Origin: Fidelibacterota bacterium
Lineage (GTDB): Bacteria > Fidelibacterota > Marinisomatia > Marinisomatales > UBA1611
Reading direction: 5' to 3'
DNA: 64,000 bases
Assembly (NCBI GenBank): GCA_018649625.1
Contig: JABIHN010000016.1
Location: 32,351 to 96,350, forward strand
Each line of letters starts with the position of its first letter. Positions within the stretch are counted from its first letter, which is position 1. This document shows positions 1-64,000 of this stretch, piece by piece. The notes below the pieces were generated by a model that was not told where the DNA came from, did no database searches, and was given only the letters and a program-made list of their open reading frames with translations. Both the position numbers and the translations under genes were made by a program.

Positions 1-2136
1 GTAGTTAATGAATTGCCCAATAAGGAGCATTTATTTTCTGAACACTTTGCTTGTCCTGCTTGTGAAGTTTCTATGGAAGAATTATCACCTCGGATGTTTT
101 CATTTAATTCTCCTTATGGTGCTTGCCCTAAATGTGATGGATTAGGGGCTCAAATGGAAGTCGATCCAAATTTAATTGTACCGGATAAATCTAAAAGTTT
201 AATACAGGGTGCAATTTTATCCTTAGGGGAGCAGCCTCGTGGAAATTGGTATGGAAGTATGCTGAAAAGTTTAGCTCGAGTTTATAATTTCAACTTTACC
301 ACGCCATGGATTAAACTGGATCCAGAAGTGCGTCAGATTTTACTATTTGGAACTGGTGATAAAAAAATTAAGATGCAATATAATTCTAAAAGATGGAGCG
401 GTACTTATTCTGGTGGTTGGGAAGGTGCGATTCCAAATTTAATGCGGCGATACACTCAAACAAAATCGGCTGGAATTCGCAATTGGATTGAGCAATATAT
501 GAGTATGCGTCCTTGTTCCAGTTGTAAAGGAGCCCGTCTTCGCAAAGAAACACTTGGTGTTAAAATAAATCAGAAAAACATTGGGCAAATTTCTGCTCTC
601 TCGATCCAAAATTTAAGTGCCTTTTTTCAAAATATAGAATTGACGAAAATGGAACATAAAATTGGAGATCAAATATTAAAAGAAATTGATCAACGATTGA
701 GTTTTTTGGTAAATGTTGGTTTGAATTATCTAACACTAGACCGAACTGCCACCACACTTTCTGGCGGAGAATCTCAGCGAATTCGTCTTGCAACACAAAT
801 TGGCTCTCAACTAATGGGAGTTCTATATATTTTAGATGAACCATCTATCGGACTTCACCCTCGAGATAATAATCGTTTACTCAATACATTAAAATCTTTA
901 CGAGATATTGGGAATTCAATCTTAGTTGTAGAACATGATCAAGAAACAATTGAAGCAGCAGATTATGTAATTGATTTGGGTCCCGGTGCGGGAAAGTACG
1001 GCGGAGAAATCACTTTTGCCGGTACTCCAAAACAATTGCTTAAATCTAAGACGTCTCTCACCGGAAAATATATTTCAGGTAAAAAACAAATTAAAATTCC
1101 CAAAGTTCGACGAAAACGGTCAAGCAATTTTTTATCATTGAAGGGAGCCACGGGAAATAATTTGAAATCCATTGATGTGGATTTTCCTTTAGGACGGTTT
1201 ATTGCAGTAACAGGTGTGTCTGGAAGCGGAAAAAGCACTTTGGTGAATGAAACATTATTGCCGGTGCTTGCAAAGGAATTAAATCGGGCAAGGACTTTTC
1301 CTTTGGGATATGAATCTATTCAGGGAATAAAGTTTTTGGATAAAGTTGTTGATATTGACCAGAAGCCAATTGGTCGAACGCCAAGATCTAATCCTGCAAC
1401 TTATACAGGTGTGTTTACTTTTATTCGTGATTTATTTGCAAAACTTCCAGAATCTAAAATTAGAGGATATAAACCGGGACGCTTTTCTTTTAATGTAAAA
1501 GGAGGTCGGTGTGAATCGTGCTCTGGGGATGGAATAATTAAAATTGAAATGAACTTTCTTCCGGATGTATATGTGACGTGTGAAGTTTGTGAAGGAAAGC
1601 GATATAATCGAGAAACATTAGAAGTGAAATATCGAGGAAAAACAATTGCTGAGGTGTTGGATATGCCTGTATCTGAAGCGTTAGAGTTTTTTAAAAGTAT
1701 TCCACCTGTCTTTAAAAAATTGCAAACTTTAAATGATGTAGGATTGGGATATATTCATTTGGGACAACAAGCCACAACGCTTTCTGGTGGGGAAGCACAA
1801 CGAGTAAAATTAGCAACAGAGCTTTCTAAAGTTTCATCTGCACGAACACTCTATATTTTAGATGAGCCAACAACAGGTTTGCATTTTGAAGATATTAAAA
1901 TGCTCCTACATGTGCTTCAGCGATTGGTTGAAAGAGGTAATACTGTTTTAGTTATTGAACATAATCTGGATGTAATTAAAACAGCAGATTGGATAATTGA
2001 TTTGGGGCCGGAAGGGGGCGATAGAGGTGGAAGTGTTCTTGCGATAGGTACACCAGAAGACATTACAAAGGAAGAAGCATCTTATACCGGTTCATTTTTA
2101 AAAGAAATTTTTAATACAAAGAAAATTTCTAAATGA
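1..2136 (+). CDS. uvrA: UvrABC system protein A, 5'-truncated by the window edge
   Basis: Frame is open from base 1 ([12 protein letters not shown]...). Zn-binding CPKCDGLG and CESCSGDG motifs, two LSGGE(S/A)QR(I/V) ABC signatures, Walker [10 protein letters not shown]. Confidence 0.97.
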
Positions 2137-2325
2137 AGGTTATTCAATTTTGATTAAAATTTGAATTATTACTCTGTTGATATAAACGTTTCAATCTTCT
2201 TATTTTATTGCTATAAATTTATTTTTAATATTTAATCACTTTTTTTCTCTCTCTGTCTTTACGATGGCACTTTGAGATTGTATCTTTAGAGTCAGTTTAG
2301 AACTGATTATCATCCAATTTAATTA

Positions 2326-3348
2326 ATGACAGAGATACATATAACCGACCCCACGCCGTTTGACGAGGACATTATTGTAGAAAAATCTCTTCGTCCATCT
2401 CAATTTGATGAATTCATTGGTCAAAAAGAATTAGTAGATAATTTGAAATTATATATAGAAGCATCCAATGCTAGAGGAGATGCTTTAGACCACGTTCTTT
2501 TATTTGGGCCTCCAGGTTTAGGGAAAACAACTTTAGCCAATATTGTTTCTAAAGAATTGAAGTCCAATATTAAACAAGCGTCGGGTCCTGTAGTTGAGCG
2601 AGCGGGTGACTTGGCTGGCCTGATTACTAATTTAGGTCATAGAGATGTTTTTTTTATTGATGAGATTCATCGGCTCAATGCCGTTGTAGAAGAGTATTTG
2701 TATTCAGCTATGGAAGACTTCTCCATAGATATTATGATTGATAAAGGGCCAAGCGCTCGAAGTGTTCAACTTACTATTGAGCCATTTACATTAATTGGGG
2801 CAACAACAAGATTAGGGAATCTTACGTCGCCATTACGTGATAGATTCGGTGTTGTTCTTCGTGTAGATTATTATGAAGCGGAAGATTTATTTCACATTAT
2901 TAATCGTTCTGCAGAAATACTGGAAGTAGAGATAGACGATGATGGTGCTATGGAATTGGCACGTCGAGCTCGTGGAACTCCTCGCATTGCAAATCGTATA
3001 TTAAGAAGGTCTCGTGATTTTGCACAGGTGAAAGCATCTGGAAAAATTGATATTAATGTGGCAAAAGCTTCCTTGGAAAAATTAGGGATTGATGACATTG
3101 GATTAGATGATATGGATCGGAGAATTTTAGAAGTTATCATCGATAAATTTAATGGAGGTCCGGTGGGAGTTAAATCGCTTGCAGTCGCCATAGGAGAAGA
3201 AGCAGTCACAATAGAAGATGTATATGAACCATTCTTAATTAAGGAAGGGTTTTTACATAGAACAGCAAGAGGCCGAATTGCGCAAGAATCGGCCTATAAG
3301 TTATTAGGTAAAAAATTAATAAAGGATCAAAAGAGGTTATTTGAATGA
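2326..3348 (+). CDS. ruvB: Holliday junction branch migration helicase RuvB
   Basis: [65 protein letters not shown] motifs. Confidence 0.98.
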
Positions 3349-4397
3349 TTAATAAAAAGAAAAAATACAAACTGGGCGATTTCAATTATCGTCTTCCTAA
3401 AAAATTTATAGCACAAGATCCCGGATCTCGTAGAGACGGTTCAAAACTGATGGTAATTCATCGAGATACCGGAAAGATAGAGCATCGGAGCTTTCCTGAT
3501 ATAACAGATTACATGCGGAAAAATGATTTGCTTATTCTTAACAATACAAAAGTTTTTCCTGCAAGGTTATTTGCGACCAAAGATAGAACCGATGCAAAGG
3601 TGGAAGTCTTTTTACTTCGCGAATTAGCGAATGATCTTTGGGAAGTTATGGTAAAACCGGCTCGAAAAGTTCGAATCGGAAATAAGCTGGTATTTAAAAA
3701 GAACCTTATGTGTGATGTGATTGACAATACTGTTTCTGGGGGTCGTGTAGTCCGATTTGAACATGACAGCGATAATCTTCATGATATTATTGATAAAATT
3801 GGCATTCCCCCCCTCCCTCCCTATATTGATAGAGATGCTAATGCAAAAGATAAAAAGCGATACCAAACAGTATATGCATCAGAACGCGGAGCAGTTGCTG
3901 CACCAACAGCTGGACTTCATTTTACCGATAAATTATTTGAAAAGGTAAAAAAGAAAGGTATAAAACTTGAAACAGTTACATTGCATATTGGGCTAGGAAC
4001 TTTCCGCCCAGTTCAAGTTGAAGACCTAAATCGCCATCAAATGGATTCGGAATATTTCGAAGTATCTCCTAAAACATCCATGGCAATTAATCATGCTAAA
4101 AAACGGCATCACAAGATTATTGCCGTGGGAACATCCACAGTAAGAGCATTGGAAACCATTGCGATTTCTGGATATCAAGTAACGCCAAAGCGGGGCTGGA
4201 CAGATAAATTTATTTATCCTCCGTATCAGTTTAAAATGGTAGATAAGATGATTACCAATTTTCACATGCCTCAATCAACATTATTTATGATGGTAAGTTC
4301 ATTTGCAGATAGAAAGCTGATTAAAAAAGCATATTTAGAAGCCAAGAAAAATGATTATCGTTTTTTGAGTTATGGCGATGCCATGATCATTGTTTGA
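3345..4397 (+). CDS. queA: S-adenosylmethionine:tRNA ribosyltransferase-isomerase QueA
   Basis: [62 protein letters not shown]; 4-bp overlap with ruvB. Confidence 0.98.
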
Positions 4398-4415
4398 TAA
4401 AAACACCTATGTAAT

Positions 4416-5108
4416 ATGAAAGTATCTGTCATCATTCCAGCTGCTGGTTCTGGCCAAAGGTTTGGAGAAGAAAAACAATTTAAATTGCTTGATGGACGAC
4501 CCTTACTTTTTCACACATTGATTCCATTTTTAAGGTCAGACTCTATTGATGAAGTGATTGTCGTTGTGCCAGATGTTGATGTTCAATCAATGCATCGAGA
4601 TCTTGTTTCGATTTCCGTTGGAAAACCAGTAAAGGTGGTGGCGGGGGGAAAGCGCCGACAGGATTCTGTAAAGAATGGTTTGATTGCATCTAATCCAGAT
4701 TCACAATTAATTTGTATCCATGATGCAGCAAGGCCATTTGTGACTGACAGCTTGATTAATAAAACTATAAATGCCTGCGAAAAATTTGATGGTTCGGTGG
4801 TGGCAATTCCTGTTAGTGATACTGTGAAGTATGCTGAAAATGAAGTCATTGTGAAAACGCTTGATCGTGAAAATATTTGGCTGGCACAAACACCTCAAAC
4901 ATTCAATAAAGAAAAATTACTTCAAGCATTAGATAATGCTGAAACAAACCCATTGACTGGAACAGATGAATCCGTTCTTATGGAAGCCATGGGATTCTCG
5001 ATTCAACTGGTGGAAGGACATCCGAATAATTTTAAAATCACAACAAAAGATGATTGGGGACGGGCTGAAGATTTTGCCGCGCGTCAAACTCAAGGCATAG
5101 CATTATGA
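4416..5108 (+). CDS. ispD: 2-C-methyl-D-erythritol 4-phosphate cytidylyltransferase IspD
   Basis: VIIPAAGSGQRFG, HDAARPFV, QTPQTF motifs. Confidence 0.97.
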   Translation: MKVSVIIPAAGSGQRFGEEKQFKLLDGRPLLFHTLIPFLRSDSIDEVIVVVPDVDVQSMHRDLVSISVGKPVKVVAGGKRRQDSVKNGLIASNPDSQLICIHDAARPFVTDSLINKTINACEKFDGSVVAIPVSDTVKYAENEVIVKTLDRENIWLAQTPQTFNKEKLLQALDNAETNPLTGTDESVLMEAMGFSIQLVEGHPNNFKITTKDDWGRAEDFAARQTQGIAL

Positions 5109-5578
5109 CCCGGACCGGAATCGGATATGATGTTCACCAATTAGCTGATGGTGAAAAACTTATCATCGGCGGTGTAGAAATTCCATCGCCTATTGGCTCC
5201 GTGGGACATTCAGACGGTGATGCATTGATTCATGCTGTAGTAGATGCTCTTTTGGGTGCCGCAGCTTTGGGCGACATTGGTCAATTTTTTCCCAGTGAAG
5301 ATGAAACTTGGAAAGGCGCTTCAAGTAGTCATTTTTTGGCTGATACTGTAAAAAGAATCGGTGATGCAGGATTTAGCATTAATAATGTGGATGCCACCAT
5401 CATTCTCCAAACACCAAAATTGGCAGAATATATTTCTCAAATGAAATATAACCTGGCCTACTCTATGCAAGTTGATGAATCACAAGTGTCGGTGAAGGCA
5501 ACCACAACAGATCGTCTTGGTTTTGTAGGCGATGGCTCGGGGTGGGCGGTGCAAGCAGTGGCGACACTTATAGTTTAA
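5105..5578 (+). CDS. ispF: 2-C-methyl-D-erythritol 2,4-cyclodiphosphate synthase IspF
   Basis: RTGIGYDVH, GGVEIP, GHSDGDALIHAVVDALLGA, KATTTDRLGFVG; 4-bp overlap with ispD. Confidence 0.98.
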   Translation: MTRTGIGYDVHQLADGEKLIIGGVEIPSPIGSVGHSDGDALIHAVVDALLGAAALGDIGQFFPSEDETWKGASSSHFLADTVKRIGDAGFSINNVDATIILQTPKLAEYISQMKYNLAYSMQVDESQVSVKATTTDRLGFVGDGSGWAVQAVATLIV

Positions 5579-5601
5579 TTCAATAAAATCCTTTAATTTC
5601 T

Positions 5602-6774
5602 GTGGCGATGAAGCCCAAGCCTATAATCACGATATTCATTATTGTTTTTAGCACCATATTTTCTTTAAACAGTTGTAAAAAAGATTTTGATGAAGAAAAT
5701 ATTCTGAATCTTGATGCATTAAATGGGATTATTTTGGATGCTGAATCGAATTTACCCATTGCAGGTGTTATCGTCCGTTTTTTGAATTCTGATTATAAAG
5801 ATACAACAGATCCAAATGGTGTATTTTCTTTTGGAGAAATAACAGTAGAAGATTCTCGACTTTTACTTAAGTCCGATTACTACTCAAGAGACACAATCCA
5901 AATCAATCAAGAACAGGAAGACACATTAAGTATTGTAATGGAACTCAAACCTCGGTATTCCTGGAAAATTCAAGGGAATATTGTCTTAGAAAACCAGGAA
6001 GAATATAGTAACGGACTTGCATTTATTGCCGGTCCACATATTGCCACATTAACAGATTCGGCCGGTTTATATCAATTTTCCATGTGGGAAGCAGATTCTG
6101 TATATACCGGTGCTGCAACCCTGTTTTTCTATCTCGAAGATTATTGGATAAAGACTTACGAAATTTTTTTAGAAAACGGCATTCCGGTGCTTGATACGCT
6201 GGATGTAGATGAGAATGGAACCTTGCTGGCAGAAAATCTAATTCAGATTTTTCAAGTTGACTTTTGGGCAGATGATTCGATTTATACTTTTGGAGATTCT
6301 ATCCATTATACCGTAAGTATTACCAATCCGTCAGACATTAACATTATAACTCTGGAAATCCCCATAACTGAAAGTAATGGGTTTGATTTTTACAGACATG
6401 TGGCTCTTTACTCTAATTCAACCTCTTGTGATTGTAGTATTCCAGATGGATTTCAAGAATGGACTTCAAGTATTTTTCCACAACGCACGACTATGATTAT
6501 TGATAAAGTAGGCGTCATCCCTGATTCGTGCAATTTAACCGGAAATTTTAATTTTGGATGTCCCGATACAGGTGATTTATTCCCTTTACCAATTGGCGTA
6601 TACGATTTAGGGATTTATTTTAAACCTTGGTATTCTGGCTCGAATACATTTCAAAAAGTTCTTAATTTTGTAAAAGAAGATTGGTTTACAAAAGGATTTA
6701 ATCAACGGCTTGATGGTAGGTCAAACATGTTCCCGAGTAAGTTTAAATTTCATCAAATTGAAATCACAGATTAG
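5602..6774 (+). CDS. Predicted lipoprotein with carboxypeptidase-regulatory-like domain
   Basis: Signal peptide with lipobox-like SLNSC; repeat domain LNGIILDAESNLPIAGVIVRF...DPNGVFSFGEI; paralogue of the 7417..8553 product. Start GTG 5602 or ATG 5608. Confidence 0.75.
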   Translation: MAMKPKPIITIFIIVFSTIFSLNSCKKDFDEENILNLDALNGIILDAESNLPIAGVIVRFLNSDYKDTTDPNGVFSFGEITVEDSRLLLKSDYYSRDTIQINQEQEDTLSIVMELKPRYSWKIQGNIVLENQEEYSNGLAFIAGPHIATLTDSAGLYQFSMWEADSVYTGAATLFFYLEDYWIKTYEIFLENGIPVLDTLDVDENGTLLAENLIQIFQVDFWADDSIYTFGDSIHYTVSITNPSDINIITLEIPITESNGFDFYRHVALYSNSTSCDCSIPDGFQEWTSSIFPQRTTMIIDKVGVIPDSCNLTGNFNFGCPDTGDLFPLPIGVYDLGIYFKPWYSGSNTFQKVLNFVKEDWFTKGFNQRLDGRSNMFPSKFKFHQIEITD

Positions 6775-6787
6775 AAAGGAGTCAGTC

Positions 6788-7417
6788 ATGAATTGGAGAT
6801 ATTTCATAATTACAATATTATTATCAAATGGATTAAGCGGAGGAAGTATTCACTCTGAAGTCCCTATTAATTATGTGGATGGTGAAAGGTATTCAACGCT
6901 CATTTATTTTAAACTTTATTCTGACAGTTTGATAGAAAAAGGTAGCAAAACATTAGTTCTTAATTCAAACAATTCTGATGGTTTAAAATTGATTTCCTAT
7001 TTTAATAAAAATAATCCTTCATTAGTTTCTTATAAATTGCGAGTTATAGATGAACTCGATCAATATTCACTGTTTACACCTGAAGAAGGAATAAGGTTTA
7101 ATCCATTCCCAAGAATTACTGCTGATTCAATTAAAGTAAAATTAGGTAATAATTTTTCAATTTCACCAAATCCGTTTAATAATTCAATTGAAATTCAATG
7201 GGATAAGAACAATTACAATTTTGAAATTGAAATACACAATATCCTTGGAAAAAACATATGGAGTTATACCCCCAAAAATTATACGAGTTCGGTTCATTGG
7301 AATGCCATTGATGAAAAGGGGAATGAAGTTCCGACTGGAATTTATTTTCTAAATGCTCGCGGTATGAATGGTGGTAAGAATATTCATTACAGGGAAAAAC
7401 TTCTGCTTTTGAAATAA
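6788..7417 (+). CDS. Secreted protein with C-terminal T9SS type A/FlgD-like sorting domain
   Basis: Probable start ATG 6788 inside ORF 6710..7417. C-terminus FSISPNPFNNSIEIQW...ILGKNIW...VHWNAIDEKGNEVPTGIYFLNARG...REKLLLLK is typical of Por secretion C-terminal sorting domains. Confidence 0.8.
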   Translation: MNWRYFIITILLSNGLSGGSIHSEVPINYVDGERYSTLIYFKLYSDSLIEKGSKTLVLNSNNSDGLKLISYFNKNNPSLVSYKLRVIDELDQYSLFTPEEGIRFNPFPRITADSIKVKLGNNFSISPNPFNNSIEIQWDKNNYNFEIEIHNILGKNIWSYTPKNYTSSVHWNAIDEKGNEVPTGIYFLNARGMNGGKNIHYREKLLLLK

Positions 7418-8553
7418 TGAAACAATTTTATAAATTACCTTTTCTATTCTTGTTTATTTTTGTTATTACTTGTAGCGATGATTCAGATGATAAGGAAGAG
7501 AACGTTGTTTATTCCGATATTGTGGGCGTTATTAAAGAAATAGGAACAGGATTTCCAATTGAAAATATTTCTGTCAATATTGTTGAAGAGGGTATCATTA
7601 AATCCACCAATATTCATGGTATTTTCAGGATGGATTCTGTGAGTAGTTCGGTTCTAAATCTGATTTTTACCTCATTCCATCATGCATCAGATTCCATTCA
7701 AGTTTCTTTGCCTATGGAAGATACAATTTTTATAGAGTTAGGGCTAAAATCGCAATTTTCTTGGTCTGTTTCGGGAAACCTTGTATTGGAAAACCAATCA
7801 GAACACAGCAATGCTTTGATATTTATTTCAGGTCCATATCTGGGTGTGGGCAGTGATTCTAGTGGGAATTATCAGTTAAACATGTGGGATGCAAGATCAG
7901 ATTATCATGGCCCTGCAAAGGTTTATTATAAGTTACAGGATTATAAATTGGATAGCGCTAATCTTTTCATTGATAGCGGATATGTTAAACTTGACACTTT
8001 AGATGTAGATAATAATGGGCAACTTCCTTTTATAGAATTATCCCAATTTTTGAGAGTAGAATCTTGGACAGATACAAGTATCTTTTCTCCTGGGGATTCC
8101 ATTCATTATTATATGAAATTTTCAAATTTGACAAATGAAGAATTAAAAGTAAGTGTACCAATGCCCGGGGTGAGTAGGAGTAATTATGCTCCGATATTCC
8201 TATATAGTGATTCGAGTCAAACTTTTTGGTGTACATTTCCATATTTTAATTTTTTTGGATTGTCCGAAGATGTAATGGACATTGCTCCAAATGAATCATT
8301 CACTATCAGTTTTATTGAATTAGTGTTAGATACGTGTCGTTTTGGGAATCGTATATTTCCAATTGAAATAGATGAATATGTTGTTACCATGGAATTTAAT
8401 ACACGCCCTCATTCTTGGTTTTTATTGCCAAATGAGCTAAATGAATTTATCAAATTTGATTGGTTTGAAATGTATTTGCATCGTGGCCTTTCCCCTCAAT
8501 TTTATCGCTTCCCAAATAAGTTTGAATTAGGGCATATTCAAATTGTAGAATAA
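7417..8553 (+). CDS. Predicted lipoprotein, paralogue of the 5602..6774 product
   Basis: Lipobox-like FVITC followed by acidic SDDSDDKEE; aligns with the paralogue through SGNLVLENQSEHSNALIFISGPYLG...GNYQLNMWDA...LDTLDVDNNGQL. Confidence 0.75.
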   Translation: MKQFYKLPFLFLFIFVITCSDDSDDKEENVVYSDIVGVIKEIGTGFPIENISVNIVEEGIIKSTNIHGIFRMDSVSSSVLNLIFTSFHHASDSIQVSLPMEDTIFIELGLKSQFSWSVSGNLVLENQSEHSNALIFISGPYLGVGSDSSGNYQLNMWDARSDYHGPAKVYYKLQDYKLDSANLFIDSGYVKLDTLDVDNNGQLPFIELSQFLRVESWTDTSIFSPGDSIHYYMKFSNLTNEELKVSVPMPGVSRSNYAPIFLYSDSSQTFWCTFPYFNFFGLSEDVMDIAPNESFTISFIELVLDTCRFGNRIFPIEIDEYVVTMEFNTRPHSWFLLPNELNEFIKFDWFEMYLHRGLSPQFYRFPNKFELGHIQIVE

Positions 8554-8555
8554 TT

Positions 8556-9395
8556 TTGAAACAAATTATTATTAAATCCCACGCCAAGGTCAATATTGGT
8601 CTCCAGATTCGAGAACAACGGCCTGACGGCTTCCATAACATACATTCTCTTTTCCAAGAGCTGGATTTCCATGATAGGATTACGGTAGAAAAAAGAGTTG
8701 ATGGTTGTGAATTTTCATCCAATGTTGATTGGCTGAAAAATGATGATTCCAACTTATGCGTAAAGGCGTGGCAAAAAATGGTGGATACTTTTGGGATTGG
8801 TGGTGTTTCTATTCAGTTAGAGAAAAGGATTCCCGCCGGTGGCGGATTAGGAGGTGGTTCTTCAAATGCAGCCACAATATTAAAAGGTCTCCGCCAGCTT
8901 TATGAATTGGATTTAAGCGATGATGAATTGGAATCGTTGGGCGTTGATTTAGGAGCGGATGTCCCTTTTTTTATTCGCGGTGGATTACAATCAGGAAATG
9001 GTATTGGCGACATTTTGAAACCAATTGAGCAATCAATTAATGGTGTTTATCTTTTGGTGGTTCCTGATATCCATATAGATACTAAGTGGGCATATGATAA
9101 TGTTAAAAACACTTTGGAGAGGTCGAAAGAGATTGTTAATTTTGCAGGCTTTTTACGAAAGGATCCAATTCCTTTTGAGCTTTTTGAGAATGATTTTGAA
9201 GCAATCGTTGTTCCAACATATCCAGAGATTGGAGAAATAAAGAATTCGTTACGAGCTTGTGGTGCTCGTTTCGCCAGTTTGTCGGGCTCAGGCTCGACTG
9301 TGTTTGGAATTTTTGATGAAGAAGCTGATGCTAAATCGGCTGAGTCACAAATTTCCTCTCTTTACAACACATTTATTACCCGTCCAATTTTTTAA
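8556..9395 (+). CDS. ispE: 4-diphosphocytidyl-2-C-methyl-D-erythritol kinase IspE
   Basis: SHAKVNIGLQI, KRIPAGGGLGGGSSNAA, GADVPFFI, SGSGSTVFG; TTG start. Confidence 0.96.
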   Translation: MKQIIIKSHAKVNIGLQIREQRPDGFHNIHSLFQELDFHDRITVEKRVDGCEFSSNVDWLKNDDSNLCVKAWQKMVDTFGIGGVSIQLEKRIPAGGGLGGGSSNAATILKGLRQLYELDLSDDELESLGVDLGADVPFFIRGGLQSGNGIGDILKPIEQSINGVYLLVVPDIHIDTKWAYDNVKNTLERSKEIVNFAGFLRKDPIPFELFENDFEAIVVPTYPEIGEIKNSLRACGARFASLSGSGSTVFGIFDEEADAKSAESQISSLYNTFITRPIF

Positions 9396-9418
9396 TTTGT
9401 AACAACACCCAATTTTAT

Positions 9419-9489
9419 TGGGGCGTAGTATAATGGTAGTACACCTGGTTTTGGTCCAGGCAGTTGGGGTTCGACTCCCTACGCCCCAG
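9419..9489 (+). tRNA. tRNA-Gln (anticodon UUG)
   Basis: TGGGGCG/CGCCCCA acceptor, anticodon stem CCTGG-TTTTGGT-CCAGG with TTG, T-arm TGGGG-TTCGACT-CCCTA, G73. CCA not encoded. Confidence 0.95.
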
Positions 9490-9507
9490 CTTTGATTCAT
9501 TCGAAAT

Positions 9508-10458
9508 ATGATTATGACAAATAAATTAAAAATATTCAGTGGTCGCAGTAATCCTGCTCTCGCACAAAAAATTGTCCAATCGCTTGGATGCGAACTTGGA
9601 GATATTTCTATTCGTACTTTTTCTGACGGAGAATTATGGATCAAGTTTCAAGAAAATATTCGCGGTCATGATGTATTTCTGATTCAATCAACCAGTGGTC
9701 CATCAGAAAATATTTTAGAATTAGCCTTAATGGTAGATGCAGCTGTTCGTGCATCGGCAGATCATGTAACAGTTGTTATCCCGTATTTTGGATATGGTCG
9801 TCAAGATAGAAAAGACCAGCCACGTGTCCCTATTTCGTCTAGGGTTATGATTGATATTTTTACTGCAATGGGCGCAGATCGAATTATTACAATGGATCTT
9901 CACTCAACTCAAATTCAAGGGTTTGCGAAAATCCCTTTTGATCATTTATATAGTAGAATGGTATTATTGGACGCGATTAAAAATGAAGGATTGGATCCAA
10001 AAAGCACTGTTGTATTAGCACCGGATGTTGGGTCAGCAAAAATGAGTCAGGCTTATGCTAAAAGGCTTGGAATGCATTTTGCGTTAATTGACAAACGTCG
10101 GTATAAACATAATCAGGCTGAAGTAAGTTATCTCATTGGGGAACTAAAAGATATGGATGTTCTCATTGTAGATGATATGATAGATACAGCAGGTACTACA
10201 GTAAATGCCGCAGAAGCTGCTATGGAAAAAGGTGCCAAATCTGTAACAGCTATTGCTACACATGCTGTGCTATCTGGTCCAGCGGTTGAAAGACTCAGTG
10301 ATTCGAGTATTCGGAAAATTATTGTAACAGATACGATTGATATTCCCGAAGAAAAACAAATAGCTAAATTAGAAATCGTATCAGTAGGAAATATTTTTGG
10401 CGAAGCTGTCAATCGGATTCATAAGGGTGAATCTGTGAGTGCTTTGTTTGAATTTTAA
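9508..10458 (+). CDS. prs: Ribose-phosphate pyrophosphokinase
   Basis: IFSGRSNPALAQKI, FSDGELWIKFQENIRG, YFGYGRQDRK, MDLHSTQIQGF, DVLIVDDMIDTAGTT. Confidence 0.97.
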   Translation: MIMTNKLKIFSGRSNPALAQKIVQSLGCELGDISIRTFSDGELWIKFQENIRGHDVFLIQSTSGPSENILELALMVDAAVRASADHVTVVIPYFGYGRQDRKDQPRVPISSRVMIDIFTAMGADRIITMDLHSTQIQGFAKIPFDHLYSRMVLLDAIKNEGLDPKSTVVLAPDVGSAKMSQAYAKRLGMHFALIDKRRYKHNQAEVSYLIGELKDMDVLIVDDMIDTAGTTVNAAEAAMEKGAKSVTAIATHAVLSGPAVERLSDSSIRKIIVTDTIDIPEEKQIAKLEIVSVGNIFGEAVNRIHKGESVSALFEF

Positions 10459-10473
10459 TTAGGAGACAAATCG

Positions 10474-11124
10474 ATGGGATCATCGTATTACAAACTAAAC
10501 ATATTAGAAAGAACTCTTACTAGGACAAAAGCTGCGAAAGTGCTTCGACGAGAAGGGTTTATTCCCGGTGTTTTGTATTATGCCGGAGCAGAAAATGTAA
10601 AATTTTCAATTGATAAACTAGTATTGTACCATGCATTGCAGTCTGGACAACGTATTTATGAAATCGACCATGATGGCGATGTACAGTTTACCATGATTAA
10701 AGAATTGCAATATCATCCAGTTACCGATGAAATCATTCATATTGACCTTATGCGTGTGCGTCGATCAGAAAAAATAACTATTTCAATTCCTCTAGTGTTA
10801 ATCGGAGAAGCAATTGGTATAAAGGAAGGTGGAATACTATCACAGGCCCTAAATCAAGTGGAAATCAGTTGTTTTCCAACGGATGTTCCTGAGACAATTG
10901 AATTGAATATTGATGATTTAGAATTAAATGCTTCTAAAAGCGTTGCAGATATTTCCATTAATAATGAAGATATAGAAATTCTGTCATCAAGCGATTTGAA
11001 TGTCGCTTCAATTCATCCGCCTGCAGTTGAAGAAGAACCGGATGATGAGTTGGATGAAGAAGAAACTGAAGGTGAAACTGAAGACAGCAAAGAAGGTTCA
11101 GGAGACGATTCGAAAGAATCATGA
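10474..11124 (+). CDS. rplY: 50S ribosomal protein bL25 (CTC/TL5 form) with acidic C-terminal tail
   Basis: KAAKVLRREGFIPGVLYY, HIDLMRV, VEISCFPTDVPETIELNIDDL; position between prs and pth. Confidence 0.93.
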   Translation: MGSSYYKLNILERTLTRTKAAKVLRREGFIPGVLYYAGAENVKFSIDKLVLYHALQSGQRIYEIDHDGDVQFTMIKELQYHPVTDEIIHIDLMRVRRSEKITISIPLVLIGEAIGIKEGGILSQALNQVEISCFPTDVPETIELNIDDLELNASKSVADISINNEDIEILSSSDLNVASIHPPAVEEEPDDELDEEETEGETEDSKEGSGDDSKES

Positions 11125-11675
11125 TTGCCTTTATTGGTCTAGGTAACCCCGGTGATAAATATGCAAATACAAAACATAATGCAGGATTTTGGGTGGTGGA
11201 TGAGTTTGCCAAAAGGCAAAAAATATCCTTTAAACCAGGAAAAGGCGATTTTGTGTATGCTCAACATCAGCGGCGTGAAGTTTTGTTGATAAAACCAACA
11301 ACAGGGATGAACCTAAGTGGAAATGCAGTAAAAGAAGTTGCCAATCAGTGGAGTCTTTTGCCTGTAGATATACATGTTATCGTGGATGATGTGGATTTAC
11401 CACTTGGGTCAATCCGAATTCGCCCAAAAGGGGGCGACGGATGTCATCGTGGAATGGAAAATATAATTTATCAGCTACAATCAGACTTATTTCCTAGAAT
11501 CCGTTTAGGGATTGGCACAGATCAAAATATGCGACCTGCAGAAAAATATGTGTTAAAACCATTTAGAGCGGATGATGAACTTGAAGTAGAAGTCATGGTT
11601 AAGCGTGGCGCAGATGCTTTAACAAATCTTTTGGTCCGTGGGTTAAACCACACCATGAATAATTTTAATTCTTAA
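11121..11675 (+). CDS. pth: Peptidyl-tRNA hydrolase
   Basis: [50 protein letters not shown]; 4-bp overlap with rplY. Confidence 0.97.
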
Positions 11676-11697
11676 TAATGAAGGAGAAATAGAACTC

Positions 11698-13821
11698 ATG
11701 AGTTCTTACTTAATATATGTGATGGGTGCCGCCGTTTTGGCTATGGTATTCTCATTTTGGAAATCGAGTTGGATTGAAGCCCAAGATGAAGGAACAGATC
11801 GCATGAAATCAATAGGTGCGAGTATTGCTGAAGGCGCCATGGCTTTTTTAAAGGCCGAATATCGTATTTTAGCTATTTTTGTTGTAGCTGTAGCAATCAT
11901 GTTAGGATTGGCAAACATGGGGAGAGCAGATTCTAGTCCATTAATTGCTTTGTCATTTATTGTTGGTGCTGTTACATCTGCACTTGCAGGATTTTTGGGA
12001 ATGAAAGTTGCAACCAAAGCTAATAACAGAACAACAAATGCAGCTAGAACAAGTCTTGCAAAAGCATTAAATGTTGCTTTTACTGGCGGTTCTGTGATGG
12101 GTCTCTCAGTTGTTGGCTTAGGGGTTCTTGGTTTGGGTGGTTTATTTATTTTTTACACTTCCAAATTTGGTAGTAGTACTTCACAAATAAATTTAGTTTT
12201 AAATGTTATTTCAGGTTTTTCGTTAGGCGCATCATCCATTGCTTTGTTTGCACGAGTGGGTGGGGGTATTTATACCAAAGCAGCAGATGTTGGTGCTGAT
12301 TTAGTTGGGAAAGTTGAAGCCGGTATTCCTGAAGATCATCCATTAAACCCTGCTACTATTGCTGATAATGTTGGTGATAATGTTGGTGATGTTGCTGGAA
12401 TGGGAGCTGATTTATTTGAATCATACGTTGGGTCTATTGTTGGATCTATGGTATTAGGTGCAAGCATTTATGCTTCAGGAGTTACTGACGGGTTTAATTT
12501 TGTTCTTCTACCGCTTTATATTGCAGGTGCTGGTATTATTGTTTCTATTATAGGCACTTTTATGGTATCTGTTAAAGAAGGTGGTGATCCACAAAAAGCA
12601 CTAAATATTGGTGAATTTGGGAGTTCGGCTATCATGGTTGCGGTTATCTATTTTTTGATAATTAATACATTACCTGCATCTCATGCTATGGGTGTTTTTT
12701 GGGCAACAGTTATTGGATTAGTTGCTGGCTTGGGAATAGGTATGATAACTGAACATTATACAGGCACTGGAACACCTCCTGTTTTATCGATTGTTAAACA
12801 ATCTTTGACTGGACCGGCTACAAATCTTATAGCTGGTTTGGGTGTTGGAATGCAATCTACTGCTATTCCAATTTTAATTCTTGCTGCTGCTATTATTGGT
12901 GCTCATCATTTTGCTGGGCTTTATGGTATTGCAATGGCTGCCTTGGGCATGCTTGCAAACACAGGTATCCAATTAGCAGTTGATGCTTATGGTCCAATAT
13001 CGGATAATGCTGGTGGAATTGCTGAAATGGCTGGATTACCAGAAGAAGTTCGTGAACGCACGGATAAATTAGATGCAGTTGGAAATACAACTGCTGCTAT
13101 AGGTAAAGGTTTTGCCATTGGGTCAGCGGCCTTAACTGCTTTAGCATTATTTGCTGCATTTATGGTGCAAACAGGAATTAAAACTATTGATATTGCAAAT
13201 CCGATGGTTATGGCAGGTTTATTTGTTGGTGGTATGTTACCCTTTTTATTTTCTTCTATGGCAATGAATGCTGTAGGTCGTGCTGCTATGGCAATGATTG
13301 AAGAAGTTCGACGTCAATTTAGAGATATTCCAGAATTAAAAGCAGCGCTTGTTGTATTAGGAAAAGGGGATGAATCTACTTGGACTGAAGATGAAAAATC
13401 GATTTATGAATTAGGATTGACCAAAGCAGAACATGGAAAATGTGTTGAAATTTCAACACAGTCAGCCCTTAGGGAAATGGTGCTTCCTGGTGTACTTGCT
13501 ATCTCGAGTCCTGTGATTGTTGGTTTTATTTTTGGTCCAGAAACATTGGGTGGTTTATTAGCCGGTGTTACTGTGTCGGGTGTATTGATGGCAATCTTCC
13601 AGTCAAATGCTGGTGGCGCTTGGGACAATGCAAAGAAAATGATTGAAGAAGGTGTAGAGGTTGGTGGAGAAATGTTAAAAAAGGGATCTGAAGCTCATAA
13701 AGCTGCTGTTGTAGGTGATACAGTTGGTGATCCTTTTAAAGATACTTCAGGACCATCTCTCAATATTTTAATTAAACTGATGTCAGTGGTTTCACTGGTT
13801 ATCGCACCGTTAATTGCGTAA
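11698..13821 (+). CDS. hppA: Membrane-bound ion-translocating pyrophosphatase, K+-dependent type by motif
   Basis: Multi-TM protein with [93 protein letters not shown]. Confidence 0.97.
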
Positions 13822-13838
13822 ATAAATAAGGAGACATT

Positions 13839-14366
13839 ATGCGGTATTATGAAACACTCTATATTGTAAATCCAAATCTGGAAAATGAAGCCCTGGATAC
13901 TACCATGGCAGAGATTGGTACTGAACTAGAGAAATCAAAATCAAAAATAATCAACCATCGTATGTGGAGCAAAAAACGGCTTGCATATCACATTGATAAA
14001 CAAAAATACGGTTCTTACATTTTGTTACAATTTGAAGGTGGGGATCAAGAAGAGATGAACGAGTTCAACACTTGGATGAAACTAAACAATACAGTTTTAC
14101 GTCACATGACAATTGTTTTAGAAGAAAAGCCAGACGTTTATAAAGAAGAAGTAAAAGAAGAACCAAAATCAGATCCTGCAAACGAATCTAAAGATGCATC
14201 CGATGCTAAAACAGAAGATGTAGAATCTTCAGATGAGAAAAGTTCGGAAAAACCAGAAAAAGAATCAACTGAGTCAAAATCAGAAGGTCAATCACCTGAA
14301 TCGGATAATGTTGATGAGAAATCAAATGAAGACAATAAAGAAACTGAAGAAAAGGAGGCTGAATAA
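13839..14366 (+). CDS. rpsF: 30S ribosomal protein bS6 with long acidic C-terminal extension
   Basis: [40 protein letters not shown]; followed by rpsR and rplI. Confidence 0.94.
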
Positions 14367-14593
14367 TGGCTTTCCAAAGTAGAAAGAAATTTTGCTATTT
14401 TAAAGAAAATGGCATCACAGACATCGATTATAAAGATGTAAAATTATTACGTCGTTTTGTGAATGATCAAGGTAAAATTATGCCTCGTCGAATCACAGGA
14501 AGCAGTGCAAAAATGCATCGTAAATTAGTTCGAGCTGTAAAACGTTCTCGTTCAATTGCATTAATGCCATATGTTGACCGTAGCTCAGAATAA
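14366..14593 (+). CDS. rpsR: 30S ribosomal protein bS18
   Basis: [39 protein letters not shown]...[19 protein letters not shown]. Confidence 0.97.
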
Positions 14594-14599
14594 GGGGAA

Positions 14600-15046
14600 A
14601 TGATGGAAATTATATTATTACAAGATGTAAATGGTTTGGGTGAAGCAGGTGATATTGTAGATGTAAAACCTGGGTATGCCCGAAATAAATTGGTCCCCGA
14701 TGGATTAGCACTTCGTGCGTCTAAGCGGAATTTGGCTGTAGCAGATGAACGGAAACAGATTGAAAAGAGACGAAAGAATCGCGTAACTGCTGCCGAGGAA
14801 GTTATTGTTGAAAAACTATCTAAAACAGAAATTACCATCGAAGCCCAAGTAGGCGAAGAAGATAAAATGTTTGGCTCTATTACCACTATTGATATCCACA
14901 AAGCTCTTGTAGAAAAAGGGATTACTGTGGACCGACATGCCATCATGTTAGATGAACCCATCAAAGCGTTGGGAATCTACCATGTGCCGGTTCGTGTCAC
15001 ATCTAAATTAAATGGTGATGTGAAGGTCTACGTGATCAAATCATAA
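14600..15046 (+). CDS. rplI: 50S ribosomal protein bL9
   Basis: MEIILLQDVNGLGEAGDIVDVKPGYARNKLVP, KMFGSIT. Confidence 0.97.
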   Translation: MMEIILLQDVNGLGEAGDIVDVKPGYARNKLVPDGLALRASKRNLAVADERKQIEKRRKNRVTAAEEVIVEKLSKTEITIEAQVGEEDKMFGSITTIDIHKALVEKGITVDRHAIMLDEPIKALGIYHVPVRVTSKLNGDVKVYVIKS

Positions 15047-15064
15047 ACAATACTAGATCAATTC

Positions 15065-15110
15065 AACCCCTGCAACTTGGTATTTTAATTATCAGGTGCA
15101 GGGGTTTTTT
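15065..15110 (+). terminator. Rho-independent terminator downstream of rplI
   Basis: AACCCCTGCA ... TGCAGGGGTT stem followed by a T-run (GGGGTTTTTT). Confidence 0.85.
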
Positions 15111-15148
15111 ATTGCTCCGCTAAAATCTGACCCATAAACTCATGCCTT

Positions 15149-17386
15149 ATGTTTGCAGATGTTGCCTTCCCTATCTCCGGTTTTCAAACCTTTACCTACA
15201 AGATTCCCAAGGATCTGGTATCGGAAGTGCAAATCGGGTCCCGTGTCACAGTCCAGTTTGGTCCCAGAAAAACACAGGGAATTGTTACGGGACTAAAAAA
15301 TGAATCATCCTTCTCTGGTAAAATAAAAGACATTGCAGGATTGGTGGATAATTTGCCCATCATGACCCCGGAGCTCTGGAAATTGATCCAATGGATGAGC
15401 CAATATTATGTAACCCCATTAGGGCAAGTTGGGAAAGCTGTATTACCGAAAAATTTGTCAACGCGGTACAATCCACCTAAAAGTTGGATGGTACAAGCCA
15501 AGCCAATTTTTGATGACGAAGATTTGGAAGCAGTCAAAAAACGAGCGCCCAAACAATATGAAGTATATCAAAAAATTTGGAAAGTTAAAAAACCTATCCA
15601 AGTTTCATCTCTGAAAGATTTGGCATCGAATCCATTGAATGTATGCAGAGGATTAGAAAAAAGAAAACTTGTAACATTATTTGAAGAAACATCTTTACCA
15701 GACATAACAGGCTTCACGTTTGATCCAATTCATAAAAAAGTATCCTTTAATTCGCATCAACAAGTAGCAGTTGATGCAATATGTAAATCACTGGATAAAA
15801 AAGAATATTCACCTTTTCTTTTACATGGTGTAACGGGAAGTGGTAAAACCGAAATTTATGTAGAGGGTGTTCGTCATTGCCTTGCTCAAAAAAGAACTGC
15901 TATTATTTTACTACCAGAAATTTCACTCACACCACAAATTGCTGGCCGATTTCGAGCTGTATTTGGAGATACGATTGCATTATGGCATTCAAAACTTACT
16001 CAAGCGCAACGCTCATGGACGTGGAAAGAAATTTGCAAGGGAACCTTCAAGGTTGTGATTGGTGCCCGGAGCGCAGTATTTGCACCCTTAAAACATCTCG
16101 GTCTTATTGTGATTGATGAAGAACAGGAGTCGTCTTTTCGTCAGGATTCTCCCGCACCAAGATATCATGCTCGTGACGTTGCTTTGATGCGTGCAACCTA
16201 TGAAGGGGCTTCCGTTGTTTTATCTAGTGCCACTCCTAGTCTTGAAAGTTATTATAATTATCTTCATAAAAAACTAAGTTATCTCCATTTACCTGAACGA
16301 TATGGTGGCGCAAAATACCCTCATGTCCATTTGGTAGATATGTTATCTGATCAAGAAGAATCAGGGAAATATGGACAAATATTTTCGGGATTGCTTCAAG
16401 ATAAAATTGAAGATCGTCTCAATAAAAAAGAACAAATTATATTACTTCAGAATCGAAGAGGGTATTCTCCTGTAATTCGGTGTGGAGATTGCGGTGAAAT
16501 TGTAATGTGCCCTCAATGTAAGGTTGCTTTAACATTTCATAGTAAAGGATCTCAACTTATTTGTCACTTTTGTGGGCATATTGAAATAAAACAACGTGAA
16601 ACTTGTATTCATTGTAGGTGCTCTAATATGAAATATTCTGGTACGGGTACACAAAGAGTGGAATCCATTCTCGAAGAAACATTCCCTCAAGCAAGAGTCG
16701 CTAGATTGGATATGGATACGGCAGGAACAAGCCAAGGATTGATTTCAATTTTAAAAGCATTTGCGAATGGAGAGATTGATATATTATTGGGAACACAAAT
16801 GATCGCCAAAGGATTGGATTTTCCAAATGCGACATTGGTGGGAATTATTAATGCAGATCTTGGGCTTCATTTACCGGATTTTCGTTCCGGTGAACGTATT
16901 TTTCAATTAATTTATCAGGCATCTGGAAGAGCTGGAAGGCGAAAAATTCCAGGAGAAGTGGTAATTCAAACTTATGTTCCGGATAATCCGGTCATTAAAA
17001 ATGCGGCAAAATTAGATATGATTAAATATTATAATATCGCATTAAGTGAGCGAAATGAGTTAAAATACCCTCCATTTAGTTGGATGGCAAAAATTGAAAT
17101 TACGGGGGAAAACCAAATAGCTGTAGATTCTTTATCGGAACGAATATCGAAATTATTGAATGGAAAATATAAAGGATTAGACGTTTTGGGACCAGCACCA
17201 TGTTATTTAGAAAAACTTCGGAACCAATATAGGTTTCAAATCGTCTTTAAGTCATTAAAGTCTATAGATCCCAATGGATATAGACTTCACAAATTTATTC
17301 AGGATAATTTTATGGATATTCAAAAAAAGTACCGTCCAGGAAAAAATAGGATTAATATTCATTTTGATCCGCTTAGTTTAATATAA
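15149..17386 (+). CDS. priA: Primosomal protein N' (helicase PriA)
   Basis: LLHGVTGSGKTEIY, LLPEISLTPQ, DEEQESSFRQ, four-Cys-pair zinc region CGDCGEIVMCPQC...CHFCG...CIHCRC, LLGTQMIAKGLDFPN, QASGRAGRR. Confidence 0.97.
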   Translation: MFADVAFPISGFQTFTYKIPKDLVSEVQIGSRVTVQFGPRKTQGIVTGLKNESSFSGKIKDIAGLVDNLPIMTPELWKLIQWMSQYYVTPLGQVGKAVLPKNLSTRYNPPKSWMVQAKPIFDDEDLEAVKKRAPKQYEVYQKIWKVKKPIQVSSLKDLASNPLNVCRGLEKRKLVTLFEETSLPDITGFTFDPIHKKVSFNSHQQVAVDAICKSLDKKEYSPFLLHGVTGSGKTEIYVEGVRHCLAQKRTAIILLPEISLTPQIAGRFRAVFGDTIALWHSKLTQAQRSWTWKEICKGTFKVVIGARSAVFAPLKHLGLIVIDEEQESSFRQDSPAPRYHARDVALMRATYEGASVVLSSATPSLESYYNYLHKKLSYLHLPERYGGAKYPHVHLVDMLSDQEESGKYGQIFSGLLQDKIEDRLNKKEQIILLQNRRGYSPVIRCGDCGEIVMCPQCKVALTFHSKGSQLICHFCGHIEIKQRETCIHCRCSNMKYSGTGTQRVESILEETFPQARVARLDMDTAGTSQGLISILKAFANGEIDILLGTQMIAKGLDFPNATLVGIINADLGLHLPDFRSGERIFQLIYQASGRAGRRKIPGEVVIQTYVPDNPVIKNAAKLDMIKYYNIALSERNELKYPPFSWMAKIEITGENQIAVDSLSERISKLLNGKYKGLDVLGPAPCYLEKLRNQYRFQIVFKSLKSIDPNGYRLHKFIQDNFMDIQKKYRPGKNRINIHFDPLSLI

Positions 17387-18301
17387 ATGATAAATAGAAA
17401 ACAGACTCTAATAATCTTACTTCAATTTTCAATATCTATTTGTATTGCTGAGACAGGTTATCCAGGATTTGATGTATTTACATCATCTTCTCAATTAGGA
17501 TTGGGTGGAGCAGGTTATTTATTTTCATCACCAATTTCATCCAAAGTAAATCCTGCTGTCTCTGATACGGGTAAATATTTTTCAACATCAATTATTCGAT
17601 ATCAAGCGGGAATTACTAGTCAAAGTGTTGGGATGAGTCTCCCCTGGAATAAAGGGATGACTACTTTTTCAATTCGCCACATTTCTTATGGAACCTTTGA
17701 TGGATATGATAATAATTTTCAATCAACAGGGACATATCAATCTAGTGATACTTGGGTTCAAGGTGGATATTCAAAACAATTGAATACACTCCCGTTGAGC
17801 ATTGGTGCGTCAACTCAAATTTATTCTTCATCTTTAAAAGATTCTCAAATTAAAGCAATATTATTGTCCGTAGGAGGGGAATTTTATATACATAAAATTC
17901 AATCCACATTTGGTTTATCATTGCATAATTTAGGGAAAACATTTAGAAGTAATAATTTTGCAAATGGATCCCTTAGTCCTAAAACAGTTATTAGTACTTC
18001 AAAAAAAATTACTCACCTCCCTCTCACCTTATTTTTTGATACAGTATTTTCAAAATCTCAACAGGAACCTGAAGTATTTATTGGAGGAAATTTCAAATTA
18101 AAAAATGATATTTACATTAAGTGGGGGACATCTACTCGGAAAATATCTCATAATACTAAACAAGATTTTCTTCGTTCGGTCTTTGGAGCTTCGGGTCTTG
18201 GATTTGGTTTTTCTTCCGGGAGTATCAGTATTCACTATGGTACTTTTATTTTTGGAACGGGATCTACCATCCATGGTTTAGAAATTGGAATTCAACTATA
18301 A
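17387..18301 (+). CDS. Predicted outer-membrane beta-barrel protein (PorV/PorQ-like)
   Basis: Signal peptide, GYPGFDVFTSSSQLGLGGAGYLFSSPISSKVNPAV, alternating beta-strand pattern. Family assignment tentative. Confidence 0.55.
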   Translation: MINRKQTLIILLQFSISICIAETGYPGFDVFTSSSQLGLGGAGYLFSSPISSKVNPAVSDTGKYFSTSIIRYQAGITSQSVGMSLPWNKGMTTFSIRHISYGTFDGYDNNFQSTGTYQSSDTWVQGGYSKQLNTLPLSIGASTQIYSSSLKDSQIKAILLSVGGEFYIHKIQSTFGLSLHNLGKTFRSNNFANGSLSPKTVISTSKKITHLPLTLFFDTVFSKSQQEPEVFIGGNFKLKNDIYIKWGTSTRKISHNTKQDFLRSVFGASGLGFGFSSGSISIHYGTFIFGTGSTIHGLEIGIQL

Positions 18302-19503
18302 TGTTTAAAAAAATTATTTTTCTCATTTTCATCGGAATGATTTCTGCGCAAAATAATTATCCAATTGTATTAGTTCATGGATTTATGGGTTGGGGTACTG
18401 AAGAGATGGGCGGGTACAAGTATTGGGGCGGTTCAGAAGATTACGCCCAATTTCTTAGAGATGAAGGTCATACTGTTTTTACTGTTTCCATAGGCCCTGT
18501 TTCATCTAATTGGGAGCGTGCTATAGAAGTTTACTCTCAATTAAAAGGTGGTCAGGTAGATTATGGGAAAGCACATTCCAATCAATTTTCACTCATTCAA
18601 AAACCTGAAGGTAAAATTTATACTGCACTTTACCCAGAATGGGATGAAAACCATCCAGTTCATCTTATTGGACATAGCATGGGCGGGCAAACGGCTAGAA
18701 TGTTACAATACTTATTAACCCATGAAATAATGGAAGATGATAATAATGGAATTGCTGAAGAATCGAGTCTGCTGAGTGGTCTTCATCAGAATTGGATTCG
18801 GAGTATTACATCAATATCTACGCCTCATGATGGAACTACATTGGCAGATATTGTAACTCGGACGATGCCATTTGTACAGTATTTTGTTGGATTGGCTGGC
18901 GTTGTGGGTACCCGTTTTTATGAATTCGATTTAGAACAATGGGGTTTTTCTCGTGAAGAAGAAGAATCTTGGACTGGATATGTCAAGCGAATGAGAACTC
19001 ATAATGCTTGGGATTCAAAAAATATGAGTTCGTGGGAGTTAAGTATTGAAGGCGCTAAAGAATTAAATGCATTTCTTCAAGTTGATCCGGATGTGTATTA
19101 TTTCTCGATTAGTACCACAACGACAATTAAAAAAGATGAATCTCAATATCATATTCCTATTAATGGGACATCTCTTTTAACACGAACACGATCAAAGATA
19201 ATTGGCTCAAGAGTTGGATATTGGAACGATGGCTCCGCAACAGATTCTACTTGGTATGAAAATGATGGGATTGTTAACACGCGATCTATGCGAGGTCCCA
19301 CTACAGGTGCGAATGGCCCTGACCCAATTGTAAAATATGATGAAAATGAATTATTAATACCTGGACAATGGTATACACTCGGTCCTTTCCAGATTGATCA
19401 CTGGAATATTGTGGGGCATCTTGGTACTGAAGAGGCTAATGCTTTTGCAAAACAAATACTATTCAATCAAGCAGTTCGATTAAAGGCGCTTCCATCTTTT
19501 TGA
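18301..19503 (+). CDS. Secreted triacylglycerol lipase-like alpha/beta hydrolase
   Basis: YPIVLVHGFMGWGTEEMGGYKYWGG, nucleophile elbow GHSMGG, STPHDGT, QIDHWNIVGHLG; resembles the family I.5/staphylococcal lipase group. Confidence 0.85.
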   Translation: MFKKIIFLIFIGMISAQNNYPIVLVHGFMGWGTEEMGGYKYWGGSEDYAQFLRDEGHTVFTVSIGPVSSNWERAIEVYSQLKGGQVDYGKAHSNQFSLIQKPEGKIYTALYPEWDENHPVHLIGHSMGGQTARMLQYLLTHEIMEDDNNGIAEESSLLSGLHQNWIRSITSISTPHDGTTLADIVTRTMPFVQYFVGLAGVVGTRFYEFDLEQWGFSREEEESWTGYVKRMRTHNAWDSKNMSSWELSIEGAKELNAFLQVDPDVYYFSISTTTTIKKDESQYHIPINGTSLLTRTRSKIIGSRVGYWNDGSATDSTWYENDGIVNTRSMRGPTTGANGPDPIVKYDENELLIPGQWYTLGPFQIDHWNIVGHLGTEEANAFAKQILFNQAVRLKALPSF

Positions 19504-20342
19504 ATACTGTTTATTATCATATTAAACTATTTCGCCCTCTTAATGTCTTTATAGCTGGGCTTGCCATGATTATTGCATCAGCAATAATGGGAACACTTCA
19601 CGAAATAGAAATAGTCCTAATCGTGATGTTAGTTGTCATGAGTTTTGCTGCTGCTGCAAATGCCTTGAATGATGTTGTGGATGTTGAGATTGACCGTATT
19701 AACCGTCCCATGCGACCCATCCCATCGGGAAATGTAAAAAAAAGTTCAGCACTGATTCTTTCGTGTTTACTTTTTATTGTGGGAACAATATTGTGTTTGA
19801 AACTTCCTGAATCTGCTAAAGTTATTGGTATTGTAATAGCTATGCCTTTGATGATTATTTATAGCAAGTATTTGAAAGGCCTTCCTCTTATTGGCAATAT
19901 TACAATTGCATTTATTTTAGGATTATCATTTCTTTTTTGTGGAGCGGCATTCAATGCTACAACGTCTATGTGGATTCCTATGGTATTGGCGTTTGGACTA
20001 ACTTTAGTCCGAGAATTGGTAAAAGATATTGCCGATATGGATGGAGACCAATCTCTAGGACTAAAAACATTTCCAATTGTGGTAGGCATTGAAAAAGCAA
20101 TTCAATTAACAATTTTTCTTAGTGCGTGTATTGGGGTGGTTGCTTTTCTTCCATTTCTTAATGGAATATATGGCATTTGGTATGGCATTTTGTTAATACT
20201 CGGCGTTGAGATTCCTTTGGGTGTCGTTGTAGCTTCTCTACTGAATAATCCGGGAATTTCGTCCGCAAGCCATGCTGCTCGGATCTTAAAATTTAGTACA
20301 TTAATGGGACTAATCGCAATTTACGCAGGAACACTTTCATGA
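19500..20342 (+). CDS. UbiA-family prenyltransferase, geranylgeranylglycerol-phosphate geranylgeranyltransferase-like
   Basis: NDVVDVEIDRINRPMRPIPSG and DIADMDGDQSLGLKTFPIVVG motifs, multi-TM; TTG start. Confidence 0.85.
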   Translation: MNTVYYHIKLFRPLNVFIAGLAMIIASAIMGTLHEIEIVLIVMLVVMSFAAAANALNDVVDVEIDRINRPMRPIPSGNVKKSSALILSCLLFIVGTILCLKLPESAKVIGIVIAMPLMIIYSKYLKGLPLIGNITIAFILGLSFLFCGAAFNATTSMWIPMVLAFGLTLVRELVKDIADMDGDQSLGLKTFPIVVGIEKAIQLTIFLSACIGVVAFLPFLNGIYGIWYGILLILGVEIPLGVVVASLLNNPGISSASHAARILKFSTLMGLIAIYAGTLS

Positions 20343-23300
20343 CATCTGAATTCGTCCACTTACATAACCATTCTGACTATAGTCTCCTCGATGGTGCACA
20401 ACGCATTGATCAATTGGTGAATACCATTGATGATTTAAATATGGATTCAGTAGCGCTGACTGAACATGGGAATATGTTTAGTGTAGTTCCTTATTATAAT
20501 CGTGCAAAAAAAGCAGGGATTAAACCAATTATTGGATGTGAGATTTATGTAGCAACAGGGTCTCGTTTTGAGAAAAAAACAACAGTAGAAGGTGGATGGG
20601 GTAATAATCACCTAATCTTGTTAGCTCAAAATTACACAGGATATAAAAATTTAATGAAACTGGTTACGGCCGGTTATTTAGAAGGGTTTTACTACCGACC
20701 AAGGGTAGATGTTGAGCTTCTTCGTCAATTTAGTGAAGGACTGATTTGTATGTCCGCCTGTTTAAAAGGCGAAGTTCCAGAAAAAATGTTGAAGGGCGAT
20801 TATGAAGGAGCAAAAGCAGCAGCACTTAGATTTGCAGAGATATTTCCAGATCGATATTATTTAGAAATTCAAAATCACGGTATTCCTGAAGAAGAAGCGA
20901 ATATAAAGAATATGAAAAAATTAGCGGCAGATTTAAACCTACCGTTAGTTTGTACTAATGATGCCCATTACGCAAAACAATCTCATTGGGAAGCTCATGA
21001 TATTCACATTTGTCTTGGGACGGGAAATGTAAGAAGTGATGAAAAGCGATTGCGATATGCCACGCCGGAATTCTATTTCAAAACTCAAGATGAAATGTTT
21101 AATCTTTTCAAAGAATTTCCTCAAGCGATTGAAAATACAAGACGAATTGCTGATAGCATTAATGTAGAATTAAAAATGGGTGAATATCATTTGCCAAATT
21201 TCCCCATTCCTGAAGGTTCTCCCACAAAGGATCCTGATGAATATTTGAAAATTTTAACCCAAGCTGGGGCAGGGCTTCTTTATGGCGAAATAACGCCATC
21301 AATCCAAAAAAGAATTGATCATGAACTTTTGGTTATAAAAAACATGGGGTTTGCTGGCTATTTTTTAATTACAGCAGATTTTGTTCAATATTCAAAAGAC
21401 CAAATGATTCCAGTCGGTCCCGGTCGTGGGTCTGCTGCTGGAAGTATTGTATCTTATGCGTTGGGTATTACAAGTATAGATCCTTTAAAACATGACCTTC
21501 TTTTTGAACGTTTCTTAAATCCGAATAGAGTAAGTATGCCGGATATTGATATTGATTTTTGTATTGAACGTCGTGGCGAAGTCATTGATTATATCAAAGA
21601 TCAGTATGGTGAAAATTCGGTAACTCAAATTATCACTTTTGGAAAAATGAGAGCCAAACAGGTAGTGCGTGATGTCGGTCGTGTGATGGGATATTCATTT
21701 GGAGAAGTAAATAAAATTGCGAAGGCAATTCCGAATGAATTAAATATCACACTGGATAAGGCGCTTGAAAAAAGTCCGGATCTTCAACAGATGGCAGAAG
21801 GCGATTACAAAGAATTAATGACTCATTCCAAAGTATTGGAAGGGATGAATCGTCATGCATCAATCCACGCTGCAGGCGTAGTAATTGTTCCCGGTGATCT
21901 TACCGATTATATCCCACTTTATAAATCTTCTACAGATGATATAACAAGCCAATACGACATGAAAGGTCTCGAAGAGCTAGGGCTTTTAAAAATGGATTTT
22001 CTTGGGCTGCGAACTTTAACTGTAATTGATAAAGCTGTAAAATTAATTGCACAAAAAGGGAAAATTGTTAATATAGAAAAAATATCATTTGAAGATGAAA
22101 AAGTTTATGAGCTTTTTGCTAAAGGATTGACAATTGGCGTATTTCAGTTTGAATCTTCTGGGATGCGTGAGTTTTTAAAAAAACTAAAACCAACCGTGAT
22201 TGAAGATTTAATTGCTATGAATGCATTATACCGTCCGGGTCCGATGGAAAATATTGATGATTTCATTTCTAGAAAACATGGTGAAAAGAAAATTGTGTAT
22301 TCACATGCTCTTCTGGAGTCGATTTTAAAAGAAACTTATGGAATTATCGTATATCAGGAACAAGTAATGCAAATTGCTCACGAGGTTGCTGATTTTACCT
22401 TAGCAGAAGCGGATATTATGCGTCGCGCCATGGGGAAAAAGCAAGATAAGGTGATGGATGAATTGTCTGTGAAATTTGTGGAAGGCTCAGGTAAAAAAGG
22501 AATATCTAAGAAAAAAGCTGAAGAGATTTTTCTATTAATTAAAAAGTTTGCAAAATATGGATTTAATAAAAGTCATTCAGCGGCTTACGCATATATTGCG
22601 TATCAAACTGCTTGGTTAAAAACTTATTACCCTGCTGAATTTATGAGCGCAAATCTTTCCAGTGAAATTGGGAAAATGGACAGAGTTGTAATTTTAATAA
22701 ATGAATGTAAAAAATTAGAATTAGACGTAACACCACCAGATATAAATGTTTCGTATCAAGAGTTTAGACCGGTGAATGAAACTAAAATTTCCTATGGGTT
22801 AAATGCCATAAAAAACGTGGGTACAAAAGCATTAGAAACCATTATTGATGAACGCAGTAAAAATGGAAAATATGAATCTATTTTTGATTTATGTGCTCGC
22901 ATAGATCAACAGAAAGTAAATAAGCGAGTGATAGAAAGTATGATTATGTCGGGTACAATGGATTCATTAGATGGAAACCGTGCTCAACAATTTTCTGCTA
23001 TCGATGAAGCAATAAGATATGGTCAGCAGATGCAAAGTGAAAAAGATCGCAATCAATTTGACTTGTTTGGTGGTGGCAATCAGGATGATATATTAATTAA
23101 AACACCCATTCTTCAGCAAATGGCTGATTGGTCAGAAAAGGATTCATTAGCGAAAGAAAAAGAAGTTCTTGGTTCATATATTTCAGGTCATCCCCTTTTA
23201 GAACATGCGGAAGATTTGGAAGAATTCACATCCATTACTTTTGGAGAAGAGCAGGAATTTTCAAAAAATGATACCATTGTCGTTGGTGGAATGATTACTC

Positions 23301-23773
23301 GAATTGTAAACCGGTTTGATCGTCGAAACCGTGAAATGGCATTTTTTGATATGGATTGTCTTGGTGGACAAGCTGAAGTGATTGCATTCAGTGATTGTTT
23401 TAAATCTTATGGAAATTTAATCGAAGAAGGTAATGTGGTGTTCGTTAGAGGGAAACCGTCAGATGGAACCGATTTTTCTGATTTAAAAATTATGGGAGAT
23501 GAAATCATTCCTGTGGATAGAGTACGTAATCGATTATCACAAAAATTGAATATTAAATTTCCGTCTGGAGAAATCAAACCTGAAGATATTGATGAGTTGA
23601 TGAATATTTCAAAACGATATCCGGGTGAATGTAAATTGATTTTTCATTTACCGAATAATGGATCTCCGCGTCCTATGAAAGTGATGGCTCATAATATTAA
23701 AATATCTACTGAACGAGAATATATTCGAACACTAAGAACAAAGTACGGTAAGGATAATGTTTGGGTTGAATAA
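20339..23773 (+). CDS. dnaE: DNA polymerase III subunit alpha
   Basis: PHP domain FVHLHNHSDYSLLDGA, GPGRGSAAGSIVSYALGIT, MPDIDIDFC, ALYRPGPM, GFNKSHSAAYAYIAYQTAWLK. Confidence 0.98.
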   Translation: MTSEFVHLHNHSDYSLLDGAQRIDQLVNTIDDLNMDSVALTEHGNMFSVVPYYNRAKKAGIKPIIGCEIYVATGSRFEKKTTVEGGWGNNHLILLAQNYTGYKNLMKLVTAGYLEGFYYRPRVDVELLRQFSEGLICMSACLKGEVPEKMLKGDYEGAKAAALRFAEIFPDRYYLEIQNHGIPEEEANIKNMKKLAADLNLPLVCTNDAHYAKQSHWEAHDIHICLGTGNVRSDEKRLRYATPEFYFKTQDEMFNLFKEFPQAIENTRRIADSINVELKMGEYHLPNFPIPEGSPTKDPDEYLKILTQAGAGLLYGEITPSIQKRIDHELLVIKNMGFAGYFLITADFVQYSKDQMIPVGPGRGSAAGSIVSYALGITSIDPLKHDLLFERFLNPNRVSMPDIDIDFCIERRGEVIDYIKDQYGENSVTQIITFGKMRAKQVVRDVGRVMGYSFGEVNKIAKAIPNELNITLDKALEKSPDLQQMAEGDYKELMTHSKVLEGMNRHASIHAAGVVIVPGDLTDYIPLYKSSTDDITSQYDMKGLEELGLLKMDFLGLRTLTVIDKAVKLIAQKGKIVNIEKISFEDEKVYELFAKGLTIGVFQFESSGMREFLKKLKPTVIEDLIAMNALYRPGPMENIDDFISRKHGEKKIVYSHALLESILKETYGIIVYQEQVMQIAHEVADFTLAEADIMRRAMGKKQDKVMDELSVKFVEGSGKKGISKKKAEEIFLLIKKFAKYGFNKSHSAAYAYIAYQTAWLKTYYPAEFMSANLSSEIGKMDRVVILINECKKLELDVTPPDINVSYQEFRPVNETKISYGLNAIKNVGTKALETIIDERSKNGKYESIFDLCARIDQQKVNKRVIESMIMSGTMDSLDGNRAQQFSAIDEAIRYGQQMQSEKDRNQFDLFGGGNQDDILIKTPILQQMADWSEKDSLAKEKEVLGSYISGHPLLEHAEDLEEFTSITFGEEQEFSKNDTIVVGGMITRIVNRFDRRNREMAFFDMDCLGGQAEVIAFSDCFKSYGNLIEEGNVVFVRGKPSDGTDFSDLKIMGDEIIPVDRVRNRLSQKLNIKFPSGEIKPEDIDELMNISKRYPGECKLIFHLPNNGSPRPMKVMAHNIKISTEREYIRTLRTKYGKDNVWVE

Positions 23774-23863
23774 TATTTTAAATATTAGAATAGAAACATG
23801 TTCAAATATTCCAACTACCCCAGATAAAAACATGAGAATTTTAACCTTTAAATACTTTTCTAA

Positions 23864-24307
23864 ATGATTGCTGTTATTCAGCGGTGTTCTCGAGGGAAAG
23901 TCACGGTTTCTGAAAAGGTTGTAGGTAAAATTGAACAGGGACTTGTAATATTACTTGGCGTCCAAATAGATGATACTGAAAATGACGTAAATTATCTTGT
24001 GAATAAAATTTCTGGTTTGCGCATATTTAGAGATGAGAATGACAAAATGAATTTATCCATTAAAGATATAAATGGCTCAGTTTTAGTTATTAGTCAATTC
24101 ACTTTATGTGGCAACACAAAAAAAGGTCGGCGACCAAGTTTTATAAATGCGGCTCCACCAGAAGACGGGAATCGGCTCTACGAATATTTTATGACCGAAA
24201 TTGAAAAGGAAAGCGTACCTGTTGAATCTGGTGAGTTTGGCGCAGATATGAAAGTTGAGTTGGTGAATGATGGCCCAGTCACATTTGTTTTAAATAGTAA
24301 AGATTAA
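23864..24307 (+). CDS. dtd: D-aminoacyl-tRNA deacylase
   Basis: MIAVIQRCSRGKVTV, VISQFTLCGNTKKGRRPSF, VELVNDGPVTFVL. Confidence 0.96.
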   Translation: MIAVIQRCSRGKVTVSEKVVGKIEQGLVILLGVQIDDTENDVNYLVNKISGLRIFRDENDKMNLSIKDINGSVLVISQFTLCGNTKKGRRPSFINAAPPEDGNRLYEYFMTEIEKESVPVESGEFGADMKVELVNDGPVTFVLNSKD

Positions 24308-24308
24308 A

Positions 24309-24422
24309 TTATTTCATCAAACCCAATTTCTGTATTTTTCGATTTTCCCCACCCACCAATTCCACAAAATAGATTTCGCTGGAAATTTGGGATGAATTCC
24401 ACTGTACTACTTGTTCTTTTGA
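24309..24422 (-). pseudogene. Relic of a T9SS type A/FlgD-like C-terminal sorting domain
   Basis: Minus-strand translation SKEQVVQWNSSQISSEIYFVELVGGENRKIQKLGLMK* (stop at 24309-24311), preceded by an in-frame stop at 24423-24425. Matches the W..SS.IYF..L..G......K..L.K consensus; no upstream gene body. Confidence 0.7.
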
Positions 24423-24496
24423 TTAAATAAAGTTACACCAATCTAAATTAAATCAAAATCGCTCTAAACAGAGATATAATCTGGGGTATGAAGTGA

Positions 24497-24928
24497 GTGG
24501 CACAATGTTTAATTTTCATACCTATGGAACAAAAAATTAGAATTATTATGGCGAAGCCCGGATTAGATGGCCATGACCGCGGAATTAAGGTTTTAGCTGC
24601 TGCTTACCGTGATGCCGGAATGGAAGTTATTTATCTTGGACTACGTCAAACACCGGAAATGATAGTGTCTGCAGCTCAACAAGAAGATGCCGATGTTATT
24701 GCTCTTTCTAGTTTAAACAATGCTCATAATACTATTTTTCGCAATGTACTCAGCCTTATGAAAGAGAAAGGCTTAAATGATGTTCTTTTAGTCGGTGGGG
24801 GGATTATTCCTAAAAAGGATGTGGAAGATTTAGAAAATGAAGGTGTGGGAAAATTATTTGGTCCCGGAACTCCAGTTCAGCAGACGGTGGATTTTATAAC
24901 TCAATGGGTTAATACCAATAGAAGATAG
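24497..24928 (+). CDS. Cobalamin-binding domain protein (methylmalonyl-CoA mutase C-terminal domain-like)
   Basis: IRIIMAKPGLDGHDRGIKVLAAAYRDAGMEVIYLG (DxHxxG), GGGIIP; start GTG 24497 or ATG 24524. Confidence 0.92.
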   Translation: MAQCLIFIPMEQKIRIIMAKPGLDGHDRGIKVLAAAYRDAGMEVIYLGLRQTPEMIVSAAQQEDADVIALSSLNNAHNTIFRNVLSLMKEKGLNDVLLVGGGIIPKKDVEDLENEGVGKLFGPGTPVQQTVDFITQWVNTNRR

Positions 24929-24933
24929 GTAGA

Positions 24934-25650
24934 GTGGATTTAAATAATCAAATTGAATTAGAATTGTATTTTGCCGATCATTTTGATACAATTCTGTTTC
25001 CTGTATTGGCAGATATTTATTTAGAGCAAAATGATTTTAAGCGTGCGCGTAAAGTTTGCGAAATTGGTTTAGGATATCATAAAAATGACCCATCGGGTCG
25101 ATTTATACTGGCGCGACTCGAAAAAGCTGAAGGCAATTTAAAAGAAGTAGAGAATGAATTAGAACGTGTTTTATTGTATTCTGATGACCATCTCGCCGCC
25201 GCATTAATGTTATGTGAAATACAAACAGTTTTGGGTCGAGCATCAAGCCGTTTGTTAAAAACTTGGAAACATGTTCTCGCAATTGACCCCAATAATAAAA
25301 CAGCACAAGACTTCATTAAAAAAGTTGAATGGGGAAATGAAAAAGCTGCACAGAAAAAAATCCTATCCCCTAAAAAAGAAATTAAAAATACAGTTGTTCA
25401 CAAAAATGCAATCGCTCCTCCAAAAATAAAAATAACGCCTGAGCCTCTTTTAGATCACCCTACAGAACCATTAAAAGTAAGTTCACGTTTAGCGACATTC
25501 ACGTTAGTTGCAGTTCTTAAAAACCAAGGATTGTTTGACCAAGCATTGGAAGTATTAGATGCCTTGGAAGAGAAAGGGCAAAACCTCAAGTCCATTGCAC
25601 TTGAGCGGGAAACGATTCAAACATTAATAAAAAATATACATAAGAGTTAA
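24934..25650 (+). CDS. TPR-like repeat protein
   Basis: ADIYLEQNDFKRARKVCEIGLGYHKNDPSGRFILARLEKAEGN pattern; GTG start. Confidence 0.65.
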   Translation: MDLNNQIELELYFADHFDTILFPVLADIYLEQNDFKRARKVCEIGLGYHKNDPSGRFILARLEKAEGNLKEVENELERVLLYSDDHLAAALMLCEIQTVLGRASSRLLKTWKHVLAIDPNNKTAQDFIKKVEWGNEKAAQKKILSPKKEIKNTVVHKNAIAPPKIKITPEPLLDHPTEPLKVSSRLATFTLVAVLKNQGLFDQALEVLDALEEKGQNLKSIALERETIQTLIKNIHKS

Positions 25651-25659
25651 TTAAAAAAT

Positions 25660-26742
25660 ATGAGCAATTCAATTTATTCAAAACGTCAAGAGAATCTAAG
25701 TAATGTGTTAGCCAAAAAAGGGTTAGATGGAATCTTAATCACTAATTTGACAAATATTCGATATATTTCAGGATTTACGGGTTCTGCTGCATCTTGTTTA
25801 GTGACGCCAGAAGGTAAATATTTTATTACTGATGGTCGCTATATTGAGCAGTCAAAAGAACAAGTAAAAGGATTTGAAAGATTTATTGATATGAGTTCAC
25901 ACTTTGCTCAGATAAAAAATAATAAATTAAATCCAAACGGATTCAAATTAGCTTTTGAGGGCGACCATATGAGTTTTGCCCAATATAAGAGAATGACCGC
26001 AGCATTCCCCAATACAAAATGGGAAAACTCATCTATGATTTTGGAAAATTTGGCTGCTGTAAAAGATCAATCGGAATTAGATTATCTCCGTATAGCTGTA
26101 GAAGTAACTGATAAAGTATATGAAGAAATTTTGCCCATGCTTCGTCCAGGTTTTACCGAAAAACAGGTTGCGAATGCAATGGTTTCAAAATACCGTGAGT
26201 ATGCAGAAGGCGAAGCCTATTCTCCCATTGTTGCTACGGGTCCCAATGGTGCATTGCCACATGCAATTCCAACAGATAGAGAATTCAAAAAAGGGGATTT
26301 TATTGTCATTGATGCCGCCGCAAAATATGGCGGATATCATGCAGATATGACTCGAACGCCTGTTGTCGGTGAAGCTTCTGAAAAACATAAAGAAGTTTAT
26401 AGTATTGTCAAAGAAGCCCAGAAACGTGGGTGTGACACGGCTAAGGCTGGTGTTGCTTGCAGTGTTGTGGATGCATCTACGCGGGATTATATAAAAGAGA
26501 TGGGTTATAGTGAATATTACACTCATGGAACCGGACATGGTCTTGGGTTAGAAATTCACACATCACCACGGTTTAATCCGGAAAGTAAAGATATCCTAGC
26601 AGTGAATAATGTGATGACAATTGAACCTGGAATTTATATTGCAGGTTGGGGTGGAGTTCGGATAGAGGATGATGTCATTATTAATGAAAACGATTGTGAA
26701 ATATTAAATAAAACCACTAAAGAATTGGTCATCCTGAATTAA
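25660..26742 (+). CDS. Xaa-Pro aminopeptidase/M24 metallopeptidase
   Basis: ITNLTNIRYISGFTGSAA, VIDAAAKYGGYHADMTRT, HGTGHGLGLEIHTSP, MTIEPGIYI. Confidence 0.94.
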   Translation: MSNSIYSKRQENLSNVLAKKGLDGILITNLTNIRYISGFTGSAASCLVTPEGKYFITDGRYIEQSKEQVKGFERFIDMSSHFAQIKNNKLNPNGFKLAFEGDHMSFAQYKRMTAAFPNTKWENSSMILENLAAVKDQSELDYLRIAVEVTDKVYEEILPMLRPGFTEKQVANAMVSKYREYAEGEAYSPIVATGPNGALPHAIPTDREFKKGDFIVIDAAAKYGGYHADMTRTPVVGEASEKHKEVYSIVKEAQKRGCDTAKAGVACSVVDASTRDYIKEMGYSEYYTHGTGHGLGLEIHTSPRFNPESKDILAVNNVMTIEPGIYIAGWGGVRIEDDVIINENDCEILNKTTKELVILN

Positions 26743-26818
26743 TATATTTCCCTGCCCAATATATAATGAGTGATTAATAATTAGCTCATCATTCTCAGCG
26801 CTCTTTTCTTTCTAAAAC

Positions 26819-27553
26819 ATGATTGATATTTACACAAAACCCAAACTCTATGATGCTATTCATCAAAATTATAGTTGGGATAAAGATTTAATTACTTTAT
26901 TGGCAAAAGATATTGGAGGTCCTGTTTTAGAATTAGCAGCAGGAACAGGTAGACTTACTTCTTTATTTTTAGATCTTGGACTTGAGTATACAGGCATTGA
27001 TTTAAGTTCTGAGTTTTTATCTGTAGCCAATAAAAAGTATGGGAATCATGCAACTTTTATTCAAGGTGATATGTGTCAATTTGAGTTGAAAAAACAGTTC
27101 AAATTTATATTTATTGGATTTAATTCTTTTCTCCACAACCTAACAGATGATGATGCCAGACAATGTCTTCAATCCATTCAGAATCATTTAATGAATGATG
27201 GTACATTTTTAGTTTCTATTTTTAAACCGGATCCATCATTTTTATATCGTGAAAAAGGGAAGCTTTATCCAGCTACGTCATTATTTGATTTTGAAGGTAA
27301 ACAATGCAGGATTATGGAAACAAATGATTTTAATGATGAAACACACGTGAATCACTTAACCTGGCGCTTAGAACGAGATGGAAATCTGGAGACTGAAGAA
27401 TACCAATTTAAGATGCGAATGTTTTATCCGCATGTTATGGATATTTTATTGAGTGATTCGGGGCTAAGAATCAAAGAAAAAATGGGCGATTATGATGGCT
27501 CACCCATGGATGAAGAAAGTGGGATGCAAATTTATGTCTGTGAAAAAACCTAA
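26819..27553 (+). CDS. Class I SAM-dependent methyltransferase
   Basis: GPVLELAAGTGRLTSLFLDLGLEYTGIDLS...FIQGDMCQF motifs I-III. Confidence 0.87.
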   Translation: MIDIYTKPKLYDAIHQNYSWDKDLITLLAKDIGGPVLELAAGTGRLTSLFLDLGLEYTGIDLSSEFLSVANKKYGNHATFIQGDMCQFELKKQFKFIFIGFNSFLHNLTDDDARQCLQSIQNHLMNDGTFLVSIFKPDPSFLYREKGKLYPATSLFDFEGKQCRIMETNDFNDETHVNHLTWRLERDGNLETEEYQFKMRMFYPHVMDILLSDSGLRIKEKMGDYDGSPMDEESGMQIYVCEKT

Positions 27554-28172
27554 AAAATTATCGATTCAAAAAGCAGTTTCTGCTTTAAAAATATTAGATC
27601 CTGAATTGGTAACCCTTTTGGATGCATTTAAGATAGATGATTTATATCCAGAAACGGATTATTTTAAATCTTTAACTCGCGCAATTATTTATCAGCAATT
27701 AAGCGGTAAAGCAGCTAAAACGATTTCAGATAGATTTGTTGCACTTTACTCAGGGAAAGATTATCCGTCTCCAAATGATGTATTAAATACCGAGCATAAA
27801 ATTTTACGGTCAGTAGGGCTTTCAAATGCCAAAGCAAATTATATAAAAAATATTTCTCAAGCTTTTTTAGATGGAACTGTTGATTATAAAAATTTAGATA
27901 ACCTTTCTGATGAAGAAATCATGGAACAACTCCTTACCATCAAAGGTGTGGGACCTTGGACTGCACAAATGTTTCTTATGTTTACCTTAAATCGACCAGA
28001 TGTTTTTCCGATTGGCGACTTAGGTGTTCAAAAAGGGTTTCAACAGTATTTTAAATTAAACAAATTACCAACACCAAAAGAAATGAATCAAAGAGCCAAA
28101 CAGTGGAAACCATTTCGAACTGTAGTGTCCTTTTATTTCTGGAAAGTAGTGGATGGCCCATTTGAGTGGTGA
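27534..28172 (+). CDS. DNA-3-methyladenine glycosylase II-like HhH-GPD protein
   Basis: IIYQQLSGKAAKTISDRF, LLTIKGVGPWTAQMFLMFTLNRPDVFPIGDLGVQKG. Start taken at internal Met within ORF 27492..28172. Confidence 0.9.
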   Translation: MSVKKPKKLSIQKAVSALKILDPELVTLLDAFKIDDLYPETDYFKSLTRAIIYQQLSGKAAKTISDRFVALYSGKDYPSPNDVLNTEHKILRSVGLSNAKANYIKNISQAFLDGTVDYKNLDNLSDEEIMEQLLTIKGVGPWTAQMFLMFTLNRPDVFPIGDLGVQKGFQQYFKLNKLPTPKEMNQRAKQWKPFRTVVSFYFWKVVDGPFEW

Positions 28173-28173
28173 A

Positions 28174-28800
28174 ATGATAAAAACTATATTTTTTGATATT
28201 GGTGGTGTTTTGATAAATATTCACCCTGAAAAAACATTCCAATATTTAAGCGATTGCACAGATATATCGGTAGAAGAAATTCGGGATCGATTTCCTGTGA
28301 TTGCCCATGATGAATATGAAAAGGGTAATCTCACAAATACAGAATGGTATTTAGCTGTTAAAGATTCATTACCTCAACCTTGTTGCCTGAAAGAAGTAGA
28401 TTTTTGGCGTGCCTGGAAATTGCTATTGGGAGAAGAAAAAGAGACAGTAAAACTTCTTAGAAAATTAAGAGAGACCTATTCTATTTGGTTATTATCTAAC
28501 ACCAATCCACAACATATTCGAGATGAGATTGAACAGCGCTACACATTTCCACAGTTAGTTCATGGAACAGTATATTCATTTGATGTAGGATTACGAAAAC
28601 CCGATAAAGAGATTTATATTACTGCAGCCCAGTTAGCTGATACATGCCCTAAAGACTCAATTTTTATTGACGATTTGGAAGAGAATATACATTCAGCAAT
28701 CAAAGAAGGTTTTACAGGCATCCATTTTAAAACCATTGAACAATTAGAAATAGATTTGGAAATGCTGGGGCTTTTCCAAAAAGAAAAGGAATCCCTATGA
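28174..28800 (+). CDS. HAD-superfamily hydrolase
   Basis: TIFFDIGGVLIN, WLLSNTNPQH, GLRKPDKEIY, SIFIDDLEENI; start ATG 28174 preferred over 28153. Confidence 0.88.
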   Translation: MIKTIFFDIGGVLINIHPEKTFQYLSDCTDISVEEIRDRFPVIAHDEYEKGNLTNTEWYLAVKDSLPQPCCLKEVDFWRAWKLLLGEEKETVKLLRKLRETYSIWLLSNTNPQHIRDEIEQRYTFPQLVHGTVYSFDVGLRKPDKEIYITAAQLADTCPKDSIFIDDLEENIHSAIKEGFTGIHFKTIEQLEIDLEMLGLFQKEKESL

Positions 28801-31751
28801 AATATTTTTTCACCAGTCTTATATTGACCATTAGTTTACTTCATGCCACTGGTGCCTGGATGATGAGTGGTAGATCACATCCTGAACTTAAATGGCACAC
28901 CATGGAAACAGATCATTTTGATATTCATTACCACGAAAGCATTCGTGAAATTGCAGTACAGGGCGCATCCATAGCAGAACAAGTTCGCCCAATGCTTATG
29001 AAGCAAATGGGGCTAGATACGCTTCCTCGTCTCGATATTGTATTTACATCAGAAGATGAAATATTGAATGGTTTTGCAATGCCAAGTAATCATACTGTGA
29101 TTTGGGTTGATCAAAATGATGCCGCTCTTTGGGTTGGTGATGAAAAATGGCTTCGAACCGTTTTAGCCCATGAACTCCAACATTTAGTTTATTTTAATAC
29201 AATTAAGACGTGGTTACCAGACCCGATGAATAGTATGGTAGCAGGAGTTCCTGGTTGGATTGTGGAAGGGATTGCTGAATACTATACTGAAAAATGGCGA
29301 CCTTTTCGTTATGACATTTCTCATAAAGGCCATGTTATAAAAAACACAGTACATAAAATTCAAGATCCTCATAATGATGGGTTTTCTAAAAGTCTTTATC
29401 TAGCAGATCGCTTTGGAGATTCAACAATTGTTAAAATTTTAAGTCATAGAAATAAAGCCGGATTATTAGACTTTAAGGAATCATTTAAAAAGCACACAGG
29501 CATAAAACTGAAACAATTCAATGAAGATTGGCGTCGCCACATGAATACGTTTTTTTTTGGTCAACGAGCTCAGAAAGAGCGAGTTGAAGATGTGGGGAAA
29601 GTTCATAAGCTTCCATTGAAACGAATGGCCGCTTTTGATTATTTTACTGATACGTTACGGGTGGCAATGATTGGTCAATTATCAAAAGGTCAAGGTGATT
29701 TATCTTTAGTGGTTGCAACGCGAGATACAGCCAAAGAAAGAAAAGAACGGAAAGGGCGGATTAAAAAAGCTGAAAAAAAAGGTAAGAAGCCTAAAAAGGT
29801 TAAACCCAAATGGAAGATTAAGGAATATGATCATGGTGTATTCGGTGAACTAATTCAAAACCTAGATGTATCTCCAGATGGAAAATCCATTGTATATCCA
29901 AAATATCGTTATGGTAAAAATCAATCCATTCTCTTTGATATTTGGAAATTGGATATAGACTCCAATAAAAAAACAATACTCACATCATCTATGCGAGCCA
30001 ATCATCCTAAGTTTTCTCCTGATGGAAATAAGATTGTTTTTGTAGCCCATGAAAATTCTACGACCCAACTTTATACCATGAACTCTGATGGAACCGATAT
30101 AACGTCCTTAACGATGAATGAAGGTGATACTCAGGTCATTACGCCTATGTGGAGCCCAAATGGAAAATCGATCGCATTCGCACAATCCGACCCTGACGGT
30201 TTGATGGATTTGCATATTATTGATTTAAAAAATGGGCGAGTGAAGCAAATAATAGAAAGCAATGAAGGAGATTATTCTCCAATTTGGCATCCTGATGGCG
30301 AAAATATATCCTATACTGGGCTTTATGATTATACACCTAATCTTTTTACCTATAATATTAAAACAGGTGAAACCATCCAAAACACAGATATTGGAGATAT
30401 AATCGTAGGATCACATTGGAATTACGAATCATCATCTATCACTGCTATGACTTTAAAGACTGTCGATTCATCTAGAGTGGTTGATATTGATCCATCCAGA
30501 ATTGCTAATAAAGTTGATCTAAAAATGAACCCGGCATTTTCTTCATGGCGAACCAAGGCTCCAGATAATCCTTTGGAAAATATTAACCCTAAATTAGATG
30601 TAACAATCAATCAAGAAATACCTTACAAGTTTTATAAACATATTTCCCATTTAGGAACATTAGTATTGCCCGATGATGAGAGTCTTTTTTTAAATACAGC
30701 TTTTACAGACGGGATGGGGCGCCATTTAATTACCGGACTTTACTATACTGATTTTGATTCAGTCCATGCTTCAATGTTTCAATATTTAAATAATACAGGA
30801 TTTCCCTTGGGTGGTTCGTGGGGAATAAATTATTACAAAGATTTCTTTTTTACATTTCAATTTTATAATCGTAATCAAATACCACTCCTAGAGTTATTTA
30901 ATGGTGCATCTCTATGGTGGAAAATGCCTTATAACTTTGGAAAGTCTAGAAATGCGAATCATTCCATTGGTTTTGCATTGGGCTTAATGGATAGAATCGC
31001 GACAGATTTTACTGATTCTTTAGATGTATTCCTTCTTCCTGAAAGCGGAAAGGAAGGGAAAATATCCTTAAATTATTCTTTCAAAAATCAAAGAAATCAT
31101 AAACGAAATATGTTCGCTCCAAATCAAGGATTTGGCTTGAGCATAAATCATGATATTGTAACAACAGTGATTTGGGGTAATAAGGATTACAATAAAACTA
31201 ATTTAGATATATTTACGAATCAGAAGACGGGCCCATTATCATTTTATATTAGAGGTCGGTATGAAAAATTAACAGGGAAACCATTTTCACAAGATCAATT
31301 GGGAATCTTTGATATTCCAAACTATTATATTGCAGGTTCATTTACACCTGGAAGAGAATACATGAGTCCACGAGGGTTCTCAGGAGCTAGAAAGGGTGAT
31401 CAAGCATTTATGGGAACCGTTGAACTTAGAGCGCCCGTAGCACCCATTGATGTTGTGGATTTATTGAAAATTTTTCAATTGGGATATCCGACTATTGCAC
31501 TGATTTCTGATTTTGGAAATGCCTGGGATGAAGGTGATAATAAACAGAAAATGATTTTTACAACGGGTGCGGAATTCAGATTTGCATTATCATTGGCAAA
31601 ATCACCTTTATTTATTTTTAGTTTTGGGTGGGCTCAGACACCAGTTGAGTGGGGAGACGATTGGAAAAAATATGTTAATTTGAAAAAAGATGAAAAAGTT
31701 GATTTTGGTCCTCACCCGTATTTCCAAATGACGCTCATTAATCCATTTTAG
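28797..31751 (+). CDS. Secreted HExxH peptidase-like domain + TolB-type beta-propeller + C-terminal outer-membrane barrel
   Basis: HELQH with downstream EGIAEYYTE; MRANHPKFSPDGNKIVFVAHENSTTQLYTMNSDGTDI propeller repeats; C-terminal barrel-like GREYMSPRGFSGARKGDQAFMGTVELRAP...LINPF ending in F. Confidence 0.8.
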   Translation: MKYFFTSLILTISLLHATGAWMMSGRSHPELKWHTMETDHFDIHYHESIREIAVQGASIAEQVRPMLMKQMGLDTLPRLDIVFTSEDEILNGFAMPSNHTVIWVDQNDAALWVGDEKWLRTVLAHELQHLVYFNTIKTWLPDPMNSMVAGVPGWIVEGIAEYYTEKWRPFRYDISHKGHVIKNTVHKIQDPHNDGFSKSLYLADRFGDSTIVKILSHRNKAGLLDFKESFKKHTGIKLKQFNEDWRRHMNTFFFGQRAQKERVEDVGKVHKLPLKRMAAFDYFTDTLRVAMIGQLSKGQGDLSLVVATRDTAKERKERKGRIKKAEKKGKKPKKVKPKWKIKEYDHGVFGELIQNLDVSPDGKSIVYPKYRYGKNQSILFDIWKLDIDSNKKTILTSSMRANHPKFSPDGNKIVFVAHENSTTQLYTMNSDGTDITSLTMNEGDTQVITPMWSPNGKSIAFAQSDPDGLMDLHIIDLKNGRVKQIIESNEGDYSPIWHPDGENISYTGLYDYTPNLFTYNIKTGETIQNTDIGDIIVGSHWNYESSSITAMTLKTVDSSRVVDIDPSRIANKVDLKMNPAFSSWRTKAPDNPLENINPKLDVTINQEIPYKFYKHISHLGTLVLPDDESLFLNTAFTDGMGRHLITGLYYTDFDSVHASMFQYLNNTGFPLGGSWGINYYKDFFFTFQFYNRNQIPLLELFNGASLWWKMPYNFGKSRNANHSIGFALGLMDRIATDFTDSLDVFLLPESGKEGKISLNYSFKNQRNHKRNMFAPNQGFGLSINHDIVTTVIWGNKDYNKTNLDIFTNQKTGPLSFYIRGRYEKLTGKPFSQDQLGIFDIPNYYIAGSFTPGREYMSPRGFSGARKGDQAFMGTVELRAPVAPIDVVDLLKIFQLGYPTIALISDFGNAWDEGDNKQKMIFTTGAEFRFALSLAKSPLFIFSFGWAQTPVEWGDDWKKYVNLKKDEKVDFGPHPYFQMTLINPF

Positions 31752-31759
31752 GAAAAGAA

Positions 31760-32140
31760 ATGAAAAATACAATTACGTGGTTTGAGATCAATGTGGCTAA
31801 TCTTAAAAGAAGTATTAAATTTTATAATCATGTTTTAGAAACAGAAATTAGAATTATGAACATGGACGATTTTCCCGCCATGGGTGTTTTCCCTGATGAA
31901 GGTGTAAATGGTGCTTTAGTAGAAGAAGAAGGATATGAAGCTCCCGAGCACAGTGGCGTTATGCTCTATTTTGATGGTAGTACCGGGATTGATTCTTATT
32001 TAAAACGAGTGGAAGAAGCTGGTGGGTTTATTATGGTTCCTAGAACAATTGTTACGGAAGACATTGGATTTTGGGGAGCATTTGAAGATTTAGATGGGAA
32101 TGTATTGGCCTTTTTTGAACCACCTCTTATAAGCAAATAA
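31760..32140 (+). CDS. VOC (glyoxalase/bleomycin-resistance) family protein
   Basis: TITWFEINVANLKRSIKFYNHVL...GFWGAFEDLDGNVLAFFE. Confidence 0.9.
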   Translation: MKNTITWFEINVANLKRSIKFYNHVLETEIRIMNMDDFPAMGVFPDEGVNGALVEEEGYEAPEHSGVMLYFDGSTGIDSYLKRVEEAGGFIMVPRTIVTEDIGFWGAFEDLDGNVLAFFEPPLISK

Positions 32141-32154
32141 AGTGAAAAGGTGAA

Positions 32155-33228
32155 TTAAAATTCTTTACCCAGTCTTTGGTATTCTAGCAGGGGTTGGCTT
32201 TCAAAATTTTGGATCCGTTTTTCAATTTTACCACAAACATCGTCCCTTACGCACTTGCTTGCTACTTTGATCGCATTGGATATTGCCTTTCCGTTGGAGC
32301 GTCCATGTGCAAGAATCACCATTTTTTCAAATCCTAATAGTGGTGCACCGCCATATTCTGCATAATCCGTTATTTCTTTTAATAACGTTAATCCTTTTCT
32401 TAAAAAGAATAGTCCAAGCTTCCATCCTATTTTAGCGCGCCAGGCCATTTTTGTTAGTTGGCCTAAACTTTTGGCTGCTCCTTCAAGTGTTTTTATGACG
32501 ATGTTTCCTACGAATCCCTCGGTCACCACAACATCCACAATTCCGCGTAAAATATCCTTTCCTTCAACGTTTCCTGAAAAATTTAAATGAGATGTATTTT
32601 TTAATAATTGGTATGTGGTTTTCATTTTTTCACCACCTTTTGTGGCTTCCTCTCCTATATTGAGTAAAGCAACTGAAGGATTTTCAACTCCCCTAACATT
32701 TTCTACATAGGCAGCACCCATGATGGCAAATTGAACCAGCTCTTCCGCTTCACATTTTACACTTGCCCCTACATCTAGCATTAAAGCAAGATGGTCGTCA
32801 TTTTTAAATTCGTTTAATGTAGGGTAAACCGTTGCAATGGCCGTACGTCTGATGCCTTGAATTCTGGTAAGGAATTTTGCTGCAGCCAATACGACTGCGC
32901 CTGTACTGCCAGCCGATACCAAAGCGTCGGCTTTTCCTTCATGCACTAATTGAGCGGCGACCAGGATGGATGCTCCGGGCTTTTTTTCGAGGGATTCTCT
33001 TGGAGATTCATCCATTCCAATGAATTCCGGTGCATGAATTATTTCTAACGAACCATTTGGATACGATTTTTTTTCAAGCGCTTTCTTTAATTCTATTTGA
33101 TCTCCTACTAACAAAATACGGACTGGGTTAGAATTAGCGGCGATGATGGCGCCTTTTACATTGGGCTCTAAACCTTGGTCTCCTCCCATGGCATCCAATG
33201 CTATTGTTATTTTTGAATTGATTAACAT
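32155..33228 (-). CDS. plsX: Phosphate acyltransferase PlsX
   Basis: IALDAMGGDQG, VSAGSTGAVVLAA, MLDVGA, DVVVTEGFVGNIVIKT, YAEYGGAPLLG. Confidence 0.97.
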   Translation of the reverse strand: MLINSKITIALDAMGGDQGLEPNVKGAIIAANSNPVRILLVGDQIELKKALEKKSYPNGSLEIIHAPEFIGMDESPRESLEKKPGASILVAAQLVHEGKADALVSAGSTGAVVLAAAKFLTRIQGIRRTAIATVYPTLNEFKNDDHLALMLDVGASVKCEAEELVQFAIMGAAYVENVRGVENPSVALLNIGEEATKGGEKMKTTYQLLKNTSHLNFSGNVEGKDILRGIVDVVVTEGFVGNIVIKTLEGAAKSLGQLTKMAWRAKIGWKLGLFFLRKGLTLLKEITDYAEYGGAPLLGFEKMVILAHGRSNGKAISNAIKVASKCVRDDVCGKIEKRIQNFESQPLLEYQRLGKEF

Positions 33229-33246
33229 ATTACCTGACTATTGGAC

Positions 33247-34713
33247 TTAAAACCAATAATGCCTTAAAGAGATAGAAAAGAATAATCCAGTTGCATCGAT
33301 GGTCGGTGCCTCTTCAATCCAAATTGCTGGTTCTTGTTTTGTTTTATCGTTTCCATTATCATCTTGTTCACCCGTTTTAACTGTATGTGTCCATTTAGAT
33401 TTATTATTTAGAAAAACGTTATTGAATGAAAAAATGAGATCTTGGTGTTTCCCAATTTGTATTCCAACGTTCAATCCAATACTGGGTAAAATAGAACCGG
33501 AAGTAACCAAATTATCATCATCGTCAATTCTAGATACAATTATAAAAGGTATTTCCAATGATGAGTAAAATGAAGTTCCAAATCCGGATAGTAAGTTGAA
33601 ATTAAATGATGGGCCGATTCCACCGTAAAAATCCATATCGTGTCTTGAATCAGAAATAAGGCCTATTGATCCATTGAGACTTCCGGAAAAAGTATTAAAA
33701 GTATTAAATAAATATTTCCCGGTTAAATCATATCGATTTTCTTCGCTGTATGAAAAACTTAAATCAACAATAATTGGATTGGTTAACATTTCATAAGCTT
33801 TATGACCTTCTTTTACCTTGTGCCATTTTCGAATGATTTTAGCCTTACTAGCATCGAGACCCACTTCAGTAATACGAGCAAGTCCTCGGGTTTTTCCGGG
33901 TAAATTTATTGTTTTTCCTTTATAGGTTTTTTGTCTATCTTTTGAAGAAATTTCAAAATAATCTCCAATTTGTAACCCCAGATTTTCTCCAGAAAAAATT
34001 GAAATATAAGCGCCATTAACTTCAATGATTTCACTGGTAATTGTATATAGCTCTTTTAATTTTAGTCTCATTTGATACTCAATAAATGAGAGCGCCCTTT
34101 CTAAAGAAGCATCATGATTTCCGCCTATATAAACAGCATTTAGATTAAAGGAATTTTTAGTGACACCTGTTTCTACATTCACTAACCGGACATTGGCTTT
34201 AAGTATAGTTCTAATATTATTTTCTAATTCTAATTGCCTTTTTTCTTTTTGACTACTTGTATTATCTAGTGCAACTGTAACGGTTTTTTTTACGACCCAT
34301 GAAAATAAAGTTTCATCTTTATCATCTTTATCATCTTTATCGTCCTTTTCTTTGGGAACACCTTTTTGACCAAAGTGAACAATATCGACAATTAAAGCTT
34401 CTTCAGCAGAAGCCAGTTCGCCCAATTCTCCAATTTGATTATCGCTCACCATTCCAGATAATTGAAACTTTTGTTCTTCAAGGAGTTGATCAATAAGATT
34501 TCTATCAATCACTTCAAATCGCCCTACGGCACTCGCTTGTTCAGAAAGGATAGAAAGGACTTTGTCGGTAATTTCTTCATATTTACCAGTTGAAGCAGGT
34601 AGAATCATTAGAGCTTTCTTTTCAAGCGTTAAGTCATCATCTAATTTTTGGGCTGAGGGTAAAGCGATAATAAATATGAAGAATAAAAATTTATATTTCA
34701 TTATAAATCCCAC
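33247..34713 (-). CDS. CsgG/LpoB-like secreted protein with C-terminal barrel-like region
   Basis: MILPASTGKYEEITDKVLSILSEQASAVGRFEVIDRNLIDQLLEEQKFQLSGMVSDNQIGELGELASAEEALI pattern. C-terminal part unassigned. Confidence 0.6.
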   Translation of the reverse strand: MGFIMKYKFLFFIFIIALPSAQKLDDDLTLEKKALMILPASTGKYEEITDKVLSILSEQASAVGRFEVIDRNLIDQLLEEQKFQLSGMVSDNQIGELGELASAEEALIVDIVHFGQKGVPKEKDDKDDKDDKDETLFSWVVKKTVTVALDNTSSQKEKRQLELENNIRTILKANVRLVNVETGVTKNSFNLNAVYIGGNHDASLERALSFIEYQMRLKLKELYTITSEIIEVNGAYISIFSGENLGLQIGDYFEISSKDRQKTYKGKTINLPGKTRGLARITEVGLDASKAKIIRKWHKVKEGHKAYEMLTNPIIVDLSFSYSEENRYDLTGKYLFNTFNTFSGSLNGSIGLISDSRHDMDFYGGIGPSFNFNLLSGFGTSFYSSLEIPFIIVSRIDDDDNLVTSGSILPSIGLNVGIQIGKHQDLIFSFNNVFLNNKSKWTHTVKTGEQDDNGNDKTKQEPAIWIEEAPTIDATGLFFSISLRHYWF

Positions 34714-35417
34714 TCTAAGGGTTGATTATAAGCAAGAGTAAAAAACACAGAAGCTGTCTCATCGGTATAAGACTCACCGGTAGATAAGTCTTGGGTAAGT
34801 CCGAAAATAACAGCTATTTTATTTTGAATTGCCAGTTGAATTTCTCCAACCAATTGCATTCTAGAAAAATCTATATTATTAACCAATTTGCTCACTTGAT
34901 GAAAATAATTAATTTCAATTTTTGTTTTGAATCGAGTGAAATCTCGATCCGAAGTAAATCCGGTTTTAGCATAGGATGTTTTTTGTACTGAGTTTAGATA
35001 GTCAGAATTATCAAAAGCAAATCCCATTTCTAATGTCATATTCCCTGTGTCTGAATTTTGGAATAGCCATCCAAAACCTTGATTGAAATGGTATCGTAAA
35101 TTTACATCAATGAATGTATTTTTTTCATAGATGAGAGTATTAAATGTATATAATCTTTCAATTGACATGAAACGTCTACTTGTTTTTTGTCGAATTTTAA
35201 TTTCCTGATTTTGATCAAAAAAGTGGCCATAAAAACGAAAATCATGGAATGTATACGAAGTGGTTCTTTTTAGTCGAGCATAGCTTGCAAGCCCTACAGA
35301 GTTAGAGCTTGCTCGAACAATTCCTAAACGGGAATACTGCCTCCACCCTATATTTTCTGATTCAGAATCGTGGGCAAGAATCACTGAAAAAAAAATAATG
35401 GGAATAAAGTATTTCAT
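34701..35417 (-). CDS. Hypothetical secreted (probable outer-membrane) protein
   Basis: Signal peptide, aromatic-rich alternating strands, coupled to neighbours. Confidence 0.5.
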   Translation of the reverse strand: MKYFIPIIFFSVILAHDSESENIGWRQYSRLGIVRASSNSVGLASYARLKRTTSYTFHDFRFYGHFFDQNQEIKIRQKTSRRFMSIERLYTFNTLIYEKNTFIDVNLRYHFNQGFGWLFQNSDTGNMTLEMGFAFDNSDYLNSVQKTSYAKTGFTSDRDFTRFKTKIEINYFHQVSKLVNNIDFSRMQLVGEIQLAIQNKIAVIFGLTQDLSTGESYTDETASVFFTLAYNQPLEWDL

Positions 35418-36178
35418 TATTCTTTAATCTTTTTCCCGCTTTGCATAAGTAGAATGGCGGTGGTGGTGAAAAGTGCTGTCAAAAAGATTGCCATCCAAAA
35501 ACTAGTGCTAATTGAGGAGTTACTAATACCTAGAATGGTATAACGAATACCGTTAATCATATAATAAATAGGATTGATGTAACTTAATTTTTGTGCCCAT
35601 TCTGGTAACATATTAATAGAATAAAAAATGCCACCAAGAAAGCTTAATGGGGTTAAGAAAAAATTCTGCATCATGGCTAGCTGATCCCAGCTTTCCGCAA
35701 GTTGACCTAATAAAAGTCCCATACTCGCAAATGCCCAAGAAACTAAAAAGATGAATCCAATTGTTCCCATTACATTCATTACAGGCAATCCAATTAAAAG
35801 AACACCAAGTAATAAGACTAAAACTCCATTGACAACTCCTCGAACTGTTCCACCAATAATGTATGCGAGTGCAATCTCTGCTCCAGATAATGGTGCTGTT
35901 AATAAATCAGGTAATTGTTGAAGGAGTTTCATTTGAAGCATGGATGATGCTGTATTGGATGTTGCATTGGTTAGGGTATTCATCATGATGAGTCCAGGCA
36001 AAATGAATAAGGTATAAGGGACACCCTGTATATCAGAAATACGTTGTTCTAGAGTAAAACCAAAAACAGTTATATACAATCCAGATGAAATTAGTCCAGG
36101 TAAAACTGTTTGTCTATATACAGAAAAAAAACGTCCCACTTCCCGCTGAATTAAAGTACTGAGACCAATCCAATTCAT
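35417..36178 (-). CDS. ABC-2 type transporter permease
   Basis: Multi-TM; LFILPGLIMMNTLTNATSNTASSMLQMKL, PLSFLGGIFYSINMLPEWAQKLSYINPIYYMINGIRYTILG. Start MNWIGL chosen. Confidence 0.9.
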   Translation of the reverse strand: MNWIGLSTLIQREVGRFFSVYRQTVLPGLISSGLYITVFGFTLEQRISDIQGVPYTLFILPGLIMMNTLTNATSNTASSMLQMKLLQQLPDLLTAPLSGAEIALAYIIGGTVRGVVNGVLVLLLGVLLIGLPVMNVMGTIGFIFLVSWAFASMGLLLGQLAESWDQLAMMQNFFLTPLSFLGGIFYSINMLPEWAQKLSYINPIYYMINGIRYTILGISNSSISTSFWMAIFLTALFTTTAILLMQSGKKIKE

Positions 36179-37101
36179 TCGTTTATCCCTTTTCCGGTCA
36201 AATTCAAGAAGACATCTTCCAAGGAAGATACATTGCATTCTATACTTTGAATCTGTACATCTGTTTTAGATAATTGTTGAATTATTTGAGGCATTGCTGA
36301 GTCGGGATTTTTTACAGAAAAATGATATCTGTTTTCTTCACGAGTATATGTGAATTCTGAAAGATATGATTCATCGGCATTTTCAATTTTCCCTAGTTGT
36401 ACAGTAATTCCTGCTTTGCCAAGTTCATCTGTCAGATTTTTTGGGGATCCTTCTTTTAATATTTTACCTTTATTAATAATGGCAACATTTTCACAGAGCA
36501 TTTCTGCTTCTTCAATATAATGAGTTGTAAGTAAGATGGTTTTTCCCCCGGAATGCATATCTCTAAGATAGTCCCAGAGGTCTCGTCGAAGTTCTACATC
36601 TACACCGGCAGTTGGTTCATCTAAAATAATTATTTCAGGATCATGAACTAAAGCCTTTGCTAATTGAAATCGGCGTTTCATTCCTCCGGATAGTTGACGC
36701 AATCGAGACTCACGTTTTTCAGATAAACCTAATCGCTCGAGTAAATCATTAATTTTTGGTTTGGCTTCTGCTGGTTTGAGTCCATAATAACCAGCTTGGA
36801 AAAAAAGCAGTTTTTCAATAGGGAAAAACCAATCTACTGAAAGTTCTTGTGCGGCAATCCCAATTTTAGAACGAGTGAATCTGTAGTTTTTTACGGTATC
36901 TTTTCCAAAGACATTTGTAGTACCATTGTCTCGAAAAACGAGCCCGGTGAGGATATTAATTAATGTTGTTTTTCCAGCGCCATTTGGACCAAGTAATCCA
37001 AAAAACTCTCCTTTTTGAATCGTGATATCCACGCCACGAAGCGCCTGAACATCCCCATAGGACTTAGTTAATCCTGAAACTTCAATGGCGGGAATTGACA
37101 T
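36175..37101 (-). CDS. ABC-2 type transporter ATP-binding protein
   Basis: GLLGPNGAGKTTLINILTG, LSGGMKRRFQLAKALVHDPEIIILDEPTAGVD. Confidence 0.95.
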   Translation of the reverse strand: MSIPAIEVSGLTKSYGDVQALRGVDITIQKGEFFGLLGPNGAGKTTLINILTGLVFRDNGTTNVFGKDTVKNYRFTRSKIGIAAQELSVDWFFPIEKLLFFQAGYYGLKPAEAKPKINDLLERLGLSEKRESRLRQLSGGMKRRFQLAKALVHDPEIIILDEPTAGVDVELRRDLWDYLRDMHSGGKTILLTTHYIEEAEMLCENVAIINKGKILKEGSPKNLTDELGKAGITVQLGKIENADESYLSEFTYTREENRYHFSVKNPDSAMPQIIQQLSKTDVQIQSIECNVSSLEDVFLNLTGKGINE

Positions 37102-37106
37102 GGGGT

Positions 37107-37430
37107 TTATTCGAAGCCAATATGGTGTTCGAATGGGCTCGGGAAATCAAAGCCGTCTGCACCAGGAAAATGGGCAATAGAAACTATAAAACCCCAAGGG
37201 ATCATGATAGATGCTTCTACTTTTTTTGTTTTAGCTTTTCCTTTACCTGTGACATTTGGAACTGAAAATTTAGGATGACTAATCCACATTCCAAATTCGT
37301 CATATCCGTTGACCTGTACGAATAATTTATCTTCGTCAATGCCGATTTTTTTTAAGGGTTCGTGGTTATCCAGGACAATTAATATTAAATCCCCAACCAC
37401 ATCTTCTATTTTCATCATGTCTTTTCTCAT
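37107..37430 (-). CDS. Hypothetical protein
   Basis: 107-aa ORF in operon context; no family recognised. Possible internal start MMKIEDV. Confidence 0.5.
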   Translation of the reverse strand: MRKDMMKIEDVVGDLILIVLDNHEPLKKIGIDEDKLFVQVNGYDEFGMWISHPKFSVPNVTGKGKAKTKKVEASIMIPWGFIVSIAHFPGADGFDFPSPFEHHIGFE

Positions 37431-37433
37431 ACG

Positions 37434-41084
<3,651 letters not shown>

Positions 41085-41135
41085 AGCTTACCTAACTTGT
41101 TGATAATTACTAATAAAAATGATTTAAGCATTTTT

Positions 41136-41618
41136 TTATTCATCCAGTTTCAAGCATTCAAACCAAGGCTCGCTATTTAGATCAGAAATAAATAAATCTC
41201 GGTTATCTTTTTCGTCAATTTTTTCGGCACTTGATTTTGCTTTTAAAAAATACTCATTTAATTTTATTGAATTTCCGGCTGCTCCATATGCTCGAGCAAG
41301 AGCCTCGTAGGCATAAGCCAGATCAAACCCCTCGAGTTTTAAAGACTCTGTAAGATTCCAACACTTTTTTGCATGGGACAAAGCATTTTCACTTTTGCCT
41401 AATACGGAATAAACGTGAGAAATCATCCATTCACCGCGTTGTTGATTTAAAGGCTGAAATTCGGAAGACCGCTCCCAGTGATATAAAGATGCTTTTGCAA
41501 AAGCAATCATACGGTTATCATCTTGGGGTTCTCTTTTTTTGTTTTCCAATAGGGTCCACGTTTGTTGATTGAGCTCTACTCCTAAATAATGATGTAGTTT
41601 CTTCATTGATCTCTCCAT
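41136..41618 (-). CDS. Hypothetical TPR-like protein
   Basis: WMISHVYSVLGKSENALSHAKKCWNLTES...AYAYEALARAYGAAGNSIKLNEYFLKA helical-pair pattern. Confidence 0.55.
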   Translation of the reverse strand: MERSMKKLHHYLGVELNQQTWTLLENKKREPQDDNRMIAFAKASLYHWERSSEFQPLNQQRGEWMISHVYSVLGKSENALSHAKKCWNLTESLKLEGFDLAYAYEALARAYGAAGNSIKLNEYFLKAKSSAEKIDEKDNRDLFISDLNSEPWFECLKLDE

Positions 41619-42038
41619 TTAATTTCCTCCAATTGTAAGACAGTTTTTTCGCCACTTGTCTTCTTTAATATTTCCTCGGACAAAAAAATCTTTTGAACAT
41701 TCAATTTCTGTTTTTGCAATAGTAGGGTACGCATTTTCTCCAAAATGCATGACGAGTATAGAATGGGTAAAAATAGTTTTTGAAATATTAGTAAATCGAC
41801 TTACCGCATTAAAACTAAACAATAATGCATCATTTACATCTTCAATTGTTGATTCAATTTCTAATTGAAAAGTCATTTCTCCGCGATTCAAATAAAACCG
41901 TTGTCCAATTAGTGTAGGAGCATTTTCGGTTGAAAGGAAATAATTCTTTAGCATGCCAGAAATTTGAGCATCATCATATTTGGGTGTATTCGAAAATAAT
42001 ATTTGTAAAAAAATAAATGGTATAAGCTGTTTTATCAT
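41619..42038 (-). CDS. Hypothetical secreted protein
   Basis: Signal peptide, packed against neighbours. Confidence 0.5.
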   Translation of the reverse strand: MIKQLIPFIFLQILFSNTPKYDDAQISGMLKNYFLSTENAPTLIGQRFYLNRGEMTFQLEIESTIEDVNDALLFSFNAVSRFTNISKTIFTHSILVMHFGENAYPTIAKTEIECSKDFFVRGNIKEDKWRKNCLTIGGN

Positions 42039-42043
42039 TGCAA

Positions 42044-43009
42044 TTAATTTTTTCTCTTTATAAGAATTCCTATAAAAACAAGGGTAAGTAATCCGATAGA
42101 AATTAAGGTTTTTTGAAACCGATCTGTAGTATAGATCACGGATTTTCCATTCAATTTAAATGAATCTGACAGAAGAGAATCTATACCGAAATTCCAAATT
42201 AAAGTATCAGCAATGATTTCAACAGCGTTGGTAAAAATGGGTTTTCCTGGCATAATGACTTTTAGAATAAATGTATCATCATTTAAATCCAAAGTTGATT
42301 GAAGAATTTTTTCATGGTACAACATTGCAGATGCCAATTCCGATGGAAAATTTGGTTCAACATCAAATGGCTTTAATAATTTTGTTAAATATGCGACACG
42401 ATTATTTTGAATTAATTTTAAATCTTTCATTGTTGTCACTCGAGCAAATGAATTTCGTAAATGATTTACAAATCTTTGATTTCGTACTTTTTGTTTTTGG
42501 GATAATGAATGTGATGAAATATCATTCAACCCTTTTTGCATTAATACTGTAAGTGCTTCGGGGAGCCAATACAGAGAATCTGTCTTTTCATTTTTTATTG
42601 CGTCATATAATTTTGGAAATTCATTTTTAATTTTTCGTCCACCAAGGGAAAGTGAAAATTCATATTCTGTTTTATACCAAGATTTATTTGTTGACCTAGT
42701 AAATGAATAACCAAGTGGAAGTTTATCCTTCTTGAAAAATAAAATGGATGAATCTTTAAGGATACCTTCTGTAGACATGACCCAATTTTTTTCATTATCA
42801 ATCTCAATGACCTTTGTTGATGTTACCCATTGAGATAATGCCTGAGGATGTAAAAAATCCTGATTATAGATATCGATTGAATCGCCTTTGCTATTAAACA
42901 TAAAATATGTTTGTCCATTTGGTTGAAGATGAATGAATATTCGATTTTCAACACATGAAGTCAAAATAAGGACTAGCAGGAAAAAAAGAATCTTAAAGTG
43001 GTGTCTCAT
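42044..43009 (-). CDS. Hypothetical lipoprotein with C-terminal TM helix
   Basis: Lipobox-like LILTSC; C-terminal SIGLLTLVFIGILIKRKN. Confidence 0.6.
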   Translation of the reverse strand: MRHHFKILFFLLVLILTSCVENRIFIHLQPNGQTYFMFNSKGDSIDIYNQDFLHPQALSQWVTSTKVIEIDNEKNWVMSTEGILKDSSILFFKKDKLPLGYSFTRSTNKSWYKTEYEFSLSLGGRKIKNEFPKLYDAIKNEKTDSLYWLPEALTVLMQKGLNDISSHSLSQKQKVRNQRFVNHLRNSFARVTTMKDLKLIQNNRVAYLTKLLKPFDVEPNFPSELASAMLYHEKILQSTLDLNDDTFILKVIMPGKPIFTNAVEIIADTLIWNFGIDSLLSDSFKLNGKSVIYTTDRFQKTLISIGLLTLVFIGILIKRKN

Positions 43010-43047
43010 GAAACTGAAATTACATATATATTTTATCTTATGGGGAG

Positions 43048-43076
43048 TTGCACTGCTCTAGTCAAATATGTTATTT
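43048..43076 (+). promoter_or_regulatory. Candidate sigma70-type promoter for the 43099 gene
   Basis: TTGCAC, 17-nt spacer, TTATTT in the divergent intergenic region. Pattern only. Confidence 0.3.
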
Positions 43077-43098
43077 TCTCTTACTATCAAGAGGCTAT

Positions 43099-43944
43099 AT
43101 GCTCAAACATCTAATCACATACTTAATTTTCATTACTAGTTTACTAGCAATTGATGCTCCTCGATCATCCGTAGTACGTACTGATTATGGATTCATTGAT
43201 TATGCAAATCGGGTAATCGTTGCGAGAGGCACAGCAATTGTTACCGCACGAAAAACATCTGAAGGAGATTTTCAAGTTATTGAAAAAAACCTGAAATTAT
43301 CTAAAGGAGAAGCGCGTGCTCGTGCTAGGGAAAATCTTTTAGATTTGATAAAAATTGTAAACTTCGATAGTCGAACAGTTGGCGAACTTATGACAAATGA
43401 TCGAATGATAGAAAGCCGTATTGAAACATTGGTTGGCAGTGCCTTTCAACAGGGTGCAATTGAATATCTTGAACAGAATGAAGTCGCAATTGCATTGGTG
43501 ATTAAGATGTCTGGTTTGGCGGAAATAATGGTTGATGCTGGTGGATATATGAGCGAAACGATAGCACAGTCTACCTATCTTATGACGCGCGCTTCAACGC
43601 CGAAAAGTGAACGCACTTCAGGAATCATTATTGATGCTAGAAATATTTATCATATTCCAGCTATGGTTCCAAAAGTATTTAATGAAAATGAAAAATTAGT
43701 TTATGGACCTCGTCATTATACACGATCTCGCTCAGTAAATCGTGGCCCGATAGGTTATGCCCATTCAGTAGAAGATGACAATGTTCGACGTCGCGTAGGA
43801 AATAATCCGTTATTAGTTGAAGCAGTTTCTAGTAATGATGACGTGAATTTAAAAATCTCAAATCTGGATGCTGAACGAATTCGAAATGTAGAAAAAAAGT
43901 TTGGACTTCTCACTAATTGTAAAGTTCTTGTTTTACTTAAATAA
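43099..43944 (+). CDS. Hypothetical secreted protein (LPP20-like pattern)
   Basis: Start ATG 43099 with signal peptide MLKHLITYLIFITSLLAID; GEARARARENLLDLIK. Confidence 0.55.
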   Translation: MLKHLITYLIFITSLLAIDAPRSSVVRTDYGFIDYANRVIVARGTAIVTARKTSEGDFQVIEKNLKLSKGEARARARENLLDLIKIVNFDSRTVGELMTNDRMIESRIETLVGSAFQQGAIEYLEQNEVAIALVIKMSGLAEIMVDAGGYMSETIAQSTYLMTRASTPKSERTSGIIIDARNIYHIPAMVPKVFNENEKLVYGPRHYTRSRSVNRGPIGYAHSVEDDNVRRRVGNNPLLVEAVSSNDDVNLKISNLDAERIRNVEKKFGLLTNCKVLVLLK

Positions 43945-44002
43945 ATTTATAATTCCGCCTGAACAAGGTTTGGATTTCAAAAAAAACCTGTGAAATTCCA
44001 GC

Positions 44003-45091
44003 ATGGAAATTTCTAAAACGGCCATCCTTTTATTACAAGATGGCCGTTTTTTTTATGGTAAGAATTTTGGATCTGATGGAGAAACCATTGGTGAAGTTTG
44101 TTTTAATACAGGCATGACTGGTTATCAGGAAATTTTGACTGATCCATCTTATTGTCGACAAATTGTTACCATGACTTCGCCACATATTGGGAATTACGGC
44201 GTGAATCTAGAAGATATAGAATCAGATCGCATTCAAGTTGCGGGATTTGTTATTAAGGAAGAAACCATCACGCCATCCAATTGGCAGTCAACCCAATCTA
44301 TTGGGGATTATCTAAAAGAACAAAACATCGTTGGAATCCAAGCAATTGATACGCGAGCCTTAACGCGACATATCAGGAATCATGGCGCTATGAATGGAAT
44401 TATATCCACTCTTGATTCAAATTTAGAGAGCCTTAAGGAAAAATTATCACAAGTGTCAAGCATGTCAGGTCAAGATTTAGCTAAAGAAGTGAGTTGTGAT
44501 AATTTTTATCATTACACAAAAAGAAAAAACTATCCATACAAAATAGCTGCCATTGATTTTGGCATTAAATCAAATATACTTCGATTATTAGAAAGCTATG
44601 CTTGTGATATAACTGTTTTTCCTGCAAATGTAACATCAAGAGAAATATTGAACTTCAATCCTGACGGTGTATTTTTAAGCAATGGACCCGGTGATCCAGA
44701 TGCAGTAAAATATGGAATTAATACTGTAAAAGAATTGTTAGGGAAAAAACCTATTTTTGGTATTTGCCTTGGACATCAAATATTAGCTCTCGCTTTAGGT
44801 GCAAAAACATTCAAATTAAAATTTGGTCACAGAGGGATTAATCATCCTGTAAAAAATTTGAATACTGGAAAAATAGAAATCACAAGTCAAAATCATGGTT
44901 TTGCGGTGGATTTGGATTCGCTTCCATCAAACGTGAGTCCGACTCATGTAAACTTAAACGATAATACATCTGCCGGAATCCGATGTGATGAATTGCGCGC
45001 TTTTTCAGTGCAATATCATCCAGAGTCAAGCCCAGGTCCCCATGATAGTCGATATCTATTTGAGCGTTTTATAGGTATGATGAGAAAATGA
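44003..45091 (+). CDS. carA: Carbamoyl-phosphate synthase small subunit
   Basis: FNTGMTGYQEILTDPSY, TRALTRHIRNHGAMNG, FLSNGPGDPDAV, IFGICLGHQ, QYHPESSPGPHDS. Confidence 0.98.
   Translation: MEISKTAILLLQDGRFFYGKNFGSDGETIGEVCFNTGMTGYQEILTDPSYCRQIVTMTSPHIGNYGVNLEDIESDRIQVAGFVIKEETITPSNWQSTQSIGDYLKEQNIVGIQAIDTRALTRHIRNHGAMNGIISTLDSNLESLKEKLSQVSSMSGQDLAKEVSCDNFYHYTKRKNYPYKIAAIDFGIKSNILRLLESYACDITVFPANVTSREILNFNPDGVFLSNGPGDPDAVKYGINTVKELLGKKPIFGICLGHQILALALGAKTFKLKFGHRGINHPVKNLNTGKIEITSQNHGFAVDLDSLPSNVSPTHVNLNDNTSAGIRCDELRAFSVQYHPESSPGPHDSRYLFERFIGMMRK
44015..44054 (+). promoter_or_regulatory. Terminator-like stem-loop inside the 5' end of carA
   Basis: AAAACGGCCATC-(12 nt)-GATGGCCGTTTT perfect 12-bp inverted repeat running into an 8-T tract, at about codons 5-18. 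Confidence 0.6.
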
Positions 45092-45993
45092 TTTTAGAAA
45101 TAAAAAATCTGTCAAAATCATTTGGAACAAGAAAAGCTGTTGAGAATTTATCGTTAGAAATTCCTGAAGGATCTGTCTTCGGGTTTTTAGGACCAAATGG
45201 TAGCGGAAAATCTACAACCATTCGTATGATGACAGATTTAATCCGACCCGATGAAGGGGAAGTTTTTATTCAGGGAAAATCTGTTCAGAAAAATCATCAT
45301 AAGGCTTTGGGGAGTGTAGGTGCATTAATTGAAAAGGCTGATTTTTATAAACATCTTTCAGCCAAAACGAATTTAGAAATGTTGGCGCGGATGGATGGCA
45401 TAGATTTTTCCAGGATAAACTATGTTTTAGATAAAACCGGTTTGAAAAATCGTGGGGAAGATAAAGTAAAAACATATTCCCAAGGAATGAAGCAAAGATT
45501 GGGGATTGCTCAAGCACTTTTGTCTAACCCAAAATTGTTAATTTTGGATGAGCCAACCAATGGATTAGACCCCCAAGGAATGAAAGATGTTCGAGACCTT
45601 ATTAAAGATTTATCTTCGGAAGGGATAACCATTTTCATTTCAAGTCATTTATTGGATGAAGTTCAAAAAATTTGTTCCCATGTTGCTATGATTCGCCTGG
45701 GGAAATTGATTATGACGGGTGAAGTGAACGACTTATTAACTGAAGCTGGGGTTATTACAACAGAAGTATCCGTTTCCCAACTTGACAAGGCATACGCACT
45801 ATTGCAGTCAATTGATTGGGTGTATCAAACTCAGATTGTAGATGAAACGTTGCGGGTAAGTTTAAAGAAAAATCATATTTCGGACTTGGTGCAATTGTTA
45901 GTTCAAAACGAGATACAAATCTCCGCTGTAATTCCAAGAACCAGTTTAGAAGATTTGTATTTATCCAAAGTGGGTATGGAGAATATTCTTTAA
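45088..45993 (+). CDS. ABC transporter ATP-binding protein
   Basis: FLGPNGSGKSTTIRMMTDL, YSQGMKQRLGIAQALLSNPKLLILDEPTNGLDP; 4-bp overlap with carA. Confidence 0.95.
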   Translation: MILEIKNLSKSFGTRKAVENLSLEIPEGSVFGFLGPNGSGKSTTIRMMTDLIRPDEGEVFIQGKSVQKNHHKALGSVGALIEKADFYKHLSAKTNLEMLARMDGIDFSRINYVLDKTGLKNRGEDKVKTYSQGMKQRLGIAQALLSNPKLLILDEPTNGLDPQGMKDVRDLIKDLSSEGITIFISSHLLDEVQKICSHVAMIRLGKLIMTGEVNDLLTEAGVITTEVSVSQLDKAYALLQSIDWVYQTQIVDETLRVSLKKNHISDLVQLLVQNEIQISAVIPRTSLEDLYLSKVGMENIL

Positions 45994-46829
45994 TGCTTGG
46001 GCTAATTTATAACGAACTTTTAGTGATAACAGGACGATGGCGGAGTTATATAGGTTTTATTGGTATCTCAATATTGATGCCTCTTATTTTATGGGGATTT
46101 TCTGCTGGTGAAGATAGTATTAATTCTGAATATACCAGTCAGCTTAGTGGGTCTTTTATGATGGTGGGTTCTATCTTTAATTCCATGCTTGCAACGTATA
46201 TTATTATGAATGCGTTTTGGATCCATATTCCGTTTTTAGTTACATTAGCAGCTGGAGATTCAGTGGCAGCGGATGGTGCCAGCGGAATTTTTAGAATTAC
46301 ACTTATTCGATCTACTAGTCGGTTAAAAATTTTAGTTTCCAAATTGATTGCTACATATATCTACACGGCATCACTTTTGATTTTTTGTGCATTTTGGAGT
46401 TTAGGAATCGGATCTTTGGTTTTGGGTGTGGGTGATTTGATTGTGATTGATAAGGGCATATTAGTTTTAGAGCAAGGTGAAGCATGGCTCCGAATGGTAT
46501 TGGGGTTTTCATTGGCGATTATTGTAATGTGGATGGTAGCAACACTTTGTTTTATGTTTTCTGCAATGACGAATAATAGTGTTGGTCCAATAATCGGCAC
46601 CATGTTTCTTATTATTATTGGATATATGATAACTGCAATTCCTTTAGATTTTTTTGAAGATATAGAGCCTTTTATTTTTGTCAGCTATTTTGATGTGTGG
46701 TTAGATGCTTTTAAAGATCCAATTCCATGGAAAAGTATCATTAAAAAAACAAGTATTCTTATTCTTCACTCAATTGTGTTTTTTAAAATTGCTACTGTGG
46801 TTTTTATAAAGAAGGATATTAAAACATGA
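45993..46829 (+). CDS. ABC-2 type permease
   Basis: Multi-TM hydrophobic profile, adjacent to the ATPase. Confidence 0.8.
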   Translation: MLGLIYNELLVITGRWRSYIGFIGISILMPLILWGFSAGEDSINSEYTSQLSGSFMMVGSIFNSMLATYIIMNAFWIHIPFLVTLAAGDSVAADGASGIFRITLIRSTSRLKILVSKLIATYIYTASLLIFCAFWSLGIGSLVLGVGDLIVIDKGILVLEQGEAWLRMVLGFSLAIIVMWMVATLCFMFSAMTNNSVGPIIGTMFLIIIGYMITAIPLDFFEDIEPFIFVSYFDVWLDAFKDPIPWKSIIKKTSILILHSIVFFKIATVVFIKKDIKT

Positions 46830-47581
46830 AATTTATGTTTTTATTTGCAAGTTTAATCTGCTCGGGTGTGTGGGCGCAAGTTCCTAGTTTGGAAGAAATT
46901 CAAAAAAATGTATTAGCTCAATTTGATCAAATTGATGATTATAGAGTGGATATGAAAATATCCGTAAAAATGACCGGGTTTCGAATGCCACGTAAAAAAA
47001 TTCGGATGTATTATAAAAAACCGAATAAAATGAAAATTATAGCTGATGGATTTGCGATTTTACCTAACACGGGTATGGGTGGTAATCCCAATGAATTTTT
47101 TAATATGTTTGAAAATATCATAGATATATCTGAAGCCAAAATAGATGAAACAACTTATTATAAAATTACAGGAATTGTAAATCAAGATTCGTTAAAAATA
47201 CCAATTTCCACAGATGAAAGTGACTTATTGAAAATTAAAATGGATGTGTTTATTGATGTAGATCATTGGACACTTAATCAGGTGGATGTTTCTTTAAATT
47301 CAAAAAAAATATTCACATTTGAAACGACTTACACTGAGATTGATGGAATACTTGTACCCGGAATATCTGAATTTAGATTAGGGATTGAAGGTATTAGCAA
47401 ATGGGTTACGCACAATCCACACTCATTTGGAGGCCCGTCTTCTGGAACAAGTGATTTTGAAACTATAGCAAAAAAAGCGGGGTATGATCCGGAAAAAGAT
47501 GAATTTGCCGGGAAAATATCTATAACATTTTCCAAATATAAATTGAATAAAGGACTGAAAGATAAAATTTTCAAGAAATGA
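46826..47581 (+). CDS. LolA-like periplasmic/outer-membrane lipoprotein carrier family protein
   Basis: Signal peptide; VLAQFDQIDDYRVDMKISVKMTGFRMPRKKIRMYYKKPNKMKI pattern. Confidence 0.6.
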   Translation: MKFMFLFASLICSGVWAQVPSLEEIQKNVLAQFDQIDDYRVDMKISVKMTGFRMPRKKIRMYYKKPNKMKIIADGFAILPNTGMGGNPNEFFNMFENIIDISEAKIDETTYYKITGIVNQDSLKIPISTDESDLLKIKMDVFIDVDHWTLNQVDVSLNSKKIFTFETTYTEIDGILVPGISEFRLGIEGISKWVTHNPHSFGGPSSGTSDFETIAKKAGYDPEKDEFAGKISITFSKYKLNKGLKDKIFKK

Positions 47582-47631
47582 ATTTGATATTTTAGTTACC
47601 TTATAACATAATCATTTGAATACAGAATAAG

Positions 47632-50600
47632 ATGCCTAAACGAACAGATATTAAATCGATTTTAATTATTGGCGCCGGACCCATTGTCATCGGCCAAGCC
47701 TGCGAATTTGATTACTCGGGGACTCAAGCCACCCGTGCATTAATGGAAGAGGGTTATCGTGTGATTTTGGTGAACTCCAATCCTGCCACCATAATGACGG
47801 ATCCAGATTTAGCGGATGCTACCTATATTGAACCCTTAACCATTGAATATGTAACAGCTATTATTGAGAAAGAACATCCGGATGCAATCTTGCCAACTGT
47901 GGGCGGACAGACTGCACTTAATTTGACGATGGATTTGCACAAAATGGGTATTCTTGAAAAATACAAAGTTCAATTGATTGGTGCTCAGGTAGATGCTATT
48001 GATAAAGCAGAAGATCGAGAGCGATTTAAAAAAGCGATGGATGAAGTTGGGATCAATACGGCAAAAGGCGGATTTGTTCATTCATGGGAAGATGCAAAAT
48101 CATTATTGGAAGAAATGCAATTTCCCATTATAATTCGTCCATCCTTTACAATGGGCGGCACCGGTGGTTCGGTAGCGTATAATGGAGATGAATTTAAGGA
48201 ATTAATCGAAATTGGACTCAATGCAAGCCCGAGTAATGAAGTCCTTATGGAAGAATCGCTTTTGGGTTGGAAAGAGTTTGAAATGGAAGTGGTACGAGAT
48301 AAAGCGGACAACGCTATAATTATTTGTTCCATTGAAAACATTGATCCAATGGGCATCCATACAGGTGACTCGGTAACCGTTGCACCAGCCATGACTTTAT
48401 CAGATAAAGAATATCAGCAAATGCGAAATTGGTCAATAAAATGTTTGCGAACCATTGGCGTGGAAACGGGTGGCTCTAATGTTCAATTTGCTGTAAATCC
48501 TGAAAATGGTAGAATGATTGTGATTGAAATGAATCCTCGAGTAAGTCGATCATCTGCTTTGGCTTCTAAAGCCACGGGATTTCCCATTGCAAAAGTAGCA
48601 GCAAAATTAGCAGTAGGTTACACATTGGATGAACTTCCCAATGATATCACAGGGAAAACATTGGCTGCATTTGAACCTACCATTGATTACATTGTAACGA
48701 AGGTGCCCCGTTTTGATTTTGAAAAATTTCCTACTGCATCAGGACATTTGGGCGTCCAAATGCAAAGTGTGGGAGAAGCCATGTCTATTGGGCGAACATT
48801 CCGAGAAAGTTTACAAAAAGCATTTCGATCTCTAGAAGTAGGATTGGATGGGTTAGAGCCAAAACCGATAGCGGATGGAGATCAAGATGTGAGTCGAGCA
48901 CGCGCTTTAGATATGTCCACATTGCGATATGGAACTGCATTCAGATTGTTAAAAGTTCGACAAGCTTTAATAGAAGGAAAATCAGTAGAAGAATTATTTT
49001 CTATTACCAAAATAGATCCATGGTTTTTACATCAAATTAAATTATTGGTAGAGACGCGGCATGCCGCATCTCTACATCAATTAAAACAAAATGGGTTTTC
49101 TGATAAACAAATTGGGCGAATGTGGTCTAAGTCCGAGATGGAAATCCGAGAATTACGAAAAAGCGAGCATGTTCACCCTTCCTATAAAGTTGTGGATACC
49201 TGTGCGGCTGAATTTGATGCACAGACTCCATATTGTTATTCAACTTATGATGAAGAGAATGAAATTGAACCATTAGTTGGGAAAAAGATTATGATTTTGG
49301 GTGGCGGTCCGAATCGAATTGGTCAAGGAATCGAATTTGATTATTGTTGTGTCCAAGCAGTTTTTGGATTGCAAGACCTTGGCTATAAAACAATTATGGT
49401 CAATTGTAATCCGGAAACGATAAGTACTGATTTTGATTTAGTAGATCGTTTATATTTTGAACCGGTAACTTTTGAAGATGTACTAAATATTGTTGAATTT
49501 GAAAAACCAGATGGCGTTTTAGTTCAATTTGGCGGGCAAACACCGCTCAAAATTGCGAAAGCATTATCAGATGCGAATGTTCCCATAATAGGCACATCGC
49601 CCGAGAATATTGATTTGGCCGAAAATCGGGAAAAATTTGGTAGAATTTTGGATAAATTGAAAGTAACCTGTCCGAAATATGGAACAGGTAGAACACTGGA
49701 TGAAGTGGTATTCGTTGCGGAAAAAATTGGTTTTCCCGTTCTTGCTAGACCCAGTTATGTCCTGGGTGGACGTGCTATGGAAATAGTTTATTCCAAAGAA
49801 CAATTAATTGATTATATTGCTCGATCTGCAGATGTCACAGATGGGCACCCTATTTTAATTGATGAATTCCTCGAAGATGCTTTTGAATTTGATGTAGATG
49901 CTCTCAGCGATGGAGAAACGGTTCATATTGGTGCAATTATGCAACATATTGAAGAAGCGGGCATTCATTCCGGGGATTCTGCGTGCGTATTACCACCTTA
50001 TCGTATTACCACAAAAGCTATGGAAGAAATAGGCCGAATTACTACAGCGCTTGCGTTAGAACTAAAAGTTATTGGATTAATTAATCTGCAGTTTGCATTC
50101 AAGAAGAATCAAGTTTATGTGTTGGAAGTAAATCCAAGAGCAAGCAGAACGATTCCATTTGTAAGTAAGGCAACAAATGTTCCTTTGGCTCGAATTGCTG
50201 CAAAATTAGCCACTGGAGAAAAATTAATAGATTTGGACCTTAAACCATGGGATGATATTAACCATGTCGCTGTAAAAGAAGCAGTTCTCCCTTTCAATAA
50301 ATTTCCTGAAGAGTCTATATTCTTAAGCCCTGAAATGAAATCCACAGGTGAAGTGATGGGGATATCCAATTCACTGGGAGAATCTTTTCGAAGAGCATTT
50401 TTTAGTGCTGGAAATAATGTTCCAAACTTTGGTTGCGTCTTTATTTCTGTGAATGATTCAGATAAGTTGGATGTGATTCGTATTGCGAGAGATCTTAATG
50501 AAATTGGATTTAAATTGGTGGGAACTTCAGGTACAGCAAAAGAATTACGAAGAAACGGGCTTCCAATTGATTCGGTATTTAAAGTAGGTGAGGGGCGTCC

Positions 50601-50820
50601 AAATGTTGTGGATGGAATTAAAAATGGAGATATCAATCTAGTCATTAATACACCTATGGGAGCACAAGCGAGATATGATGAAGAATCCATTGGTAGAGCC
50701 TGTATTCAAAAAGGGATAGTGGCCATAACGACATTATCTGGTGCAGAAGCAGCTGTGAGAGCAATTCGACGTGCAAATCAACCAATAATTGTCAAAACTA
50801 TTCAAGAATATCACGCTTAA
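47632..50820 (+). CDS. carB: Carbamoyl-phosphate synthase large subunit
   Basis: [73 protein letters not shown]-terminal MGS domain. Confidence 0.98.
49048..49075. repeat. Palindromic repeat unit embedded in carB
   Basis: GTAGAGACGCGGCATGCCGCATCTCTAC; 28-nt inverted repeat with one mismatched pair. Confidence 0.75.
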
Positions 50821-50905
50821 AGTTCTAATTGCTTATTCAAGAAAAATTCAATATTATTTTTATCACTATCTATCCAATTTAGGATAGGTCAAATCAAATT
50901 ATTAA

Positions 50906-52303
50906 ATGAAAGATAAATTAAAAAATAATCAAGGTCAAGAATTGGACGTAAAAACATCTGATTTGGATACTGTTATCGATGCCAATAAAAACCTCTATGA
51001 TAAGTTAAATAAACTGCCCGAGATTGAAGCTTTAGAAGCCATTGTCTTAGATGAAGAAATTGAAGATACATCTGCTGATAAATCTCATCCTTTTCTTAAA
51101 ATATTTAATAAGCTGCATGGTTTATATATTGAAAATGAGCTCGTTCGATATGCTGCTTGGTCAATTGTATTAATATTAATCTCAACATCTGCTCTTACAA
51201 TTGTTGAATATGATATGTTTAAAGAGAGCGTGACGGATCATGTTGGGGATACATTTATTTTTGGTGGGGATCAGCCAAATTGGTTAGATACATTTTTCCA
51301 CACATTTTGGTGGTCAATTGTTACATTTACCACTGTTGGGTATGGTGATGTAAGTCCAGTAACTCATCTTGGAAAATTTCTTACTATTATTATAATGCTT
51401 TTAAATTTTGGCGTCGTCACATTATTGGGCGGGGCTGTTGCATCTGTTTTGGTTGCACAACGATTAACGGGAGATGATACATTGGACGAAAATAAATTTA
51501 ATGGCCACTTGGTCATTGCGGGATGGAATTCATATGTTCCATCAATTTTAAAACTAATTGACGCCAATCAAGATGCAACAGATGTTGTTATTTTGGTGAA
51601 TGAAACAGACCCTGATATTATTCAGCGAGGGTTATCGGATTATGAAAGATTGGATATCACTCATATTCCTGAGAATTTTACCAATGAATCAACATTGAGG
51701 AAAGCATTTCTGGAAAAAGCGGATACTTTCATGATATTACCTGATAATTCAGGTTTATTGCCTCATGAGCAACCCGATGAAGATAAAACAGTCTTAACTT
51801 GTTTAACTGCAAAAGCTATTTCAGAATCTTGTAATGTTATTGCTCATGTTTTAGATCCTGAAAATGTTTCCCATCTTCAGCGAGCAAATGCAAATGAGAT
51901 TGTGATTCCCGACGATCATGTACCTCACCTTTTAGCAAAACACGTTACTGATCCGGGTGTCCCACAATTTTTTGATGATCTCATATTACAGGAAGAAAAA
52001 GATAAGGGGCTCCAAGAAGTTAAAATACCAAAAAGTTTAATTGGAAAAGCTCATAATAAAATATCTGCTTTTTATAAATTCAAATACAATTGGCTTTTAG
52101 TTGGGTATGCGGTACGAAAAGCTGGATTTAGTTTAGATGATCAAATGGGAGAGAGTGGTAGTCCACTTATTCGAAGTATGATTAGGGAGCAGTTGGAAGG
52201 TGCGGGAGTTAATCTAACAAGTGATGAACATGTAGTTGTGGAAATTAACCCATCGGATGACTATAAAATTGATGAAAAACATAGCGCATTGGTCTTGAGG
52301 TAA
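50906..52303 (+). CDS. Potassium channel with C-terminal RCK/TrkA-N-like regions
   Basis: TM helices plus pore/selectivity filter FTTVGYGDVSP; cytosolic HLVIAGWNSYVPSILKLID nucleotide-binding-like fold. Confidence 0.92.
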   Translation: MKDKLKNNQGQELDVKTSDLDTVIDANKNLYDKLNKLPEIEALEAIVLDEEIEDTSADKSHPFLKIFNKLHGLYIENELVRYAAWSIVLILISTSALTIVEYDMFKESVTDHVGDTFIFGGDQPNWLDTFFHTFWWSIVTFTTVGYGDVSPVTHLGKFLTIIIMLLNFGVVTLLGGAVASVLVAQRLTGDDTLDENKFNGHLVIAGWNSYVPSILKLIDANQDATDVVILVNETDPDIIQRGLSDYERLDITHIPENFTNESTLRKAFLEKADTFMILPDNSGLLPHEQPDEDKTVLTCLTAKAISESCNVIAHVLDPENVSHLQRANANEIVIPDDHVPHLLAKHVTDPGVPQFFDDLILQEEKDKGLQEVKIPKSLIGKAHNKISAFYKFKYNWLLVGYAVRKAGFSLDDQMGESGSPLIRSMIREQLEGAGVNLTSDEHVVVEINPSDDYKIDEKHSALVLR

Positions 52304-52306
52304 AAT

Positions 52307-52870
52307 ATGAATCCTACAGCAGAACAAATACAAAAGATTAACCATTTTAGTAAAGTACCTTTGGATATGTGTAAGAAAATTGCTTCAGCGGTTGAATTAC
52401 AGGAATGTCAGCCTAAAAAAGCCTTATTGACTGAAGGAGACACAGGTGATACCATGGTCCTTGTTTTTCAAGGACAAGTTGAAGTGTCAAAAAATATGAT
52501 GGTAAAAACAGCCAGTGGACTGGCAACATCAAGAAAACCGATTATTCGTTTAGAAACAACAGACCCTCCACCAAAATCGCCACCTATAACAGAGCCTACT
52601 GTTTTTGTGGTTGAAGCACCTGCGTTTGGAATTGGTGAATTTTCACTCGTTTTAGATGATGCAATCCGGACGGCTCATGTTCATGCAACTACACCTGTTC
52701 AATATGGAATTCTTACCTTAGAAGATTTTTCACGGATTGTAAAAGACAATCCTGAAATTGGTGGATTTGTATATTTTGAAGTTGCGAAGGCTGCAGTGCA
52801 AAATTTGGCAACAGCCAGCGCTGATATATCAAACCTAACTCAAGCTTTCTTTTTTGCTTTAACTAGATAG
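52307..52870 (+). CDS. Cyclic nucleotide-binding-like domain protein
   Basis: LTEGDTGDTMVLVFQGQVEVSKN and FGIGEFSLVLDDAIRTAHVHATTPVQYGILTLEDF, resembling the phosphate-binding cassette FGE..L...RxA. Confidence 0.75.
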   Translation: MNPTAEQIQKINHFSKVPLDMCKKIASAVELQECQPKKALLTEGDTGDTMVLVFQGQVEVSKNMMVKTASGLATSRKPIIRLETTDPPPKSPPITEPTVFVVEAPAFGIGEFSLVLDDAIRTAHVHATTPVQYGILTLEDFSRIVKDNPEIGGFVYFEVAKAAVQNLATASADISNLTQAFFFALTR

Positions 52871-52901
52871 AATTTTGTACCCAGTTTAAAATTTAATAAT
52901 A

Positions 52902-55154
52902 CTATTTTTGAATTTCTAACCTTTCACCCGATTTAGGTTTTTTTATTTCCAGATCCAATTCCCAAATAGCAACAGCATCTTGGATAAGCATCACTTCATT
53001 CTCATGAATAAATTCATCTGCATTTGCAATATCGATGAATGAATTGAGAAGGGCATGCAATTGACCCGAATTTATTTCATCTGACTTTTTGATGTTCAAT
53101 AATGAATCTTCATACTGTTTTTGTCTTGAGCCTTCATTTTTAAGATCAATGAATTTTCCGGTAGCCAAACCAAAATCTATATTAAAACTCTCATTTGTAA
53201 CGTCCTTTACAAATTTCCCAAAACTCTCAAATATAACGCCTTTCTCTGATTCATCAATTTCCTGATCAGCAAAAAAGGAAATACATAAAAGAGAATAAAG
53301 AATATCGTGATCCAAAGTCCAATCCACTTTTGGTTCATCTTCAGATTTTTCACGAGCCGAAATTTTGCGCTGTAAATCTTCCATACGCTCTTTATCTGCA
53401 TCATTTAAGTATCCATCCTGTTTTTGGCGTTTTTGCATCAATTTATCGGCTTCAAGGGATAAGAATTGCACATCACGTTCAAGAGCTTCCAGTCGATTAT
53501 CCATGAGCTGGAATAGGAGTTCTTTAAATTTTTCCAGCTGATCTTTTTCTGGTGCGAAATAAATATTTAGATTACCACGGTCAGTATCTTCCCAAAAGGT
53601 GGGTCCAAAAATAGATAATAGAAAGCATTGAGTATTAGCGTTTGCTTTAAAAGATTTTTCATCAAAGTAAGCAAGGTCATCCAAATAATCTTCTGCGATG
53701 GCAGTGGCAAAATCTTTTTTATCTACTGATAAATAGAAAAGTGCTAGTCCAATTTGAATTCTCCGAGTTCCATTATTCCCACCTAAAATTCCTTTATCCA
53801 CTCCATCTTTTGAATAGCCAGGCGGTTTATCTAATTGAAGTACAAGTTTCAATAAATCCATTTGATCTTCATCGTTCCATCCTTTTTCATGAATGAGGAC
53901 TTGACACTTTCTTAATTCAAATGTGAGTGTATCTACAATAAAGTAAAGAGATGGATTTCCTTCAGCATTTTTATAAATATCATTAGCGTAGAATTTGAAT
54001 TTATCATAACAATACTTTGCCATATCTACCCGATCAGCTTTGACGTATTCCTGAATCATATTTGAATAATGAAATGACAGATTATACAAATTTCGAGGTT
54101 CATTGTTTTTATATGCATGCTTCATGGCAAACCGAAAAAGAGTATTAAACCGGATATTCACATTATCCATAATTATATTATCATCCATTTCGATACATGT
54201 AATTCCAATATCCACTAACTCAGCAGGAATGAGAGATGCAATATCAAAACGGTCATTTTCAATCATTTTTATATACGAATTCCCTAATAGTCGAAATGTT
54301 TTAATTTCATAAAAGGTTAGAGAGTCAGCCATATCTTGATATTGAATATCTGTATAAGTCCGAAAGGTTGCATTTGCTTTGATTGTAGATGTAAGATGAA
54401 AAAAAGTTGGATTAAAGCTCGATTTTTCACGAATGTAGGTTTGAATAATTGTACTAATCTCGCTGATAATTTCTGTCTGCGTTTCTTTGAATTCTGTAAA
54501 TGCCAACAAATCATCTAATTGGTCTAATGACCCCATAATTTCTTTTTGATATTCTTCCACAACATCAATGTTATTTTTCATAGCAGAGAAGATAGACGGT
54601 TTATTCATTTTATAGATAAATGATTTTATTATACCCGAAATTGTGATTACAACATTACTTGTTTTTGAATAAAGTAATATATAAAAAATGTATGGTAGAG
54701 TAAAAATAGAAGCGAGAAAAAGATAGACATACGTGTTTAATACAACACTTGATACACGGCCTAAAGGCTCAACGTAAAACATAATTATAACAGCGTGCAA
54801 AGATGCAATAATTAAAAACCATACATAATTTATGCTCAACCAGTCTTTGACAAAGAGGTCCATTAATTTTGGCGATGATTCAGCTGCAATAGCAACCACA
54901 ATGATTAAAGTTCCTAAAACCATTGCTAAAACGCCTCCCCATATTTCAGGAGCAAAACCAAGGTCAATGTTTTTATGGTCTGATAATACTATATTGAAAG
55001 TTGTTTCTAGAAAATTCGCAATAGATGGAAAATATGAATGAAATAGAATATCAGTAATTATTATAGAAATAAAAACTAAGACAAAACTAATAATAGTTCG
55101 GTACTGAAATTGAAGGCTATTTAATTTTACTAGAGTTAGATAAATTTTTTCCAT
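52902..55154 (-). CDS. 4-TM membrane protein with helical cytosolic region and C-terminal TerB-like domain
   Basis: N-terminal hydrophobic segments; C-terminus DWTLDHDILYSLLCISFFADQEIDESEKG...ANADEFIHENEVMLIQDAV homologous to the 55469..55900 product. Confidence 0.7.
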   Translation of the reverse strand: MEKIYLTLVKLNSLQFQYRTIISFVLVFISIIITDILFHSYFPSIANFLETTFNIVLSDHKNIDLGFAPEIWGGVLAMVLGTLIIVVAIAAESSPKLMDLFVKDWLSINYVWFLIIASLHAVIIMFYVEPLGRVSSVVLNTYVYLFLASIFTLPYIFYILLYSKTSNVVITISGIIKSFIYKMNKPSIFSAMKNNIDVVEEYQKEIMGSLDQLDDLLAFTEFKETQTEIISEISTIIQTYIREKSSFNPTFFHLTSTIKANATFRTYTDIQYQDMADSLTFYEIKTFRLLGNSYIKMIENDRFDIASLIPAELVDIGITCIEMDDNIIMDNVNIRFNTLFRFAMKHAYKNNEPRNLYNLSFHYSNMIQEYVKADRVDMAKYCYDKFKFYANDIYKNAEGNPSLYFIVDTLTFELRKCQVLIHEKGWNDEDQMDLLKLVLQLDKPPGYSKDGVDKGILGGNNGTRRIQIGLALFYLSVDKKDFATAIAEDYLDDLAYFDEKSFKANANTQCFLLSIFGPTFWEDTDRGNLNIYFAPEKDQLEKFKELLFQLMDNRLEALERDVQFLSLEADKLMQKRQKQDGYLNDADKERMEDLQRKISAREKSEDEPKVDWTLDHDILYSLLCISFFADQEIDESEKGVIFESFGKFVKDVTNESFNIDFGLATGKFIDLKNEGSRQKQYEDSLLNIKKSDEINSGQLHALLNSFIDIANADEFIHENEVMLIQDAVAIWELDLEIKKPKSGERLEIQK

Positions 55155-55342
55155 AGAGTATTTTAGTTTAAATCAGCTTTAATTAAGAAGCCGTAGGCTG
55201 GTTGCATTTGACTAATGAAGTATAAAGTTGGGTCATAATGATTGATTATTTGGTAAGAATAGAAAAGAAAATCTACAATAAAGAGCGAGTTTTAACAATA
55301 TTTCATGTTAAAAAATAAAGCAAATGTTATTTTCTAGAAATC

Positions 55343-55371
55343 TTGACCTTGGATGTTACAAATCATAATTT
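55343..55371 (+). promoter_or_regulatory. Candidate sigma70-type promoter upstream of the TerB-like gene
   Basis: TTGACC, 17-nt spacer, TAATTT in the divergent intergenic region. Pattern only. Confidence 0.4.
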
Positions 55372-55468
55372 TTAGCTGTATCTAGACCCGCTTAAACAAT
55401 CATTTGAATTGCTGGCCTAGTGAAGAATAAATAACAAAAACCCAAAACGAATAATATAAGGGGATTTT

Positions 55469-55900
55469 ATGGCAAATTGGACTCAAAATCATGATTTGGT
55501 TTATGCGTTCGTCTGTGTATCATTTTTAGCAGATGGAGAAGTAGATGAATCTGAAAAAGAAGCCATGCGTGGCAATGTGAAAGTAATGTTACCTGAAGTA
55601 TCTGATGATATGTACAACGCAATGGAAGCTGAAGTAATCGATAAATTTATCGATCTTGGTGATGAAGCAACTCGTATGAATCAATATGGTACATCTTTGG
55701 AATCGCTCAAAGGGATGTTTTCATCCGACGATGATCGTTTCAAAGTAATTAAAAATCTAGCATATATCGCACGTGCAGATGATTTTATCCATGATAATGA
55801 AATGGCAATGATCGAACAAGCTGTGAGTATTTTGGATATGAAAGATAAAGTAAGTTTGGTTAAAACTGAATCAACATTGTTTGTTGATTTAAAAAACTAA
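55469..55900 (+). CDS. Stand-alone TerB-like domain protein
   Basis: SD AGGGG; NWTQNHDLVYAFVCVSFLADGEVDESEKE...ARADDFIHDNEMAMIEQAVSIL, two acidic TerB-like motifs. Confidence 0.75.
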   Translation: MANWTQNHDLVYAFVCVSFLADGEVDESEKEAMRGNVKVMLPEVSDDMYNAMEAEVIDKFIDLGDEATRMNQYGTSLESLKGMFSSDDDRFKVIKNLAYIARADDFIHDNEMAMIEQAVSILDMKDKVSLVKTESTLFVDLKN

Positions 55901-55924
55901 ATTTATTACAAAAAAAATAAGATT

Positions 55925-55960
55925 AATAACCCTGGAGAACCCGGGGTTATTATATTTTAT
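55925..55960 (+). terminator. Stem-loop/terminator between the TerB-like gene and the RD-rich small ORF
   Basis: AATAACCCTGG-AGAAC-CCGGGGTTATT 11-bp stem (one G-U), followed by T-rich TATATTTTATT. Confidence 0.65.
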
Positions 55961-55972
55961 TAGGAGAATATA

Positions 55973-56155
55973 TTGAATCAAAATAAGCGAGCATCTGACC
56001 GTAGAGACAATGATCGACGAGATTTAGAAAGGCGCTCTAATATCAGACGTGAATCTGAATCATCTGTTGAATCAGACAAAAGATCACCCGATGAACGGAG
56101 AATGGATAGTCGGCGAGATAATAGTCGGCGATCTAGTGCGGAAAGACGAGATTAA
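55973..56155 (+). CDS. 60-aa Arg/Asp/Ser-rich mini-protein
   Basis: SD AGGAGA about 8 nt before a TTG start; 18 of 60 residues Arg, arranged as repeated (D/E/S)RR. Bracketed by two hairpins. Confidence 0.65.
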   Translation: MNQNKRASDRRDNDRRDLERRSNIRRESESSVESDKRSPDERRMDSRRDNSRRSSAERRD

Positions 56156-56157
56156 TT

Positions 56158-56184
56158 AAAGGGCAGAATTACTGCCCTTTTTAT
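56158..56184. terminator. Bidirectional terminator between the RD-rich ORF and aroQ
   Basis: AAAGGGCAG-AATTA-CTGCCCTTT followed by TTATTTAAA; located between convergent genes. Confidence 0.8.
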
Positions 56185-56613
56185 TTAAATATAATGAAGA
56201 AGAGTTTTTAAAGCTTCTAAATAACCCTGTTTTCCTAGTCCTGATATTTGATCAATACATACATCTTGTATAACTGAAATTTTTCTAAAGTTTTCTCTGG
56301 AATTAATGTCACTTAAATGAACTTCAATTGTAGGTGTCTTTATAGCTGAAATCGCATCTCGTATAGAAATAGAATAGTGAGTTAATGCTGCGGGGTTAAT
56401 AATAATTCCATCAAATAAATTACGAGCAGATTGAATCTGATCGACAAGATCGCCTTCATGGTTTGATTGAAACCAAGTTATATCATGACCATTTGATTCA
56501 GGTTGTGCATCTAGCCAAATTTTAATGTCTTCTAAGGTTTCTGCCCCATAAATATCGGGTTCGCGAATTCCCAATAAATTTAAATTTGGACCATTTATAA
56601 TTAAAAATTTCAT
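56185..56613 (-). CDS. aroQ: Type II 3-dehydroquinate dehydratase
   Basis: IINGPNLNLLGIREPDIYG, FQSNHEGDLVDQI, IINPAALTHYSISIRDAI, EVHLSDINSRENFR. Confidence 0.97.
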   Translation of the reverse strand: MKFLIINGPNLNLLGIREPDIYGAETLEDIKIWLDAQPESNGHDITWFQSNHEGDLVDQIQSARNLFDGIIINPAALTHYSISIRDAISAIKTPTIEVHLSDINSRENFRKISVIQDVCIDQISGLGKQGYLEALKTLLHYI

Positions 56614-57680
56614 TGGATAACCTTAAGAGAATTAATAATTAAGTCATCGGATACGGTTTCACAGATATTCCCTTTTCCCAATTGATCTAATACAATAAAA
56701 TGGAGAATTCCATTTCTAATTTTTTTATCATTTTTAACGAACGATAAAATAGTGTTTGGATCCATATGAGGTAATTTGGGTAATGTTAATTTATCGATGG
56801 TTGTTGTTAAATTCTGAAATTGGTTTTTATCGAGAATGCCTAATTGCGAAGAAATCCATCCTGCACATTTCATTCCAAGTGCTACACCTTCTCCATGTCT
56901 GATTCTACCATATCCCAAATGAGCTTCGAGCGCATGACCAATTGTATGTCCAAAATTTAATAATTGTCGAAGTCCATTTTCCCGTTCATCTTTAGAAACA
57001 ATATCAGCCTTAATTGTACAAGATTTTTCAACTGCTTTATCTAATGGGAAAGAATTTAAATCATCTAACCAAATTGAAATATTATTTAGAAAATCAGCAT
57101 CCCAAATTGCGCCATATTTGATGATTTCACCAAGCCCTGAAATAACTTCTTCTCGCGGTAAAGTATTTAAAAGATCCGGATCCACCAACACACCTTTGGG
57201 TTGATAAATAGAACCAACCATGTTTTTACCTTCTGCTGTATTAATCCCTGTTTTACCGCCAATGGATGAATCAACCATAGCTAAGAGAGTTGTCGGGATT
57301 TGGTAATATTTAATTCCTCGCATAAAAGATGAAGCAACAAATCCAGCGATATCACCAACAACGCCCCCTCCTAATGCCAAAATTGTTGTCGAACGATCAC
57401 ACCGCATGTCAATCATTTGACTGATTATGCGACTAAATTCATTCAAACTTTTTGCTGCTTCTCCAACAGGTACTGTAATAAAATCACAATCAAATCCAGC
57501 ATTTTTCAAGTTTAATTGTAAATCAAATCCAAAAAACTCCATTAATCGGTATTGTGAAATAATAATCCATTTTTGTCCATGATTGTGATTCGATAGTATC
57601 TCTGGAATATTATTTATTAGACCTGGTTCGACTTGAATAGAATAAGATCTTTGGTCTAATTGTACTTGTATAGTTTTCAT
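56610..57680 (-). CDS. aroB: 3-dehydroquinate synthase
   Basis: ALGGGVVGDIAGFVASSFMRGI, QIPTTLLAMVDSSIGGKTGIN, NFGHTIGHALEA, RHGEGVALGM. Confidence 0.97.
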   Translation of the reverse strand: MKTIQVQLDQRSYSIQVEPGLINNIPEILSNHNHGQKWIIISQYRLMEFFGFDLQLNLKNAGFDCDFITVPVGEAAKSLNEFSRIISQMIDMRCDRSTTILALGGGVVGDIAGFVASSFMRGIKYYQIPTTLLAMVDSSIGGKTGINTAEGKNMVGSIYQPKGVLVDPDLLNTLPREEVISGLGEIIKYGAIWDADFLNNISIWLDDLNSFPLDKAVEKSCTIKADIVSKDERENGLRQLLNFGHTIGHALEAHLGYGRIRHGEGVALGMKCAGWISSQLGILDKNQFQNLTTTIDKLTLPKLPHMDPNTILSFVKNDKKIRNGILHFIVLDQLGKGNICETVSDDLIINSLKVIQ

Positions 57681-58171
57681 GGATTAATCTCTAATAGTAT
57701 TTTATTGGCAATTTCAGTTTGGTTGTATTCATCAGTATTGATAATAAAATCTGATGTATTTGAGTAATCTTTTTTTCTTTCGGTCCAAAGGTTTGTGAGT
57801 GCTTCTTCTGAATTATTATCTGACAATATAGGGCGATTATTTGAATTGGATAATCGTTTAAATAGTTCATTAATTGAAGCTGTTAATAGAACAACAATCC
57901 CATTTTTATTAATATATTGTCGATTTTTTTTATCTAATGTAATCCCACCACCACATGCTACGACAGATCCAGAATATTGTTTTAATTGTTCAGATTCCAA
58001 TTTTCGAAAATGATTTTCTCCATCTTCATTAAAAATTTCAGATACAGATTTTTGACTAGATTTTTCTATTTCTGAATCTAGATCAATAAACAATAATTTC
58101 ATTTTTTCAGCTAATATTTTACCTACAGTTGATTTTCCAACGCCCATCATTCCAATTAAATATATTGTCAT
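57677..58171 (-). CDS. aroK: Shikimate kinase
   Basis: YLIGMMGVGKSTVGKILA, FIDLDSEIE, FRKLE, VVACGGGI, RPIL. Confidence 0.96.
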   Translation of the reverse strand: MTIYLIGMMGVGKSTVGKILAEKMKLLFIDLDSEIEKSSQKSVSEIFNEDGENHFRKLESEQLKQYSGSVVACGGGITLDKKNRQYINKNGIVVLLTASINELFKRLSNSNNRPILSDNNSEEALTNLWTERKKDYSNTSDFIINTDEYNQTEIANKILLEINP

Positions 58172-59331
58172 TAATATTTCGCAGTTGCTTCCATGTGAGC
58201 TTTTAGTTGATCCATTGAGTCGCCTCCAAATTTTTCAAGTAATGCATCTGCTAAAACAAAACATAACATACTTTCGGCAATGATAGATGCGGCTGGAACG
58301 GCACAAGAATCAGTACGCTCTTTATGCGCATCTTTTGATTCCTTTGTATGGATATCAACGGAACGAAGTGGTTTAATTAATGTGGGAATAGGTTTCATGG
58401 CCATATGTAAAATTATTGGTTGAGCGTTACTCATACCACCTTCAATTCCACCTGCATTATTCGTATATCGAGAAAATATTTCACCATCATGACCAATCTC
58501 GTCATGAATTTCACTCCCAAACTTTTCTGTGCCACCAAACCCCTTTCCAATTTCGATGCCTTTAAATGCATTCACACTCATCATTAATGCGGAAATTCGT
58601 GTATGTAATTTCTGATCCCATTGGGTGTAGGATCCAAGACCGTATGGTAATCCGGTAGCAATTACTTCAAAAACTCCACCAACAGAATCACCGGTTGATT
58701 TTGCATCGTCAATTGTTTTTATCATTTGTGCTTCTGTGTCTTTATCTAGGCAGCGAACGGGAGATGCATCGGCAGTTTCATTTAATTGCTTGGGAGAAAA
58801 ATCATTCCGAATAGAACTTTTATCTTTCACGTCATGGATTTGTACAACACGACTACCCACTTCTATACCTACATCTTCCAATAATTTTCGGCAAACGGAA
58901 CCCAAGGCAACTCGCATAGTGGTTTCTCGAGCACTTGATCGTTCCAGTACATTTCGAATATCATTAAAACCATATTTTTGTATACCAGCCAGATCGGCAT
59001 GCCCGGGACGTGGAAGTGTTACAGGTCTAATCTCATCATCCACGGGGGAAATAGACATTTTTTTTGTCCAGTTTTCCCAATCTTTATTTTGAACAATTAT
59101 ACCAACAGGTGCGCCCAATGTTTTGCCATGGCGAACGCCACACCAGATTTCACCAAAATCTTTTTCAATTTTCATGCGTCCACCACGACCATGACCCATT
59201 TGGCGTCGAGTTAGTTGAACCGCAATATAATTTTCTGATATTTCTATCCCAGCTGGCATCCCGTCTAAAATGCCCAAAAGACCTTGGCCGTGGGATTCTC
59301 CTGCTGTGAGAAATTTAAGTCTTGTTAACAT
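58171..59331 (-). CDS. aroC: Chorismate synthase
   Basis: FLTAGESHGQGLLGILDGMPAG, RRQMGHGRGGRMKIEKD, RPGHADLAGIQKYG, GGIEGGMSNAQPI. Confidence 0.97.
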   Translation of the reverse strand: MLTRLKFLTAGESHGQGLLGILDGMPAGIEISENYIAVQLTRRQMGHGRGGRMKIEKDFGEIWCGVRHGKTLGAPVGIIVQNKDWENWTKKMSISPVDDEIRPVTLPRPGHADLAGIQKYGFNDIRNVLERSSARETTMRVALGSVCRKLLEDVGIEVGSRVVQIHDVKDKSSIRNDFSPKQLNETADASPVRCLDKDTEAQMIKTIDDAKSTGDSVGGVFEVIATGLPYGLGSYTQWDQKLHTRISALMMSVNAFKGIEIGKGFGGTEKFGSEIHDEIGHDGEIFSRYTNNAGGIEGGMSNAQPIILHMAMKPIPTLIKPLRSVDIHTKESKDAHKERTDSCAVPAASIIAESMLCFVLADALLEKFGGDSMDQLKAHMEATAKY

Positions 59332-60152
59332 AATTCTAATTTTAAACCTTTTATAATTGTTTCTAAATTAATTTTTTTTGATATTTTTTCATCGAACCAA
59401 ATATCAGCTGATGCTAATCCTTGCGCAATGAACATATCTAATCCATCAATGGTTTTTGCGCCTTTTTCTTTTCCAAATTTGAGCCATTTTGTTTCAAATG
59501 GATTATATATAGTATCCACTAAAACATGTTTTTCATGAATTAAATCTATAATCATTGGTATTGATTCAGTTTCTGGCCACATGCCCAATGGTGTGCAGTT
59601 TATAATTATGTGCTCACTTATTTGAGTATTAAAGTGTTCTTGTTGTTGGGTATGAACTGAAACATTTGACATGGATTTTATCCATTGAACCAAAGCGTCT
59701 GCTTTTTCTAATGTTCTATTTTTGATAGATATAGAGTTAATATTTGATTTGATTAAAGCAAATGCAATGGCTCGCGCTGCACCACCGGCACCAATAATTA
59801 GGCAATTCATTCCATTTAAATCAACACTATTTAATTCCATTGCCTCAAGAAACCCAATCCAGTCAGTATTATATCCTTTCCCTTTATGAACGCAATTCAC
59901 CGCACCGATAGTTTTTGCCGATTCATCCAACTCATCTAAAAATGGAATTACTGATTGCTTATGGGGGATGGTCACATTGAATCCATCCAATTCATTTGAA
60001 TTCGTAAATAGATGAAGTTCATTGGGTTTAATATGAATTTTCTCAAAAGAGGCATCCAATCCAAGTTGGTGATATATTTCTTGATGAAGCATTGGACTCA
60101 AACTATGAGCAATGGGATCGCCAATAACTGCAAATTTTTTCATTATTCTCAA
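59325..60152 (-). CDS. aroE: Shikimate dehydrogenase
   Basis: VIGDPIAHSLSPMLHQ, GFNVTIPHKQ, GAVNCV, NTDWIGF, IIGAGGAARAIAFAL, INCTPLGM. Confidence 0.97.
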   Translation of the reverse strand: MRIMKKFAVIGDPIAHSLSPMLHQEIYHQLGLDASFEKIHIKPNELHLFTNSNELDGFNVTIPHKQSVIPFLDELDESAKTIGAVNCVHKGKGYNTDWIGFLEAMELNSVDLNGMNCLIIGAGGAARAIAFALIKSNINSISIKNRTLEKADALVQWIKSMSNVSVHTQQQEHFNTQISEHIIINCTPLGMWPETESIPMIIDLIHEKHVLVDTIYNPFETKWLKFGKEKGAKTIDGLDMFIAQGLASADIWFDEKISKKINLETIIKGLKLELC

Positions 60153-60235
60153 ATCCTATTTCTGAAAAGATTACCATAAAAGGTATGAAATTTACAAAAG
60201 TTTAAAATTAGAAAATGTGTTATGAAAACCATTTA

Positions 60236-61498
60236 TTACTTTGTGCTTTCTGTGGAAATAAGTCTATCCAATTCATTGTAGAACTCGGGAAAAGAAATAG
60301 ATGCACATTCCGGATGATCCAGCTCAACATCTCCATCCGTGACTAAACCGGCTATGGTAAAAGCCATGGCAATCCGATGGTCGTGGAATGTTTCAATTTT
60401 TGCACCTTGTAATTGAGTTGGGCCAATAATAATAAATCCGTCGTCTAATTCTTCAATATCAGCCCCCATTTTTTTTAGGTTTTTACAAATCGCATGGATT
60501 CGGTCACATTCTTTTACCCGTAATTCTTTTGCACCCTGGATTTCAGTTTTGCCCTTCGCTTGCGTTGCCAATATAGCAATAATAGGTAATTCATCAACAA
60601 GGCCTGGTACATCCTTTTTTGTAATTGTAATTGCATTAAGTGGCTGGTGAAATATTTTCAGTTTTCCAATGTTTTCGCCCGCTTCTTCCCATTGTTTTAG
60701 GCAGTCCATACCTGCACCCATTTTTTGAAGGGCGCCGTAGAATCCAATTCTTGTGGGATTTCTTAAAACACGATTTAGGATAATTTTTGAATTAGGAACA
60801 ATGACGGCGGCAGCAGCAAAAAAGGCTGCAGTTGAAGGATCACCGGGAACCGATAAATCAAAAGATGATAAAGGGGATATTAAAGGTGAAATGGTAGATG
60901 AAAGTTCATCACAGGTCAAATTTGCGCCGAGTCCTATCAACATTTTTTCTGTATGATCGCGAGATAAAATAGGTTCAGTGATTGTAGTTTCGGCATTTGC
61001 GCCGAGACCCGCCAACAGGACTGCCGATTTCACTTGAGCACTTGCTATTGTAGATTGATAACGAATGCCTTTTAATTCACTTTTTTCAATAGTAACAGGG
61101 AGTTTGTAATTTTCACTTTTCGCTTTTAATCCCATTTGAGAGAGCGGATCCAAAATGCGATTCATAGGTCGTGATGAAAGTGAATCGTCTCCAATAAATG
61201 TAGCGTTGATTCCTTGTCCTGCTAATAATCCTAAAAGTAATCTTGTGGTCGTGCCGGAGTTTCCACAGTCCAATTTTTCTTTTGGATCTGAAAATTGACC
61301 GCCTTTTACAATTACATAATTACCATCGTCCTGAAATTGAATTCCACAGGCTTCCAAACATTTTCGAGTGGATTGCACATCGGCACCCGTGGCCAGATTG
61401 GAAATGCGCGATTCTCCATCTGTCAACGCAGCAAACATGAGTGCACGATGAGAGATGGATTTATCACCAGGGAATGAGATTTCGCCTTTAATGACCAT
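60236..61498 (-). CDS. aroA: 3-phosphoshikimate 1-carboxyvinyltransferase (EPSP synthase)
   Basis: [65 protein letters not shown]. Confidence 0.97.
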
Positions 61499-62837
61499 TC
61501 TGTTTTAATTCATCTGCTATTAAAAAAGCTAATTCAATAGCTTGATTTGCATTTAGCCTTGGATCGCAATGTGTACGATACCTATCGGTTAAATCGGCTT
61601 CAGTTACATCGTCAGAACCGCCAGTGCATTCAGTTACATTTTGACCCGTCATTTCTAAATGGATGCCACCCATGCGACTACCTTCAGATTTATGGATTTC
61701 AATATTCTTTTTAACTTCGTCTAAAATTCGATCAAATGGGCGTGTTTTAATTCCATTACTGCTTTTAATAGTATTGCCGTGCATGGGATCGCAGGACCAA
61801 ACTACAGTTCGACCTTCCGTTTGAATCTTCTGAATTAATTTAGGCAAATAGGTTTCAACTTTATCATGCCCGAATCGGGCAATGAGGGTAATTCGTCCAC
61901 CTTCATCATTGGGATTCAAAATATCAAGTAGTTCAATAAGTTCATCCGGTTCTAGAGATGGGCCACACTTGATGCCGATGGGGTTTTTAATCCCGCGACA
62001 AAATTCTACATGAGCCGAATCCAAAAATCGTGTGCGATCGCCGAGCCAAACAAAATGAGCGGATGTATTATAAATATCTCCTGAAGTTGAATCAACCCGT
62101 GTAAGTGCTTCTTCATAGGGGAGTAATAACGCTTCATGGCTTGTGAAATATTTAACACGCCGAAGTTGTGGCGTATTTGTAGAATTGATTCCCAATGCTT
62201 CCATGAAATTCAAACTTTCTTGAATCTGGTCGGCCAAATGTCGATATCGTTCACCTTGTGGACCACTCTTTACAAATCCCATATTCCAGGATTGAACATG
62301 GCGAAGATCTGCATACCCACCATCAGCAAAGGCACGGAGCAAGTTCAAAGTTGAGGCAGCTTGAGAATAAGCTTTCAGCATGCGATCCGGATTCGGAATT
62401 CGTTTATTACTTTCAAAGTGAATATCATTAATAATATCTCCAGTATAACTGGGAAGTTCAAGGCCATCGATAGTTTCTGTTGGACTGGATCGTGGTTTAG
62501 CAAATTGCCCCGCCATACGTCCAATTTTGACCACGGGCATATTTGCGCCAGATGTTAATACTACCGCCATTTGAAGAATAACGCGAAATGTATCGCGAAT
62601 ATTATCTGCGTGAAATTCTGAAAAACTTTCGGCACAATCTCCGCCTTGAAGTAAAAATCCATTTCCTTCAGATACTTCTGCCAATGATTGTTTTAAGGAC
62701 CGGACTTCTCCGGCGAATACGAGTGGCGGAAAATTATTTAAGGTATTTTCCACTTCTTCCAAATGTTTTTTATCCGGATAATCGGGTAAATGTTTAATTG
62801 TGAATTTTTTCCAACTATCTGTTTGCCACTTAGTCAT
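61488..62837 (-). CDS. Class II 3-deoxy-7-phosphoheptulonate synthase
   Basis: [71 protein letters not shown]: plant-like/AroA_II family. Confidence 0.96.
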
Positions 62838-63562
62838 GATTGCAATTCCTTTAAGCGATTATCCAATTTGTTCGTTGAATCTTTCAAGTTTTTTATCATA
62901 CTTTTTGTGTAGGGATTAAATAATTGTAAATCGGTATATAGTTCCCAAGTATCATTACAGGTTTGGTCTACTAAGTCCAAAAGATCCCTAAACCCTTGTG
63001 TATCGATGGACGTTTTCTTAATACCAAATTCTTTTAACATTCGCCCAAGAAAATGAGTAACTCCTTGGGTTTGCGCTGCCATACGATCATGCTCATCTGG
63101 AGTCATTTCTAGTATTTGAATACCCTGGTCTTTGAAAAATCCTTTCCAAAATTTAAATTGGTTTTGGGAATCTTTCGTATTATTCATCATCATTTTTAGT
63201 CGATTATTAGACATGAATGAGTCGGGTCCAAACATAGGATGGGTAGCAATAATGCCTACATTATTAGGTAAATATTTTTCCATAATGCTCACCGGATGTT
63301 TCTTTACAGAACATACGTCAATTAGAGTCGTCTCTTCTGATAATTGAGTTGATATTTCTGAAATGACTTTTTCAAACTGTCGAATTGGAACAGCAACAAA
63401 GATTGTTTTTTCTTTTAATAATTCATCCAATTCTACGAACTCGACTCCAGAAAATGAAGCATCAGAATGCAGGTCATACGCTTTGATGGAAAAACCTTTT
63501 TGTAAAATATTTGCCAATACTTTTCCGAACCGGCCAAACCCAATTATGCCAACGCTTTTCAT
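62834..63562 (-). CDS. tyrA: Prephenate/arogenate dehydrogenase
   Basis: [17 protein letters not shown] Rossmann motif, [37 protein letters not shown]. Confidence 0.92.
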
Positions 63563-64000
63563 GAATCCCCCAATTTTTTAATACCAAGAAATAAGGTAAG
63601 GTTATGTTTCAGATCATGGATGCTTTCTTGAAGCATTTCTAATCCATATAATTCGGCACACGCTTTATTGGCGATTACGCCAGCTGTTTTTGGAAGTTTT
63701 CCTTCTGATAATCGTCGAGCAGCTTCCGCCGTATCATCATCTTCTATGAGGGGCCGCGTCCAAAAATGTTCGCTCAAATAATTTTTACATTGACGAAGCG
63801 CTTGTTGGTGAGAATGAATTTCTGTTATATCGCCTACATGAGTTCCTATCAACCCAAGTAAATTTTGGGTAATGGGTATATGAAACATTTCAATAATTTC
63901 GCAACGGTATTTTGCCAATGCTTCTACACTCTCTATTACCACACCGCCTTGCGCATTTTCCATGGCAAAGATGCCGAAATCTGTTTCGCCAGATTCCACA
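63559..64000 (-). CDS. pheA: Prephenate dehydratase, N- and/or C-terminally incomplete at the window edge
   Basis: ETDFGIFAMENAQGGVVIESVEALAKY, HSHQQALRQCKNYL, DDTAEAARRLSEG, AGVIANKACAELYGLEML. Gene continues beyond base 64000. Confidence 0.88.
   Translation of the reverse strand, partial: VESGETDFGIFAMENAQGGVVIESVEALAKYRCEIIEMFHIPITQNLLGLIGTHVGDITEIHSHQQALRQCKNYLSEHFWTRPLIEDDDTAEAARRLSEGKLPKTAGVIANKACAELYGLEMLQESIHDLKHNLTLFLGIKKLGDS

Follow-up and report, generated by a model that had tools for sequence, protein, structure and literature searches.

An arginine-pair mini-gene adjoins a TerB-like gene

We examined a 64,000-nucleotide stretch of DNA (the window) from a 2.39 Mb Candidatus Neomarinimicrobiota genome, in which a small open reading frame closes an island of ion channel and TerB-like genes. 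On the forward strand, a K+ channel with Ion_trans_2 and TrkA_N domains (50906..52303), assigned by domain search and kept at the locus in relatives, is followed by a cyclic-nucleotide-binding-like domain protein that scored just under the Pfam cut-off (52307..52870). Next, on the reverse strand, comes the gene of a 750-aa membrane protein (52902..55154), for which we obtained no confident Pfam match and whose C-terminal TerB-like domain matches the TerB of its own genome (E = 3.5e-22). Divergently oriented from it is the forward-strand gene of an acidic TerB-like protein of 143 aa with a net charge of -15 (55469..55900; Pfam PF05099, E = 1.5e-10). The mini-gene itself follows on the same strand (55973..56155) and encodes a 60-aa protein from a TTG start, behind a good Shine-Dalgarno sequence, AGGAGA (55962..55967); direct reading gave a protein identical in sequence to that of the original prediction.

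The mini-protein carries eight arginine (RR) pairs, at positions 10, 15, 20 and 25, then 42, 47, 52 and 58, with a central element, ESSVESDKR, between the two halves. The pairs had been described as mostly preceded by D, E or S, and this holds for seven of the eight (D, D, E, I, E, S, S and E, in order). All six arginine codons are in use, as had been claimed (CGA 6, AGA 5, CGG 3, CGT 2, CGC 1, AGG 1). The number of pairs is unexceptional for the composition, with eight or more arising in 15,228 of 200,000 residue shuffles. The spacing sets the protein apart: five of the gaps between successive pairs are of exactly five residues, a count reached by 0 of 200,000 shuffles, and other reading frames of the window hold at most 3 RR per 60 aa. 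Neither this exact five-residue register nor the central element had been part of the original prediction.

The reading frame is conserved in relatives

Conservation was assessed in 60 relatives plus the host genome, among which a stand-alone TerB-like protein was found in 24 genomes of one family-level clade (f1), the host included. An RR frame of 50–68 aa begins 69–98 nt past the end of the TerB match in 22 of these 24 genomes; in a further one (G031) the mini-gene lies on another contig, behind a fragment of the TerB end, giving 23 of 24, and the single exception is G005, where TerB is present and the mini-gene was not found. The start codons, whether ATG, GTG or TTG, fall in one alignment column. 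Codon changes are mostly at third positions, pairwise dN/dS is 0.14–0.52 (pairs where computable), and between close pairs 20–65% of conserved arginine positions use differing codons. The protein diverges fast next to TerB, whose mean column identity is 83%. From the conserved frame, the low dN/dS and the retention of arginine through codon change, we conclude that the ORF is a real gene under selection at the protein level, as originally proposed; loss of the frame in relatives, named at the outset as an observation that would count against it, was looked for and the frame was conserved instead. A DNA microsatellite or a chance frame is ruled out by the codon variation, the dN/dS values and the five-residue register.

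One f1 genome (G004) carries two tandem copies of the mini-gene (L022 974-1418), the second resembling the MEEHREK subclade, and from this pair the two mini-gene subclades may be old paralogues.

A terminator-like hairpin separates TerB from the mini-gene

The stem-loop noted upstream of the ORF and the terminator noted downstream are both present. Between TerB and the mini-gene, a hairpin on the forward strand (55924..55952; z = -4.9) has the layout of an intrinsic terminator, a GC-rich stem followed by a U tract, with 12 pairs and the tail TATTTTATTA; its position is conserved. Past the mini-gene lies a forward-strand intrinsic terminator (56158..56180; z = -4.6). Both structures exceed shuffled sequence in stability by a wide margin, and only 0.3 terminator-like sites would be expected in this stretch.

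Across f1, the gap between TerB and the mini-gene holds a stem of dG <= -10 kcal/mol in 19 of 22 genomes and a weak hairpin in the other 3, and the hairpin sequence is variable. In the f1 alignment, 74.5% of cells are paired at the named 11-pair stem (35–60% when the stem is slid), and its covariation score was reached by 0 of 500 shuffles. RNAalifold returned no pairs on the intergenic alignment, which is probably poor there, and an Rfam search gave just matches far under the gathering scores. In most f1 genomes the hairpin ends 10–29 nt ahead of the start codon. Because this leaves little room for a promoter past the hairpin, the f1 mini-gene is probably expressed by read-through of the hairpin or from a promoter overlapping it; a search of the forward strand gave no sigma-70-like promoter, and the phylum may use others.

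Related modules occur across the phylum

We searched the phylum with profiles built from these sequences. Built from the f1 members, profile A1 detected related sequences in further families of the same order; profile A3 matched 68 of 245 phylum genomes at E<=1e-3, and A5 placed the module in 90 of 245 at E<=1e-4, with up to 10 copies per genome. Because many of the 245 assemblies are fragmented, an absence counts for little. In its own genome the window mini-protein scores E=3.6e-14 with A3, of which it is itself a row; the broader A5 did not recover it there at E<=1e-4.

Members are mostly free-standing proteins of 45–65 aa, in which RR units recur at 5-residue intervals up to a central (P)V-xx-[DE]RR element and resume after it; the last RR gap is typically 6 residues in f1. 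We defined the family by at least 4 RR pairs, set 5 or 6 residues apart, on both sides of a V-containing central element, most of them D/E-preceded, and the window mini-protein has this arrangement around SSVESDKR. Aspartate or glutamate stands before 73% of RR pairs, against 20% D+E in the overall composition. Short DRR tracts also occur in other bacterial proteins.

Whether a register is shared beyond composition was judged on the f1 set, which is defined by synteny and hence free of profile-selection bias. A profile trained on clade f8 scored this set at a median of 21.8 bits, against -2.5 for shuffles that preserve the RR units, which exceeded the real sequences in 5 of 2100 trials; the f20-trained profile gave 17.2 bits against -3.5, exceeded in 23 of 2100 trials. 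All cross-clade scores have medians of 17–40 bits, and residue shuffles and xRR-keeping shuffles medians of <=5 bits, although the f8, f20 and f30 sets were gathered with profiles and their cross-scores are thereby inflated. Scores so far above shuffles argue for a family with a register beyond composition. Searches of Pfam, NCBIfam, PHROG and PDB gave no convincing match, and the literature that we searched held no prior description of an RR mini-protein. Low-complexity masking makes uninformative a tblastn search of plasmids and phages that gave no match (plasmids even at E=10). Judged by profile and register, this is an uncatalogued mini-protein family across Neomarinimicrobiota (90 of 245 sampled genomes).

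The mini-protein has a net charge of +5, with members ranging from +1 to +14, and the family composition is 58% charged with few hydrophobics. AlphaFold2 (47 and 21 sequences) returned low-confidence models (pLDDT 68–69, pTM 0.21–0.24) without a compact fold, in keeping with a mostly disordered protein.

Neighbours and fusion partners differ between clades

In f1 the island runs from the K+ channel with TrkA-N through the cNMP-binding-like protein, the 750-aa membrane protein (kept at the locus across f1) and TerB to the mini-gene. The gene beyond varies by subclade (aroQ or another convergent gene) and the TerB/mini-gene pair is constant. The same parts recur in clade f18 (MED589 contig, L099) in rearranged order, with the mini-gene 33 nt ahead of TerB, then the membrane protein, and a divergent K+ channel beside them (4552-5607), which argues for functional linkage. 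Taken whole, the island looks like an undescribed ion/stress system.

Elsewhere the neighbours are different. Here TerB, K+ channel, cNMP-binding, RRM, cyclase, thioredoxin, GAF, PD40 and aroQ are profile-tested names, and the others were read from sequence. The f8 mini-gene adjoins a long PD40 beta-propeller-type protein and that of f30 a putative dipeptidase-like gene; f20 neighbours include GAF proteins and putative trpE, RND/TonB-type and prmC/prfA genes, and four genomes (L120, L125, L130, L171) have the mini-gene immediately ahead of a trpE-like gene. Paralogues in f20 that share a neighbour also share a short C-terminal tail: TFLADF/TFLADV/TFIAEA beside trpE (the fourth trpE neighbour differs, YILAEES), LYSFYSLIA/LYSFYVSIT/LYSTFISTF beside GAF, and SHIL/LSQIL beside RND/TonB. 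Groups of three RR-module ORFs within 1.4–2 kb also occur in f20 (L192 1704-3058, L127 2491-4477), and the GAF proteins by two f20 mini-genes (L122 3071-3892, L124 1420-2316) have N-termini like degenerate RR modules.

The module is also found fused to other domains. In G198 it occupies residues 80–148, C-terminal to an RRM (PF00076, 1.7e-12), and G196 has a similar RRM-type protein with the module as its tail (RRM + RR-tail proteins, L188 1656-2111 and L189 1675-2154), a fusion known from two genomes of one genus only. In G089 the module sits on the N-terminal side of a TM helix and a thioredoxin/redoxin domain, and in G182 it precedes a class III cyclase/AAA/TPR protein in the same way. G101 and G102 carry it C-terminally of a single TM helix, next to putative UspA-like genes (read from sequence). 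By the positive-inside rule, the membrane-anchored modules would face the cytoplasm.

A multivalent tether is proposed as the best explanation

Taken together, these features point, if tentatively, to a cytoplasmic, disordered arginine-pair tether that binds a polyanion, likeliest RNA, and acts on clients encoded beside it or fused to it, either recruiting or tuning them; here the client would be TerB. The mini-protein would consist of [D/E]RRxx units flanking a short (P)V element at its centre. Every arginine pair would grip a negatively charged partner, and the acid ahead of each pair would temper the binding, making the tether multivalent and reversible. RNA would be the likeliest common ligand on account of the RRM fusion; as most clades have neither TerB nor RRM beside the mini-gene, a common ligand can only be inferred. 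Some members have a low net charge, which speaks against simple, strong binding of nucleic acids. What differs between members (terminal tails, fused domains and neighbouring genes) would set the specific client, which here would most likely be the acidic TerB and/or the TerB-domain membrane protein, within the K+-channel/cyclic-nucleotide/TerB island. Expression would come from read-through of the upstream hairpin or an overlapping promoter. The nucleic-acid binding or condensate function originally suggested for the mini-protein is plausible, with the RRM fusion as indirect support for RNA binding; composition and the low-confidence AlphaFold2 models are what bears on condensates. A broader version, which we consider rather unlikely, makes the portable pentad-register module a phylum-wide cytoplasmic addressing system in which one shared polyanionic scaffold gathers the clients and paralogue-specific tails name them; its clients would be RNA-binding, cyclase, thioredoxin, efflux, trpE-linked and TerB/K+-channel proteins.

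Opposite charges at the locus (-15 for TerB, -13 for the membrane protein's TerB domain, +5 for the mini-protein) invite another reading, in which the mini-protein is a dedicated TerB partner that binds TerB and the TerB domain of the 750-aa protein directly, regulating or bridging them, with nucleic acids uninvolved. The two genes adjoin in 23 of 24 f1 genomes and lie 33 nt apart in f18. However, TerB is not a neighbour of the f8, f20 and f30 members, G005 keeps TerB without the mini-gene, and the mini-protein diverges fast beside an 83% conserved TerB; we regard this possibility as doubtful. It is improbable, too, that the mini-protein acts through its tandem RxxD/DRR units as a binder or sink of c-di-GMP or a related messenger, by analogy with the Cle proteins. 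At least two R-x-x-[DE] motifs occur in 56 of 63 members, Arg-rich short peptides are able to bind c-di-GMP (PMC5677366), a nucleotide cyclase is among the fusion partners, and the island includes a cNMP-binding-like protein, yet the Cle motif [YF]xGP[DE][RK]R and the PilZ signature are found in 0 of 63 members. A GGDEF protein does accompany the module in nearly all genomes that carry it; with GGDEF in 191 of 245 genomes, this co-occurrence is uninformative, and G022 (93% complete) and G015 have the module with no GGDEF detected, which assembly gaps may explain.

The 58% charged content, few hydrophobics and lack of a compact AlphaFold2 model would equally suit a general protective or crowding polyampholyte, hydrophilin- or Hero-like, for which composition alone matters and which has no specific ligand. 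Such a protein has little chance of accounting for a strict five-residue spacing and a central element that the clades share to an extent not explained by composition, or for the single-copy genes with fixed neighbours per clade, the fusions and the specialised tails, which argue for specific partners. Finally, a conserved hairpin immediately upstream of the mini-gene could mean that the element acts as RNA, as a leader or linked to the terminator, with the frame incidental; this is extremely improbable, since third-position changes, low dN/dS and arginine encoded by different codons contradict it, and other clades have the protein without an obvious hairpin.

What began as a possible annotation artefact has become a defined family, carried by more than a third of the genomes sampled from an abundant marine phylum that is mostly uncultured. 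Because the module is short, repetitive and bound to a register, synthetic peptides could serve to test its ligand, and the mini-protein is a concrete candidate partner for the island's TerB. Should the tether hold true, bacteria would attach unrelated proteins to one scaffold by a 50-residue tag.

Comparison with known systems

The closest characterised short Arg-rich binder that we found is the ARR of Cle proteins, a short Arg-rich peptide that binds c-di-GMP, is sufficient for binding and can be grafted; it consists of tandem [YF]xGP[DE][RK]R motifs C-terminal to a CheY-like domain (PMC5677366). Both it and the mini-protein are short and Arg-rich, with repeated [DE]RR. Unlike the ARR, the mini-protein stands alone at 60 aa with no receiver domain and no Pfam match, and the motif occurs in 0 of 63 members. 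With both the tandem motif and the CheY-like receiver domain missing, we rejected a Cle-type c-di-GMP-binding ARR, and we likewise rejected a PilZ domain, which is defined by RxxxR ... [DN]xSxxG and a beta-barrel (signature in 0 of 63 members; no Pfam match).

TerB (PF05099) is the genomic partner in f1 and f18, and the mini-protein bears no similarity to it. Among bacterial RRM proteins with a C-terminal tail (PF00076), the RR module is such a tail in G196 and G198, whereas the window protein and nearly all its relatives stand alone, without an RRM.

Arginine-rich, disordered regions that bind RNA and form condensates, such as those of RNase E bodies, are long tails of enzymes. As a class, the mini-protein resembles these regions in being disordered, mixed-charge and Arg-rich, but it is mostly a free-standing protein of 45–65 aa, built on a strict pentad register.
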